Shown: piece after piece, positions 1 to 57,557 of the stretch
How the letters are laid out: every line of letters begins with the position of its first letter
Numbering within the stretch: position 1 is the first letter of the stretch
From: an uncultured Cetobacterium sp.
GTDB lineage: Bacteria > Fusobacteriota > Fusobacteriia > Fusobacteriales > Fusobacteriaceae
Length of the DNA stretch: 57,557 nt
Direction of reading: 5' to 3'
Assembly: GCF_947038635.1 (NCBI RefSeq)
Contig: NZ_CAMQXC010000003.1
Location: forward strand, 1 to 57,557
The notes under the pieces: model-generated
What the model was told of the DNA's origin: nothing
Database searches by the model: none
Seen by the model: the letters and a program-made list of their open reading frames with translations, nothing else
Program-made: the position numbers and the translations under genes

Positions 1-53
1 CCAGTGACAACACGATTAAAAGTCGTGTGCTCTACCATCTGAGCTAATGACGC
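1..53 (-). tRNA. tRNA-Lys (TTT), 3' end cut off by the window edge
   Basis: Read on the minus strand, the 5' acceptor strand GCGTCAT is followed by a D arm (GCTC/GAGC) and an anticodon stem CACGA/TCGTG enclosing the loop CTTTTAA, which gives anticodon TTT (Lys). The T arm begins but about 23 nt at the 3' end fall outside the window. It lies directly downstream of tRNA-Gly and shares its promoter. Confidence 0.93.
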
Positions 54-62
54 ATCTTTGTA

Positions 63-138
63 TGGAGCGGGAGACGAGGGTCGAACTCGCGACATTCAGC
101 TTGGAAGGCTGACGCTCTACCAACTGAGCTACTCCCGC
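63..138 (-). tRNA. tRNA-Gly (TCC)
   Basis: This is a complete 76-nt cloverleaf on the minus strand with an encoded CCA end (TGG at 63-65). The acceptor strands pair (GCGGGAG with CTCCCGC), and the anticodon loop CTTCCAA gives TCC (Gly). It is the first tRNA of a Gly-Lys unit. The promoter at 154-182 lies just upstream. Confidence 0.97.
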
Positions 139-153
139 ATCACTTACAAAGAT

Positions 154-182
154 ATAGTACCACAATTTATATTGTTTGTCAA
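154..182 (-). promoter_or_regulatory. sigma70-type promoter of the tRNA-Gly/Lys unit
   Basis: On the minus strand there is a -35 TTGACA (177-182), a 17-nt spacer and a -10 TACTAT (154-159), about 16 nt before the mature tRNA-Gly 5' end. The same hexamers, spacing and a GG before the -10 recur at the other tRNA unit (9399-9427). It starts 11 nt past the stop codon of the hydrolase gene. Confidence 0.85.
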
Positions 183-192
183 CAAACTTTTT

Positions 193-1704
193 TTATTTTT
201 TTAAAATAATTTTTTCTTTTACTTCACCTTGATTATGAACTCTATCTACTGGAGCTATTTTATAATAATAAGTTTTATTTTTTTCAATATTCTCATCTAA
301 ATATTTTAGTCCATATTTTCTTTTTATAGTAGTCAAAAGATATTTAGAATTTTTTTCATCAAATTCTTTATTTGTGCTTCTATATATAGCATAGTAGTCA
401 GCATAATTATTAGCAGGATCATCCCAAGTTAAAAGAACTCCCTCTTTTATAATTTTTGCTCTTACATTAGCCACGGGATTCGGAGCAACTGTATCTATCC
501 ATGGGCTTGTTGGGGGTAATATCTGCGTCTCATAAACTTTTTCTTTTAAATTTGTTTTAATATTAAGGCTGTTTTTTTGAATCTTATCAAATCCAAAAAA
601 TACACTTCCATGAACATTTTCAAAATTTCTATTATACTTTATCTGATTTACAAGTTCATCTTCATTTTTCCAAGCTTTATTACTTCCAATTTTATAAGCT
701 GCATGGCCTATATATAAATGAACATTACTATTCTTTACTTCATTTATCCACCAATTAACTAAAATATCATATTGAGCAACTTTTAAATTAAAATCCCAAT
801 ATATTTGTGGAACTATATAATCTATCCATTCATTTTGTATCCATGTTCTTGTGTCTGCATATAAAGTATCATAATTTTCTGCACCTGCTCTTGTTGCTGA
901 TCCAGTTGGATCTTTATCATTATTTCTCCAAACTCCAAAAGGACTTATTCCAAACTTCACATATGGTTTTGTCTTTTTTATTTTTTTCGATAGTTCCATT
1001 ACAAAAGTATCTGTGTTTTTTCTTCTCCAATCCTCAAGTTTCATTCCTTTTCCATATAGTTTATAAGATTTAGCATCTCCAAAAGGAACAACTTTTTTAT
1101 TTTTATCTAACACTGGATACGGATAAAAATAATCATCCATATGAACACCATCTATATTATAATTTTTTACAACATCAACTATAACATCTTCTGTAAACTC
1201 TCTAGCTTTTGGATTTCCAGGATCATAATAATATTTTCCACCATATTCAATAACCCAGTTAGGATTCTTTTTAGCTATATGATTTTCAGGAATTTTTTCA
1301 TTATTTTTTAATGTTATTCTATATGGATTAAACCATGCATGAAATTCTAAATTTCTTTTGTGAGCTTCCTCTACAAAAAACTCTAAAGGATCATATCCTG
1401 GATCTTTTCCACTTTTTCCAGTTATATATTTAGACCATGGCTCTTTATTAACTTTTTTATAAAATCTATCTGCTGTAGGTCTCACCTGCATTATTATAGC
1501 ATTCATATTCAAACTTTTTATTTCATCTAAAATAGCAATATACTCTTGCTTTTGTTCTTCGATAGTTAAACCTTGCTTAGAGGGCCAGTTTATATTGTCA
1601 ACTGTTGCTATCCAAACTCCTCTAAACTCTCTTTCATTACTTTTACCAAAACCAAAAGAAAAACTTATTAAAAACAAGCAAAGCAAAAAAGTTAATTTTT
1701 TCAT
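193..1704 (-). CDS. GHL10-family glycoside hydrolase (YngK/DigH-like) with C-terminal fibronectin type III domain
   Basis: The product is a 503-residue exported protein. A hydrophobic signal peptide covers about residues 1-20. The start of the GHL10 (DUF187) TIM barrel is recognisable as EFRGVWIATVDNINWPS, and further family motifs follow: MQVRPTADRFY, FHAWFNPYR and DGVHMDDYFYPYP. The C-terminal ~100 residues look like a fibronectin type III module (LLTWDDP, YAIYRS, YYKIAPVD). Family members such as E. coli DigH cleave denuded peptidoglycan glycan strands, so an envelope-remodelling role in the periplasm is likely; the substrate here is inferred. The start codon lies on a good ribosome-binding site, and the gene follows the small membrane protein gene by about 10 nt, so the two are probably cotranscribed. 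Confidence 0.85.
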   Translation of the reverse strand: MKKLTFLLCLFLISFSFGFGKSNEREFRGVWIATVDNINWPSKQGLTIEEQKQEYIAILDEIKSLNMNAIIMQVRPTADRFYKKVNKEPWSKYITGKSGKDPGYDPLEFFVEEAHKRNLEFHAWFNPYRITLKNNEKIPENHIAKKNPNWVIEYGGKYYYDPGNPKAREFTEDVIVDVVKNYNIDGVHMDDYFYPYPVLDKNKKVVPFGDAKSYKLYGKGMKLEDWRRKNTDTFVMELSKKIKKTKPYVKFGISPFGVWRNNDKDPTGSATRAGAENYDTLYADTRTWIQNEWIDYIVPQIYWDFNLKVAQYDILVNWWINEVKNSNVHLYIGHAAYKIGSNKAWKNEDELVNQIKYNRNFENVHGSVFFGFDKIQKNSLNIKTNLKEKVYETQILPPTSPWIDTVAPNPVANVRAKIIKEGVLLTWDDPANNYADYYAIYRSTNKEFDEKNSKYLLTTIKRKYGLKYLDENIEKNKTYYYKIAPVDRVHNQGEVKEKIILKK

Positions 1705-1714
1705 AGAATCACTC

Positions 1715-2209
1715 CTATCCCTTTATTATTGAAAACTTACCCTTTAGTTCATCCTTTAAAGTACAGATAAAGTCAATTTTATTTCCCATAATTAAAGGGA
1801 TAATTATCTCTCTTTTATCATTTGTAACTATTCTTATTATAACTTGTAATCTATTTCCTTTTCCTACTACTCCTTCTTTCATAGTACATGTATCTATTTC
1901 ATCAAAAGATAGATTCAATCCTTGACCTAAAATCTTTTTATTTTCACAGTCTAAAATTATTTTATATTTAAAAAGATTTTTTAAATGTTTAAATCCTAAA
2001 AATAATAGTAATGCAGCTATTCCTATATATGGTATGCTGAAATTCTTTGTATATCCTATATATCCTTGAAGAGCTCCAATTAATAAAAGTGGTACTCCCG
2101 TTCCTAACCATACAATCATTTTTTTTCCTTCAAGAGTGTACTTCTTTAATGGTTTATATTGTACTTTTGTCTTTTCTATTTTTTTTATAAAATCATCATA
2201 AAAAAACAT
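1715..2209 (-). CDS. Small membrane protein of unknown function, two TM segments
   Basis: The product is a 164-residue protein that I do not recognise by name. A cytoplasmic basic N-terminus (~30 residues) is followed by two closely spaced hydrophobic segments (about residues 33-50 and 57-75). A soluble C-terminal part rich in beta-strand pattern then follows (YKIILDCENKKILGQG, then alternating hydrophobics). This layout resembles bacterial PH-like (YcxB/YdbT-type) membrane proteins, but no diagnostic motif is visible. It sits between glpX and the GHL10 hydrolase on the same strand, downstream of a palindromic terminator, and its start follows GAGGATAA. Confidence 0.6.
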   Translation of the reverse strand: MFFYDDFIKKIEKTKVQYKPLKKYTLEGKKMIVWLGTGVPLLLIGALQGYIGYTKNFSIPYIGIAALLLFLGFKHLKNLFKYKIILDCENKKILGQGLNLSFDEIDTCTMKEGVVGKGNRLQVIIRIVTNDKREIIIPLIMGNKIDFICTLKDELKGKFSIIKG

Positions 2210-2233
2210 TTATCCTCCTCATTTAATAATGAA

Positions 2234-2261
2234 GAAAAGTAGAGAATATTCTCTACTTTTC
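2234..2261 (-). terminator. Palindromic terminator after glpX
   Basis: A perfect 14-bp inverted repeat without a real loop centre (GAAAAGTAGAGAAT / ATTCTCTACTTTTC) lies 18 nt past the glpX stop. It is followed on the minus strand by a T-rich stretch. It separates the glpX operon from the membrane protein gene. Confidence 0.7.
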
Positions 2262-2279
2262 TATTCAATTATTATTTAA

Positions 2280-3305
2280 TTATTTTACTAATTCCATTAT
2301 ATCTTCGGGTTTATAGTCTAGGTTGTGAACAGCATTTATATATCTAACTGTTTTACTTTTTCCTCTTATAACTAAAGTTTGAGTTCTAGCTATATTCCCT
2401 TTTCTTTTTACACCTTCTAAAAGATCTCCACTTGTTATTCCTGTTGCTGAGAAAATAACTTCATCATCTTTTACAAGATCATCCATTTTTAAAACATCTC
2501 CTACTCTTAGTCCCATCTCTTCACATCTAGACTTTTCATATGCAGATATTTTATCATTTTCCAATGATACACCTTTTACTTCACTTCTTAATTTTAACCT
2601 AGCTTGCATATCTCCACCTAAAGCTTTGATTACAGCAGCTGATATAACACCTTCTGGAGCTCCACCTATACCATAAAGTACATCTACATCTGAATCTACA
2701 ACTGATGTTAGTATTGACCCCGCTACATCTCCATCTGGTAGAGCGTAAACTTTAATATTTAAATCTTGTAAATCTTTTATTATAGTTTTATGTCTTGGTT
2801 TGTCTAATACCACTACCGTTAGCTCATTTAATGGTTTATTTAAAGCTTTACAAATATTATCTATATTTTCCATTAAAGGTTTTGATAAATCGATTACACC
2901 TTTTGCTTCAGGTCCTACTATTAATTTTTCCATATACATATCTGGAGCTTTTAAAAAGCTACCTTTATTCCCTACTGCTAAAACTGCAATTGCATTAGCC
3001 TGACCTTGTGCTGTCATTCTTGTTCCTTCAACTGGATCTACAGCAATATCCACTTGTGAATATCTTTCTTTATCAAGAGAATCTATCCCTACCTTTTCAC
3101 CGATGTATAGCATAGGAGCTTCATCAATCTCTCCCTCTCCTATTACAATCTCCCCTTGAATTTTTATCCCATTTAGTACAGTTCTCATAGCGTCTACCGC
3201 TGCTTGATCTGCTGCCTCCTTATCTCCTCTACCTACCCATTTGTAAGCTGCTAAGGCTGCTGCTTCTGTAACTCTAGCAAACTCTAAAGCTAACTCTCTT
3301 TTCAT
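2280..3305 (-). CDS. glpX: Class II fructose-1,6-bisphosphatase
   Basis: The enzyme hydrolyses fructose 1,6-bisphosphate to fructose 6-phosphate, the committed step of gluconeogenesis, in the cytoplasm. The 341-residue length is usual for GlpX. The Li-sensitive phosphatase fold signature is clear: GEGEIDEAP near residue 56 (metal ligands), DPVEGTRMTA at 90-99, and YGIGGAPEGV near 211. The start follows AGGAGGAAAA. It lies 8 nt after the FtsB-like gene in a run def-ftsB-glpX, and a palindromic terminator follows it. Confidence 0.95.
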   Translation of the reverse strand: MKRELALEFARVTEAAALAAYKWVGRGDKEAADQAAVDAMRTVLNGIKIQGEIVIGEGEIDEAPMLYIGEKVGIDSLDKERYSQVDIAVDPVEGTRMTAQGQANAIAVLAVGNKGSFLKAPDMYMEKLIVGPEAKGVIDLSKPLMENIDNICKALNKPLNELTVVVLDKPRHKTIIKDLQDLNIKVYALPDGDVAGSILTSVVDSDVDVLYGIGGAPEGVISAAVIKALGGDMQARLKLRSEVKGVSLENDKISAYEKSRCEEMGLRVGDVLKMDDLVKDDEVIFSATGITSGDLLEGVKRKGNIARTQTLVIRGKSKTVRYINAVHNLDYKPEDIMELVK

Positions 3306-3313
3306 TTTTCCTC

Positions 3314-3583
3314 CTACTTTGTTTCAATTAATCTATAAATTTTTTCTCCTGGTAAAACCATTTGGAGTTGATTCCTAGCTACTTTTTCTCTGTAAAAGGG
3401 ATTATTTATATTCTCAATCATTTCATCATATCTAACAATTAAGCTTTCAATCTCTTTTTTTTGTTTAATCTTTATCTCTTGCTCCATTTTTAACTTATCG
3501 ATTTTAACAAATGATCTAAATATATTTTGTCCTAAAAATGCAAAATGTATAACTAACGGGACTATCCAAAGTAGATTTTTCAT
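3314..3583 (-). CDS. FtsB/DivIC-family septum formation protein
   Basis: This is an 89-residue bitopic protein. An N-terminal membrane segment (about residues 3-22) is followed by a coiled-coil stretch rich in K/E/I (about 27-58). The family-typical C-terminal region reads FYREKVARNQLQMVLPGEKIYRL. The family recruits divisome partners (FtsL/FtsQ or DivIC/FtsL) at midcell. The start codon overlaps the def stop codon by one base (TAATG), which implies translational coupling. Assignment to FtsB versus DivIC cannot be decided from sequence alone. Confidence 0.8.
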   Translation of the reverse strand: MKNLLWIVPLVIHFAFLGQNIFRSFVKIDKLKMEQEIKIKQKKEIESLIVRYDEMIENINNPFYREKVARNQLQMVLPGEKIYRLIETK

Positions 3584-4086
3584 TAGTTTTTACCTACCTC
3601 TTTTTTCAAAAGTTGTAATTTTTTAGATACCATTCTTTTAGCTACTGGTGATATTTTATCTACAAATAAAATAGCTTCTAAATGATCATACTCGTGTTGG
3701 AATGCTCTTCCTAAAAGTTCTGTTCCCTCTTCTATTACCTCTTCACCTTTTTCATTTAAATACTTTATCTTTACTGTTACTGATCTTTTTACAGGTTTAT
3801 AAATTCCAGGAACACTTAAACACCCTTCATCTATATTTTCAACAGTATCTGATAACTCTATTAATTCTGGATTTATAATCTTTCTTACAATTCCATCTCC
3901 AATATCAATTACAAACATTCTCTTGCTTATTCCAACTTGTGGCGCTGCAAGTCCTACTCCATTAGCTTCATGCATTGTTTCTACCATATTATCTAAAATT
4001 TCAAGTATCTCTGGCGTTATTTCTGTTACTGGTTCAGCTACAGTTCTTAAACATTCATTTCCATATATTTTTATGTCGTATAACAT
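3583..4086 (-). CDS. def: Peptide deformylase
   Basis: The enzyme removes the N-formyl group from nascent proteins using a bound Fe/Zn ion. All three family motifs are present: GVGLAAPQVG (residues 43-52), EGCLS (87-91, metal ligand Cys89) and HEYDH (131-135, two His ligands and the catalytic Glu). I chose the start at 4086 (167 residues), because GGAGG lies 7-8 nt upstream there. A longer reading from 4116 would add ten residues, include the ribosome-binding site and break the usual N-terminus. It is close to priA upstream (41 nt) and is coupled to the FtsB-like gene downstream. Confidence 0.95.
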   Translation of the reverse strand: MLYDIKIYGNECLRTVAEPVTEITPEILEILDNMVETMHEANGVGLAAPQVGISKRMFVIDIGDGIVRKIINPELIELSDTVENIDEGCLSVPGIYKPVKRSVTVKIKYLNEKGEEVIEEGTELLGRAFQHEYDHLEAILFVDKISPVAKRMVSKKLQLLKKEVGKN

Positions 4087-4127
4087 GTATTTTCCTCCAA
4101 TTCTCTTTTTTTTCAATATATATTATA

Positions 4128-6410
4128 TCATATTAGATTAATCGGGTCTACATCAACAACTATTCTATATTTTTTATTCTCTATTTTTTTCAGTTTATTT
4201 TCTAAAAATACTTTATACTCATTGATTTCTCTTCTATCCCCTTTTATAAATATATTACATCTATATCTTCCTTTCACTTTATAAACTAAGGATTTCATAG
4301 GTCCATAAAGCTCTACCTTCTCATGTTCAATCTCTTTAAATACCAGATGACAATACTCTTCTAATCCATATTCCTCATTTGAAGATATTCCAATATTTAT
4401 TATTTTTGAAAATGGGGGATAAAAAAGTATCTCTCTTTTCTCTATCTCTTTTTCATAAAAATTTATATAACTATTTTCCTGAATTTTTTCTATTATATAA
4501 TTTTCAGGTTGATAAGTCTGAATTATAACTTTCCCCTTTTTCTCTCCTCTTCCAGCTCTTCCAGCTACTTGAGTTATCATTTGATATGTTCTTTCACCTG
4601 ATCTAAAATCAGGGATACTCATAATTGTATCTGCATTTATTACTCCAACTAAAGTTACATTGGGAAAATGTAATCCTCTAGATATCATTTGAGTTCCAAT
4701 CATAATATCATATTTCCCACCTAAAAAATCATTATACATATTTTCATAAAAATTCTTTTCTTTTGAAACATCTCCATCAACTCTAATTATGTTTACAGGA
4801 AATCTTTTTCGAAGTTCCTCTTCTACCCTTTCAACTCCACGTCCACTAAAAGATATATTTTTGCTTCCACATTTAGAGCAATGACCTAAAAATCTTTTTG
4901 ATATACCACAATAGTTGCACTTCAAGCTATTATTACTTGCATAATAGTTTAATTTTATAGAACAATGCTCACACTCCTCCATATGTCCACATTCTTGACA
5001 TTGAACTAATGTAGAATATCCTTTTCTATTTAGAAGAAGTATTATCTGTTCTTTTCTTAAAAGTGCTCCTCTTATCTCCTCTAAAAGTTTTTCACTGAAA
5101 AAACTATCTTTCTCCTCTTTCATATCTACAATCTCTATCTCTGGTAATTTTGCATCCTTATATCTATGATCTATTTCAAAAAGTTGAAATATCCCTTTTT
5201 TAGCATAATAATAACTTTCAATTGATGGAGTTGCTGAACCTAAAACTACTTTTGCATTTTCTAATTCAGCTTTCTTTATAGCTACATACTTTGCATTATA
5301 TCTTGGTGTACTATCTTGTTTATAACTATTTTCATGCTCTTCATCTACAATAATATATTCAAGATTTTTTACAGGAGCAAAAATTGCTGAACGAACTCCT
5401 AAAACAACTCTTTTATCGCCTGTATATATACTATACCACTCTTTTGCTCTTTCTATATTAGATAATCTGCTGTGAAGTATTGCCACTTCTTCTCCAAACT
5501 CTTTTTTAAATCTTTTTACCATTTGAGGAGTTAAAGATATTTCTGGAACTAAAAATATTGATCCTTTTCCATTTTCTAAAGCTCTCTTTATAAGTTGTAT
5601 ATATATCTCAGTCTTTCCAGAACCTGTTACTCCTCTTATTAAAAAATGTCTTTTATTTGAAGTTTCAATACCACTTTTTATTCTTTCCTGCTCTGAATTT
5701 AACTTAGTATCTTCTTTATACTCTTCTTTTTCAATATCTTTTTTTAATTTCTCTTCATTAAAACTTTTTATTTTTCTTTCAAGTATTAATGTTCCATTCT
5801 TCAAATGATTTTCAATAGTTTTTTTATCAAATTTCTTTTCCAAAGTTACTTTTCCAATTTCTACTCTCTCTTGAAAATATAATTTTAGTTCTATATCAAC
5901 ATCTTCAATACCTTCTTGAAGACCATACCAATTATCTTCAATTTTCAAATAATTATTATCTAGATATTCCTGTATTTTAATTTTTGAAAATCTATCAATT
6001 AATGTTTTTTTTCTAACTAAACTTTTCTTCAAAAAATATTCTAAAATCTCATCTTTAATTAAAGTACTACTAAGATTTTTAGGTCGATAAATATCTTCAT
6101 ATTTTACTTTTACTCCTGAAGGTACTGCTGTAGAAAAAACTTGATCAAAAGGACTCATATAATAATCTCTTATCCATAAGAGTAATTTTATAAATTTTTT
6201 AGAAAAACTTAACTCTTCATATAATACTTTTTTTATTTTTAAAACTTTAAAAGTATATTCTTTATCTTTCTCCTCTTCAATAATCAGTCCAACCTTATCT
6301 TTATTCCTAAAAGATACTAAGACTCTATCTCCAATATTTATATTCTCTTCATCACTGGCATAAGTATAGAAATCTTTTGTCTTTTCTATATAGACACTGT
6401 AATATCTCAT
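4128..6410 (-). CDS. priA: Primosomal protein N' (replication restart helicase PriA)
   Basis: This SF2 3'-5' DNA helicase recognises stalled forks and reloads the replisome. The product is 760 residues. The N-terminal DNA-binding domain is followed by Walker A GVTGSGKT (260-267), the DEEH box, the threonine-serine motif GSATPS, and a zinc-binding insertion with four CxxC pairs (CQECGHMEECEHC ... CNYC ... CSKC). Motifs V and VI follow (GTQMISRGLHFP and QVAGRAGRGEKKG). It starts 10 nt after the PBP gene with GGAGAAAGTA before the ATG. Confidence 0.96.
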   Translation of the reverse strand: MRYYSVYIEKTKDFYTYASDEENINIGDRVLVSFRNKDKVGLIIEEEKDKEYTFKVLKIKKVLYEELSFSKKFIKLLLWIRDYYMSPFDQVFSTAVPSGVKVKYEDIYRPKNLSSTLIKDEILEYFLKKSLVRKKTLIDRFSKIKIQEYLDNNYLKIEDNWYGLQEGIEDVDIELKLYFQERVEIGKVTLEKKFDKKTIENHLKNGTLILERKIKSFNEEKLKKDIEKEEYKEDTKLNSEQERIKSGIETSNKRHFLIRGVTGSGKTEIYIQLIKRALENGKGSIFLVPEISLTPQMVKRFKKEFGEEVAILHSRLSNIERAKEWYSIYTGDKRVVLGVRSAIFAPVKNLEYIIVDEEHENSYKQDSTPRYNAKYVAIKKAELENAKVVLGSATPSIESYYYAKKGIFQLFEIDHRYKDAKLPEIEIVDMKEEKDSFFSEKLLEEIRGALLRKEQIILLLNRKGYSTLVQCQECGHMEECEHCSIKLNYYASNNSLKCNYCGISKRFLGHCSKCGSKNISFSGRGVERVEEELRKRFPVNIIRVDGDVSKEKNFYENMYNDFLGGKYDIMIGTQMISRGLHFPNVTLVGVINADTIMSIPDFRSGERTYQMITQVAGRAGRGEKKGKVIIQTYQPENYIIEKIQENSYINFYEKEIEKREILFYPPFSKIINIGISSNEEYGLEEYCHLVFKEIEHEKVELYGPMKSLVYKVKGRYRCNIFIKGDRREINEYKVFLENKLKKIENKKYRIVVDVDPINLI

Positions 6411-6419
6411 TACTTTCTC

Positions 6420-8528
6420 CTAGTTTAATTTTATTTTTATTTTCTTTATATCAACTAATTCTTTTTGTGGTTCAACACTTTGACTTTGAACAACACCTGT
6501 TCCTGTCAGCTCAACTTCAATATCACTACCTTTAAAAATTTCAATGACTTCTCTAGCACTTAATCCTTTTAAATCTGGCATTATGACTAGTTCTTCATTA
6601 TTTTCGATGCTTCTCAAACTTCGCTTTCCTTGGACTCTTATATTCTCTATTTTTTGAGAATAAATATTTTTTGTCTTAGTTACTCTTTTTACAACTTCAC
6701 CTAAAACTGGAGCTGCCGCTGTTCCACCATATTTATCGTATAAAACATCTCCTTGAGGCTTAAAAAACATAGCTAGCAATATATATTGAGGTTTTTCTAC
6801 AGGGAAAAATCCCATTACAGATGATAAGTACTCGTGCTTTACATATCTTCCATGTTCACTATATTGAGCAGTTCCTGTTTTTCCACCTATTCTATAATCA
6901 TCAACATGAGCTTTTTTTACAGTTCCTTCTAATACAGCTAACTCCATCATAGCTCTCATCTCTTTTGATACTGCTTCTGTTATGACTTTACCTTTTTGTA
7001 TAGGTAAATTTCTTCTCACTACTAAACCATCTTTATCTGTTATCTTATCAACTATATATGGTTGGTACATTATTCCACCATTAATTACCGCTGAAAAAGC
7101 TGTTATCATTTGAATCGGTGTTACTGCAATTCCTTGTCCAAAGGACATTGTACTTTTTTTCAAACCATTCCATCTTTTTACGGATTCTCTTCTAGGTTTT
7201 TTCTCATAAGGATAATCAACACCTGTTTTATCATACAATCCAAACCTCTCTAAATAAGAGTCAAACTCCTCATTTGTAAACTTATCTCCAATCAATACCA
7301 TACCTACGTTACTTGATTTTTTTAATATCTCTTCTGTTGTTAAAATACCTTTTACACTTCTGCTGCTTTCTCTTATAGTATGTTTATATTTTGTTATAGT
7401 TCCATTTCCTATATCAAAATTAGTATTTCTTCTTATTTTTTTTTCTTGTAACGCTGCAGCTATCACAAGTGGTTTAAATATAGACCCTGGTTCTACTTGA
7501 GATTGAAATATTGGATTAGCCACATTTTTTTTATTTTTTCTAAAAAATGAAGTTGCTAATATTTTACCATTATTTGGATCCATTAAAACAGCATATGCCT
7601 CTTCTGAGTTTGTTTTTTTAAATTGTTTTTCCATTTCATCATTCAAAATATATTGTAAATCATTATCAACAGTTAAATGGATATTCATTCCATCTAAATT
7701 GACTTTTGTTCTAGCACTAGAAGTAGGTAATCCAATTCCTAAACTCCTAATACTTGGGATAATTCTAGATATTTTGTCTCCTTTTAAATAATTTTCATAA
7801 AAAAGTTCTATTCCAAAAATCCCCTCTTTTTCTGTTCCTTTTTTAAACCCGATATTTCCAACTAAAAAGAAATATTGATCTGGCTTATAATAACGTCTTT
7901 CCTTTCTTCCACTTAAAAATATAATATTTTTACCTTTTATATTATACTTTTCTAAAATATCTTCAATCTCTTTTTTCTCTACATCATCTATATTTCTATT
8001 TAATCTTTTATAAACTCGTTCTTCTTTACCAAGCTTATTTATCGTATTTAATAGTGGTCTATAGTTATCTCTTATGTATTTTTTGTTTACCAACTCTTTT
8101 AAGGCTTCTGGAGCTTCTAAAGATTTTATGAATCTTTTTGGATCTACTGATAATTCATACATATTAATACTATATGCTAATCCTTTTCCCTTTGAATCAT
8201 ATATATTCCCTCTTTCTCCACCCTCTCTTCTTTCAACATTTATCTGCTTATTTATCGCTTCTTTATAATTGTTTGAATCAAATAGTTGTATCTGAATCAT
8301 TCTAAATATTAGAATAAAAAAACAAAATAAAATTATATCTGAAGCTATAAAAGATCTTAGTATAAAATTATTTTTCATTTTTATTTTTTTCCACTTAAAA
8401 AAAACGTATAGATTATATATTAACATTAAAACTACTGCAACTGTTAATAAAAATTTTCTATAATATAAAGAAAGCCCGATACCAAATATCTGTATCAAAA
8501 GTAAAAATATTTTTAGTTTCTTATTCAA
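6420..8528 (-). CDS. Class B penicillin-binding protein (FtsI/PBP2-like transpeptidase) with PASTA domain
   Basis: This DD-transpeptidase cross-links peptidoglycan. The 702-residue protein has the SxxK motif SIFK (349-352, nucleophile Ser349), SSN (405-407) and KTGT (near 549). A C-terminal PASTA module starts at about residue 641 (MPDLKGLSAREVIEIFKGSD). A dimerisation domain precedes the catalytic domain (RGNIYDSKGKGLAYS near 106). Unusually, three hydrophobic segments are visible before the periplasmic part (about 6-24, 26-46 and 58-80), where class B PBPs normally have one. The start codon is TTG, preceded by GAGGGTGGAG; no in-frame ATG lies nearby. FtsI (septal) is likelier than an elongation PBP because of the PASTA domain, but this is not proven. 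Confidence 0.9.
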   Translation of the reverse strand: MNKKLKIFLLLIQIFGIGLSLYYRKFLLTVAVVLMLIYNLYVFFKWKKIKMKNNFILRSFIASDIILFCFFILIFRMIQIQLFDSNNYKEAINKQINVERREGGERGNIYDSKGKGLAYSINMYELSVDPKRFIKSLEAPEALKELVNKKYIRDNYRPLLNTINKLGKEERVYKRLNRNIDDVEKKEIEDILEKYNIKGKNIIFLSGRKERRYYKPDQYFFLVGNIGFKKGTEKEGIFGIELFYENYLKGDKISRIIPSIRSLGIGLPTSSARTKVNLDGMNIHLTVDNDLQYILNDEMEKQFKKTNSEEAYAVLMDPNNGKILATSFFRKNKKNVANPIFQSQVEPGSIFKPLVIAAALQEKKIRRNTNFDIGNGTITKYKHTIRESSRSVKGILTTEEILKKSSNVGMVLIGDKFTNEEFDSYLERFGLYDKTGVDYPYEKKPRRESVKRWNGLKKSTMSFGQGIAVTPIQMITAFSAVINGGIMYQPYIVDKITDKDGLVVRRNLPIQKGKVITEAVSKEMRAMMELAVLEGTVKKAHVDDYRIGGKTGTAQYSEHGRYVKHEYLSSVMGFFPVEKPQYILLAMFFKPQGDVLYDKYGGTAAAPVLGEVVKRVTKTKNIYSQKIENIRVQGKRSLRSIENNEELVIMPDLKGLSAREVIEIFKGSDIEVELTGTGVVQSQSVEPQKELVDIKKIKIKLN

Positions 8529-8560
8529 TTCTCCACCCTCTTTTTATTTTTCTTTTAAAT

Positions 8561-8569
8561 ATTATATCA
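8561..8569 (-). promoter_or_regulatory. Extended -10 promoter for the PBP-priA-def operon
   Basis: On the minus strand TGATATAAT forms an extended -10 element (TG-N-TATAAT) 33 nt before the TTG start codon. No good -35 is present, as is usual for extended -10 promoters. Confidence 0.55.
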
Positions 8570-8587
8570 AATATTAGCAAAATAATG

Positions 8588-8593
8588 TATAAT
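8588..8593 (+). promoter_or_regulatory. Probable -10 element of the OmpH-like gene
   Basis: TATAAT lies 33 nt before the ATG. The -35 at the right distance (TATCAA, 8565-8570) is weak. This region is divergent, and the two opposing promoters overlap. Confidence 0.4.
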
Positions 8594-8625
8594 AAGAATA
8601 AAATTCCACAAAAAGGAGTATTTAT

Positions 8626-9132
8626 ATGAATGTTTTATTTCTATTGCTTTTTATGACCACTTCAGCCTTTGCACTCAATATTGGAGTTATCGACTCTGAA
8701 TACATCTTTAGTCAATACAATAAGCGTTTTGAAATGGAAGAAAAACTTGAAAATAAAAGATTAGAGTTAAATTCAGAAATTGAAGGATTAAGACAAAGCT
8801 TATTAGAACAAGAGAAAGTTATTAAATCAAATTCAAAAATTACAGAAGATGATAAAAAAAAATTATTAGATTTAAAAAAACAATTTCAAGAAAAGATTGA
8901 AACTTCTGAACGTGTTTTTCAAGAGGATCAACAAAATTTCATTTATGATATTAAATTTGAAATAGATTCTGTTGCTATTTTAATTGGAAAACAAAAAAAT
9001 TTAGAAATGGTTATTGAAAAAAGTGCTACAATTTATGGTGGTGTTGACTTAACAGAAGATGTTCTTAATTTTTTAAATAATAAAGAATCTTATAAATTAG
9101 ATACAACTAATCTTTTAAAGAAGCAATTGTAA
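8626..9132 (+). CDS. OmpH/Skp-family periplasmic protein
   Basis: The 168-residue product has a signal peptide (MNVLFLLLFMTTSAFA, cleavage after about residue 16). The family start LNIGVIDSEYIFSQYNKRFE follows. A long charged coiled-coil region (about 35-110) then leads into a C-terminal part that packs back. Skp proteins chaperone outer-membrane proteins as trimers in the periplasm, so this gene is evidence for an outer membrane. AAAAAGGAG precedes the start by 8 nt. It is the only plus-strand gene in the first 24 kb, and a rho-independent terminator follows it immediately. Confidence 0.82.
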   Translation: MNVLFLLLFMTTSAFALNIGVIDSEYIFSQYNKRFEMEEKLENKRLELNSEIEGLRQSLLEQEKVIKSNSKITEDDKKKLLDLKKQFQEKIETSERVFQEDQQNFIYDIKFEIDSVAILIGKQKNLEMVIEKSATIYGGVDLTEDVLNFLNNKESYKLDTTNLLKKQL

Positions 9133-9161
9133 AAAGGGACTAAACAGAATTTATCCCTTTT
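9131..9161 (+). terminator. Terminator of the OmpH-like gene
   Basis: The inverted repeat AAAAAGGGA ... TCCCTTTTT has a 14-nt loop and runs into a T-rich tract directly after the stop codon. Confidence 0.7.
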
Positions 9162-9179
9162 TTATTTTACAAAAAATAA

Positions 9180-9201
9180 AAAAAAGCACTTATGTGCTTT
9201 T
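9180..9201 (-). terminator. Terminator of the tRNA-Glu/Val unit
   Basis: On the minus strand AAAAGCAC-ATAA-GTGCTTTTTTTT forms an 8-bp stem, a tetraloop and a T run, 10 nt after the CCA end of tRNA-Val. The A-rich other side makes it usable as a terminator in both directions. Confidence 0.85.
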
Positions 9202-9211
9202 AAAATCTACA

Positions 9212-9287
9212 TGGTGGAAACAACTGGACTTGAACCAGTGACCCCCTGCTTGTAAGGCAGGTGCTCTCCCAACTGAGCTATGCTTCC
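9212..9287 (-). tRNA. tRNA-Val (TAC)
   Basis: This is a complete 76-nt cloverleaf with encoded CCA. The acceptor GGAAGCA pairs with TGTTTCC (one G-T pair). The anticodon loop CTTACAA gives TAC (Val). It lies 3 nt downstream of tRNA-Glu in the same transcript. Confidence 0.97.
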
Positions 9288-9290
9288 AAA

Positions 9291-9365
9291 TGGTACCCCG
9301 TAGGGGAATCGAACCCCTGTTTATAGAGTGAAAATCTATTGTCCTTACCACTGAACGAACGGGGC
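9291..9365 (-). tRNA. tRNA-Glu (TTC)
   Basis: This is a complete 75-nt cloverleaf with encoded CCA. The acceptor GCCCCGT pairs with ACGGGGT. The anticodon stem ATAGA/TCTAT encloses TTTTCAC, giving anticodon TTC (Glu). It is the promoter-proximal tRNA of a Glu-Val unit. Confidence 0.97.
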
Positions 9366-9398
9366 AACTAAACGCTGATGCGTTGTTGCTACATAATA

Positions 9399-9427
9399 AT
9401 AGTACCATTTTTTTCATTCTTTGTCAA
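9399..9427 (-). promoter_or_regulatory. sigma70-type promoter of the tRNA-Glu/Val unit
   Basis: On the minus strand there is a -35 TTGACA (9422-9427), a 17-nt spacer ending in TGG and a -10 TACTAT (9399-9404). This architecture is the same as the tRNA-Gly/Lys promoter at 154-182. Confidence 0.85.
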
Positions 9428-9434
9428 CAGTTTT

Positions 9435-9791
9435 TTATTTTTTTAGTTCTTCCCATTCTTTTTCTTTAAACCCTATTAAAACCTTGTTATTTCCTATAAG
9501 TAAAGGTCTTTTTACTAACATTCCATTAGTTGAGAGGATATCTAAAAGTTCATCTTCATTATTTTGAGCTACTTTCTCCTTTAAATTCATCTCTCTATAC
9601 AAAATACCACTTGTATTAAAAAACTTTTTTATTGGTTGACCACTTAAAGCAATCCATTTTTTTAACTCCTCTTTTGTTGGATTATTTTCAACAATATGTC
9701 TTGGTTCAAATTCTATACCATTTTCTTCTAACCATTTTTTTGCTTTTACACATGTTGAGCACTTAGGATAATTTACAAATAAATATTTCAT
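9435..9791 (-). CDS. ArsC/Spx-family thioredoxin-fold protein
   Basis: The 118-residue protein has a thioredoxin-like fold typical of the ArsC/Spx/YffB family. An N-terminal redox motif CSTC (residues 11-14) follows NYPK, and the substrate-loop KRPLL lies near residue 94. Spx-type members bind RNA polymerase alpha in thiol stress and ArsC-type members reduce arsenate. A CxxC rather than a lone Cys favours the Spx/MgsR branch, but no arsenic genes or other context here decide it. It sits between tRNA-Glu and metK on the same strand, behind a bidirectional terminator. Confidence 0.78.
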   Translation of the reverse strand: MKYLFVNYPKCSTCVKAKKWLEENGIEFEPRHIVENNPTKEELKKWIALSGQPIKKFFNTSGILYREMNLKEKVAQNNEDELLDILSTNGMLVKRPLLIGNNKVLIGFKEKEWEELKK

Positions 9792-9834
9792 AACTCACCT
9801 CTCCTTTTCTTTTTTTATAGCTTAACACTAAAAT

Positions 9835-9866
9835 AAAAAAAAGGGAAGTATATTCTTCCCTTTTTT
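9835..9866 (-). terminator. Terminator of metK
   Basis: On the minus strand AAAAGGGAAG-AATATA-CTTCCCTTTT is followed by a T run, 10 nt after the metK stop codon. Confidence 0.85.
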
Positions 9867-9875
9867 CGTATAGTA

Positions 9876-11030
9876 TTATCTATCTAAATATTTTTTTAAC
9901 TCTTCAGCTTTGTTTACTCTTTCCCAAGGTAAATCCAAATCTGTTCTTCCAATATGTCCAAAAGCTGCTAAATCCTGATAATTAAAGTTTCCACTTCTTA
10001 ACTCTAAATCTCTTTCAATTCCTCTTGGTGTTAAATCAAATACATTTTGAACAGCTTCAGCTAATTTAATTTCATCTACTTTTCCTGTTCCAAATGTTTC
10101 TACTTTTACTGATGTTGGCTCAACTACTCCAATAGCATATGATAATTGAACTTCACATTTATCAGCTAAGTCTGCTGCAACAATATTTTTTGCTACCCAT
10201 CTAGCTGCATATGCGGCTGATCTATCAACCTTTGAAGGGTCTTTTCCAGAGAACGCTCCTCCTCCATGTCTGAAAAATCCACCATAAGTATCAACAATTA
10301 TTTTTCTTCCAGTTAATCCCGTATCTCCGTGTGGTCCTCCAATTACGAATCTTCCAGTTGGATTTATATGATAATTTTTTACTTCTTCTGCATTTAAATT
10401 ATAAGTTTCTAAAACTGGCTTTATTACTAGTTCTTTTACATCTTTATGAATTTGCTCTTGAGTTACATCTGGATTATGTTGAACTGAAACTACAACAGTA
10501 TCCACTCCTACAACTTTTCCATTCTCATCATAAGCTAATGTAACTTGAGATTTTGCATCTGGTCTTGCCCAAACAAGCTCTTTTGATCTTGTTAATCTAG
10601 TTAACTTTACAATTATTTCTCTTGCTAAAACTAATGCTAATGGCATTAATTCTGGAGTTTCTTTTACAGCTCCACCAAACATTATTCCTTGATCTCCTGC
10701 TCCTCCTACATCTACACCCATAGCTATATCTGGAGATTGAGAATGAATTGCATTTAAAACTCCACAATCTGAATCAAATCCCATTCCTTGTCTGTATCCA
10801 ATTTCATCTATTTTATTTCTAACTATATCTTGTATATCAATATAAGTTGTTGTTGTAATCTCTCCTCCTACAACAACTTGTCCTGTTGTACAGAAAACCT
10901 CACAAGCTACTCTTGCTGCTGGATCATTTTTAATACACGCATCTAATACCGCATCTGATATTTGATCTGCTATTTTATCTGGATGTCCTGGTGATACACA
11001 CTCTGAAGTAAAGTAAGTTAAATTTTTCAT
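9876..11030 (-). CDS. metK: S-adenosylmethionine synthetase (methionine adenosyltransferase)
   Basis: The enzyme makes S-adenosylmethionine from methionine and ATP in the cytoplasm. The 384-residue length matches bacterial MetK. Diagnostic motifs are [17 protein letters not shown] near residue 16, GAGDQG (signature hexapeptide) near 111, and [19 protein letters not shown] near 255 (the phosphate-binding glycine loop). The start follows AGGAGGAAATA. A SAM-I riboswitch in its 5' leader makes expression fall when SAM is plentiful. It is monocistronic, bounded by its own promoter and terminator. Confidence 0.97.
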
Positions 11031-11061
11031 TATTTCCTCCTAAATATTAATCAAAAGAGAT

Positions 11062-11100
11062 AAAAAAAGCCTTTTATCTCTCCAGAAAGATAAAAGGCTT
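11062..11100 (-). terminator. Intrinsic terminator of the metK SAM riboswitch
   Basis: On the minus strand AGATAAAAGGCTT is absent from the 5' side in free form but AAGCCTTTTATCT ... AGATAAAAGGCTT forms a 13-bp stem followed by a run of seven T (revcomp of 11062-11068). The 5' arm region (11081-11091) can instead pair with 11117-11127, an 11-bp perfect antiterminator helix. Confidence 0.88.
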
Positions 11101-11104
11101 TATG

Positions 11105-11197
11105 CTCTTATTAGTCATCTTTCTGGAATTAGCACCACACCTCTAAGGTAGGTTGCTGAAACGTCATAGGGCCAGTCCCTCAGTCTCTCTTGATGAT
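11105..11197 (-). promoter_or_regulatory. SAM-I (S-box) riboswitch aptamer upstream of metK
   Basis: Read on the minus strand, the conserved S-box elements appear in order. They are CATCAAGAGAGAC, then GAGGGACTGGCCCTATGA, then CAGCAACC, then GGTGTGGTGCTAATTCC. The 3' part of the aptamer (TCCAGAAAGAT, 11117-11127) is exactly complementary to the top of the terminator stem. This gives a standard off-switch: SAM binding holds the aptamer, frees the terminator and stops transcription before metK. Confidence 0.95.
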
Positions 11198-11216
11198 TTT
11201 GTTTTTTTGTAATTAA

Positions 11217-11245
11217 ATTATATATTATTTGTATTATTTAGTCAA
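11217..11245 (-). promoter_or_regulatory. sigma70-type promoter of the metK riboswitch leader
   Basis: On the minus strand there is a -35 TTGACT (11240-11245), a 17-nt spacer and a -10 TATAAT (11217-11222), about 20 nt before the S-box aptamer. It begins 8 nt past the glyS stop codon. Confidence 0.85.
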
Positions 11246-11252
11246 TATTTTT

Positions 11253-13328
11253 TTATTTTTTCTCTTCAATTAACGTTAAGTTAACCATCTTATTAAAAAT
11301 TGTAGCAATATAATTAAGTTGTGATAATCTATTATTTTTTATAATTTCATCTTTGTCCATTACCATTATAGACTCAAAGTATCTATTGATAATATCTTCA
11401 GTTGATAAAAGTACATTTAAGTAACCTATATAGTTTTTAGCAACTAACATCTCTTTTGCATCTCTTGCAACTTCTTGAGATTTATCAAATAGTTCTTTCT
11501 CTATCTCCTCTTTTAAAAGATTAGGATCAACCATAACTCCTTCAAATCCTTTAGAGATATTTCCAACTCTTTTCATTAATGAAACTAAGTTATTGAAGCT
11601 ATCCATTTTTGTAAACTCATCGACAGCTTTTATTCTTAATAAAGTATCTACTAAATTATCAAAGCTCTTATCTACAACTGCAGATACAATATCCTTTGAA
11701 TATCCCATTTCTGTAAATACATTTAATGCTCTTTGTTTAAAGAATTCCATTACTTCATTTAAAACTTCAGCTTTATCTCTTTTTAATACTCCTGCTGCAG
11801 CAAGTGTATCTAGAGCTCTTTCTACTAAAGCCTTTAAAGAAATATTTAAATTTGAATCTAAAACAATATTTACAATACCTAAAGCTGCTCTTCTTAAAGC
11901 AAATGGATCTTTAGAACCACTTGGAATTATTCCAACACCAAAACATCCACAAAGAGTATCTATTCTATCAGATATTCCTGTTATGATTCCTTCCACACCT
12001 TTTGGTAAAAGGTCTCCTTGGTATCTTGGATAATAATGTTCTTCAATTCCTTTTGCTACTAACTCCGACTCTCCCGATTTTAGTGCATAGTCCGCTCCCA
12101 TAAATCCTTGAAGTTTTGTAAACTCCTTTTCTCCAATCATATTAGAAACTAAATCAGCTTTCGCTAATAAAATTGTTCTATCAATTGTTTCTTTTCTAGT
12201 TTCCATTCCAGTAGCTTCTATTAAATAATCTGCTATTTTCTGAGATCTTTCAATTTTGTTATATATAGTTCCTAAATCTTTCTGGAATACAACTTGTTTT
12301 AATTTCTCAACATTTTCTACTAGAGGCTTCTTTAAATCTTCATGATAGAAGAATCTTGCATCAGCAAGTCTTGCAGATAAAACTTTTTCATTTCCTTTTC
12401 TAACTTGCTCAGAATCTTCAATACCATTTCTAATTACAACAAATTTAGGTAAAAGTTTTCCTTCTAAATCTAAAATAGGAAAATATCTTTGGTGAACTTG
12501 CATAGATATAATTAAAACATCTTGAGGAACTTCTAAGAAATCAGAATTAAATGTTCCAACTATTGGATATGGATACTCCACTAAGTTTGCAACCTCTTTT
12601 AATAAATCTTCATCTATTAAAACTTGTTCATTAGAATCTTCACATTTTTCTTTTATAAGTTTCTTAATTAAGTTCTTTCTCTCTTCAACATCTATAATTA
12701 CATTATTTTCTTTTATTTTTTCAAAATATTCATCAATAGTAGAAACTTCAAAATTGCTTCCAAAGAATCTATGTCCTCTTGATGCTCTTCCACTTTTTAT
12801 TCCTTCTATTTCAAAGTTTACTATTTCTCCATCTACTAAAGCTAAAAACCATTGAATTGGTCTAGCAAACTTTAATTTTTTCATTCCCCACTTCATTGAT
12901 TTAGGGAAATTAATCTCTAATACTAATTCTTTTAAAAGATCTGAAAGTAAAGCTTTTGTGCATTCACCTTTTAAAAACTTTCTAACTGCTATATACTCAC
13001 CTTTAGGAGTTTCTATGATTTCTAAATCAGTAGCTTCTACTCCTTGAGATTTAGCAAATCCTAATCCCGCTCTTGAAATCTCTCCATTTTCACCAAAAGC
13101 AACTTGCTTTGCAGGTCCCATATTTAAGATATCTAGGTTTTCTTGAGTTTCTGCTAATCCCTCTACTAAAACAACAAGTCTTCTTGGTGTTCCAAAAGTC
13201 TTTATTTCATCAAATTTTATTCTTTTTTCATTTAACTTACCTTCTAAGTTCTCTTTCATCTCTTTTAGAGTTTGAACAAGGAATCTTGCAGGTAACTCTT
13301 CCATTCCTATTTCAAAAAGTAATCTCAC
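11253..13328 (-). CDS. glyS: Glycyl-tRNA synthetase beta subunit
   Basis: The beta subunit of the bacterial alpha2beta2 GlyRS carries tRNA-binding functions. It has 691 residues, the usual length. The family start LLFEIGMEELPARFL and the central stretch LVEYPYPIVGTF (near 242), followed by VLIISMQVHQRYFP, are diagnostic. A DALR-like anticodon-binding region is at the C-terminus. The start codon is GTG preceded by GGAGGAATAGAAA. It follows glyQ by 25 nt. No terminator is visible before the metK promoter. Confidence 0.96.
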   Translation of the reverse strand: MRLLFEIGMEELPARFLVQTLKEMKENLEGKLNEKRIKFDEIKTFGTPRRLVVLVEGLAETQENLDILNMGPAKQVAFGENGEISRAGLGFAKSQGVEATDLEIIETPKGEYIAVRKFLKGECTKALLSDLLKELVLEINFPKSMKWGMKKLKFARPIQWFLALVDGEIVNFEIEGIKSGRASRGHRFFGSNFEVSTIDEYFEKIKENNVIIDVEERKNLIKKLIKEKCEDSNEQVLIDEDLLKEVANLVEYPYPIVGTFNSDFLEVPQDVLIISMQVHQRYFPILDLEGKLLPKFVVIRNGIEDSEQVRKGNEKVLSARLADARFFYHEDLKKPLVENVEKLKQVVFQKDLGTIYNKIERSQKIADYLIEATGMETRKETIDRTILLAKADLVSNMIGEKEFTKLQGFMGADYALKSGESELVAKGIEEHYYPRYQGDLLPKGVEGIITGISDRIDTLCGCFGVGIIPSGSKDPFALRRAALGIVNIVLDSNLNISLKALVERALDTLAAAGVLKRDKAEVLNEVMEFFKQRALNVFTEMGYSKDIVSAVVDKSFDNLVDTLLRIKAVDEFTKMDSFNNLVSLMKRVGNISKGFEGVMVDPNLLKEEIEKELFDKSQEVARDAKEMLVAKNYIGYLNVLLSTEDIINRYFESIMVMDKDEIIKNNRLSQLNYIATIFNKMVNLTLIEEKK

Positions 13329-13353
13329 TTTCTATTCCTCCTCTTTTTTCCTT

Positions 13354-14226
13354 TTACTTTTTTTTCAGTAAAGGGTATCCTAGTTCTTTTCTATTTTGTA
13401 CAAATACTTCTGCACATCTCTTAGCTAGGTTTCTAACTCTTAAAATATAAGCCATTCTCTCTGTTGTAGAGATTGCTCCTCTTGAGTCTAGAACGTTGAA
13501 TGTGTGAGAACATTTTAAAACATAGTCATATGCTGGCATTACTAAATTCTCGTTTAATGCTCTATCAGCTTCTTTTTCATAATCATCAAACCATCTAAAG
13601 TGGCTTTCTAAATCCGCTACTTCAAATGAGTATTTTGAATTTTCATACTCATACTGATATCTCATATCTCCATATTTAATTCCTGGTGCCCACTCTAAAT
13701 CATACACATTTTCTTTGTTTTGAATATATAGTGCTAATCTTTCTAATCCGTATGTTATTTCAACAGGAACAACTTCTAACTCTAATCCTCCAACTTGTTG
13801 GAAATATGTAAACTGAGTTACTTCCATTCCATCTAGCCATACTTCCCATCCTAATCCCCATGCTCCTAATGTTGGTGACTCCCAATCATCCTCAACAAAA
13901 CGAATATCATGCTTTAAAGGATCTATTCCTAAAACCTTTAGCGATTCTAAATAAAGCTCTTGAATATTATCTGGTGATGGCTTCATTATAACTTGAAATT
14001 GGTGGTGTTGATAAACTCTATTTGGATTTTCTCCATATCTACCATCCTTTGGTCTTCTTGATGGCTCAACATATGCTACGTTCCATGGCTCTGGTCCTAA
14101 AGACATTAAAAATGTATTCGGATTAAATGTTCCAGCTCCTGTTTCTATATCGTATGGATTTCCAATGATACACCCTTTTGAACTCCAATACTGCTGAAGA
14201 GCAAATATCATCTCTTGAAATGTCAT
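13354..14226 (-). CDS. glyQ: Glycyl-tRNA synthetase alpha subunit
   Basis: This class II catalytic subunit activates glycine and charges tRNA-Gly. The 290-residue length is standard. Recognisable stretches are [10 protein letters not shown] near residue 10, [11 protein letters not shown] near 31, and [19 protein letters not shown] near 52 (motif 2 region); also [32 protein letters not shown] precedes the ATG. It is placed lspA-glyQ-glyS with 11- and 25-nt gaps, so the subunits are made from one message. There is no T-box leader, because the gap is too short. Confidence 0.97.
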
Positions 14227-14237
14227 TTCACTTCCTC

Positions 14238-14696
14238 CTAATCTTTCTTTTTCCTTTTACTATCTAGTAAGCTATCTATTATTATTAAAATAACTCCTAC
14301 ATTTATCCAAACATCAGCTAAATTAAATACAAATACCCATATACCTCTAAAGTCAATCATATCAATAACAAATCCTCTATAGATTCTATCTATGATATTT
14401 CCAATTGCTCCACCTAAAATAAATGAGTATCCTAATTTCTCAATAACTGAAAATTTCTTTCTATTTTTAAAAAAGTAAAAACCTAATCCAAATATCACTA
14501 TAATTGTTAAAATAGAGATTATATCAAGTTTTCCCTGAAACATTCCAAAAGCTATACCTCTATTTTTTACATAAGTTAGATGGAAAAACTCTCCCAAAAT
14601 TGGGAAAGTTTCTCCTTCTACTAACCAAGTGTCTATTTCATATTTGGATATTTGATCTAAGAATACTAATAAAAATATTATCCCTATATATAACAC
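14238..14696 (-). CDS. lspA: Lipoprotein signal peptidase (signal peptidase II)
   Basis: This inner-membrane aspartyl protease removes signal peptides from prolipoproteins after diacylglyceryl transfer. It has 152 residues and four membrane segments. Conserved motifs are KNRGIAFG (near 44), [14 protein letters not shown] with the first catalytic Asp (near 100), and FNLADVWIN with the second catalytic Asp (near 124). The start is GTG with GAGGTGAGCT upstream. The ileS-lspA order is the common bacterial arrangement. Confidence 0.96.
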
Positions 14697-14715
14697 AGCT
14701 CACCTCTTTGAATAA

Positions 14716-17511
14716 TTAATCAACTAGTGCTGATGTACATCTTGGACATACTGTTGGATGCTCTGGATTAGTTCCTAACTCTGTCGAGTATTTCCAACAT
14801 CTTTCACACTTCTCTCCATCTGCATGCTCAACTTTTACGAATAGCGCCTCTTGCTCCTCACCTTTTACAAATGAATCATCTTTTTCATTAGCAATTACTA
14901 ATTGAGAAACAATAAATACCTCTTCTAAAATCTCTTTATTATCCTCTAAGAATTTTGCTAACTCTGCATTATCTGCACTTAAAATAACTTTTGCATCTAA
15001 AGAGTTTCCTATTATTTTATTTTCACCTTGTCTTGCTAACTCTAATGTTTTATTAACATCTTTTCTTAACTTTACAATTTCTTCCCACTTTGTATCTAAC
15101 TCATCATTTAAGTATTGATCATTGTTTACATACCAATCAGTTAATAATACTGATTCAGAATCTTTTAATGATTCTGGTAAAGTTTCCCAAATCTCTTCAG
15201 CTGTAAATGATAATATAGGAGCTACCATTTTAGTTAATGTTACTAAAACTTCTGACATTACTGTCTGTGCAGCTCTTCTTTCCTTAGAATCAGCTTTTTC
15301 AGCATATAATCTATCTTTTATTATATCTAGGTAGAATGCTGACATATCAATTCCTGAGAAATAGTGGATTTCTTGGAATAAGTTATAGAACTCATACTTT
15401 TCATATGATTCTGTTACTACTCTTTTTAATCTTTCTAACTTATTTAATGCCCACTTATCTATTTCCATTAAATCTTCATAAGCTACTGCATCTGTTACCG
15501 GATTAAAATCTGCTGAGTTTCCTAGTATATATCTAGCTGTATTTCTTACTCTTCTATAAGCTTCTGCCATTTGCTTTAAAATATTGTCAGATATTTTTAC
15601 ATCTTCTCTATAATCAACTGATGCACACCATAATCTTAATATATCTGCTCCATAAACTTTAATTATATCTTGAGGTGCTACAACGTTTCCTACAGATTTT
15701 GACATCTTTTTACCTTCTCCATCATTTACAAATCCATGAGTTAATAGCATCTTAAATGGTGCATCTCCTGTTGATCCAACAGATGTTAATAACGATGTTT
15801 GGAACCATCCTCTATGTTGGTCCGATCCTTCTAAATATAAATCAGCTGGTCTATGTAATCCCTCTCTAGTTTCTAAAACAGATCTATGAGATACTCCTGA
15901 ATCAAACCAAACGTCCATTATATTAGTTTCTTTTCTTAATTCTAATCCTTTTAGATTGTATTTAACTAATAACTCTTCTCCAATTAGCTCCTCAGGTGAA
16001 TATTTAACCCAAGCTGCTGATCCCTCTTTTTTAACAAGTTCAATAACTCTATCTAAAATTTCTCTTTCAAATATCTCTTTTCCAGTTACTTCGTTATAGA
16101 ATACAGGAATTGGTACTCCCCATGTTCTTTGTCTTGAGATACACCAGTCAGGTCTTGTCTCTAACATAGAACCTATTCTATTTCTTCCCCACTCTGGAAC
16201 AAATTTAACGTCGTCTAAAGCTTTTAACGCCTTTTCTCTTAAATCTGATCCTTCACATCTTATAAACCACTGCTCTGTTGCTCTAAAGATTACTGGAGTT
16301 TTTGATCTCCAATCATGAGGATAAGAGTGTTCAAACTCTTTATAACTTAATAAATGTCCTGTTTCTGTTAAGTGCTCTGCTATAACTTTATTTGCTTTTT
16401 TATAGAATAATCCAGCAAATTGTCCAGCTTCCTCTGTTAATACTCCTTTATTATTAATTGGAGAAATGATTGGTAATCCGTATCTAACTCCTACAACATA
16501 GTCGTCTTGACCATGTCCAGGTGCAGTATGAACAACTCCTGTTCCAGCTTCAGCAGTTACGTGTGTTCCTAACACTACTTTTCCTGTTCTATCTAAGAAT
16601 GGGTGTTTATATGTTAAGTTTTCTAAGTCAGCTCCTACAAACTCTTTTATTAGCTCCATTTCTTTTATTCCCATGTCGCTAAATGCTTTATCTGCTAAAA
16701 CTTTTGCTAAAATTAGATTTCCTTTTTCTGTTTTATATATTCCGTATTCAAACTCTCCATTTAAAGCAATTCCTGTATTTGCAGGTAAAGTCCATGGAGT
16801 AGTTGTCCAAATAACTAGATATAATGGTTCTGTCATTTCTAACTTGTCCATAATCTCTTTGTTTGCTTCCATTTTTACATAAATAGATGGAGAAACATGA
16901 TTTTTATACTCTATTTCAGCTTCCGCTAAAGCTGTTTCTGTTACTGGTGACCAGTAAATTGGTTTTAACCCTTTAAAAATATATCCATTTTCATAAAGCT
17001 CACCAAATACTTCTAATTGCTTTGCTTCATACTCAGGATTTAAAGTTAAGTATGGTTTATCCCATTCTCCTAAAACTCCTAATCTTTGGAATCCTTCTTT
17101 TTGAATCTCTACCCATTTTTTAGCATACTCTGTACACTTCTCTCTGATTTCAAGAGGTGACATTTCTTTCATTTTTGCACCTAGTTCCTCACTTACCTTT
17201 AATTCTATTGGTAATCCATGAGTATCCCATCCTGGAACGTAAGGCACTGTGTATCCAGATAATCTTTTATACTTTAAAATTATATCTTTTAATATCTTAT
17301 TTAAAGCATGACCTATATGGATTCCACCGTTTGCGTATGGAGGTCCATCGTGAAGTATAAATGTTTTACTTCCCTTTTGTAATCCCTTTTCATAAATTTT
17401 TTCATCTTCCCACTTTTTTAAGATGTTTGGTTCCTTCGTTGGTAAGTTTGCCCTCATTTGGAAACTTGTTTTCGGAAGGTTCAACGTTTTCCCGTAATCT
17501 TTTTCTTCCAT
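14716..17511 (-). CDS. ileS: Isoleucyl-tRNA synthetase
   Basis: This class I synthetase has an editing domain. It is 931 residues long. HIGH-type motif HIGH is in [13 protein letters not shown] (near 60), followed by [12 protein letters not shown]1 editing residues appear in [19 protein letters not shown] is in [11 protein letters not shown] (near 600). The C-terminal zinc finger CERCW ... CPRC is present. The ATG overlaps the stop codon of the sensor kinase-like gene by one base (TAATG), so it has no room for a T-box or its own promoter. The short, complete zinc finger and low divergence suggest the ordinary bacterial (mupirocin-sensitive) type, an inference. Confidence 0.97.
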
Positions 17512-19850
17512 TAGACTTCCTCCTTATATGCATTTAAAGTTATTTTTACTTCAGTACTGTTCCCCTCTTCTGAGAAATGTTTTATTACTCCACCATGGTC
17601 TTTTATCACCTTATGAACAAAAAACAATCCTAACCCTAAGGTTTGAGGAGAATAACTTATAAATGGTTCATAAATATCTTCCAATTGTTTCGGAGATATT
17701 CCAATACCATTATCAATAATCTTCAATTCAATTTTTTCATTAATTTTTCTTTTAGAAAGAATTATATCTATCCTTCTATTACTTTGTTTATCTAAGAGAG
17801 CGTTACAAGCATTATCTATAAGCTCTTTTATTACTTTTTTTAATTTCTTTCTACTGCCTAAGACACTTCCAGTTGTAGCATTAAAAAATGAAATTGAAAT
17901 ATTTTCACTTTTAAATTTTTGACTATAATCTGTTATTATCTCATTTATTATTTTATCTAAACTAACTCGCTCATATTTATCTTCAATCTCTTCAGAATAA
18001 ATTTTTAGTGATTCATTATCCTCTTTAATTCTTGCTAAATAAGGCTTTATAGTTGTTAACTCTTCTATTATTTTTTCTCCAGGATTTTCTGAATCAACAC
18101 ATTTCAACAATTTTTCAACAACTTCTCCTCTTAACTTTAAAAATCTTGTGGCTAGCTTTTCTATTGTTAAAACTCTCTCACTTTCTAAAGTATCTAAGAT
18201 TGTTTCTTTATTATTTATTCCGATAGAAAAATTCATTGAAAGTAAGTTTAATAACTCTAACTCTTCCTGGTTAATTCTGATGTCCTTTGCATAGTTGTCT
18301 ACTACCACTACGCCAGAAAATTTTCCAGCACCATGTATAGGAAAAATAAAGAAATTTTTTAGTCCGATAGCTTTTAAAACATCATTTCCTAAATCATATT
18401 TATATCCTGTATCGTTCTTATAAATTATCTTTTGCTCTTTAAATGATTTCGCTAATAAATTATCATTATTTATAGGAACTTTTGCAAATAAAACTAGTTC
18501 TTTCAAATTTTTCAATTGAAACTTAAAACCTTTTTTGCTCTCCTCATTCAAACTACGATTTATAGCAACCTCTTCTCCAATTAGATAATCATTTTCTCTA
18601 CTATATCTAAAATACATCGCTCTACTATAACCAAGACCAACTTCTGAAGTAAATCCTGAAACTAGTTTTTTTATAGTTTTAAATGTATCTTGTTCTATAT
18701 TCATCCCCATCAGAAGTTTATCAATAGCTTCTATTCTCTCAATATTTCTAACTAACTCTTTATTTTGAATAGTTAAATCCTCTTGAGCAATATTCAACTT
18801 TTCAATCATCTCTTTAAAAGATATTGATAGTGTTCTAATTTCTCCCTGACCAATAACTTTTATATCTTCAACCTTTTCACCTTTTGAAATTTCATCAGCT
18901 AAGTCAGCTATTTGAGTAAGAGGCATCAATAGCTTTCTAAATACCTTACTAGAAACTGTAGAACTTATAATCATTATTAAAAGAACCAAAATACCTATAT
19001 AAATAGATGTCATTAGTTTTTCTTCAGTTAATCTTTCTTTTGATAAAGATAGTATAAAACTTCCTAAATAACTATCATTATAACCTATTAAATTATAAAT
19101 TCCAACATAATATGATAAACCATTGATTTTTTTATTTAAATAGTAGTTTTTATAATCTTTTCTCAGAATCTCTTTATACGTTCTATTTGAAAAGAAAAAC
19201 TTTGCTTGAAGCTCATCTTTATCTGGACTATTAGTTACAAAGTATACTCTATCTTTTGAACTAAGTTCCAATCCATCTGTTAAGGAAGTCAAAAAATCTC
19301 TATTTATAGGAATTGAGACTACTAAATAAAAAGTTGTTGTTTCATTTCCATAGGGAATAACTACTCTTCCATAAATTTTGTTATCCACTTGAGCTAAATA
19401 ATATCCTGTTTCTTCAAACTCTTTTTTGTTAGAAGTTTCAAGTAAAATATGAATATTATCTTCATTTAATGTCCCTAGATTTCCTTTATTTCCATATTCC
19501 CCTAACAATTCTCCATCTGATGATAGTATTGTTACTACAGAGTTATAATAGTTTCTAAAATCCTCTTTTAATAGATTATATTTTAGCATCTCTGCTATTT
19601 GTTGATTCCCTTCACTGATTCTATATTTTCCAATCTCTTTATAGACATCATTTCTAATTTCTCCAAAATAAGATTTATAATTTCCCATAAGAAGATTCAT
19701 CTTATTTTTAGTTGTATCTTCGATTCTTTGTTCCATATCTTGAAATGAAGTTAATATTACAACTATTGCGATTAAAATAGATGTCAAAAATATTGCTATA
19801 TCATTATAAAAAATTATTTTTATTAACAAGGAATCTTTTCTTATTCTCAT
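17511..19850 (-). CDS. Membrane sensor histidine kinase-like protein without a phospho-acceptor histidine
   Basis: The 779-residue protein has an N-terminal membrane segment (about 10-32), an extracytoplasmic sensor region (~33-270) and a second membrane segment (~275-297). A HAMP linker, a coiled coil and a GAF-like domain (about 390-545) follow. The HATPase domain is complete: N box [10 protein letters not shown] (676-685), G1 DNGIGIS and G2 GLGLFF. In the dimerisation region (551-628), where NtrB/HisKA proteins read HE-x-N-P, the sequence is [17 protein letters not shown] with no histidine at all. It could therefore be a pseudokinase, a phosphatase-only sensor or a kinase using another residue. 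No response regulator is near. It lies between tex (3-nt gap) and ileS (overlap), so it is made with housekeeping genes. Confidence 0.85.
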
Positions 19851-19853
19851 CCT

Positions 19854-22019
19854 TTAAAGCCCCTTTTTAGTTAAGCCTACTCTTTCCCTCTCTCTATCTA
19901 TATCTTTTATTTTAACTTTTATTATTTGACCAACTGAAAGAACTTTACTTGGATCATCTATAAATTTATCTGATATTTCTGAGATGTGAAGTAATGCATC
20001 ATTTTTCAATCCTATATCTATAAAAGCACCAAACTTAATTACATTTCTTACTGTACCCTCTAACTCCATACCTGGTTGAAGATTATCTATATTTAAGATA
20101 TCTGATTTTAATAATGGTTTTTGGATACTATCTCTTGGATCTCTTCTTTCTTTAACCAGTGCTTCATATATATCTTTTACTGTTTCATATCCATAGTTAT
20201 TTTTTTGAGCAAATGTTTTATAGTCAAATCCTTCTAAAACTTCTTTAGCTTTAACTAAATCTCCACCATATTCTTTTAAAGAAAGATTAACAGATGCTAA
20301 TATTTCTTCAGCAATTTTATAAGATTCTGGATGTATTATTGTATTATCTAAAGTATTTTCCCCATCAAGAATAATTAAGAAACCAGCCATTTGCTCATAA
20401 GCTTTAGCTCCTAAGCCCTTAACTTTTAATAACTCTTTTCTATTCTTAAAGTTTCCATTCTCTTTTCTATAATCTACAATATTTTTTGCAACACTCTTCT
20501 TAATTCCAGAAACATATGAAAGTAATGCCCAAGAAGCTGTATTTACATTTACTCCAACATTATTTACCACTAACTCTATAACTTCTGTAAGAGATTGGTC
20601 TAATCTTTTTTGATTAACATCATGTTGATACATTCCTACTCCTATAGATTTTGGATCAATCTTAACTAACTCTGCTAAAGGATCTTGAATTCTTCTTCCA
20701 ATTGAAATAGCACCTCTAACTGTTACATCTAAATCAGGAAATTCTTCAACTGCAATTTTAGAAGCTGAATAGATTGATGCTCCCGCTTCATTTCCAATTA
20801 GATATTTTACATCACTATCTACAGTTTTTAAAACTTTAGCTACAAAACTTTCTGTCTCTCTCGAAGCAGTTCCATTTCCAATAACAATTATATCTATGTT
20901 ATATTTTTTTATGAAATCCTTCATTTTTCTTTCAGCATCTTTTAATTGATTCTCATGATGCATTTCTTTTACTAAATAAAACACTGTATTTTCTCTAAAA
21001 AATCCATTTTTATCTATAACTGCCACTTTACATCCTGTTCTATAGCCAGGATCCAAAGCTAATATATTTTTTTCATTAAGTGGCGGTTGCATTAAAAGAT
21101 TTTTTAAATTCTCTTTAAATACTACAATAGCCTCATCTTCTGCTTTTTCTGTTAGAATATTTCTAACTTCTCTTTCAATAGAAGGTAAAATCAATCTATC
21201 TAAAGCATCAACTATAATTTCTTTGTGTAAAAAGTTTAACTCTTTATTTTTAAAATCTTTTAATAAATATCTTTCTACACTCTCTCTATCTTTTTCTTCA
21301 AAATTTAAAGAAATTGTTAATACTCCCTCATTTTCTCCTCTATTTAAAGCTAAAATTCTGTGAGATAAAGCTTTTTTTACAGGTTCAGTATATTCATAGT
21401 AATCTTTATATATCTGTTTTGTATCAAGCTCTTCTGCTTTTTTACTTTTCTTAGCAATTATAATAGCTTTTTTCAGCATATCCTCTCTTAATCTTTCTCT
21501 GTACTCTAATGTCTCTGAAAGATTTTGAGCTACAATTAATTTTGCTCCTTCAATAGCTTTTTCTACATTCTCTACTTCTTCATTTACAAATGCTAAACTT
21601 TCCTTCTCAAGTTCAGCTAAAGTTTTTAATTGATAGATTTTTTCAGCTAATGGCTCTAATCCTTGCTCTTTTGCTACGTCCGCTTTTGTTTTTCTTTTTT
21701 TCTTATAAGGAAAATATAAGTCTTCTACCATTTGAAGCTTTTCAGCTAAAAGTATTTGATTTTTTAACTCATCTGTTAATTTTCCTTGCTCTTCAATTAA
21801 TCTAATAACCTCTTCTTTTCTTATTTCTAAGTTTCTTAAGTAAGTTATTAACTCTGATATTTTTAAAATATTTGTTTCATCTAAATTTTCAGTAACTTCT
21901 TTTCTATATCTTGCTATAAATGGTACTGTTGACCCCTCGTCCAAAAGTTTTATTGTATTTGTAACTTGCTCAACTTTTAATCCCATTTCTTTTGCAATTC
22001 TATTAAAGAGTGTATCCAT
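19854..22019 (-). CDS. tex: Tex-family S1 RNA-binding protein
   Basis: Tex is a nucleic-acid-binding protein related to eukaryotic Spt6, thought to act in transcription. The 721-residue product has the N-terminal helical region (VPFIARYRKEVT near 33) and the YqgF-like RNase H fold (ILALDPGYRTGCKVAVID near 320). A helix-hairpin-helix follows (LLKVKGLGAKAYEQ near 535). The C-terminal S1 domain begins GMELEGTVRNVIKFGAFIDIG (near 645). AAGGAG precedes the start by 9 nt. It heads a run tex-kinase-like-ileS-lspA-glyQ-glyS with gaps of 25 nt or less. Confidence 0.95.
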   Translation of the reverse strand: MDTLFNRIAKEMGLKVEQVTNTIKLLDEGSTVPFIARYRKEVTENLDETNILKISELITYLRNLEIRKEEVIRLIEEQGKLTDELKNQILLAEKLQMVEDLYFPYKKKRKTKADVAKEQGLEPLAEKIYQLKTLAELEKESLAFVNEEVENVEKAIEGAKLIVAQNLSETLEYRERLREDMLKKAIIIAKKSKKAEELDTKQIYKDYYEYTEPVKKALSHRILALNRGENEGVLTISLNFEEKDRESVERYLLKDFKNKELNFLHKEIIVDALDRLILPSIEREVRNILTEKAEDEAIVVFKENLKNLLMQPPLNEKNILALDPGYRTGCKVAVIDKNGFFRENTVFYLVKEMHHENQLKDAERKMKDFIKKYNIDIIVIGNGTASRETESFVAKVLKTVDSDVKYLIGNEAGASIYSASKIAVEEFPDLDVTVRGAISIGRRIQDPLAELVKIDPKSIGVGMYQHDVNQKRLDQSLTEVIELVVNNVGVNVNTASWALLSYVSGIKKSVAKNIVDYRKENGNFKNRKELLKVKGLGAKAYEQMAGFLIILDGENTLDNTIIHPESYKIAEEILASVNLSLKEYGGDLVKAKEVLEGFDYKTFAQKNNYGYETVKDIYEALVKERRDPRDSIQKPLLKSDILNIDNLQPGMELEGTVRNVIKFGAFIDIGLKNDALLHISEISDKFIDDPSKVLSVGQIIKVKIKDIDRERERVGLTKKGL

Positions 22020-22094
22020 TAATCCATCTCCTTTTCATAGTTGAATTTACCTTGTATTATACCACATTTTAATAATCAATGTCTAACACAAACA

Positions 22095-22121
22095 GAAAAA
22101 AAGGTGCCTTTACAGGCACCT
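22095..22121 (-). terminator. Terminator of ylxM-ffh-rpsP
   Basis: On the minus strand AGGTGCC-TGTAAA-GGCACCT is followed by seven T residues, 12 nt past the rpsP stop codon. Confidence 0.92.
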
Positions 22122-22133
22122 AAATTCTTACAA

Positions 22134-22397
22134 TTAGTTTTTCTTTGCAGCTTCGAACTTTGCCCAAACTCCAGCTTTGTCTAATAATGACTTAACTGTT
22201 CTTGTAGGTTGTGCTCCGTTCATAAGGAATTTTACAATTTCCTCTTCTTTAAGAGTTACTTTTCCTTCTTCTAATGGATAGTAGTTTCCTAAGTAAGCTA
22301 CTGCCTTTCCATCTCTTCTTGATAAAGCTTCCATTGCAGCTATTCTGTATACAGGTCTCTTTTTGCTTCCCATTCTAGTTAATCTTAATTTTAACAT
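22134..22397 (-). CDS. rpsP: 30S ribosomal protein bS16
   Basis: This small-subunit protein stabilises the 16S 5' domain. The 87-residue sequence has the typical start MLKLRLTRMGSKKRPVYRI and the central AYLGNYYPLEEG, and GAQPTRTVKSLLDKAGVW near residue 62. It sits downstream of ffh, the common ffh-rpsP order, and ends in a strong terminator. In many genomes rimM, trmD and rplS follow; here they do not. Confidence 0.97.
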   Translation of the reverse strand: MLKLRLTRMGSKKRPVYRIAAMEALSRRDGKAVAYLGNYYPLEEGKVTLKEEEIVKFLMNGAQPTRTVKSLLDKAGVWAKFEAAKKN

Positions 22398-22463
22398 CTA
22401 AAATCACTTCTCCTTTTATATTTCTATTTTTTTATTTTTGGTATTGCCTCTATTTTTCTCTAT

Positions 22464-23807
22464 TTAAAATGGAAACTTCATTCCACCTTTTCTTCCACCC
22501 ATTCCAGGAAGTTGTGGGAACTTTCCAGTTGAGAACATTTTCATCATTTCTCTCATCTGTTCAAATTGTTTCAGTAGTTTATTTATATCAGCAACTTCTG
22601 TTCCACTACCTTTTGCAATTCTTAACTTACGACTAGCTTTTAGTATTTCAGGTTTTTTTCTTTCCTCTCTAGTCATTGACTGAATAATAGCCTCAACTTT
22701 TTTCATCTCTTTTTCAGCTGGTGCTAAATCTCCAATTTGTCCCATACCAGGAATCATTTTTAATATGTTTCCTAGAGAACCTAATTTTTTTATATTTTGT
22801 AATTGTTTTAAGAAATCATCTAAATCAAACTTTTGAGTTCTAATTTTCTCCTCAAGAGACTTAGCATCCTCTTCACCAATTGCTTCTTGTGCTTTCTCAA
22901 CTAAAGAAACTACATCTCCCATTCCAAGAATTCTTGAAGCTAATCTTTCAGGATGGAATAACTCTAAGTCATCAATTTTTTCTCCAGTTCCAACAAACTT
23001 AATAGGCTTTCCTACTACAGATTTAACAGATAGTGCTGCTCCACCTCTAGTATCTCCATCAAATTTTGTAAGCACAACTCCATCAATACTTAATGCATTA
23101 TTAAATGATTGAGCAAGATTAACTGCATCTTGTCCTATCATTGCATCAACTACCAACAGAATTTCTTGAGGTCTTACAACTTTTTTAACCTCTTTTAACT
23201 CTTCCATTAATTTTTCATCTATATGTAATCTTCCGGCAGTATCTATAATTAAATATGTTGCTCCAGCCTCTTTTGCTTTTTCTAAACCTCTTTCACAAAT
23301 TCCAACAGCATCATTACTTCCAAGTTCAAAGTAAACATCAACACCAACTTGTTGTGCTAAAACCTCTAACTGCTTCATAGCAGCAGGTCTATAAATATCT
23401 GCTCCTATTAAGTATGGCTTTTCACCTTGTTTTTTTAAGTATTTTGCTAACTTACCTGCAAAAGTTGTTTTTCCAGCACCTTGAAGTCCTGCAAGCATTA
23501 CTACTGTAGGATTTTTAGCACTTTTTGTAAGTCTAGAGTTTGTACCACCTAATAACTCTACCAACTCATCATTTACTATTTTTATAAATTGTTGCCCTGG
23601 ATTAATTCCAGTTAAAACTTCAGCTCCAATAGCTTTCTCTTGAATCTTTGCAACAAAATCTTTAACAACTTTGTAGTTTACATCGGCCTCTAGTAAAGAC
23701 ATTCTAACTTCACGTAAAGCCTCTTTTATATTACTTTCGCTTAGTTTTCCATGACCTCTTACTTTTTTCATTATGTCTTGGAATCTATTTCCTAAATTTT
23801 CTAACAT
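22464..23807 (-). CDS. ffh: Signal recognition particle protein Ffh
   Basis: This GTPase binds signal sequences and 4.5S RNA and targets membrane proteins to FtsY. The product has an N domain (helical, 1-90), a G domain with P-loop GLQGAGKTT (near 106) and DTAGR (near 188), LTKFDGDTRGG, and a methionine-rich M domain (MIPGMGQIGD, MREMMKMF). I chose the ATG at 23807 (447 residues), since AGGGGTGG lies correctly before it; an upstream in-frame GTG at 23813 would overlap that site. It follows ylxM by 11 nt. Confidence 0.97.
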   Translation of the reverse strand: MLENLGNRFQDIMKKVRGHGKLSESNIKEALREVRMSLLEADVNYKVVKDFVAKIQEKAIGAEVLTGINPGQQFIKIVNDELVELLGGTNSRLTKSAKNPTVVMLAGLQGAGKTTFAGKLAKYLKKQGEKPYLIGADIYRPAAMKQLEVLAQQVGVDVYFELGSNDAVGICERGLEKAKEAGATYLIIDTAGRLHIDEKLMEELKEVKKVVRPQEILLVVDAMIGQDAVNLAQSFNNALSIDGVVLTKFDGDTRGGAALSVKSVVGKPIKFVGTGEKIDDLELFHPERLASRILGMGDVVSLVEKAQEAIGEEDAKSLEEKIRTQKFDLDDFLKQLQNIKKLGSLGNILKMIPGMGQIGDLAPAEKEMKKVEAIIQSMTREERKKPEILKASRKLRIAKGSGTEVADINKLLKQFEQMREMMKMFSTGKFPQLPGMGGRKGGMKFPF

Positions 23808-23818
23808 GGCCACCCCTA

Positions 23819-24130
23819 CTAAAAGTTTTTTTCGATTATTTCATCCAGTTTTTTAATTGTGAAATCTTTTTTCAGCTCTTTTAACTGCGATAGTAATTCT
23901 AAATCTCTTTTATGAAATCCTATCTTTTCTTCATAATCTCTCAAAATTTTTATTCCTCTTCTTATGTTATCATAGACAGCTTGTCTACTTACATTATACT
24001 TCTTTCCAATCTCTGTAAGAGACAGGTCTTCCTCGAAGTGCTCTAACAAATATTCTTTTTGTCTATCACTTAAAAGATTTCTATAATAGTCAAGCAGAAT
24101 AGAGACTTCTAACATCTCATTCAATTCCAT
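23819..24130 (-). CDS. ylxM: YlxM/p13-family HTH protein
   Basis: The 103-residue protein has a sigma70-region-4-like helix-turn-helix: LSDRQKEYLLEHFEEDLSL then EIGKKYNVSRQAVYDNIRRG. The family is nearly always encoded immediately before ffh and is thought to assist or regulate SRP. Translation starts only about 8-9 nt after the predicted transcription start, with GGTGAT at the extreme 5' end of the message. Confidence 0.92.
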   Translation of the reverse strand: MELNEMLEVSILLDYYRNLLSDRQKEYLLEHFEEDLSLTEIGKKYNVSRQAVYDNIRRGIKILRDYEEKIGFHKRDLELLSQLKELKKDFTIKKLDEIIEKNF

Positions 24131-24144
24131 AATATCACCAACAT

Positions 24145-24173
24145 ATTATATCCATATTTATATTTTTTGTCAA
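24145..24173 (-). promoter_or_regulatory. Perfect consensus promoter of ylxM-ffh-rpsP
   Basis: On the minus strand there is a -35 TTGACA (24168-24173), exactly 17 nt of AT-rich spacer, and a -10 TATAAT (24145-24150). The expected start near 24138 leaves a very short leader before the ylxM ATG at 24130. Confidence 0.9.
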
Positions 24174-24202
24174 GCATTTTTTCTTTACAAAACTTTAAGT
24201 TT

Positions 24203-24229
24203 TTTACCTTTACTATTCTATGATATAAT
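24203..24229 (+). promoter_or_regulatory. Extended -10 promoter of the folate operon
   Basis: TGATATAAT (24221-24229) is an extended -10. A TTTACC at 24203-24208 could serve as a weak, short-spaced -35. It is placed back to back with the ylxM promoter. Confidence 0.6.
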
Positions 24230-24259
24230 TAATTTATATCAAACTTTCGAGGTGATTTA

Positions 24260-24814
24260 ATGAATTTAAAAACACATATTAAAAATATAATTCTTGAAAT
24301 AAACAGCGACAATAACTTAATCTCTGATGAAGTTATTGAAAATACACCTGAACGAATTGAAACTTTTTATAAAGAAATTTTTTCAGGTCTTCATTTAAAT
24401 CCTTATGACTTTTTAAAAAGAACATTTCCAATACAAAATAATGATTTAGTCATTGAAAAAAATATTTCTTTTTATTCTATGTGCGAACATCATTTTTTAC
24501 CTTTTTTTGGTAAAATTTCTATTGGTTATATTCCTAATAATAAAATTGTTGGTTTTGGAGATATTATAAAAGTTATTGAAGCTTATTCTAAAAGACCACA
24601 GCTACAAGAAAGACTTTGTGAAGAAATTGCTGAAACAATCTATAAAGGACTTGAGTGTCAAGGAGTATATATTTTAATGGAAGCTGAACATATGTGTATG
24701 ACTATGAGAGGAGTAAAATCTATTGGTACTAAAGTTACTACAACATCTTCAAAAGGTATTTTCAACACTAATAATAGTTTAAAAACAGAATTTTTAACTT
24801 TAGTTAAAAATTAG
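24260..24814 (+). CDS. folE: GTP cyclohydrolase I
   Basis: The enzyme converts GTP to 7,8-dihydroneopterin triphosphate, the first step of folate synthesis. Its 184 residues include the zinc ligand stretch MCEHHFLPFFGKISIGYIP (near 74), the GFGDIIKVIEAYSKRPQLQERL helix pair, and the second zinc Cys region AEHMCMTMRGVKSIGTKV (near 146). The start follows GAGGTGATTTA. It is the first gene of folE-folBK-folP. Confidence 0.97.
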   Translation: MNLKTHIKNIILEINSDNNLISDEVIENTPERIETFYKEIFSGLHLNPYDFLKRTFPIQNNDLVIEKNISFYSMCEHHFLPFFGKISIGYIPNNKIVGFGDIIKVIEAYSKRPQLQERLCEEIAETIYKGLECQGVYILMEAEHMCMTMRGVKSIGTKVTTTSSKGIFNTNNSLKTEFLTLVKN

Positions 24815-24826
24815 AGGGAGAATTTA

Positions 24827-25648
24827 ATGGATAAAATATATATTAAAAATTTAGAATTTATAGGAAATCATGGAGTTTTTGCTGAAGAAAAATTTTTACA
24901 ACAAAAATTTATTATTTCTATTGAAATGGAAACGTGTACCAGAAAAGCTGGTGTTAATGATGATTTAAATCACTCTACGCACTATGGTTTAGTTTCTGAT
25001 GATGTAGAAAGAGTCTTCTTTTCAAAATCATTTGACTTAATTGAAGCTCTTGCTGAAGCAATCGCTAAAGAGATTCTTATAAAGTATTCTCTTATTAAAA
25101 ATGTTACAGTTAAAATAAAAAAACCTTGGGCTCCTATTAAAAAACATTTTGATTATGTCGCAGTTGAAATTTCACGTTCTAGAAATATTTCATACCTTTC
25201 TATAGGTACAAATATTGGAAATTTAAAATTTAATTTAGATACTGCTATCTCTCATATATCAAACCTTGAAAATACTCAAGTAACTAAAGTTAGTAGTTTC
25301 TTAGAAACTGAACCTTTTGGTGACGTTATACAAGATAACTTTTTAAATGCTTGCCTTAAAATTGAAACTCTTTTTACTCCAGAAGAGCTTTTAGAAAAGC
25401 TTCTTGAGATTGAAGTTAAAATGGGAAGAGTACGTGAGATAAAGTGGGGTCCTAGAGTTATTGATATAGATATCTTACTTTTTAACAATCTAATTGTTGA
25501 AGAAGAAAATTTAGCTATTCCTCATCCTTGGATGTGTGAACGTTCATTTGTTCTAGATCCATTAAATGAAATTGCTCCAAATGTTATTCATCCTTTAGAA
25601 AACAAATATATTTCAACATTAAAAAGAATACTTGATAAATCTTTATAG
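24827..25648 (+). CDS. folBK: Fused dihydroneopterin aldolase / HPPK
   Basis: The bifunctional folate enzyme has 273 residues. Residues 1-118 are a FolB domain (IYIKNLEFIGNHGVFAEEK, then HSTHYGLVSDDV and VKIKKPWAPIK), which cleaves dihydroneopterin. Residues 123-273 are a FolK domain (YLSIGTNIGNLKFNL, then ETEPFGDVIQDNFLNACLKI, and WGPRVIDIDILLF), which pyrophosphorylates the product 6-hydroxymethylpterin. Domain order equals metabolic order. GAGGGAGAA precedes the start. It lies 12 nt from folE and 9 nt from folP. It is a single continuous reading frame, so a real fusion. Confidence 0.95.
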   Translation: MDKIYIKNLEFIGNHGVFAEEKFLQQKFIISIEMETCTRKAGVNDDLNHSTHYGLVSDDVERVFFSKSFDLIEALAEAIAKEILIKYSLIKNVTVKIKKPWAPIKKHFDYVAVEISRSRNISYLSIGTNIGNLKFNLDTAISHISNLENTQVTKVSSFLETEPFGDVIQDNFLNACLKIETLFTPEELLEKLLEIEVKMGRVREIKWGPRVIDIDILLFNNLIVEEENLAIPHPWMCERSFVLDPLNEIAPNVIHPLENKYISTLKRILDKSL

Positions 25649-25657
25649 GAGGTTATT

Positions 25658-26485
25658 ATGATTTTTTCATCTCGAGGTAAAACTTTTATTTTAAATAAAG
25701 AAACTCTAATTATGGGTATTTTAAATGTTACTCCTGATTCATTTTCTGATGGTGGAAAATTTAATTCTATTGACTTAGCTTTTGAACATGCCAAAACTTT
25801 AGTTGCTCAAGGAGCTCATATAATTGATATAGGTGGACAATCAACTCGACCTGGACATGAAGAGGTTGATTTAACAACTGAAATAAATAGAGTTATTCCA
25901 ATTATTAAAAAAATATCAAAAGAGTTAGATTGTATTATATCTATTGATACTTACAGAGCAGAAGTTGCTAAAGCAGCAATTGAGGCCGGTGCTCACATCA
26001 TCAACGATGTTTGGGGTCTTCAAAAAGACAATGGTGAAATGGCTCAAATTGCCGCAAAATATAACTGTGTTGTTATTGCTATGCATAATCAAAATTCAAA
26101 AATTTATGAAGAGGATATTATTCTTTCTATGAAAAAATTCTTTAAAAAAACTTTTGAAATTGCAGAAAAAAATGGACTTAATCCAAATAAAATTATAATC
26201 GATCCTGGAATTGGATTTGGAAAAGGTTATAATGAAAATATTGAGGTTTTAAATCGTTTAAAAGAGCTTACTTTTATTGCTCCTATTTTATTAGGTGTTT
26301 CAAAAAAAGGTTTCATAGGAAAAGATTTAAATCTTAATCCTAACGATAGAGTCGAAGGAACTATTGCTGTTAACACATTAGGTATCCTTAACGGAGCAAA
26401 AATAATTCGTGTTCATAATGTTTTAGAACATAAAAAAGCTCTATCTATTATTGATAAAATTATCTATTATTCTAAAAATAATTAA
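25658..26485 (+). CDS. folP: Dihydropteroate synthase
   Basis: The enzyme condenses p-aminobenzoate with 6-hydroxymethyl-dihydropterin pyrophosphate and is the sulfonamide target. Both family signatures are present: MGILNVTPDSFSDGGKF near residue 19 and DIGGQSTRPGHEEV near 61; also IIDPGIGFGKGYNEN near 185. The length of 275 residues is normal. The start follows AGGAGG. It ends the plus-strand folate operon; no folC or pabA/B is seen nearby. Confidence 0.96.
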   Translation: MIFSSRGKTFILNKETLIMGILNVTPDSFSDGGKFNSIDLAFEHAKTLVAQGAHIIDIGGQSTRPGHEEVDLTTEINRVIPIIKKISKELDCIISIDTYRAEVAKAAIEAGAHIINDVWGLQKDNGEMAQIAAKYNCVVIAMHNQNSKIYEEDIILSMKKFFKKTFEIAEKNGLNPNKIIIDPGIGFGKGYNENIEVLNRLKELTFIAPILLGVSKKGFIGKDLNLNPNDRVEGTIAVNTLGILNGAKIIRVHNVLEHKKALSIIDKIIYYSKNN

Positions 26486-26488
26486 ACT

Positions 26489-26512
26489 TAGGAGAGCCTC
26501 ATCGCTCTCCTA
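26489..26512. terminator. Shared terminator of folP and the nucleoside kinase gene
   Basis: TAGGAGAGC-CTCATC-GCTCTCCTA lies between two convergent genes. The T tracts are poor, so it is called on stem strength and position. Confidence 0.65.
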
Positions 26513-26521
26513 ATAATTTAT

Positions 26522-27991
26522 TTAATAATTATAAAAATAACTTCCACCTATGAACTCTTTTAATATAGATTCATCTGGTACGTATCTATCTGAAATTGTT
26601 GTAAAATAACTTAATAATCTTAAAAGTTTTCTAGCCTCATCATAGTGTGGACTCCCCATCTTTATTTTAATTAACTCTCTCTCCACAGCTGGTTTTAAGA
26701 CACCTATTTCATAGGCTAAACTCGTATCAAATATAACATCCGCATTTTCTTGGTATGGGAATATATTTTTGCTTTCACCTTTTCTAACTCTACTCCACAT
26801 CTCTAAAGTTTCTTCTGCATCAAAATTTCTTGAAATACTGTCTCTAACTATTCTTCTCATTTTTCTTACAATACTAGTTTTTATTCTATTATGAGCATCT
26901 ATATTCAATTGAGTTAAACAACTGATATAAATTTTAAAAATATGACTTTGAGAAATTCCCTCAATTAAACTATTATTTAAACCATGTATTCCCTCTAAAA
27001 TTATAATTGTATTTTTTGATATTTTTACTATTTCCCCTTTTTCTTTTCTTTGACCACTTGTAAAATCATATTTTGGAATCTCTACTTCTCTTTCAAGCAT
27101 TAAATCTCTCAAATTTTTATTTAAAAGTTCTATATCAAGGGCTTTTATTGTCTCAAAATCCTTTTTTCCATTTTCATCAATAGGGATTTGATCTCGATTT
27201 ACGTAATAATCATCTAAAGATATCATTAATGGCCTTATTTCAGATGCCATTAAATGTAATTTTAACCGATTACTAAAAGTTGTTTTTCCTGATGAACTTG
27301 GACCAGCTATCGTAACTATTTTTATCTCTCTATCCTCTAATATCTTTTCAGTTATATTAGTTATTTTTTTATCATGAAGAGTTTCATTAACTCTAATTAA
27401 TTCTATTATATCTCCTTGTAGATTAATCCTGTTTAAACTTCCAACACATGATACTTCCATTATATCATTCCACTTAGAACTTTCTTTATATACTTTAGCT
27501 AATTTTCGATCATCAATCATTGGTGGAATTTGAATAACTCCATTTATCTCTTTTGGTGTTTTAAATATAAATCCCTCATCATATGGATATATTTCAAATA
27601 AATCTACATATTCCGTATTTTCATATAATTCTTCTATAAAATAAGTTCTATAATTTTCTAATTCATATACGAAAAAAGAGATTATTCCTGTAGTTTCTAA
27701 AAGCTCTTTCAAATCCTCACGAATATTTTCTAAATGTTTTTCTGTTATCTCCTCTGAAGTAAATTGAATTTTTTTTATAACTTTTTTTTCTGCTACTATT
27801 TCACTCATTCTCTTCTCTATTTTTTTTATCTCTTCTTCTGTAATATATTTTTTTTCATTTATAGTTACATAGACACCATTATTTAAAGAGTTTCTAAATA
27901 CTACTTGAAATGCTGGATAAATATCATTAATTGCTTTTAATAAAACTAATTTTGATGTTAAATGATATTTTCTACTTTTAAATTTTTCCAT
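26522..27991 (-). CDS. Nucleoside (uridine) kinase with N-terminal ThrRS-like domain, TGS domain absent
   Basis: The 489-residue protein ends in a uridine kinase-type P-loop domain: Walker A IAGPSSSGKTTFSNRL (near 232), SLDDYYVNRDQIP, LEGIHGLN and HNRIKTSIVRKMRRIVRD. The first ~200 residues match the second additional domain of threonyl-tRNA synthetase (LVLLKAINDIYP at about 16, then LFEIYPYDEGFIFKTP). Close relatives usually begin with a TGS module of ~60 residues; this protein starts after it. A strong AAGGAGG site at the annotated start shows that it is not a mis-called start. The expected reaction is nucleoside phosphorylation in salvage. Confidence 0.85.
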   Translation of the reverse strand: MEKFKSRKYHLTSKLVLLKAINDIYPAFQVVFRNSLNNGVYVTINEKKYITEEEIKKIEKRMSEIVAEKKVIKKIQFTSEEITEKHLENIREDLKELLETTGIISFFVYELENYRTYFIEELYENTEYVDLFEIYPYDEGFIFKTPKEINGVIQIPPMIDDRKLAKVYKESSKWNDIMEVSCVGSLNRINLQGDIIELIRVNETLHDKKITNITEKILEDREIKIVTIAGPSSSGKTTFSNRLKLHLMASEIRPLMISLDDYYVNRDQIPIDENGKKDFETIKALDIELLNKNLRDLMLEREVEIPKYDFTSGQRKEKGEIVKISKNTIIILEGIHGLNNSLIEGISQSHIFKIYISCLTQLNIDAHNRIKTSIVRKMRRIVRDSISRNFDAEETLEMWSRVRKGESKNIFPYQENADVIFDTSLAYEIGVLKPAVERELIKIKMGSPHYDEARKLLRLLSYFTTISDRYVPDESILKEFIGGSYFYNY

Positions 27992-28010
27992 AAAATTCCT
28001 CCTTTATAAA

Positions 28011-28049
28011 AATAACTCTAAATTAGTATTTAGCCTAATTTAGAGTTAT
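28011..28049 (-). terminator. Terminator of the peptide transporter operon
   Basis: On the minus strand a 15-bp stem (ATAACTCTAAATTAG with CTAATTTAGAGTTAT, 8-nt loop) is followed by TTTTTAT, 6 nt past the last ABC gene. Confidence 0.85.
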
Positions 28050-28054
28050 CCTTT

Positions 28055-29029
28055 TTATTCTTCTATTTTTTTCTCTTCTTTTCCTATCAAATGACATGCA
28101 TAGAAATGTCCTGGTGATATCTCTCTTAAAACTGGTGTTGAATTTCCACATTCAGGAATTGCCATACTACATCTTTTTCTAAATCTACATCCTACTCCTG
28201 GATTAATTGGTGACGTTATCTCTCCCTTTAATCTCTCTCTACTCATCTTATGTTTTATACTTGGAATAGGTATTGCTGATAATAAAGCCTTTGTATATGG
28301 GTGTACTGGATTTTTAAATAGCTCTTTTGCTGGTGCTTTTTCTACAAGTTCTCCTAAGTACATTACTGCTATATCATCAGAAAAATGTTTTACAACTGAT
28401 AAATCATGAGTTATAAACATATATGTCAAACCAAATTCCTCTTGTAAATCTTTCATAAGGTTTAATACTTGCGCTTGAATAGAAACATCTAAGGCTGAAA
28501 CCGGCTCATCACAAACTATAAATTTAGGATTTAATGCCAATGCTCTAGCTATACCAATTCTTTGTCTTCTTCCACCATCTAATTCATGAGGATATGTATT
28601 AGTTAATCTTTCACTAAGTCCTACTGTTTCCATCAACTTAGCTACTTTCTCTTGTAACTCCTCTTTATTTTTACATTTTTTATGAATTATTAATGGTTCT
28701 GCTATTATTTCACTTATAGTCATTCTTGGATTTAAAGAAGCATATGGATCTTGGAAAATAATTTGCATCTCTTCTCTTAGTTTAACCATCTCTGCTTTTC
28801 CATAATCTCTTATATTTTTTCCTTCAAAAATTATTTCTCCATCAGTTGCTTCAAGAAGTCTTAAAACTACTCTTCCAGTAGTAGATTTTCCACATCCTGA
28901 TTCTCCAACAACTCCTAAAGTTTTTCCTCTTTCTATTGAAAAAGTAACTCCATCTACAGCATGTAAAAGTCCTTTTGGAGTATTAAAATATTTTTTTAAG
29001 TTTCTTACCTCTAGTATTTTATCTGCCAT
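28055..29029 (-). CDS. Peptide-type ABC transporter ATP-binding protein (OppF/DppF class)
   Basis: This is one of two ATPases energising uptake of peptides or a related solute. It has Walker A GESGCGKST (near 47), Q loop IFQDPYASLNPRM, the ABC signature HELDGGRRQRIGIARAL, Walker B FIVCDEP, and the C-terminal oligopeptide-transporter Cys cluster (CRFRKRCSMAIPECG). The signature reads LDGGRRQR where most relatives have FSGGQRQR. I chose the ATG at 29029 (324 residues) with GGAGGG before it; this overlaps the end of the preceding ATPase gene by 11 nt. Confidence 0.92.
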   Translation of the reverse strand: MADKILEVRNLKKYFNTPKGLLHAVDGVTFSIERGKTLGVVGESGCGKSTTGRVVLRLLEATDGEIIFEGKNIRDYGKAEMVKLREEMQIIFQDPYASLNPRMTISEIIAEPLIIHKKCKNKEELQEKVAKLMETVGLSERLTNTYPHELDGGRRQRIGIARALALNPKFIVCDEPVSALDVSIQAQVLNLMKDLQEEFGLTYMFITHDLSVVKHFSDDIAVMYLGELVEKAPAKELFKNPVHPYTKALLSAIPIPSIKHKMSRERLKGEITSPINPGVGCRFRKRCSMAIPECGNSTPVLREISPGHFYACHLIGKEEKKIEE

Positions 29030-30020
29030 TTCTTCCCTCCTGTAGCTCTGGTACATTTATTACCCCTTCGTAAGCCAAACATTTTACTTTATGTCCATTC
29101 TCAATAGATGTTCTTGGACTTCTTTTTGAACATTCCTCTTGTGCATATGGACATCTAGGATGGAATCTACATCCAGATGGTAAGTCTGTAGGATCTGGCA
29201 TTAATCCTTTTATAGGTTTTAATCTAGTTACATCTTCATCTAAACTAGGTATTGAATCAAATAGTCCATGTGTATATGGATGCTTTGGTTTTTCAAATAT
29301 GTCATACAGTGTTCCAGATTCTATAATTTCTCCCGCATACATTATTGCTACCTTATCACATACTTGTGCAACTACTCCTAAATCATGAGTTATTAGTAAC
29401 ATTGACGTTCTTAATTTCTCTTTTAAATCGTTCATTAAATCTAAAACTTGAGCTTGGATTGTTACATCTAAAGCTGTTGTTGGTTCATCTGCAATCAATA
29501 ATTTTGGATTACACGCTAATGCTATAGCTATTACAACTCTTTGCTTCATTCCACCAGAAAATTGATGTGGATAATCATTTAATCTATTTCCTGGAATTCC
29601 AACTAATTCTAGCATTTCACTTGCTTTTTCCATAGCATCTTTTGTTGATAACTTTTCATGAATTTGTATTACTTCTGCAATTTGATCTCCTACAGTTAAT
29701 ACTGGATTTAAAGATGTCATCGGATCTTGGAAGATCATACTTATTTGTCTTCCTCTTATTGCTCTCATATCCTCTTCTGAAATAGTCAATAAATTTCTTC
29801 CCTGAAAATTAATCTCACCAGATACAATTTTTCCAGGTGGATTTGGAACTAATCTCATTATTCCTAACGCTGTAGTCGTTTTACCTGCACCTGTTTCTCC
29901 AACTAATCCTAATGTTTCTCCCTCTGCTAATTCTATCTCTAAATCTGTTACTGCCATAACTTTTTCATCATTTGCTTCATAATTTATAGATAAATTTTTT
30001 ATATTTAATAGTTTTTCCAT
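29019..30020 (-). CDS. Peptide-type ABC transporter ATP-binding protein (OppD/DppD class)
   Basis: This partner ATPase has 333 residues. It has Walker A GETGAGKTT (near 41), Q loop MIFQDPMTSLNPVL, signature HQFSGGMKQRVVIAIAL, Walker B LLIADEPTTALD, switch His in LLITHDLG, and the C-terminal CRFHPRCPYAQEEC cysteine cluster found in oligo/dipeptide importers. It is followed by its overlapping partner and preceded by the two permease genes. Confidence 0.94.
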   Translation of the reverse strand: MEKLLNIKNLSINYEANDEKVMAVTDLEIELAEGETLGLVGETGAGKTTTALGIMRLVPNPPGKIVSGEINFQGRNLLTISEEDMRAIRGRQISMIFQDPMTSLNPVLTVGDQIAEVIQIHEKLSTKDAMEKASEMLELVGIPGNRLNDYPHQFSGGMKQRVVIAIALACNPKLLIADEPTTALDVTIQAQVLDLMNDLKEKLRTSMLLITHDLGVVAQVCDKVAIMYAGEIIESGTLYDIFEKPKHPYTHGLFDSIPSLDEDVTRLKPIKGLMPDPTDLPSGCRFHPRCPYAQEECSKRSPRTSIENGHKVKCLAYEGVINVPELQEGRNGR

Positions 30021-30043
30021 TTACGTCCATCTCCCCACTGTAA

Positions 30044-30925
30044 TTATTGTTTTAATCTTGGATCTAATGCATCTCTTAGACCATCCCCTAAAAGATTTAA
30101 AGATAGTATTGTTATCATTATTGATACACCTGGGAATGTTGTTACCCACCATGCATATCTAAGATATTGTCTTCCTCCAGATAACATTGATCCCCATTCA
30201 GGAGCAGGGGGCTGAATTCCCAATCCAATAAAGCTTAATCCCGCCGTTGATAATATGGCACCTGCAACACCTAATGTCCCTTGTACAATTACTGGTGCTA
30301 GCGAGTTCGGAATAATATGTCTACATATTATTCTTGCATCATTTGCTCCAATTGCTCTTGCTGCTTCAATAAACTCTTGATCTCTTATCGATAATACCGA
30401 AGCTCTTACTATTCTAGCATATCTTGGAACAGATGATATACTTACTGCAATCATTAGATTTAAAAGATTAGGACCTAATGCTGATACGATAGCTATAGCA
30501 AGAAGTATACTCGGTACAGCTAAAAATATATCCATTATTCTCATTATTATATTATCTAATTTTCCACCATAATATCCCGCTACAGCTCCTAAGAAGCCTC
30601 CAATTGCTATTGCTATACCTACTGCTAATATACCAACTTTTAAAGATACTCTAGCACCGTGAACTAATCTAGCAAATATATCTCTTCCAAATTCATCAGT
30701 TCCTAACCAATGTTGTGCTGAAGGTGGTTTCAATCTCATTCTTAAATTTTGCTTAATTACAACTTGATCATAATTTGCAATTTGGTCTGCAAATATTGCA
30801 AGTAAAACTATTATTGTTATTATTATTAAACCTAATAGGGCCATCTTATTTCTCTTTAGATTTTTCCATAATTCTGCCCATTGGCTTCTTTTTTTCCCCA
30901 CATTTTCATTTTTTATAGTAGCCAC
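30044..30925 (-). CDS. Peptide-type ABC transporter permease (OppC/DppC class)
   Basis: The inner-membrane subunit has 293 residues. A first TM segment (about 27-46) is followed by the OppC signature HWLGTDEFGRDIFARLVHGAR. The permease core has the EAA loop EAARAIGANDARIICRHIIPN. The end FPGVSIMITILSLNLLGDGLRDALDP is also typical of the family. The start codon is GTG with GGGGTG upstream. It is spaced 14 nt from the OppB-type gene. Confidence 0.94.
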   Translation of the reverse strand: MATIKNENVGKKRSQWAELWKNLKRNKMALLGLIIITIIVLLAIFADQIANYDQVVIKQNLRMRLKPPSAQHWLGTDEFGRDIFARLVHGARVSLKVGILAVGIAIAIGGFLGAVAGYYGGKLDNIIMRIMDIFLAVPSILLAIAIVSALGPNLLNLMIAVSISSVPRYARIVRASVLSIRDQEFIEAARAIGANDARIICRHIIPNSLAPVIVQGTLGVAGAILSTAGLSFIGLGIQPPAPEWGSMLSGGRQYLRYAWWVTTFPGVSIMITILSLNLLGDGLRDALDPRLKQ

Positions 30926-30939
30926 TTTTATTCACCCCT

Positions 30940-31866
30940 TTATTTGTATTGCGATTTTATTCTTGGATCAACATAAGCATATAGTATATCTACTGCTAGA
31001 TTTACAACACTAAATGTCACTGCCAAGAAAATTACTGATGCTAAAACTGTTGGCGTGTCTTTTTGTCTAATGGCATCTACCATCATTCTTCCTACACCTG
31101 GCCATGAGTAAACTGATTCTGTTAAAACCGCTCCACCTAAAAGTCCTCCAAATTGTAATCCCACTACTGTTATTACTGGAATTAAAGCATTTTTTAAAGC
31201 ATGTTTATTTATAACAACTTTTTCTGCTACTCCTTTAGCTCTTGCTGTTCTTATATAATCTTGTCTTATAACCTCTAACATAGAAGAACGAGTCATACGA
31301 GTAATTATGGCTGCTGATCCCACTCCTAAGGTTACGGATGGAAGTATCAAACTTTTTAATCCATCAAATCCTCCAGAAGGTAACCATCTCAAATTAACTG
31401 AGAATGTTAAAATTAACATTAATCCAAGCCAGAAAACGGGCATTGATACTCCTAATAAAGCTCCTATCATACTAACACTATCAATTAATGTATATTGTCT
31501 TGTTGCCGATATAATCCCTAGTGGGATTCCAATGCAAACAGCTATAATTATTCCTAAAACTGCTAATATTAATGTATTTGGAAATCTTGAAAAAATTTCT
31601 CCAAACACTTCTCTTCCTGTTGTATAAGATTGTCCAAAATTTCCAACTACTGCATTTTTTACAAATCTTAGATATTGAACAATAAAAGGGTCATTTAATC
31701 CCATTTCTAATCTTAATTGTGCCACGGCCTCTTTAGGAGCACTTTCTCCTAGGATAAGTTGAGCTGGATCTCCTGGTGTAAATGACATTATTGTAAATAC
31801 TAAGAATGAAACTCCTAGTAATACAGGTATTAACAATAGTATTCTCTTTACTACATATTTGTACAT
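30940..31866 (-). CDS. Peptide-type ABC transporter permease (OppB/DppB class)
   Basis: This inner-membrane partner has 308 residues. The start MYKYVVKRILLLIPVLLGVS is typical of the family. FTPGDPAQLILGESAP follows, then the EAA loop RTARAKGVAEKVVINKHALKNALIP, and the end VDILYAYVDPRIK. About six membrane segments are visible. It sits 73 nt downstream of the binding-protein gene, across a strong hairpin that should lower its expression relative to the binding protein. Confidence 0.94.
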   Translation of the reverse strand: MYKYVVKRILLLIPVLLGVSFLVFTIMSFTPGDPAQLILGESAPKEAVAQLRLEMGLNDPFIVQYLRFVKNAVVGNFGQSYTTGREVFGEIFSRFPNTLILAVLGIIIAVCIGIPLGIISATRQYTLIDSVSMIGALLGVSMPVFWLGLMLILTFSVNLRWLPSGGFDGLKSLILPSVTLGVGSAAIITRMTRSSMLEVIRQDYIRTARAKGVAEKVVINKHALKNALIPVITVVGLQFGGLLGGAVLTESVYSWPGVGRMMVDAIRQKDTPTVLASVIFLAVTFSVVNLAVDILYAYVDPRIKSQYK

Positions 31867-31894
31867 TGTGTAGCCCCCTTTATTTGCTTTATAC

Positions 31895-31925
31895 TAGAAA
31901 GGAAACCATTTAGGTTTCCTTTCTA
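31895..31925 (-). repeat. Intergenic hairpin between binding-protein and permease genes
   Basis: TAGAAAGGAAACC-ATTTA-GGTTTCCTTTCTA is a 13-bp perfect stem. On the minus strand no T run follows it, so it is not a standard terminator. Placement after the periplasmic component suggests 3' stabilisation of that part of the message or partial attenuation. Confidence 0.7.
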
Positions 31926-31938
31926 AAATTTAAATATT

Positions 31939-33441
31939 TTACTTTGTTTTATAAGTCCCATAAACTTTATGGTGTCCTGCAGGATGCATCTTGAATCCTT
32001 GTACAGTTTTTTGTTCTCCTACATTTTGTGTTGGATAAACTAATGTTAACACTGGAACTTCCTCTTGTACTATATCTTGAATTTCATAGTAATAAGTTTT
32101 TCTCTCTTCTGGATTAACACTACTTCTTCCTTTTACTAATAACTCGTCAACTTTTGGATTTGAATAGAATGATCTATTACCTGCTCCACCTTTATTTGCT
32201 GAGTTAAATAGTGGATCTAATCCATAGTCAGCATCTCCTGTTACAGAAACCCAACCTAATATATATAAATCATGATCTCCTCTAGCTGTTCCATCTAAAA
32301 ATGCTCCCCACTCAAGAGTTTCTATTGTTACATCAATTCCAACTTGTTTTAATTGATCCTGAGCTATAACAGCTATATCTCTTCTAATCGGATTATCATT
32401 TATCCATAACTTTAATTTTAATCCTTTATCATATCCAGCTTCTTTTAATAACTCTTTTGCTTTTTCTGGATTATATTCATATGCTTTTGCATTGGGATTA
32501 TATCCAAAAACTTTTGGTCCTATTGACGAATTAGCTGTTTGAGCTGATCCTTGATACACCGCATCTGCTATATCTTGAGTATTTAAAGCATAAGCTATTG
32601 CTTGTCTTACTTTTTTATCTTTTAACGAATCTTTTTCCATATTAAATCCTAAATATGTTGTAGATAAAGATGGTTCCTCAATTAATTCTAATCTTTCATT
32701 ATCTCTAACCATATTTTTATCTACAGGATCAATATCAAAAGCTATATCTACCTCTCCTGTTTCTAATCCTATCGTTCTATTTGTTCCTTCAACAATACTT
32801 CTAAAGATAACCTTATCTGTTGGAGCCTTTCCTAAATAATAGTCTGGATTAACTTCCAATGTTATTCTATCCCCTGCTTGCCAATCAACAAACTTATATG
32901 GCCCTGTTCCTACTGGATGTTGTCCATAAGCCCCACCAGCTTTTTCTACAGCTTCTTTATTTAAAATTCCTGATGCATTATGAGATAAATGACTTAATAG
33001 TGGACCAAAAGGAGTCGATGTTTTTACTCTTACAGTATAGTCATCTACAACTTCTACAGAATCAACTGCTTTTATTATATGAGATACTTGAGGTGATGCT
33101 TTCATTCTATCTAAAGAAAATTTAACATCGTTTGCTGTTAATTCTTTTCCATTATGAAATTTTACACCTTTTCTCAATTTAAACTCTGTTGTCTTATCAT
33201 CCACTTGAGTCCAACTTTCAGCTAATCCAGGAACTATATTCATATTAGTATCTTGTTTCACCAAAGTATCGTATATTTGCCCAGATACTTTTGCTGATGG
33301 TGCATCATTTGTTGCATGTATATCTAATGTCTTAGCGTCTGCTCCATTAGCTATAACTAGGGTATTCTTGTCAGCTCTTGCCTCTAAATTCATTCCTAAA
33401 AAAATTGCTAAAGTACTTAATAAAAGTATTTTTTTCTTCAT
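31939..33441 (-). CDS. Periplasmic substrate-binding protein of a peptide-type ABC transporter (SBP family 5)
   Basis: The protein captures peptides (or glutathione-like solutes) in the periplasm for the adjacent permease. A 500-residue start at 33441 is chosen because GGGGGG precedes it. A longer frame from 33474 contains this site. The signal peptide ends near LEARA with no lipobox cysteine, so the protein is soluble and periplasmic, which fits a cell with an outer membrane. Family motifs are TWAESW-like GLAESWTQVDD, FKLRKGVKFHNGKELTANDV and HPVGTGPYKFVDW. Relatives are named OppA, DppA or GsiB; ligand is not deducible. It heads the five-gene operon. Confidence 0.92.
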   Translation of the reverse strand: MKKKILLLSTLAIFLGMNLEARADKNTLVIANGADAKTLDIHATNDAPSAKVSGQIYDTLVKQDTNMNIVPGLAESWTQVDDKTTEFKLRKGVKFHNGKELTANDVKFSLDRMKASPQVSHIIKAVDSVEVVDDYTVRVKTSTPFGPLLSHLSHNASGILNKEAVEKAGGAYGQHPVGTGPYKFVDWQAGDRITLEVNPDYYLGKAPTDKVIFRSIVEGTNRTIGLETGEVDIAFDIDPVDKNMVRDNERLELIEEPSLSTTYLGFNMEKDSLKDKKVRQAIAYALNTQDIADAVYQGSAQTANSSIGPKVFGYNPNAKAYEYNPEKAKELLKEAGYDKGLKLKLWINDNPIRRDIAVIAQDQLKQVGIDVTIETLEWGAFLDGTARGDHDLYILGWVSVTGDADYGLDPLFNSANKGGAGNRSFYSNPKVDELLVKGRSSVNPEERKTYYYEIQDIVQEEVPVLTLVYPTQNVGEQKTVQGFKMHPAGHHKVYGTYKTK

Positions 33442-33494
33442 TTTTCCCCCCTGCATTTCTATTTTATTTTTCAATAATTTAATATTGTTAATAA

Positions 33495-33523
33495 AATATA
33501 ACCTTTTATATCGTACAAATCAA
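33495..33523 (-). promoter_or_regulatory. Promoter of the peptide transporter operon
   Basis: On the minus strand there is a -35 TTGATT (33518-33523), a 17-nt spacer and a -10 TATATT (33495-33500), about 54 nt before the ATG. Confidence 0.6.
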
Positions 33524-33618
33524 ATTTATTTAATGAATATGTTCTATTTAAAAAATAAATTTTTTTTATTATTACTAAAAAAAGAAAAAATATTTTTATT
33601 TTGTTCTTTTTTTCAGTA

Positions 33619-33647
33619 TTGATTTATTTAATTACACCTGTTATAAT
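33619..33647 (+). promoter_or_regulatory. Promoter of the DUF2147 gene
   Basis: There is a -35 TTGATT (33619-33624), a 17-nt spacer and a -10 TATAAT (33642-33647), 29 nt before the start codon. Confidence 0.75.
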
Positions 33648-33676
33648 ATTAAAAACAAATATTTTGGAGGAATAAA

Positions 33677-34138
33677 ATGAAAAAAATATTTTTATTAATT
33701 ACACTTATATTTAGTACCTTAACTTTTTCAAAAGAAGAGAATATTCAAGGTAAATGGATTACTGAGAAAGCTAAAAATGGAAACCAAATCATAGTAGAGT
33801 TTGAAAAAATAGACAATAGATATTTTGGAAAGATCATACAGTTAACTATCCCAATTTATGAGAAAGGTCATAAGTTAGAAGGAAAAACAAAACTTGATTT
33901 AGCTAATCCTGATGAAAAACTTAAAACAAGATCATTAGTTGGCATAAATTTCGTTAGTGATTTCACATACAACCCTGAAAAAGACCGTTTTGAAAATGGG
34001 TTTATTTATAATCCAGAAAATGGAAAAACTTACTACTGTTCTATCTCTTTTAAAGACCCAAATACCCTTATAGTAAAAGGAAGTCTTGATAAATCAGGCT
34101 TTATTGGATCTAAACAAATATGGTCAAAAATTAAATAA
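33677..34138 (+). CDS. DUF2147-family exported protein
   Basis: The 153-residue protein has an N-terminal signal peptide (about 1-18, ends LTFSKEE). The DUF2147 layout follows: IQGKWITEKAKNGNQIIVEF at the start, YFGKIIQL, an internal D-rich segment (KTRSLVGINFVSDF), and a C-terminal FIYNPENGKTYYCSISFKD with GSLDKSGFIG. The fold is a lipocalin-like beta barrel in known relatives. Its function is unknown. It is monocistronic, with its own promoter and a perfect terminator. TTTGGAGGAATAAA precedes the ATG. Confidence 0.85.
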   Translation: MKKIFLLITLIFSTLTFSKEENIQGKWITEKAKNGNQIIVEFEKIDNRYFGKIIQLTIPIYEKGHKLEGKTKLDLANPDEKLKTRSLVGINFVSDFTYNPEKDRFENGFIYNPENGKTYYCSISFKDPNTLIVKGSLDKSGFIGSKQIWSKIK

Positions 34139-34146
34139 TTATAAAT

Positions 34147-34174
34147 AAAACCTCCTAAATATTTAGGAGGTTTT
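34147..34174 (+). terminator. Terminator of the DUF2147 gene
   Basis: AAAACCTCCTAAAT/ATTTAGGAGGTTTT is a 14-bp perfect palindrome with T-rich flanks on both sides. It can act for adhE on the minus strand too. Confidence 0.85.
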
Positions 34175-34212
34175 ATTTTCTATATGACTAAATTTAATTA
34201 AGGTGGCTAATT

Positions 34213-36837
34213 TTATTTTGCTTTTTTCTCAGATTTTTCTTCGCTTTTCTTTTGCATAGCTAAGTACTTTTCTGGACCATAATAAGCTCTTAAGTACATC
34301 TCTTTTAAATCACTCATTAATGGATATCTTGGATTTGCTCCAGTACATTGGTCATCAAATGCATCTTCAACCATTTGATCTAATTTAGATAAGAACTCCT
34401 GCTCTGAAATTCCGTATTCTGCTATTGTTGATTTTATTCCAATCTCAGTTTTTAATTCTGATATTTTCTTTCTTAATATTTTAGCTTTCTCTTCTGGAGT
34501 TTCATTTCCTTTTGTAAATCCTAAGTAGTCAGCTAATTTTGCATAACACTCTTTTGCATGTGGATATTTATATTGTGCAAATCCTGCCATTTTAAATGGT
34601 CTATCTGTTGCATTAAATCTAATTACTTCATCAAGTAATAATGCATTTGCTACTCCATGAGGTAAGTGGAATGCTGCTCCTAATTTATGAGCCATTGAGT
34701 GACATATTCCTAAGAATGCATTCGAGAATGCCATTCCAGCCATACAAGATGCATTTGCCATTTTTTCTTTAGCTTTAACTGCTAATGCTCCACCTTTAAC
34801 TGATTCAGGAAGATATTTAAATGTTAATCTAGTTGCCTCTAATGCTAATGGATTAGTAAACTCTGATGCCATTATAGATACATATGCTTCAATAGCATGA
34901 GTTACTACGTCTATTCCTGATGCTGCTGTTAAACCAGCTGGCATTGATAACATTAATTGAGGATCTACTACTGCTACATTTGGTGTAATTTCATAGTCAG
35001 CTAATGGATATTTTACTCCTGTCGTATCATCTGTTATAACAGCAAATGGAGTTACTTCTGATCCTGTTCCTGCTGAAGTTGCAACTGCCCAGAACTCTGC
35101 TTTTTCTCCCATTTTAGGGAATTTAACTATTCTTTTTCTGATATCCATAAATGTCATAGCTAAATCTTTAAAGTTTACTTTTGGATGCTCATACATAACC
35201 CACATAATTTTAGCCGCGTCCATTGCTGAACCACCACCTAAAGCTATGATTACATCTGGATTATAGTTTCTCATTAATTCTGCACCTTTTTCAACTACAC
35301 TTAAAGTTGGATCCGCTTGTACATCTGAGAATACTCTAAAATCTACTCCAATATTTTCTAAAACTGTTGTTATATGATCTGTATATCCTAAAGAAGCTAA
35401 TTGTTGATCTGTTACAATTACAGCTTTTTTCTTTCCTTTTAATTCTTCTAAAGCCACTGGAAGAGATCCGAATTTGAAGTATACTCTTTCAGGAATTCTA
35501 AACCATAGCATATTTTCTCTCCTTTTAGCAACTGTCTTTATGTTTATTAAATGCTTAACTCCAACATTTTCAGAAACAGCGTTTCCTCCCCATGATCCAC
35601 ATCCAAGTGTTAATGATGGTGCTAGTTTAAAGTTAAATACATCTCCGATAGCTCCTTGAGCTGCTGGCATATTAATTAATGTTCTTCCTGTTTTCATTGT
35701 TTTTCCAAATAAATCAATTTTATCTTTTGCAACTAATTCATCTGCATATAAAACTGATGTATGTCCCATTCCACCAAGCTCTATTAATCTATCAGCTTTC
35801 TTTAAAGCGTCTTCAAAATTCTTAGCTTTGTACATTGCTAATACTGGTGATAATTTCTCGTGTGAAAATGCTTCTTCTAACTCAACTGATTCAACTTCTC
35901 CTATAATAACTTTTGTATTTTCTGGAACAGTTACTCCAGCCATTTGAGCTATTTTATAAGCTGATTGTCCTACGATATCTCCGTTTAAATGTCCATCTAT
36001 TACTATTGTTTTTCTTACTTTATCTACTTCGTCACCTTTTAAGATATAAGCATTTCTTGCTGTAAATTCCTCTTTTACTTTATCATAAATTGAAGCTGGA
36101 ATTATTACTGCTTGCTCAGAAGCACAGATAACTCCATTATCAAAAGTTTTTGATAATAAAATTGAGTTTACTGCCATTTTTATGTGTGCTGTTTCATCTA
36201 TTATTACTGGTGTATTTCCAGCTCCTACTCCAATTGCAGGTGTTCCTGATGAGTAAGCAGCTTTAACCATTCCTGGTCCTCCAGTTGCTAATATTAAATC
36301 TGCCATTTTCATAAGATCATTAGATGCTTGAACTGATGGCTCAGCAATCCATCCTATTATATCTTTTGGAGCTCCAGCCTTCACTGCTGCTTCTAAAACT
36401 ATTTTAGCTGCTTCTATTGTTGCATTTTTTGCTCTTGGGTGTGGAGAAAAAATAATTCCATTTCTTGTTTTTAAAGCTAATAATGCTTTAAATATTGCTG
36501 TTGATGTTGGGTTAGTAGTTGGAACGATTCCAGCTATAACTCCAATTGGTTCAGCTATTTTTTCAACTCCATAAGCTGCGTCAATTTCTATTGTTCCACA
36601 AGTTTTTGTATCCTTATATGAATTATATATATATTCTGAAGCAAAGTGATTTTTTATAACTTTATCTTCAACAATTCCCATTCCAGTTTCTTCAACTGCC
36701 ATTTTAGCTAATTTTATTCTAGCATTATTTGCAGCTAATGAAGCTTCTCTAAAAATTTCATCAACTTGTTCTTGAGTAAATTTAGAATATTCTTTTTGTG
36801 CTAATCTTACTTTTTCTATTGTATTTATTAGTGTCAT
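34213..36837 (-). CDS. adhE: Bifunctional acetaldehyde-CoA/alcohol dehydrogenase
   Basis: The enzyme reduces acetyl-CoA through acetaldehyde to ethanol and regenerates NAD+ in fermentation. The N-terminal half (1-~440) is an ALDH with catalytic Cys in NGVICASEQ (near 245). The C-terminal half is an iron-dependent alcohol dehydrogenase with GGGSAMDAAK, TSAGTGSEVTPFAV, and the metal-binding GICHSMAHKLGAAFHLPHG. In known AdhE the protein polymerises into spirosomes. Three in-frame starts crowd the site (GTG 36846, ATG 36843, ATG 36837). I chose 36837 because AGGAG is 8 nt before it. No clear Rex operator is visible upstream. Confidence 0.95.
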   Translation of the reverse strand: MTLINTIEKVRLAQKEYSKFTQEQVDEIFREASLAANNARIKLAKMAVEETGMGIVEDKVIKNHFASEYIYNSYKDTKTCGTIEIDAAYGVEKIAEPIGVIAGIVPTTNPTSTAIFKALLALKTRNGIIFSPHPRAKNATIEAAKIVLEAAVKAGAPKDIIGWIAEPSVQASNDLMKMADLILATGGPGMVKAAYSSGTPAIGVGAGNTPVIIDETAHIKMAVNSILLSKTFDNGVICASEQAVIIPASIYDKVKEEFTARNAYILKGDEVDKVRKTIVIDGHLNGDIVGQSAYKIAQMAGVTVPENTKVIIGEVESVELEEAFSHEKLSPVLAMYKAKNFEDALKKADRLIELGGMGHTSVLYADELVAKDKIDLFGKTMKTGRTLINMPAAQGAIGDVFNFKLAPSLTLGCGSWGGNAVSENVGVKHLINIKTVAKRRENMLWFRIPERVYFKFGSLPVALEELKGKKKAVIVTDQQLASLGYTDHITTVLENIGVDFRVFSDVQADPTLSVVEKGAELMRNYNPDVIIALGGGSAMDAAKIMWVMYEHPKVNFKDLAMTFMDIRKRIVKFPKMGEKAEFWAVATSAGTGSEVTPFAVITDDTTGVKYPLADYEITPNVAVVDPQLMLSMPAGLTAASGIDVVTHAIEAYVSIMASEFTNPLALEATRLTFKYLPESVKGGALAVKAKEKMANASCMAGMAFSNAFLGICHSMAHKLGAAFHLPHGVANALLLDEVIRFNATDRPFKMAGFAQYKYPHAKECYAKLADYLGFTKGNETPEEKAKILRKKISELKTEIGIKSTIAEYGISEQEFLSKLDQMVEDAFDDQCTGANPRYPLMSDLKEMYLRAYYGPEKYLAMQKKSEEKSEKKAK

Positions 36838-37065
36838 AAACATCACTCCTGTGTGAATTTTTATTTTTATAATGCTAGTATACTTGTGTTTTAGTGTTTT
36901 TTAAAATTTTTTTTCGATAATTTTTCTAATTTTTAACCATCAATTTTTGATCATTTTATTTTTTTAGACTCGTTATTCAATTTTTTGTTACTTTTATTAG
37001 ATTTTTTTACTTTATTGAGGTATATTCTATTAAGCTTTATTTTTGTAGGGGAGATGATTACTTTT

Positions 37066-38535
37066 ATGAACGAAACTCATTTAAAAAATATATCTTTAAA
37101 AAATTTAGATTTATCTGATAATTTCAAAAATTTTTTAATAAATAATTTGAATTTTGATCAATTAATAGCCGTAATAAATTTAAATGGCCATTTTTTAATT
37201 ATAGCAGGAGCAGGTTCTGGAAAAACAAGAACCATTATATACAGAGCTTTTCTTTTAATTGAATTAAAAGTTCCTTCTAAAAATATTCTGATTCTAACTT
37301 TTACCAGAAAAGCTATTAATGAAATAAAAATAAGGATTAACTCTTTTTTACCCGATTCAAATATTTGTATTGAAACTTTTCATTCTTTAGCATATAAATA
37401 TCTAAAAAAATATAGCCAAAATAAATATTTTAAAATTCTTACTGTTGATGATGCTTTAATTTTAGCTAAAAAAACTTCTCTTTATGAAGAACTTTTAAAA
37501 ATATTTTCTAAGGATATTTTAATAAAAATTATCTCTCTAACATCATCCTCTCTTTTAAAAGAATACTATTTTAAAAAGCTAGATGAAAAATCAAAAACTT
37601 TAGTTATAAATTTTTTTAATAATTTTGAAATATTAAAAAAAACAGAGAATTTCTATTCTTTTAATGATTTACTTCTTCAATTTTATAAATTATTAAATCT
37701 TAATTTAATTACTAACAATTTTCAATATATTATGATTGATGAATATCAAGATACTGATAATTTACAAGTTGATATTTTAAAATTACTAGCTAAAAATTCT
37801 AATCTCATGGTTGTAGGAGATGATTATCAAAGTATTTATGGTTTTAAAGGAACTTCCATGGAAAATATCCTAAATTTTTCCAATGAATTTTCCAATGTTA
37901 AAACTATTATTTTAAAAGAGAATTATCGAAGTACCTACCCTATTTTAAATTTATCAAATGAATTTTCTAAAAAATTAAAGTATTGTTTCAGAAAATCACT
38001 TATAACTAAAGATACATCCTTAAAAAAACCTAACTTAAATATTTTTAAAAACCATTTTAATGAAATTTCATTTATTTTTGAAAAAGTAAAAAATATTTTA
38101 GATTTAAATCCAAATGCTACAATTGGAATTCTTTTTAGAAATTTTATCTATATGGAAGAGTTTATCAAATTCTTTGAATCTTCTAATACTAAATTTAACA
38201 TTGCTTCTAATCCATTTTTAGAAAATATTTTTAAAAATAAATTTTATAATACAAATACAACTCTCACATTTTCAACTATTCATAGTTCTAAAGGATTAGA
38301 ATGGGATTATGTCTTTATTCCTCTTCTTTTAGAAGGTATCATTCCAAGTTCAATAGGTGATGCTCTAAATCTAGAAGAGGAAAAAAGACTTTTTTATGTA
38401 GCTTTAACTCGAGCTAAAAAAGAACTTTTTTTGTCTTATCCTTTATCTTTCTATAGTGACTTTGGACTATTTAAAACTCCATCTCAATTTATAGAAAATA
38501 TTAATTCTAGTTTTTTTAATATAAAAAGAGGATAG
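37066..38535 (+). CDS. Compact UvrD/Rep-like SF1A helicase lacking the 2B subdomain
   Basis: The 489-residue protein keeps every SF1 helicase motif. These are Q motif FDQ (30-32), Walker A AGAGSGKT (47-54), LTFTRKA (78-84), ETFHSLA, IDEYQDTD (224-231), VVGDDYQSIYGFKG, ENYRST (285-290), STIHSSKGLEWDYVFIP (403-419) and YVALTRAKKELF (444-455). UvrD/PcrA/Rep are ~660-720 residues; here only about 110 residues separate motifs IV and V, whereas ~270 are usual, so the 2B domain is missing. The start at 37066 follows GGGGAG by 12 nt; upstream in-frame ATGs at 36985 and 37054 lack good sites. It is convergent with holA and very AT-rich, and no partner nuclease is adjacent. Confidence 0.85.
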   Translation: MNETHLKNISLKNLDLSDNFKNFLINNLNFDQLIAVINLNGHFLIIAGAGSGKTRTIIYRAFLLIELKVPSKNILILTFTRKAINEIKIRINSFLPDSNICIETFHSLAYKYLKKYSQNKYFKILTVDDALILAKKTSLYEELLKIFSKDILIKIISLTSSSLLKEYYFKKLDEKSKTLVINFFNNFEILKKTENFYSFNDLLLQFYKLLNLNLITNNFQYIMIDEYQDTDNLQVDILKLLAKNSNLMVVGDDYQSIYGFKGTSMENILNFSNEFSNVKTIILKENYRSTYPILNLSNEFSKKLKYCFRKSLITKDTSLKKPNLNIFKNHFNEISFIFEKVKNILDLNPNATIGILFRNFIYMEEFIKFFESSNTKFNIASNPFLENIFKNKFYNTNTTLTFSTIHSSKGLEWDYVFIPLLLEGIIPSSIGDALNLEEEKRLFYVALTRAKKELFLSYPLSFYSDFGLFKTPSQFIENINSSFFNIKRG

Positions 38536-38558
38536 TTTAAAGAACTATCCTCTTTTAA
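38526..38558. terminator. Bidirectional terminator between helicase gene and holA
   Basis: AAAGAGGATAGTT-TAAAG-AACTATCCTCTTT is a 13-bp stem with A/T tracts on each side. It overlaps the last codons of both convergent genes. Confidence 0.85.
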
Positions 38559-39534
38559 AATCAATTATAAACTTTTCTATTCCTATACTCTCTTCTATTC
38601 CACCATTTTTTATTAAAAACTCAACATTTAATAATTTTTCTAGTTTTTTTAATAAAAATTGTTCATTAAATAAAGACATGTATTTTAATTTTAAAAAAAT
38701 AGGATACTCTCTAATATAACCTCTATTATTCTTAAAATATTTTTTTAATTTTTCATATGTATTTCCTTTAAAATCATTATATGAAATATTTTCTCTTAAT
38801 TCTCCACTTTTCTTTAACCCTACTAATTTTAAAGCTAAACTTAACTCTTCTGAAATTAAATACAAAAATAACATATACTCTTTACTTTTCTTTAAATAAT
38901 CTAATAACACTTCCATATTATCTTCAATCATAAAGTCTTCTACTAATTTTTTTAAATTATACTCATCACTTACTGATAAAATAGGTAGAATTTTTTCTAA
39001 TATAAATGTTTTTCCATTTAAGAAATTTTTTATTTTTTCTACTTCATTTTTTACCTTAAAGAAATCATCTCCCAAAATCTCCGCTAATTTTTCAGCTTCA
39101 TACTCAGATATTTCCAACTCTTTCTCTATAAAAAAATGTATTCCTTTTTTCTCTAAAGCTTTTCTTGCTGTAATTACTTTTCCTAATTTTTCTGCATTTG
39201 TTAAAACCTTTTTTCCAACCTCATTTATTGCTTTACCGTAATCATTTAACTCTTCTTCATAAACAACTACAACCTCTTTTTTCGTTAGATCATACTCTCC
39301 AACTATTTTTAATAGTTGATCTAGCTTTTTACTCTTTTCAGCTCTTTTTAAAACTACTAACTCCTTTGGAACAAACATAGAGTTTATTGAAATACTTTCT
39401 AAAAAGCTATCTTCCTCACTTTGAGAAGCATCATATACTTTCATTGGAATATTAGGATTTGACTTTTTTATTTTTTCCATTAACTCTTCATATTTTAATG
39501 GAAGTGGAGTGTCTCCGTAAACAAAATAAAACAT
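38545..39534 (-). CDS. holA: DNA polymerase III delta subunit
   Basis: This clamp-loader subunit opens the beta clamp. The 329-residue product has the family start FYFVYGDTPLPLKYEELMEK. SINSMFVPKELVVLKRA follows near residue 50, then VVVVYEEEL near 90, and an all-helical C-terminal third that packs in the clamp-loader collar. HolA is poorly conserved, and the call relies on length and these stretches. GGGAGATAG precedes the start. Confidence 0.85.
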   Translation of the reverse strand: MFYFVYGDTPLPLKYEELMEKIKKSNPNIPMKVYDASQSEEDSFLESISINSMFVPKELVVLKRAEKSKKLDQLLKIVGEYDLTKKEVVVVYEEELNDYGKAINEVGKKVLTNAEKLGKVITARKALEKKGIHFFIEKELEISEYEAEKLAEILGDDFFKVKNEVEKIKNFLNGKTFILEKILPILSVSDEYNLKKLVEDFMIEDNMEVLLDYLKKSKEYMLFLYLISEELSLALKLVGLKKSGELRENISYNDFKGNTYEKLKKYFKNNRGYIREYPIFLKLKYMSLFNEQFLLKKLEKLLNVEFLIKNGGIEESIGIEKFIIDFKRG

Positions 39535-39576
39535 ATCTATCTCCCTTTTCTTTTTTTATATATTATAACACAAAAA

Positions 39577-39606
39577 ATAAAAGAGAGTATATGTACTCTC
39601 TTTTTA
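39577..39606 (-). terminator. Terminator between the P-type ATPase gene and holA
   Basis: On the minus strand AAAAAGAGAGTA-CATA-TACTCTCTTTT is followed by ATTTTTTG, just after the ATPase stop codon. Confidence 0.85.
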
Positions 39607-39610
39607 TTCT

Positions 39611-41743
39611 TTAATTTTTTTTACTTAAAATTTTAGAGGCATTTAAAACAGCTAATACTGATACTCCTACGTCTGCAAAAATAGCTAACCATAGATTTGC
39701 AATTCCAAGAACTCCTAAAATCATAACTACTACTTTTACACCTAAAGCAAATCCTACGTTTTCTAAAACAACTTGATTATTTCTTTTTCCTAAGTGTAAA
39801 GCTTCTATTATTTTATAAGGATCATCATTCATTAAAACTATATCTGAACTTTCTATTGCAATATCACTTCCTAATTTCCCCATAGAAATTCCTATATCGG
39901 CCATTGCCAATACTGGTGCATCGTTTATTCCATCGCCTACAAATATTGTTCCTTTTTTACTTTTACTTTTTATCTCTTCTAATTTACTAACTTTATCTTG
40001 AGGAAGAAGATTTGTACACACTTTATCTTCATCAATTCCTAATATTTCTCCTATATGTTTACCCGTTTTTTTATTATCTCCAGTTAACATATATACATCA
40101 ATACCTTGTGCTTTCAATTCATCTATTGTTCTTCTAGAGTTTTCTTTTATTTCATCTTCTACAAAAATTCTACCCACAAACTCTGAGTCTACAGCAACAT
40201 AAACTACTGTTCCAAAAGCTTCTGGCAATTCAACGCTGATATTATGACTCTCTAAAAATTTTCTACTTCCTACTAGAATCTCTTTTCCAGAGTAAAGAGC
40301 ATTAACTCCGTATCCTGCTTTCTCATTATGCCCCTGTATATCCCATTCTGAAACTTCTACATCTCCATAATTTAATATAGCTTTTCCTATAGGATGATTT
40401 GAATAAAACTCACCTGCTTTAGCGTACTCCATTAGATGTTTTTCTGATCCATTTATAACTTCAACCTTTGTTACTTTAAAACTTCCCTTTGTTAAAGTCC
40501 CTGTTTTATCAAATACAACTGTATCTATATTTTTTAATCTTTCTAAATAATTTCCACCTTTTATCAATATTCCATCTTTTGATCCTTTTCCAATAGAACT
40601 AAAGAATGTAAGAGGTACTGATAAAACTAATGCACATGGACAAGATATTACTAAAAATATAAGAGCTCTACTAAACCATAATTTAAAATTACCATCATAA
40701 AATACAGGTACTCCAATACTTATTAAAATAGCCATAAATACAACTATCGGTGTATAATATCTTGCAAATTTTGTTATAAATTTTTCAGCGTGAGCTTTTT
40801 TACTTCCTGCACTTTGAACCATATCTATTATTCTACTAACAGTTGATTGAGAGTATAATTTTGTAACTTTTACTTCAATAGTTCCATTTATATTTATAGA
40901 TCCGCTTAATATTTCACTCCCTGCCTCACCTATTACAGGAACTGACTCTCCTGTTAAAGCTGATTTATCTAGTGTTGTTGTCCCTGACACTATAATACCA
41001 TCTAATGGGACTCTTTCTCCTGGTTTTACAACTAATATATCTCCCACTTTTACTTTTGAAGGATTCATCATTTCTATAACACCATTTTTATCTTTTACAT
41101 TTGCAAATTCTGGCTTTATACTCATCAATTTTTCTATAGATTTTTTTGAGTTATTAACTGCCATATCTTGAAAAAATTCTCCTATTTTATAGAAAATCAT
41201 AACACCAGCAGCCTCTCCAAAATCACCTAAAGCTAAAGCTCCAACTGTAGCTATACTCATTAAGAAATTCTCATCTAAAAATTTTCCTCTTTTTATATTT
41301 TTTAAAGCATTTAATAAGATATCATATCCTGATAACCCGTATGCAATAATTAAAATTATATCTTTTTGTAAACTCTTAGGTAATGTTAATCCAACAACGA
41401 AAAGTGTAACTCCAACTGTTAAAATAATTACATCTATTTTTGAAATTAATTCATTGCCATGAGAATGATCATGTTCATGAGAATTTTCAATTTCATTTAA
41501 TTCGACATCATCATTTTTTAATTTTTTAAAATATGTTCCTGGCTCTACTTTATCTGCAATTTTATTTAATTTTTCAATAAGTTCATCTTCATTTACCTCT
41601 TCTTTCAGTGTAAACTTCAATTTTTTTGTATAAAAATCAACGTTAACACCTTCTAACTCAGCTAATTTATCCAATTCATATTGAATTTTTGATGCACAAC
41701 CTCCACAGTGGAGATTTTCAATCTCATACTCTTTTTTCATCAT
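39611..41743 (-). CDS. Zn/Cd/Pb-type P1B ATPase (CadA/ZntA-like)
   Basis: The inner-membrane exporter pumps divalent heavy-metal ions out of the cytoplasm. The 710-residue protein has an N-terminal HMA domain with CGGC (13-16) and a short His-rich linker (HEHDHSHG near 90). The membrane CPC motif is in SCPCALVLS, the phosphorylation site is DKTGTLT, and MLTGDN and GDGINDAPVLAMADIG follow. The CPC with K in the last helix region (VGVSVLAVLNASKIL) fits the Zn/Cd/Pb branch rather than copper. The ATG at 41743 or 41740 fits the AAGGAG site equally well. It is monocistronic. Confidence 0.92.
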   Translation of the reverse strand: MMKKEYEIENLHCGGCASKIQYELDKLAELEGVNVDFYTKKLKFTLKEEVNEDELIEKLNKIADKVEPGTYFKKLKNDDVELNEIENSHEHDHSHGNELISKIDVIILTVGVTLFVVGLTLPKSLQKDIILIIAYGLSGYDILLNALKNIKRGKFLDENFLMSIATVGALALGDFGEAAGVMIFYKIGEFFQDMAVNNSKKSIEKLMSIKPEFANVKDKNGVIEMMNPSKVKVGDILVVKPGERVPLDGIIVSGTTTLDKSALTGESVPVIGEAGSEILSGSININGTIEVKVTKLYSQSTVSRIIDMVQSAGSKKAHAEKFITKFARYYTPIVVFMAILISIGVPVFYDGNFKLWFSRALIFLVISCPCALVLSVPLTFFSSIGKGSKDGILIKGGNYLERLKNIDTVVFDKTGTLTKGSFKVTKVEVINGSEKHLMEYAKAGEFYSNHPIGKAILNYGDVEVSEWDIQGHNEKAGYGVNALYSGKEILVGSRKFLESHNISVELPEAFGTVVYVAVDSEFVGRIFVEDEIKENSRRTIDELKAQGIDVYMLTGDNKKTGKHIGEILGIDEDKVCTNLLPQDKVSKLEEIKSKSKKGTIFVGDGINDAPVLAMADIGISMGKLGSDIAIESSDIVLMNDDPYKIIEALHLGKRNNQVVLENVGFALGVKVVVMILGVLGIANLWLAIFADVGVSVLAVLNASKILSKKN

Positions 41744-41762
41744 TTCATCTCCTTACATCGAT

Positions 41763-41787
41763 ATACCTATACCCCCTATATCTATGA
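41763..41787 (-). promoter_or_regulatory. Possible operator dyad at the metal ATPase promoter
   Basis: ATACCTATA-CCCCC-TATATCTAT is an imperfect inverted repeat (7 of 9 positions per arm). It lies across the expected transcription start, just downstream of the -10. It may be a site for a metal regulator; no regulator gene is adjacent, and it does not match a family consensus I can name. Confidence 0.3.
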
Positions 41788-41791
41788 TTCT

Positions 41792-41820
41792 AAAATACCA
41801 TAATTTACCATTTTTGTCAA
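41792..41820 (-). promoter_or_regulatory. Promoter of the metal ATPase gene
   Basis: On the minus strand there is a -35 TTGACA (41815-41820), a 17-nt spacer ending in TGG and a -10 TATTTT (41792-41797). The good -35 and poor -10 are typical of regulated promoters. Confidence 0.55.
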
Positions 41821-41827
41821 AAATTTT

Positions 41828-41856
41828 TTGAATATTTTTCTCTTACAGAGTATAAT
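41828..41856 (+). promoter_or_regulatory. Promoter of the methyltransferase gene
   Basis: There is a -35 TTGAAT (41828-41833), a 17-nt spacer and a -10 TATAAT (41851-41856), 28 nt before the ATG. It is back to back with the metal ATPase promoter. Confidence 0.8.
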
Positions 41857-41884
41857 ATAGATTATTGAAAATAAGGAGTTTAAT

Positions 41885-43087
41885 ATGAAATACCTAAAAA
41901 ATGATATTTTAAATATTTTTAAAGATAGTATTAATAATAATAATTTTATAAAAGGGATTTTTTCAAATCCTACAAAAGAAAGTTCTTATAAAAAAATAAA
42001 CTTAAAACCTGTTCAAATAAAAGAAGAGTTTTTTATACAATTTGAAAGTTTTGTGGATAATAAAGCTTTTCATAAAAATGAGAACTTAATTGACAGTTTT
42101 AAAATTTTAGATGAAATTATTGATACCTTTAAACAAATTTTAATAGTTACATCTAATCAAGAGATTCAAATTTTACAAAATAAAAAAGGTTTTTCTATAA
42201 AAAGAAAAAATACTGAAAGTAAAACATTAGAGCTTTCTCATAATAAACAAAAAAATTATATCTTACAAGATAATACACCCATTCCATTCTTAATTAGACT
42301 TGGAGTTATGTCTGAAGCCGGAAAAGTTAGTAAAGAAAAATTTAATAAATTTAGACAAATAAATAGATATTTAGAATTTATTGAGGATACATTAAAAGAG
42401 TTACAAGAAAAAAAACTTGTTGGTAATTCAATGAAGATAATTGATTTCGGATGTGGTAAATCATACTTAACTTTTGCTTTGTATCATTATTTAAAAAACA
42501 TTAAAAATTTAGATATTGATGTTATAGGTCTAGACTTGAAAGAGGATGTTATTAATCATTGTAATACTATTGCTAAAGATTTGAACTTTAATAATCTTCA
42601 ATTTTTAAAAGGAGATATTAAAGACTTTGATATTTTTAAAGATGTTGATTTAATATTCTCATTACATGCTTGTAATAATGCTACTGACTACTCAATCCTT
42701 AAAGGATTAGAATTAGGTGCTAAAGCTATTTTAGCTGTTCCTTGCTGTCAGTCAGAAATAAATCAAAAAATAGACAAATCTTCTACAACACAATTAAATG
42801 GAGTTTTATCACCTTTTGGAAATCATGGTATTTTACAAGAAAGATTTAGTTCTTTAGCTACAGATGCACTAAGAGCTCTTTCTTTAGAACTTTGTGGTTA
42901 TAATACAAAGGTTATGGAATTTATAGATATGGAGCATACTCCTAAAAATATTCTAATTAAAGCTATTTTAGGTTCTCCTTCAAAAGAAAAATTAGAAGAA
43001 AAAAGAAAAGAATATGACAAATACTTAGAGTTTTTAGGTGTTAATCCACTTTTAGATAATTTACTTAAAAATTATTTTAAAAAATAA
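41885..43087 (+). CDS. Class I SAM-dependent methyltransferase (Methyltransf_32-like)
   Basis: The 400-residue protein has a Rossmann SAM-binding motif IIDFGCGKSYLTFAL (near 186), an acidic end of strand 2 (VIGLDLKEDV) and DLIFSLHACNNATDYSIL. The last, followed by AILAVPCCQSE (near 285), is characteristic of the Methyltransf_32 family, to which METTL25/GSTCD-like proteins also belong. The first ~150 residues (ahead of the fold) may bind the substrate, probably RNA, but the target is unknown. AAGGAGTTTAAT precedes the start. It is cotranscribed with the small unknown gene. Confidence 0.82.
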   Translation: MKYLKNDILNIFKDSINNNNFIKGIFSNPTKESSYKKINLKPVQIKEEFFIQFESFVDNKAFHKNENLIDSFKILDEIIDTFKQILIVTSNQEIQILQNKKGFSIKRKNTESKTLELSHNKQKNYILQDNTPIPFLIRLGVMSEAGKVSKEKFNKFRQINRYLEFIEDTLKELQEKKLVGNSMKIIDFGCGKSYLTFALYHYLKNIKNLDIDVIGLDLKEDVINHCNTIAKDLNFNNLQFLKGDIKDFDIFKDVDLIFSLHACNNATDYSILKGLELGAKAILAVPCCQSEINQKIDKSSTTQLNGVLSPFGNHGILQERFSSLATDALRALSLELCGYNTKVMEFIDMEHTPKNILIKAILGSPSKEKLEEKRKEYDKYLEFLGVNPLLDNLLKNYFKK

Positions 43088-43107
43088 TATATTAGGAGAT
43101 GATTTTT

Positions 43108-43431
43108 ATGAACAAATTACTGCAAGACAAAATTTTTAGAGAACTTCTAAATTTTCATTCTCAAGGTGATATTTTTGAAGAAAAAGAGATTATAACTCTT
43201 GGATGTATGGCTAATGGAAGCACAAAAGAATTACAAAAGAAAATCTTAACAACAATTGATTTACAGACTCTTTTTCAAGATTATTCTCTAAATGAGATAA
43301 ATGAAAATGCCTCTATTTTAGCAGATAAGGAGCTTATAAAAATTAATCGAGTAACAACTACTACAAATAAAAACTATTTAGAGCTTTTAGAGCCTTTAGT
43401 TTCATTAGATGATTTTTTAGATGAAATTTAA
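43108..43431 (+). CDS. Small protein of unknown function
   Basis: A 107-residue, mostly helical, acidic protein that I do not recognise. It has no signal peptide, membrane segment or cysteine cluster. One Cys lies in the stretch ITLGCMANGSTKELQKKIL. Start chosen at 43108 because AGGAG is 9 nt upstream; the ATG at 43099 directly abuts that site. It is 20 nt downstream of the methyltransferase gene and shares its transcript. The position suggests a partner or an unrelated passenger. Confidence 0.65.
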   Translation: MNKLLQDKIFRELLNFHSQGDIFEEKEIITLGCMANGSTKELQKKILTTIDLQTLFQDYSLNEINENASILADKELIKINRVTTTTNKNYLELLEPLVSLDDFLDEI

Positions 43432-43439
43432 AAAATATT

Positions 43440-43469
43440 AAAACAGATGGTCATAGGCCATCTGTTTTA
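43440..43469. terminator. Shared bidirectional terminator
   Basis: AAAACAGATGG-TCATAGG-CCATCTGTTTT lies between convergent genes and overlaps the stop codon of the metal exporter gene. Confidence 0.85.
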
Positions 43470-44636
43470 AGTTTCTAATAAATATAAAAAACCTCCAACT
43501 AGCAGAGCTGGAATTACATTATATAAAGTAACTAATAAAGCTGATTTTTTACTTAAGGCTAGTAATGGAAATAATGCATCCCCATCATTACATATTGCAT
43601 TAGCTACCAAAGCTGAAAATGGAATTCCACCTGATATATATATGGCTGCTAATAATATTTGAGGTCCACACCCTGGTATTAATCCAATTAAAACTGCACC
43701 TATTACTACTAAAAAACCTTTATTTTCTAAAAATAACTTTAAACCATCAGTTCCCCCTATATATTTTAACAATAGTTCATATCCAAAAAATGCCACAAAA
43801 ACCCAACTCACTAAAAATGCCACTTCTTCTGCTGTATGTATCAACGTTTCTTTTACTGACCCTAATTTACTTTCAGTTTTATCAAAATTACTACCCTGTA
43901 TTCCTTTTCTACTTAGTAAAGTATATAAAATACATAAAATTGTTCCTATACTACCACTTATATTCATATACTCAATTATAAAATGATTTTCATGCGTATG
44001 AGCATCTAATAGATGTTCTAATGCAAACGGAAAAGAAACTATTACTAAAAACCAAAATATTTTATACCATATATTATGAGTTATTAAGTATACATATTTA
44101 AAATCTGTTCTTCTATGTAAAACTTTATCAACTATATCCCCTTTTTTATGTGCTATATGTTTATGGTGTTTATGTCCACTCTCTTCATTTACATACTCCA
44201 TCCCTTTTTCCATTTGTTTATTTTTATTTATAACTATATTTTCACCAATTTTAAAATAATCTATAAATAAACCACAAATTAATCCTGTTATTCCACTTAT
44301 TATCAATACTTTAAAGTATGTAGTTATATCTCCTACAATTAAAATAAAGGCAGCATCTCCCATTGTTGTTATAAAAGCTGCAACCAAGCTACCAAAAGTC
44401 ACTTTTCCTAAAATATACATTGGAACCACAACTATTGCGCCTCCACAACCTGGAATTAACCCTAATAACGCTGAAAAATAAACTTGATTCTTCTTATCTT
44501 TTTCTAATAGTTTTATTATTATTCCATTAAACTTATAATCTATTAAACTAATTAATAATAAAGATATCGATACAAAAACACCAACTTTATAAAAAACCTC
44601 CACAGTAACATTATAAAAAAGATAAATCCACTCCAT
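43467..44636 (-). CDS. Putative 10-TM heavy-metal exporter (ArsP_2 / putative manganese transporter family)
   Basis: The 389-residue membrane protein is built from two similar halves. Each has the motif GLIPGCG (near residues 56 and 317), and each is followed by a G/A-rich helix pair (FGSLVAAFITTMGDAAFIL and FSALVANAICNDGDALFPLL). A hydrophilic centre is rich in His (HKHHKHIAHKK near 153, and HTHENH near 213), suggestive of metal binding. The family (PF11449, often named putative manganese transporter) is poorly characterised. It is separate from the metal ATPase at 39611 but within 4 kb. The start follows GAGGTGGAAG. Confidence 0.72.
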   Translation of the reverse strand: MEWIYLFYNVTVEVFYKVGVFVSISLLLISLIDYKFNGIIIKLLEKDKKNQVYFSALLGLIPGCGGAIVVVPMYILGKVTFGSLVAAFITTMGDAAFILIVGDITTYFKVLIISGITGLICGLFIDYFKIGENIVINKNKQMEKGMEYVNEESGHKHHKHIAHKKGDIVDKVLHRRTDFKYVYLITHNIWYKIFWFLVIVSFPFALEHLLDAHTHENHFIIEYMNISGSIGTILCILYTLLSRKGIQGSNFDKTESKLGSVKETLIHTAEEVAFLVSWVFVAFFGYELLLKYIGGTDGLKLFLENKGFLVVIGAVLIGLIPGCGPQILLAAIYISGGIPFSALVANAICNDGDALFPLLALSKKSALLVTLYNVIPALLVGGFLYLLET

Positions 44637-44707
44637 TCTTCCACCTCGTATTACAAATTCTTATTATCTAAACTTGTTATACTTAGTTTTTTTCTTATTC
44701 TTTTTTA

Positions 44708-44739
44708 TAAAAAAACCAGTGCTCTCACACTGGTTTTAA
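44708..44739 (-). terminator. Terminator of argS
   Basis: On the minus strand AAAACCAGTG-TGAGAG-CACTGGTTTT is followed by more T residues, directly after the argS stop. Confidence 0.9.
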
Positions 44740-44741
44740 TT

Positions 44742-46454
44742 TTACATTCTCTCTAATGTATTTATTCCTAAAAGATTCAATCCTTCTTTCAATACAGCTG
44801 CTGTTCTTTCAGCTAATAACAATCTTGAATATAAAGTTTCATCCTCTTGATTTAATATTGGACACGCATTGTAGAAACTATTGAATTTTTTTGATAATTC
44901 AAATAAATAATCAGCTATTAAATTTGGTCTACAACTATCTGCAGCTTTTAATATAACTCCTGGGAACTGTGTTAAATGGTGAGCTAAAGTTCTTTCTGTT
45001 TTATCAACAAACTTTATTGTAATATCCTCTTTAATATCTTTATTTTGCTCTTTTGCTCTTCTTAAGATAGATTTAATTCTCGCATAAGAATATTGTAAAT
45101 ATGGAGCTGTATTTCCTTCAAAGCTTAGAATTTTATCCCATTCAAAAATAACTGCTGTTTGTCTATTTTGTGATAAATCAGCATATTTTATAGCTCCAGT
45201 TCCTACAACTTCTGCTATATTATCTTTTTCTTCTTCTGATAATTCTGGATTTTTTTCATTTACAATTTCATAAGCTCTTCTCTTACCTTCATCTAAAAGT
45301 TCCTCTAATCTAATTACATTTCCTTTTCTAGTAGAGAATACTCCATCAGCAAATCTCATTATTCCAAACCAAACATGTTGCTTTTCAACATTCCATCCTA
45401 ACATATCTGTAATTCTAAAGAATTGTCTAAAGTGATCCTGCTGTCTCTCATCCGTTACATATATTAATTTATTTACATTATAATTAGCTAATCTGAATTT
45501 AACAGTTGCTATATCTGAAGTTGCATATAAAAATGCTCCATCTTTCTTTTGAACAATACAAGGGTGTAGCTTCTCTTCCTCTGGGAAAAATACAACTTTT
45601 GCACCTTGATCTTCAACTGCTATTTTCTTATTTTCTAACTCTTCAACTACTCCTGGCATTAAATTATGATAAAAAGATTCGCCATAATATGTATCAAAAT
45701 TTATACCCATTCTATTGTATAGCTTTGCATACTCATCTAGAGAAACTTTTATAAACTCTTGCCATAATCTATAATTTTCCTCATCTCCATCTTGAAGCTT
45801 CTTTAATTCTTCTCTAGCTTGATCTTCAAGTTCTGGATTTTCCTCACTCTGTTTTGTAAACTCAACATAAACTCTTTCTAATTCCTCAATAGCATTTTCT
45901 TTATAAGCTTCTTGATTAAGCCAGTTTCTATATCCTATTATTAGTTTTCCAAATTGAGTTCCCCAATCTCCAATATGATTATCTGCCACAACATTATAAC
46001 CTAGATACTTATACATTCTTTTAATTGAATCTCCGATTATAGTTGATCTTAAGTGACCAATATGCATTCTCTTTGCTATATTTGGTGAAGAGTAATCTAT
46101 TATTACATCTCCTTCTGTATTAAGTCCCTTAAATTCATAACCCTCTTTTGAAATCTTTTTAACTAAATCTCCTAAATATGAATCTTTTAAAAATATATTT
46201 AAAAATCCTGGTCCTGCAATCTCTATTTTATCAATTACACTATTTTCAACTATGTTATTTACAACATTCTCAGCAATAGCTCTCGGATTACCACCAATTA
46301 TTTTAGAATTCATCATAGCAAAATTTGATTGAAAATCTCCAAATTTTTCATTTGTTGCTACAGTTATCTCTATTGGTTTTAATTCTTTATCTGGATAAAG
46401 ATTATTTACTGTTTCTAATAAAATTATTTCTATTTGTTTTTCAATAGTTAACAT
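44742..46454 (-). CDS. argS: Arginyl-tRNA synthetase
   Basis: This class I synthetase has 570 residues. Its N-terminal Add-1 domain is followed by the HIGH-type motif in SPNIAKRMHIGHLRSTIIGD (near 131). KMSKS is replaced by the degenerate VFSTRKGNVIRLEEL, as is common in ArgRS. The C-terminal DALR anticodon-binding domain ends LLGINTLERM. The start follows AAGGAGAATAA. The gene begins only 26 nt after the terminator of the upstream structured RNA, so its transcription must either read through that terminator or use a promoter that I cannot see. Confidence 0.96.
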   Translation of the reverse strand: MLTIEKQIEIILLETVNNLYPDKELKPIEITVATNEKFGDFQSNFAMMNSKIIGGNPRAIAENVVNNIVENSVIDKIEIAGPGFLNIFLKDSYLGDLVKKISKEGYEFKGLNTEGDVIIDYSSPNIAKRMHIGHLRSTIIGDSIKRMYKYLGYNVVADNHIGDWGTQFGKLIIGYRNWLNQEAYKENAIEELERVYVEFTKQSEENPELEDQAREELKKLQDGDEENYRLWQEFIKVSLDEYAKLYNRMGINFDTYYGESFYHNLMPGVVEELENKKIAVEDQGAKVVFFPEEEKLHPCIVQKKDGAFLYATSDIATVKFRLANYNVNKLIYVTDERQQDHFRQFFRITDMLGWNVEKQHVWFGIMRFADGVFSTRKGNVIRLEELLDEGKRRAYEIVNEKNPELSEEEKDNIAEVVGTGAIKYADLSQNRQTAVIFEWDKILSFEGNTAPYLQYSYARIKSILRRAKEQNKDIKEDITIKFVDKTERTLAHHLTQFPGVILKAADSCRPNLIADYLFELSKKFNSFYNACPILNQEDETLYSRLLLAERTAAVLKEGLNLLGINTLERM

Positions 46455-46479
46455 TTATTCTCCTTTCATCGTGAAATAA

Positions 46480-46710
46480 AAAAAAGGACTCGAAAGTCCT
46501 AAAAAGAATAACTCCAGTCTACCGCCTTCCTTACGGTTTTGGTCGCCATTTCTTATAAGTGGTAACCAGATATTATCTATACACAGGGTCCGTGAAACAA
46601 GGGTTTCCGTGACTTTTCTGAACTATAAATAACAGCGCCAATCCCAATAGCGACCTTAGGCCCAAAACCTCCAGATAATAGCGAGTAGACCAGAAATATT
46701 TATTCTTAAG
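46480..46710 (-). ncRNA. Structured RNA with own promoter and terminator: 6S RNA candidate or argS leader
   Basis: This fills the 322-nt gap between aspS and argS. On the minus strand, nested helices form a long rod. The outermost is AAGAATAA/TTATTCTT (46700-46707 with 46504-46511). Next is CTGGTCTAC/GTAGACTGG (46685-46693 with 46514-46522), then GGTTTT/AAAACC (46664-46669 with 46535-46540). Inside these lie GGTCGCTATT/AATGGCGACC (46646-46655 with 46541-46550) and TTATTTATA/TATAGATAA. The apical hairpin is GAAAC/GTTTC. Between the outer and inner helices is a large bubble with ~15 nt (5') and ~12 nt (3') strands, the layout of 6S RNA, and size (~205 nt) fits. Conserved RNase P, tmRNA, SRP and T-box cores are absent. 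The identity is an inference; the structure is seen. Confidence 0.6.
46484..46500 (-). terminator. Terminator at the end of the structured RNA, upstream of argS
   Basis: On the minus strand AGGACT-TTCG-AGTCCT is followed by eight T residues. The UUCG-type loop makes it very stable. It lies 26 nt before the argS start codon. Confidence 0.9.
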
Positions 46711-46713
46711 ACA

Positions 46714-46742
46714 ATTATATCACTTCTATATTATTTTTTCAA
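46714..46742 (-). promoter_or_regulatory. Promoter of the structured RNA
   Basis: On the minus strand there is a -35 TTGAAA (46737-46742), a 17-nt spacer and an extended -10 TGATATAAT (46714-46722). The expected start lies at about 46707-46709, where the outermost helix of the RNA begins. Confidence 0.82.
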
Positions 46743-46777
46743 TTAAAAAATCCTTATGAATAGTATATTTTTTATAA

Positions 46778-48562
46778 CTAAACTATTTCTGAATTATATG
46801 TTGAATCTAAATAAAGCTCTTCTAATTGCTTATCATCAACTTTACTTGGTGCTTCTGTCATTAAACATTGACCTTTATTTGTTTTAGGGAATGGGATTAC
46901 ATCTCTTATTGATTGCTCTTTTAACATTACCATTAACCATCTATCAATACCAAAAGCTAATCCTCCATGTGGTGGTGCTCCATATTTAAATGCATCCACA
47001 AAGAATCCAAACTTCTCTTGTGCTTCCTCTTTAGATAAACCTAACTTTTCAAATACTTTGCTTTGAATTTCAGGATTAAATATTCTTATTGATCCTCCAC
47101 CAATTTCAGATCCATTTAATACTAAGTCGTATGAATTAGTTCTAACTTCATCCATTTCTCCATCTAAGAATAACTGCATATCTTCAGCTTTTATTGAAGT
47201 GAATGGGTGATGTTGAGCCTTATATCTTTGCTCCTCTTCATCATATTCGAACATAGGGAAATCTACTACCCATAAGAATTTAAATTCATCATTGTTGATT
47301 AATCCTAGCTCTTTTCCTAATTTTAATCTTACAGCACCTAAAGCTCCATACACAACTTTTGCTCTATCTGCCACAATCATTATTACATCTCCAACTTTTG
47401 CTTCAGTTCTAGCTATGATTGCATTCATCTCTTCTTCAGTAAAGAACTTAGCTATTGGCGAATTAACTCCCTCTTCTGTTAACTTTATCCAAGCCATTCC
47501 TTTTGCACCAAAATATGTTTTTGCATAATCCTCATATTCAGTTAAAATTTTTCTTGAGAATTGCTCCGCAACTCCTGGAGCTACAACTGCTTTAACGATT
47601 CCACCAGCTTCCACTGCACTTTTAAAACCTTTGAATCCACAAGTTGCCATTATATCTGTTAAATCTTTTAATTCAACAGCAAATCTTGTATCAGGTTTAT
47701 CTGAACCAAATCTTTCCATCGCTTCTGCATAAGGCATTCTTGGGAATTCATAATCAGCTGATTCTCCTGTTACATTTTTAAATACTCTTTTAGCTAATCC
47801 TTCTATCTCGTTCATAATATCTTTTTGTTCTATGAAAGACATCTCGATATCTAATTGAGTAAACTCAGGTTGTCTGTCAGCTCTTAAATCTTCATCTCTA
47901 AAACATTTAGCAATTTGGAAGTACTTTTCTACTCCTGAAATCATTAATAGTTGCTTAAATAATTGAGGTGATTGTGGTAAAGCATAGAAATCTCCTGGAT
48001 TAATTCTACTTGGAACTAAGAAGTCTCTTGCTCCTTCTGGTGTTGACTTTGTTAAAATTGGAGTATCTACGTCTAAGAATCCTTTCTCATCCATATAATT
48101 TCTTATTGACATAATCATTTTATGTCTCATTTTTAGATTTCTAGTCATTTGAGATCTTCTTAAATCTAAATATCTATATTTTAATCTTATATTTTCACTT
48201 AAATTTTCATCTCCAGATATTTGGAATGGTAAAACATCACAGTTATTTAAAACTTCTAAATCTGTTACAAATACCTCGATATCTCCAGTAGGTATATTAG
48301 CATTTTTACTTTGTCTTTCTTTTACAACTCCTACAACTTTTATAACTGATTCATTTTTTAATTTTTGTGCTCTTTCTACAACTGAAACTTCTGCTACATC
48401 TGTATGAAAAACTATTTGTGTTTTTCCCTCTCTATCTCTTAAATCGATAAATGTTAATCCACCTAAGTCTCTTTTTGTATCAACCCATCCAGATAAAGTA
48501 ACTGTTTCACCAATATTTGAAGCTCTTAATTCCCCTAAGTTATGAGTTCTATAATACGTCAT
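46778..48562 (-). CDS. aspS: Aspartyl-tRNA synthetase
   Basis: This class IIb synthetase has 594 residues. The OB-fold anticodon-binding domain ([21 protein letters not shown], near 20) leads into the catalytic core with motif 2 [18 protein letters not shown] (near 217) and motif 3 [11 protein letters not shown] (near 530). The length and the GAD insertion (about 290-410) indicate the bacterial type rather than the archaeal-type non-discriminating short form. It sits 16 nt after hisS, the common hisS-aspS order, and starts after AAGGAGAAAAGCG. Confidence 0.97.
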
Positions 48563-48578
48563 CGCTTTTCTCCTTCTA

Positions 48579-49820
48579 TTATTTTAATATATTTTTTATA
48601 TTTTCTATACTTACTTCTTCTTGAGTTCTATTGATGAAATCTTTTAGCATAACAATACCTTTATTCATTTCATCTTCTCCTATTATAATAACATTTTTTG
48701 CTCCAACTTTATCAGCTTTTTTCATATGAGCTTTCATCCCTTTTGAAGCATAATCTATTACAACAGATTTTCCAGAAAGTCTTAAATCATTAGCTATTTT
48801 AAATGCAGAATCCATAGTAGATTCACCTAACCAAGCTATATATACATCTAACTCTCTTTTAGGAAAATCTTCTCCTAAAAGCATCATAATTCTTTCAACT
48901 CCTGCTGCAAATCCAAATGCAGGTATCTCTTTATCCCCAAGTTGTTTTAAAAGATTATCATATCTTCCACCACCTAAAACAGTTCCTTGTGATCCTAATT
49001 TATTTGTCACAATCTCATAAACTGTACTTGAGTAATAATCTAACCCTCTAACTAATCTTGGATCTTCTTTATACTTTACATTAAATAGTGTTAAATATTT
49101 TTTTACTGTTTCATAGTGTGCTTTTTCCTCTGCTGATAAAGAGTCTGTTATAATTGGTGCGTTAGCTGTTAACTCTTTACATCTATCTACTTTACAATCT
49201 AAAACTCTAAGTGGATTTTTCTCCATTCTCATTTTACAATCATCACAAAGTTCTTCTCTCATTGGTTCTAAAAAGTTTAAAAGAGTTTCTCTATATCTCT
49301 GTCTGCTTTCTTTTTCTCCTACAGAATTTATAGTTACTTCTAAATCAGTAACTCCTATTTTACTTAAAAATGAATATCCCATAGCAATTACTTCTGCATC
49401 TAATATTGGTGAGCTTTCACCTAAAACTTCTACACCTATTTGATTGAATTCTCTTTGTCTTCCTGCTTGAGGTCTTTCATATCTAAACATAGAACCTGCA
49501 TAAAAATATCTTGAAACTTCCTCTTTTGCATATATCTTATTTTCTAAATAACATCTTACAACAGCTGCTGTTCCCTCTGGTCTTAAAGTAATGCTTCTCT
49601 CTCCTCTATCTTGGAAAGTGTACATCTCTTTTTCAACAATATCTGTTCCCTCTCCTACTCCTCTTTTAAAAAGATCTGTTTCTTCAAATATAGGAGTTTT
49701 TATCATTGAGTATCCATAATTTCCAAAAAACTCTTGAGCTGTTCTTGTTATATAGTCATACTTTATTCCTTCATCTCCAAATATATCTTTAGTTCCTCTA
49801 ACCGCTTTAATTAGCTTCAT
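48579..49820 (-). CDS. hisS: Histidyl-tRNA synthetase
   Basis: This class II synthetase has 413 residues. Motif 1 begins near [16 protein letters not shown] (residue 41), motif 2 is [12 protein letters not shown] (near 77), [19 protein letters not shown] (near 113) is followed by the histidine A box [15 protein letters not shown] (near 258) and motif 3 [14 protein letters not shown]. The start follows GAGGTGATAAA. It is 13 nt after rarA. Confidence 0.97.
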
Positions 49821-49833
49821 TTTATCACCTCAA

Positions 49834-51063
49834 TTATTTTAATTTCCATAATTTATCTAATTTTTCTTCAATTAGTTTTTCATTTCTGTTATTTCCTGGA
49901 ATATAGTATTTTTTTCTATTTGCTCTATATTTTTGCTCCACAAAATTATTTTCATAACTATGTGGATATTTATATCCTACCGCTCCAGTCCCTATATGTA
50001 TTGGAACCGGTTCTAAGTCTCCATCCTCTATATCTTTTAAAGCTTTATCTATTGCCATATAGCTTGAATTGCTTTTTGTTGATATTGCTAAATAAATAAC
50101 TGCCTGAGATAAAATTATCCTTATTTCTGGCATTCCTATTTTTTCACTTGCATTCATAGCACTATTTGCTATTAACATAGCTTCTGGATTAGCCATACCA
50201 ATATCTTCACTTGCATGAATAAATATTCTTCTTGCTATATATCGTGGATCCTCTCCACCATGAAGAAGTCTTGCTAACCAATATACTGCTGAGTCTGGAT
50301 CACTTCCTCTTATACTTTTTATCATAGCTGAAATTATATTATATTTATCCTCTTCTTTATGATAAGAGGCTTTTCTTTCTCTGAAGATATCTATTATCTC
50401 TTCTTTAGAGTATCCCATACAACTATTTTTATATAATTCTAAGTAATTTAAAGCTACTCTACTATCTCCTTGAGAGATATCTAAAATAACATCTCTAATC
50501 TCTTCAGGAAGTTGTAAATTTAATAAATTTTCACCTTTTATTAAAATCTCTCTTATATTATCTCTTGTTAAGGGTTTAAATTCAAAGATTAAACACCTTG
50601 ATAATAGTGCATTATTTAGACTATGATAAGGATTTTCAGTAGTAGCTCCAACTAAAATTAATATTCCTGATTCTGTATAAGACAACAACGCATCTTGTTG
50701 AGTTTTATTAAATCTATGAATTTCATCTAAAAATAAAATTGTTCTTTTTCCATATAACTCTAAATTTCTTTTAGCTTTTTCTACAATCTCTCTTAAATCA
50801 TTTAAACTTGCCACCGTTGCATTTAAAGTCTCAAAATTATAGTTTAACTCTTTAGAGATTATTTCACCTAATGAACTTTTTCCAGAGCCTGATGGTCCAT
50901 ATAAAATCATATTAGATAAAGATTTACCCTCTATTATTTTTCTAAGAACACCATTTTTTCCTAGAAGTTTTTCTTGCCCTTTAAAATCCACAAACTTCTG
51001 AGGTCTTAAACGAGTAGATAGAGGTTTTGCATCTTCAAAATTTCCACCAAATATACTTTGCAT
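49834..51063 (-). CDS. rarA: Replication-associated recombination protein A (RarA/MgsA)
   Basis: This AAA+ ATPase is related to clamp loaders and acts at stalled forks. The 409-residue product has the N-terminal stretch PLSTRLRPQKFVDFKGQ, Walker A GPSGSGKSS (near 56), Walker B LFLDEIHRFNKTQQD (near 104) and sensor 1 VGATTENP. The C-terminal tetramerisation/helical part includes DPRYIARRIFIHASEDIGMA and the end of the family GYKYPHSYEN. It heads rarA-hisS-aspS, though readthrough from secG is possible. Confidence 0.95.
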   Translation of the reverse strand: MQSIFGGNFEDAKPLSTRLRPQKFVDFKGQEKLLGKNGVLRKIIEGKSLSNMILYGPSGSGKSSLGEIISKELNYNFETLNATVASLNDLREIVEKAKRNLELYGKRTILFLDEIHRFNKTQQDALLSYTESGILILVGATTENPYHSLNNALLSRCLIFEFKPLTRDNIREILIKGENLLNLQLPEEIRDVILDISQGDSRVALNYLELYKNSCMGYSKEEIIDIFRERKASYHKEEDKYNIISAMIKSIRGSDPDSAVYWLARLLHGGEDPRYIARRIFIHASEDIGMANPEAMLIANSAMNASEKIGMPEIRIILSQAVIYLAISTKSNSSYMAIDKALKDIEDGDLEPVPIHIGTGAVGYKYPHSYENNFVEQKYRANRKKYYIPGNNRNEKLIEEKLDKLWKLK

Positions 51064-51087
51064 TCAATCACAACCTATTTTTTAAAA

Positions 51088-51118
51088 TAAAAAAGCGTAT
51101 TGTGTACCCCAACACGCC
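51088..51118 (-). terminator. Terminator of secG
   Basis: On the minus strand GCGTGTTG-GGGTACA-CAATACGC (one G-U pair) is followed by six T residues, between secG and rarA. Confidence 0.75.
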
Positions 51119-51132
51119 TTTAACTCTTTTAA

Positions 51133-51357
51133 CTATTTTACTAGATACAGAAGAAGTGCTGAAAGTATGAATAAAAATGCTACTACTTCAGTTGCTCTGG
51201 CTAGTGGTCCTCCATCTTTTGAAACTCCAAATACTGTATTTGAACCTCCCATTCCCATGCTACCTGACATACCATGGCTTCTATCTGGTTGAACAAGAAC
51301 TAATATTATTAAAGCTACAGCAAAAATAAATAAAAACAGTGTTAAAAGTGTCTCCAT
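51133..51357 (-). CDS. secG: Preprotein translocase subunit SecG
   Basis: This small inner-membrane part of the SecYEG channel has 74 residues. Two membrane segments are separated by a Gly/Ser/Met-rich loop (SHGMSGSMGMGGSNTVFG near 27), followed by the family's ARATEVVAFLFILSALLL. The start follows GGGAGGAGTAAAGTT. It is 77 nt downstream of the PhoH-like gene and has its own terminator. Confidence 0.94.
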   Translation of the reverse strand: METLLTLFLFIFAVALIILVLVQPDRSHGMSGSMGMGGSNTVFGVSKDGGPLARATEVVAFLFILSALLLYLVK

Positions 51358-51434
51358 AACTTTACTCCTCCCAAATTTCGTCTTTTATCTTATACATTAT
51401 TATAATATATATATTGATAAAATAAAAGAAAAAA

Positions 51435-52739
51435 TTATAGAAGTTTTGCTGCTAACTCAGCTAATGCTGAACGTTCACCTTTTTTCAAAGTAACATGTCC
51501 TACTATACTTTCATTTTTTAATTTTTCTGATAGATATGTAAGTCCATTCGTATCTGAATCTAAGTATGGACTATCTATTTGATCAGGGTCTCCTGTTAAC
51601 ACTATCTTTGTATTTTCACCTGCTCTTGTTATTATCGTTTTTACTTCAAGAGGAGTTAAATTTTGTGCTTCATCTATTATTATATATCCATTAGGAATAC
51701 TTCTTCCTCTTATATAGGTAAGAGCTTCTATCTTTAAAAGTCCCATAGTTTGAAGCCCTAAAATTACTTTCTCTCCAGTTTTTTCACCTTTTTCTCCAGC
51801 TAAATAATCTATATTGTCATATATAGGTTGCATCCACGGTCTTAACTTCTCTTCTTCACTTCCAGGTAGATATCCTAAATCTTTTCCCATTGGTATTATT
51901 GGTCGAGCTATAAGTAATCTTTTATATTTACCTCTTTCAACAACTTGCTCTAAACCCGCTGCTATTGCTAACAAAGTTTTTCCAGTTCCGGCTCTTCCTA
52001 CCAATGTTACAACTTTTATATTTTCATCCATTAAAAGCTCCATTGCGTATTCTTGCTCATCGTTTCTAGCCCTTGCACCCCAAGCTGATATTTGTCCTTC
52101 TAAATTTCTTCTAATTTTTCCACCTATATATCTTCCAAAAGTCTTATCTTCTCCACATCTAAATTTAATAAACATATTTTCTGTAAAATGATACTCTTCT
52201 CCTAACTCCCAAACATTTATTTTTCCAGACTTATCAAATTTATTATACACATCTCTTGAAACTTCTATTTCTTCATAACCATCATATAATGTTGTATAAT
52301 CCGTTCTATCTGTTTCATAATCTTGAACTTCTAATCCTAAAGAATCTGCTTTAATTCTCATATTTATATCTTTAGTTATCAATATTACCTTCATATCTGG
52401 ATTTTTATTTTTAATTCCGAGAGTTGTTGCTATTATCATATTATCCATTGAGTCTTTTTTTAATACTGGTGGTAATAAATTTAAGTCACTTTCTATCTCT
52501 ACTCTGAAAAAAATCTTTTTCTCTAGCTCTACCCCTTTTGCAATACACCCTTTCTTTCTTATGGTATCAAGCTCTCTAGCTGCTAAACGAGCTTGTATTG
52601 CTGTCGTACTATTTCTTTTTAAATTATCTATCTCCTCTATTACATATATAGGAACAACAACTTCATTATCTTCAAAACTATAAATACTACGATGGTCATG
52701 TATTAAAACATTGGTATCTAGAACATAGATTTTTCTCAT
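51435..52739 (-). CDS. PhoH-family ATPase with N-terminal PIN domain
   Basis: The 434-residue protein combines a PIN-type ribonuclease domain (YVLDTNVLIHD at 4-14; acidic residues in MDNMIIATTLGI near 95) with a PhoH-like P-loop ATPase (VGRAGTGKT near 248, ARPIIPMGKDLGYLPGS, IIDEAQNLTP, LTGDPDQID). PhoH2-type relatives act as RNA helicase/RNase; that function is inferred. GGGGATGATTTT precedes the ATG. It follows ruvA by 4 nt. Confidence 0.9.
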   Translation of the reverse strand: MRKIYVLDTNVLIHDHRSIYSFEDNEVVVPIYVIEEIDNLKRNSTTAIQARLAARELDTIRKKGCIAKGVELEKKIFFRVEIESDLNLLPPVLKKDSMDNMIIATTLGIKNKNPDMKVILITKDINMRIKADSLGLEVQDYETDRTDYTTLYDGYEEIEVSRDVYNKFDKSGKINVWELGEEYHFTENMFIKFRCGEDKTFGRYIGGKIRRNLEGQISAWGARARNDEQEYAMELLMDENIKVVTLVGRAGTGKTLLAIAAGLEQVVERGKYKRLLIARPIIPMGKDLGYLPGSEEEKLRPWMQPIYDNIDYLAGEKGEKTGEKVILGLQTMGLLKIEALTYIRGRSIPNGYIIIDEAQNLTPLEVKTIITRAGENTKIVLTGDPDQIDSPYLDSDTNGLTYLSEKLKNESIVGHVTLKKGERSALAELAAKLL

Positions 52740-52743
52740 AAAA

Positions 52744-53343
52744 TCATCCCCTTAATTGAATTTTTTTTAAAACTCCCTTAATTGCTTCTTCTAAAGTAGA
52801 ATAACTATTTAACTCATCTTTACTTATCATAGAATCTATTTCCTTTTTACTGTATCCTAAAGAGTCTAATGCCATGTATAGCTCTTCTTCAATAGCATTA
52901 TTTAACATATCTCCTGATGGGTCTTCCATAGACATTAAGTTTAATGTTTTAATCTTATTATTTAAATCTATAATTATCTGCTTTGATTTTTTTTCTCCCA
53001 ATTTTGGAACTCTTTTTAATGTTTTAAAGTCTTCTGTTAAAACAATCTCTCTAATGTTATCTATTGAAAATGTTGACATTATCGAAAGTGCCAATGATAA
53101 ACCTATTCCACTAATTCCTATTAACATCTCAAAAAGAACTCTTTCTCTCTCTTGTAAAAATCCTACTAATTTAAATGCATCTTCTTTTATCACATTATAT
53201 ATATATAACTCTCTTTTCTCTCCAACTTGTACTTGATCATAAGTTTTTAAAGTTATATAAACTCTATATCCTATCCCATTTACATCCACTGCTAAATATT
53301 CTGGTTTTTTTATTTTTATTACTCCATTTAAGTATTCAAACAT
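52744..53343 (-). CDS. ruvA: Holliday junction branch migration protein RuvA
   Basis: RuvA binds four-way junctions and loads RuvB. The 199-residue protein has the N-terminal OB fold (MFEYLNGVIKIKKPEYLAVDVNGIGYRVYI), helix-hairpin-helix motifs (LIGISGIGLSLALSIM near 73 and LKRVPKLGEKKSKQIIIDL near 109), and a flexible linker leading to the C-terminal three-helix domain that contacts RuvB. It lies 4 nt after uvrA. No ruvB or ruvC is adjacent. Confidence 0.95.
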   Translation of the reverse strand: MFEYLNGVIKIKKPEYLAVDVNGIGYRVYITLKTYDQVQVGEKRELYIYNVIKEDAFKLVGFLQERERVLFEMLIGISGIGLSLALSIMSTFSIDNIREIVLTEDFKTLKRVPKLGEKKSKQIIIDLNNKIKTLNLMSMEDPSGDMLNNAIEEELYMALDSLGYSKKEIDSMISKDELNSYSTLEEAIKGVLKKIQLRG

Positions 53344-53347
53344 TATC

Positions 53348-56188
53348 TTATCTCTCTCCTTTTAATGCTTTTTTTAAGTACTTGCTTGTATAACCTTTTT
53401 TAGAAGAGGCTATTTTTTCTGGAGTTCCTGTTAAAATAACTTTTCCTCCTCCATCTCCACCTTCTGGTCCTATATCGATTATGTAATCAGCATTTTTTAT
53501 TACATCTAAATTATGCTCTATAATTATAACTGTATTACCTTTTTCTACCAATCTATTAATTACTTCTAAAAGTTTTCTTATATCTTCAAAATGTAATCCT
53601 GTTGTTGGTTCATCTAAAATATATACAGTTTTTCCTTTTGACACTTTAGACAATTCACTTGCTAATTTTATTCTTTGAGCTTCTCCTCCAGATAGCGTTG
53701 TAGCAGGTTGACCTAATTTTATATAATCCAATCCTACATCTACTAATACCTTTAATTTTCTTTCCAATGTTGGTATTGTTTTAAAGAAATCATATGCTTC
53801 TCCCACACTCATATCTAATACATCTGAAATATTTTTCCCTTTGTAATAAACTTCCAGTGTTTCTCTATTATATCTTTTTCCTCTACATACCTCACATTCA
53901 ACGTAAACATCAGGTAAAAAATTCATTTCTATTTTTATTATCCCTGCACCTTGACACGCTTCACATCTTCCACCTTTTACATTAAAAGAAAAACGCCCTT
54001 TTGAGTACCCTTTAGCTTTTGCATCTTTTGTTTGGGAAAAAATATCTCTAATATCATCAAATACCTTTGTATATGTAGCTGGATTTGATCTTGGTGTTCT
54101 TCCAATAGGACTTTGATCTATATCTATAACTTTATCTAAATTTTCTAGTCCTTCAATAGAAGAATATTCTAATGGATAAAGTTTCCCTTTATTTAATTTA
54201 TTAAATAAAATTGGATAAAGAGTCTGATTTATTAGTGTTGATTTTCCACTTCCACTTACCCCTGTTACAACAGTTAAAATACCTAAAGGTATATCTACAT
54301 CTACATTCTTTAAATTATTTCCTTTTGCTCCTTTTAAAGTTATATATCCTTTTGGTTCTCTTCTCTTTTCAGGTATAGCTATGCCTATTTCGCCTTTCAA
54401 ATATCTACCAGTCATTGAAATCTCATTATTCATAACTTCTTCTGGTGTCCCTGCAGCTACAATTTCACCACCGAACACTCCTGCTCCTGGTCCCATATCT
54501 AAAATATAATCAGCTTGATGCATTGTATCCTCATCATGCTCAACAACGATAAGTGTATTTCCTAACTCTTTCAATCTATTCAAGGTAGCTAAAAGCTTGT
54601 CATTATCTCTTTGATGCAATCCAATACTTGGTTCATCTAAAACATACAATACACCTGTTAATCCTGATCCAATTTGAGTTGCCAATCTAATCCTTTGAGA
54701 CTCTCCTCCAGATAATGTTTTTGTTTCTCTAGCTAAACTCAAATAATCTAATCCCACATTTATCATAAACGATATTCTTTCTTTTATCTCTTTTAAAATC
54801 TCTGCTGCTATTTGTTTCTCTTTTTCTGTTAACTCTATATTTTCGAAAAAATTTAAAGCATCTTTTATACTTAGTTCTGTTATCTCAATTATATTTTTAT
54901 TATAAACAGTTACAGCTAAAACTTCTGGCTTTAATCTTTTTCCATTACACACCTTACATATTCTTTCTATCATAAATCTATTTTCTATCTCTTCTCTAGA
55001 ACTCTCTGAAAACGATTCATTATATCTTCTTTCTAAATTCTTTATAATTCCTTCAAAATCCTTTTCTCCATGAAAACTAAACTCTTTTGATGTATAGTCC
55101 ACTCTAAATTTCTCTCCATCAGTTCCATAAAAAATTATATCCATCTCTTTTTTAGTTAAATCTTTTACTGGTTTATCTAAATCAATTTTATATTTTTTTG
55201 CCATAGACTCAAATATTGTCCATGTATAACCCTTTTTAGCTGATGCTGCTCCTGGAATATATAATCCACCTTTTAATATTGATAAATTTTCATCTTCTAT
55301 TAGTCTACTTTCATCAATTTCTAATTTTTTCCCTATTCCTTTGCATTCAGGACAAGCTCCAAAAGGAGCATTAAAAGAGAATAGTCTCGGATTTAAATCT
55401 GGAATACTTACATTTTCATGATCTGGACATGAAAAATTTTCACTATATAATTGTTCTCCCTCTCCCCAGTTTATTATTATTTTTCCTTCTGATAATTCTA
55501 TACCCTGCTCTATACTTTGAGTTAATCTTGATTTAAACTCCTCATCTTCCTTATCTACAACAATTCTATCTACAACAACTTCAATATTATGCTTTTTGTT
55601 TTTATCTAAGTTTATCTCCTCTTCAATATAAAGAATTTCACCATTAACTCTTGCTCTTACAAATCCCTTTTTTACAAGATTTAAAAATAGATTTTTGTGT
55701 GTGCCTTTTTTATCTTTAATAACAGGACTTAAAATCATTAGTCTGTCGCCATTATTGAATTTTTCATATACATTTTCTACAATTTCATCAACACTTTGTC
55801 TCTCTACTAATTTTCCACATATTGGACAATGTGCTTTACCTATATGTGCAAATAATAATCTCATATAATCATATATCTCTGTTACTGTCCCTACTGTTGA
55901 TCTTGGATTTTTATTTGTTGTTTTTTGTTCAATTGAAATAGCCGGCGCTAACCCTTCTATGCTATCTACCTCTGGCTTTTTCATTTGTCCAATGAATTGT
56001 CTTGCATAAGCCGATAAACTTTCTACATATCTTCTTTGCCCTTCTGAATAAATAGTATCAAATGCTAGTGATGACTTTCCACTTCCACTTACTCCTGTTA
56101 CAACAACAAATTTATACTTTGGAATTTCTATATCAAAATTTTTAAGATTATGTTCTCTAGCACCTTTTATAATTATTTTGTCTAACAT
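53348..56188 (-). CDS. uvrA: Excinuclease ABC subunit A
   Basis: UvrA finds DNA damage in nucleotide excision repair. The 946-residue product has two ABC halves. The first has Walker [10 protein letters not shown] (near 32) and signature [12 protein letters not shown]; the second has GVSGSGKST (near 641) and [12 protein letters not shown]. Both zinc fingers are present (CPICG/CPDH ... CPECKG and CEACQG ... CEVCRG). GAGGAAAAATG gives the start. It heads uvrA-ruvA-phoH-like, with 4-nt gaps. Confidence 0.98.
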
Positions 56189-56204
56189 TTTTCCTCCTTA
56201 CTAA

Positions 56205-56231
56205 AAGACCCTCTTAATCAACGTAAGAGGG
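56205..56231 (-). terminator. Terminator between radC and uvrA
   Basis: On the minus strand CCCTCTTA-CGTTGAT-TAAGAGGG is followed by TCTTTTAG, ahead of the uvrA gene. Confidence 0.75.
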
Positions 56232-56240
56232 CTAAACTTT

Positions 56241-56933
56241 TTAATAATATTCAATTAGTCCATTTTCATAAAAACTAAAATAAGACTCATCACTAACAAT
56301 AATATGGTCTAATAATTTTATATCTACCTTTTCTAGTAACTCTTGCATTTCTAATGTTAATTCAATATCTTTTTTAGATGGAGTTAAATTTCCACTTGGA
56401 TGGTTATGAGCAAATATTATTCCTTTAGCTCTATTATCAATTGCTCTTTCCATTATCTTTCTGGGATAAACTACACTTCTATCAATTGTTCCCTTAAATA
56501 AAATCTCATCACATACAATCTTATTATCACTACTTAGGTAAATCACTTTAAACTCTTCACTTTTCAAAGTACCTACATCGTCTTTCAAATAATTTACTAA
56601 ATCATTTTTGCCTTTTAAAGTTGTTAAATCAGCATTTTTCACATTTTTGAAATAGTGATTAGACATAGTCTCACCAATTACTTTTAAATATAAAGCTGTC
56701 TCTGCACCAATACCTTCAATTTCTTTTAAATCATTTAATTCAGCATTTATCACTTTATCTATGCTTTTAAATTTTGACAATAAATTCTTTGCAATACCTT
56801 TACAATCTTTTAATTTTATTGAATAAGTTAACAGTAGCTCTAAAATTTCATAATCTTCTAACCCTTTATATCCAACTTTTAAATACTTCTCTCGTAATCT
56901 CTTTCGGTGTCCTTGCATTTGGTTTTTTTCCAA
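56241..56933 (-). CDS. radC: RadC-family JAB domain protein
   Basis: The 230-residue protein has an N-terminal helix-hairpin-helix-like region (LNDLKEIEGIGAETALYLKVIG near 65) and a C-terminal JAMM metalloprotease-like domain (FAHNHPSGNLTPSKKD near 180). The role in DNA repair has been disputed, so function is uncertain. I chose TTG at 56933, because AGGGG lies 8 nt before it; a GTG at 56942 or ATG at 56918 are alternatives. It starts about 20 nt after cobT. Confidence 0.88.
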   Translation of the reverse strand: MEKNQMQGHRKRLREKYLKVGYKGLEDYEILELLLTYSIKLKDCKGIAKNLLSKFKSIDKVINAELNDLKEIEGIGAETALYLKVIGETMSNHYFKNVKNADLTTLKGKNDLVNYLKDDVGTLKSEEFKVIYLSSDNKIVCDEILFKGTIDRSVVYPRKIMERAIDNRAKGIIFAHNHPSGNLTPSKKDIELTLEMQELLEKVDIKLLDHIIVSDESYFSFYENGLIEYY

Positions 56934-56953
56934 AATAATCACCCCTTATTACT

Positions 56954-57557
56954 TTATTGAAATATTTCATAAACCTCATCTTTTGTTTTCATTATTTTAG
57001 GAATTTCTACTGCTGCTTTCAAAATAGGATACGCCAAAACTGCTCCAGTTCCTTCTCCTAAACGCATCTCCATATGTAAAAATGTTTTTAAATCTAGTGC
57101 TGTCATAACGACTTTCATTCCTGGTTCTTCACTCATATGAGTTCCTATTAGATAATCTTTTACCTTTGGTTCTATTCTAGTTGCAACTAATGCTGCTACT
57201 GCTGATATAAAACCATCTATTAGCATAGGCTTTCTTTCTAATGCTGCACCTAAGTAAAGTCCAACCATACATGCTATATCAAGTCCACCAACGCATCTTA
57301 AAACTTCTATTGGCTCCTTATTAAACAAATCATATTTCACACATGCACCTTTTATTATATCTTTTTTTCTTCTCAATCCCTCATCTGAAAGTCCTGCACC
57401 ACAACCTACAACTTTTTCTATATCCTCTTTTGTTAAAGCGTATAATATAGCTGAACTTGTTGTTGTATTAGCTATTCCCATCTCCCCATTAGAGAAGAAA
57501 TCATACTCTTTTTTTTCTTTTATTATTTCTACTCCAACTAAGATTGCTCTTACTACC
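56954..57557 (-). CDS. cobT: Nicotinate-nucleotide-dimethylbenzimidazole phosphoribosyltransferase, 5' part outside window
   Basis: CobT makes alpha-ribazole phosphate for the lower ligand of vitamin B12. The reading frame stays open to the window edge. About 200 C-terminal residues are visible out of a usual ~350. The visible part starts within the VVRAILVGVEIIKEKK segment, then FFSNGEMGIANTTTSSA, the VGCGAGLSDEGLRRK loop, GGLDIACMVGLYLGAA and the EPGM/GEGTGA end. Its presence hints that the cell makes or remodels cobalamin, a trait of some Fusobacteriota such as Cetobacterium (established for that genus; inferred here). Confidence 0.93.
   Translation of the reverse strand, partial: VVRAILVGVEIIKEKKEYDFFSNGEMGIANTTTSSAILYALTKEDIEKVVGCGAGLSDEGLRRKKDIIKGACVKYDLFNKEPIEVLRCVGGLDIACMVGLYLGAALERKPMLIDGFISAVAALVATRIEPKVKDYLIGTHMSEEPGMKVVMTALDLKTFLHMEMRLGEGTGAVLAYPILKAAVEIPKIMKTKDEVYEIFQ

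Follow-up and report, generated by a model that had tools for sequence, protein, structure and literature searches.

The 2B subdomain of UvrD-family helicases is described, in the available text of a 2026 review, as autoinhibitory and as the interface for dimers and partners, and its deletion activates Rep monomers (PMC13238157). In the present study, one gene of an uncultured Cetobacterium sp., lying in the window (the whole stretch of 57,557 nucleotides that was analysed), raised the question of whether the Fusobacteriaceae possess a natural UvrD/PcrA-like helicase without 2B, how such a protein may have come about, and what it would do in a cell that also carries full-length PcrA.

The gene and its helicase motifs

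A check of the reading frame and its translation gave an uninterrupted ORF of 489 codons at 37066-38535 (+). The mechanical ORF list offers an alternative upstream start, TTG at 36985; the 489-aa form is matched by same-genus orthologues from residues 1-8 onward, and by one of them from residue 22. The promoter scan returned 21 sites versus 16.0 (sd 3.8) in shuffles, and zero terminators. The 489-aa protein matches the Pfam UvrD-helicase profile at E 1.1e-56 (profile 1-270 of 271). Its match to UvrD_C (E 6.4e-30) is split into two stretches, the best of which spans positions 283-347 of the 350 in the profile; the PcrA of the same genome matches UvrD_C in one stretch, from 1 to 349. As judged by Pfam and residue counts, all SF1A motifs (Q, I, Ia, II-VI) are present with their catalytic residues, which agrees with an earlier note on this DNA, in which all helicase motifs had been placed within 489 residues; motifs I-VI are intact. 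The features, with their counts in the short forms discussed below, are these:

37066..38535, + strand: helicase gene, 2B-less SF1A (UvrD/PcrA-like), 489 aa (profile, spacing, model, superposition)
37047..37053, + strand: putative ribosome-binding-like AGGGGAG, 12 nt 5' of the ATG (direct reading)
37201..37227, + strand: motif I / Walker A, residues 46-54, with AGAGSGKT at 47-54 and K53 (G50, G52, K53 and T54 each in 21/21 short forms)
37738..37752, + strand: motif II, DEYQD, residues 225-229 (D225, E226, Q228 and D229 each 21/21)
37918..37935, + strand: motif IV, ENYRST, residues 285-290, with R288 (21/21)
38182..38259, + strand: site of the absent 2B subdomain, residues about 373-398, a linker with one short helix at 383-388 (alignment, model)
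38272..38301, + strand: motif V, STIHSSKGLE, residues 403-412 (H406, K409, G410, L411 and E412 each 21/21; T404 is T in 15 and S in 6)
38380..38415, + strand: motif VI region, residues 439-450, with R449 (21/21; A450 19/21)
38413..38472, + strand: strands 450-464 / 467-469, a pin-like hairpin with Y463 (DSSP of the model; Y463 21/21, F462 13/21)

The two strands of the last feature occupy what is presumably the position of UvrD's separation pin.

Absence of the 2B subdomain

Motif IV starts at residue 285 and motif V at residue 403, a spacing of 118 residues, compared with 272-274 in six Fusobacteriaceae PcrA proteins and 273 in the PcrA of the same genome; the earlier note had given about 110 instead of about 270, so the short spacing stands and its figure of 110 gives way to 118. 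In the alignment, the helicase runs level with PcrA up to about residue 378 and then passes straight to motif V, leaving a linker of about 25 residues, in which the short helix is aligned opposite the end of the 2B stretch. The AlphaFold2 model, built from a 27-row alignment (pLDDT 86.2, pTM 0.82), contains a strand at 353-357, a helix at 360-372, a short helix at 383-388 and the motif V strand at 400-404, with helix 383-388 as the sole listed element between the preceding helix and the motif V strand. VIA-align superposed 451 of the 489 residues on PcrA (1qhg, 622 long), with Z 39.6 at 2.0 A. For D. radiodurans UvrD (4c30_D), the corresponding values were 445 residues and Z 42.7 at 2.5 A. The model displays two RecA-like motor domains with an inserted 1B, superposable on PcrA and UvrD. 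On the PcrA side, 171 residues of 1qhg were left unmatched, which, going by domain limits, we take to be about the size of 2B. The 1B subdomain is slightly smaller (178 residues from Walker A to motif II versus 191-192 in PcrA proteins), and motif VI is followed by 44 residues, as against 123-143 in the six PcrA proteins, so the C-terminal tail of PcrA is missing too; this tail is, we assume, the RNA polymerase-binding part.

The helicase, then, is without the 2B subdomain and retains intact motor domains 1A and 2A, the catalytic motifs and the pin-like hairpin. The earlier note had proposed exactly this loss from the letters alone and had suggested a structure prediction, a superposition on PcrA/Rep and a search for orthologues of equally short length. 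The 2B-less model does superpose on PcrA and UvrD, and such orthologues were found in sister species, so that spacing, profile coverage, model and orthologues all bear the proposal out.

Distribution and gene neighbourhood

For the carrier census, 98 genomes of the phylum were searched, 96 of them with a match at E 1e-50, and 61 family genomes were searched separately. Among the matches listed, a copy distinct from PcrA, long forms counted, occurs in 27 of the 98 phylum genomes: in 12/12 of Cetobacterium (genus g1; 11 as a single frame, and in G004 as parts on two contigs), in one of two of genus g2 (absent from G002), in 11/12 of genus g4 and in all three of genus g12. The listed matches of the other genomes are frames of more than 600 residues, mostly 700-760 (PcrA size) or more than 900. 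One genome, G023, with a cut frame at a contig end and no match in the phylum-wide search, was left out of the carriers. The 43-row alignment excluded duplicates (L035-L041), the cut G004 copy (L012) and some lower-scoring or longer hits; the tree, with L053 and L061 left out, had 41 rows.

The spacing of motifs IV to V in the short forms is 92 residues in g2, 94-120 in g1, 105-107 in g4 and 117-125 in g12. Genus g4 carries both states, namely six short copies, four intact long ones (G024, G025, G027 and G028) and one long copy in two pieces (G026), and the spacing in the long copies reaches 227, 237 and 237 in the three of the four intact ones that were measured. In G026, the long positional orthologue (L085:9375-11125) consists of two separate frames, and it is therefore broken or mis-sequenced there; together with the absence from one g2 genome, this suggests that the gene is dispensable in places. 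The full-length PcrA of the source genome is a 756-aa frame on another contig (G000:C31). Against the NCBIfam pcrA model, the short helicase scores 251.7 bits and this PcrA 819.5 bits, both under the cut-off of 911.2.

In the window, the helicase is flanked by a divergent adhE (34216-36846; NCBIfam bifunctional acetaldehyde-CoA/alcohol dehydrogenase, 1382 bits) and a convergent holA (38548-39534). The latter falls below the curated cut-offs (NCBIfam 66.5 of 80 bits, Pfam 23.2 of 27); it is, judged by its sequence, a divergent delta subunit. The order adhE-helicase-holA is kept in nine of the ten Cetobacterium genomes whose flanks were seen, and also in g2 (L073); it differs in g12. The sole Cetobacterium copy of the ten with neighbours other than adhE and holA is L038:5953-7374, beside which only a small gene homologous to 33677-34135 of the window is retained.

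At ten g4 loci with long flanks, short and long copies alike lie in the order holA, permease-type gene, oxidoreductase-type gene, helicase, and through this shared order the short and long copies are positional orthologues. The oxidoreductase-type gene stands 5' of the helicase on the same strand at nine of the ten loci (it is missing in G021); one permease and one oxidoreductase were confirmed by Pfam, and the downstream side of G028 is different. The remark of the earlier note that the helicase has no partner gene thus describes Cetobacterium well, with its divergent adhE and convergent holA in nine of ten genomes, and does not extend to g4 with its same-strand neighbour.

Two side observations concern the further surroundings. 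At two g12 loci (L079:10959-11954 and L039:3989-4984), a 332-aa gene lies directly 5' of the helicase on the same strand, between helicase and P-type ATPase, that is, in the position of holA in the window; its L079 copy has no Pfam match. The window gene at 41885-43084 has weak matches to PADLOC mad2 (40.5 bits) and to a BioC methyltransferase (33 bits), and its homologues adjoin the P-type ATPase in L067-L071, L073, L079 and L035-L037.

Artefact, phage, plasmid and defence origins

Could a longer protein be hidden here by a frameshift, a misassembly or a wrong gene call? We regard the chance of this as negligible: the frame is open across the 2B site, the short form was found again in genomes of four genera, and the long form carries its insert in frame. 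The insert of one long orthologue, searched in 61 family genomes, gave clear matches in the five long-form genomes only, weak matches (E 0.0009-0.007) in five other family genomes and none in the source genome, and a frameshifted or split gene was discarded on the open frame and this missing match. The earlier note had itself named a complete 2B in the predicted structure, or a nearby frameshift, as what would speak against it; the model has no 2B and the frame runs open through its site.

A phage origin was also rejected. The best PHROGs match, phrog_1967, scores 305 bits, but the PcrA of the same genome reaches 456 bits; none of 58 matching phage records attains 80% query coverage, and IMG/VR gave just two distant loci. 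The IMG/VR contig L087 (5971-7026; also L088) encodes a 351-aa UvrD-like protein, matched by 960 bases over query residues 36-451, which seems to be without most of 1B as well as 2B. For plasmids, six records matched, zero of them with 80% coverage, and the Fusobacterium animalis record (H17) proved to be a 2214-base UvrD-domain gene, i.e., a full-length one. Gabija or another defence system was likewise dropped after a PADLOC scan of nine neighbours, eight of which had no match and one a weak mad2 match; gajA had no match at E 1e-5 among these nine.

Conservation and selection

The count covered 35 positions in 21 short orthologues. Among the 33 that lie in motifs, hand-picked when the invariant columns of an 8-row alignment were already known and hence a biased sample, 31 are invariant; T404 is replaced by S in six orthologues, and A450 by T in one and by P in another. 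In the hairpin, Y463 never varies and F462 is found in 13 of the 21. With its nearest orthologue (91% identity), the helicase gives a dN/dS of 0.15; comparison with three others gives 0.32, 0.23 and 0.35, values that are rough for the farther pairs because their synonymous distances are large (0.7-1.4); holA gives 0.06, 0.11, 0.10 and 0.14 for the same four pairs in order. Being well below 1 but above holA, these ratios point to purifying selection together with faster evolution than the neighbour.

History of the 2B site

In a tree of the helicase core without the 2B columns, g1 groups with g2 (100/99) and the long and short copies of g4 group with g12 (89/99), while all 24 Fusobacteriaceae rows stand apart from PcrA (100/99); a holA tree of 19 rows also joins g4 with g12 (97/98). 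The fewest changes between the short and long states on the tree are two. In the AU test, a single loss with the short rows as one clade was not rejected (p 0.118), and the fit was just as good with g4 as one clade (p 0.501). Run from three rows, hhalign showed no homology between the insert of the long forms and canonical 2B (probability 2.4%, versus 99.9% for PcrA against other 2B). Pairwise global z-scores were 0.9-3.9; true 2B pairs reach 11.8-19.5, and reversed controls lie between -0.9 and 1.5. By these comparisons, the insert seems to resemble canonical 2B only weakly.

One reading of this pattern, which we put forward tentatively and as somewhat improbable on balance, is that a single chromosomal gene of Fusobacteriaceae lost 2B more than once among its orthologues, the long g4 copies being survivors with a shrinking 2B, a history that would have yielded vertically inherited, unregulated mini-helicases with a job distinct from that of PcrA. 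A single loss of 2B, with an insert gained later by the long g4 forms, explains two changes just as well, and given this minimum of two, repeated loss is not favoured.

Comparison with known 2B-less helicases

A natural helicase of this kind is already on record. PcrAs (MPN340) of Mycoplasma pneumoniae, published in 2013, is the 60.5 kDa product of a 1590-bp gene and a natural 2B-less PcrA with ATP-dependent helicase activity; in the available text, the proteins of that paper, assayed as MBP fusions, are bipolar helicases of high activity that somewhat prefer 3' tails, and a gel-shift test is described as without significant DNA binding (PMC3720892). Like PcrAs, with which it was compared by description, our helicase has the SF1A motifs, no 2B and a full-length PcrA in the same genome; unlike PcrAs, reported as specific to M. 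pneumoniae and as adjoining full-length pcrA, it occurs in four Fusobacteriaceae genera and has adhE and holA as neighbours, and some of its positional orthologues carry an insert at the 2B site. With PcrA, UvrD and Rep it shares the motor fold, motifs I-VI, 1B and the pin-like hairpin, and it differs from them in having neither 2B nor the C-terminal tail, in line with a pcrA score of 252 versus 819 bits for the PcrA of its own genome.

RepDelta2B, a laboratory deletion of E. coli Rep, has the same composition of motor plus 1B without 2B; according to the available text, it unwinds well, is deficient in protein displacement and has no accessory helicase function in vivo (PMC6158625). GajB, of 494 residues, is described in the accessible part of its paper as having an accessory domain at the place of 2B (residues 314-416), GajA as partner and no pin (PMC10681800). 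Our protein is like GajB in size, UvrD-like motor and PADLOC match, and unlike it in having one short helix instead of a helical accessory domain of about 100 aa, with the pin seemingly kept; GajB was not among the structure matches listed, which has no bearing on this likeness.

A further set of short UvrD-like proteins was found in uncultured Bacilli (L049 at 4801-6285, L050, L051 and L057), with 444-526 residues, a motif IV to V spacing of 76-102 and 27-36% identity to the helicase in the matched parts; in the tree, a long branch leads to a clade of their own. The model of L049 is also without 2B (pLDDT 83.2, pTM 0.85). Three of the four Bacilli genomes have, in addition, a longer frame (695-720 residues) that matches the UvrD domain strongly; the fourth, G100 (L051; assembly about 1.0 Mb), gave the short form and one weak match, with no strong match to full-length PcrA.

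Since natural 2B-less PcrAs has already been published, the helicase adds a second lineage, retained more widely, to a known kind. A literature search, mostly of open papers, returned no title or abstract on the Fusobacteriaceae 2B-less proteins. What is new is the conserved Fusobacteriaceae lineage, its positional orthologues with an insert, and the separate lineage in Bacilli.

Proposed function and rival explanations

We consider it fairly likely, by analogy with its relatives, that the gene encodes a conserved SF1A helicase without 2B which acts as a 3'-5' ATP-driven motor, unwinds DNA as a monomer and works beside full-length PcrA. Translocation from 3' to 5' driven by 1A and 2A is a property of the SF1A family, and in the present protein these domains would move along single strands at the expense of ATP, with strand separation at the pin. 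It would have no 2B brake, no 2B dimer interface and no tail for RNA polymerase. Unwinding by the monomer is expected because 2B is autoinhibitory and dimer-forming in Rep, UvrD and UvrD1; and, lacking both 2B, the site of MutL action and, in UvrD1, of the second subunit, and the tail, the protein should stand outside the usual partner control. From RepDelta2B and the M. pneumoniae PcrAs, a constitutively active, non-autoinhibited helicase may reasonably be inferred, and the same analogy would predict loose DNA binding, ready unwinding of short duplexes and poor stripping of proteins, hence a limited, partner-free role alongside, and not replacing, full-length PcrA. That the protein has a cellular job of its own, as the earlier note suspected, is favoured indirectly by the separate full-length PcrA, the conservation of the gene and purifying selection.

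In the main rival reading, which we judge unlikely, the protein acts as a DNA-dependent ATPase or translocates on single strands and does not unwind duplexes, which it could not engage without 2B; its role would be that of a sensor or remodeller, and GajB might be a roughly comparable case. GajB keeps the UvrD-like fold with, in the available text of its paper, neither unwinding nor DNA binding (PMC10681800), and RTasHel (205 bits) and GajB (194 bits) head the PADLOC matches, the best 25 of 50 families being considered. NCBIfam pcrA (252 bits) and phrog_1967 (305 bits; own PcrA 456) nevertheless score higher, the hairpin with its invariant Tyr is retained, eight of the nine scanned neighbours have no PADLOC match beside the one weak mad2, and natural 2B-less PcrAs does unwind DNA according to the text available (PMC3720892).

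We deem it quite improbable that the missing 2B or regulatory surface is provided in trans by a partner protein. The same-strand oxidoreductase-type gene at nine of ten g4 loci and the 332-aa gene 5' of the helicase at the two g12 loci (L039, L079) might be such partners, but the neighbours vary by genus, Cetobacterium shows a divergent adhE and a convergent holA in nine of ten, and the insert of one long orthologue, searched in 61 family genomes, has no match in the source genome. Evolution faster than that of holA, the two-piece G026 copy and the absence from G002 would fit a decaying paralogue retained by chance, with 2B loss as the first step of degeneration; yet catalytic residues invariant in 21/21 divergent short orthologues, a neighbourhood kept in nine of the ten Cetobacterium genomes seen and a dN/dS well below 1 make this very improbable. 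The active, partner-free helicase remains our preferred reading.

Significance

The regulation of UvrD-family helicases by 2B was argued anew in 2026, and much of the evidence, as given in the available text, comes from laboratory deletions and mutants (PMC13238157). Orthologues of the same genus and the same neighbourhood, with and without an insert, allow one to ask what a cell gains by losing 2B, and also whether natural 2B-less motors escape the protein-displacement defect of RepDelta2B. If repeated loss were true, such same-genus pairs with and without the domain would constitute a natural experiment on the purpose of 2B. More broadly, the one published natural case found, in a single Mycoplasma species, is now joined by a lineage conserved in Fusobacteriaceae and by another in uncultured Bacilli.
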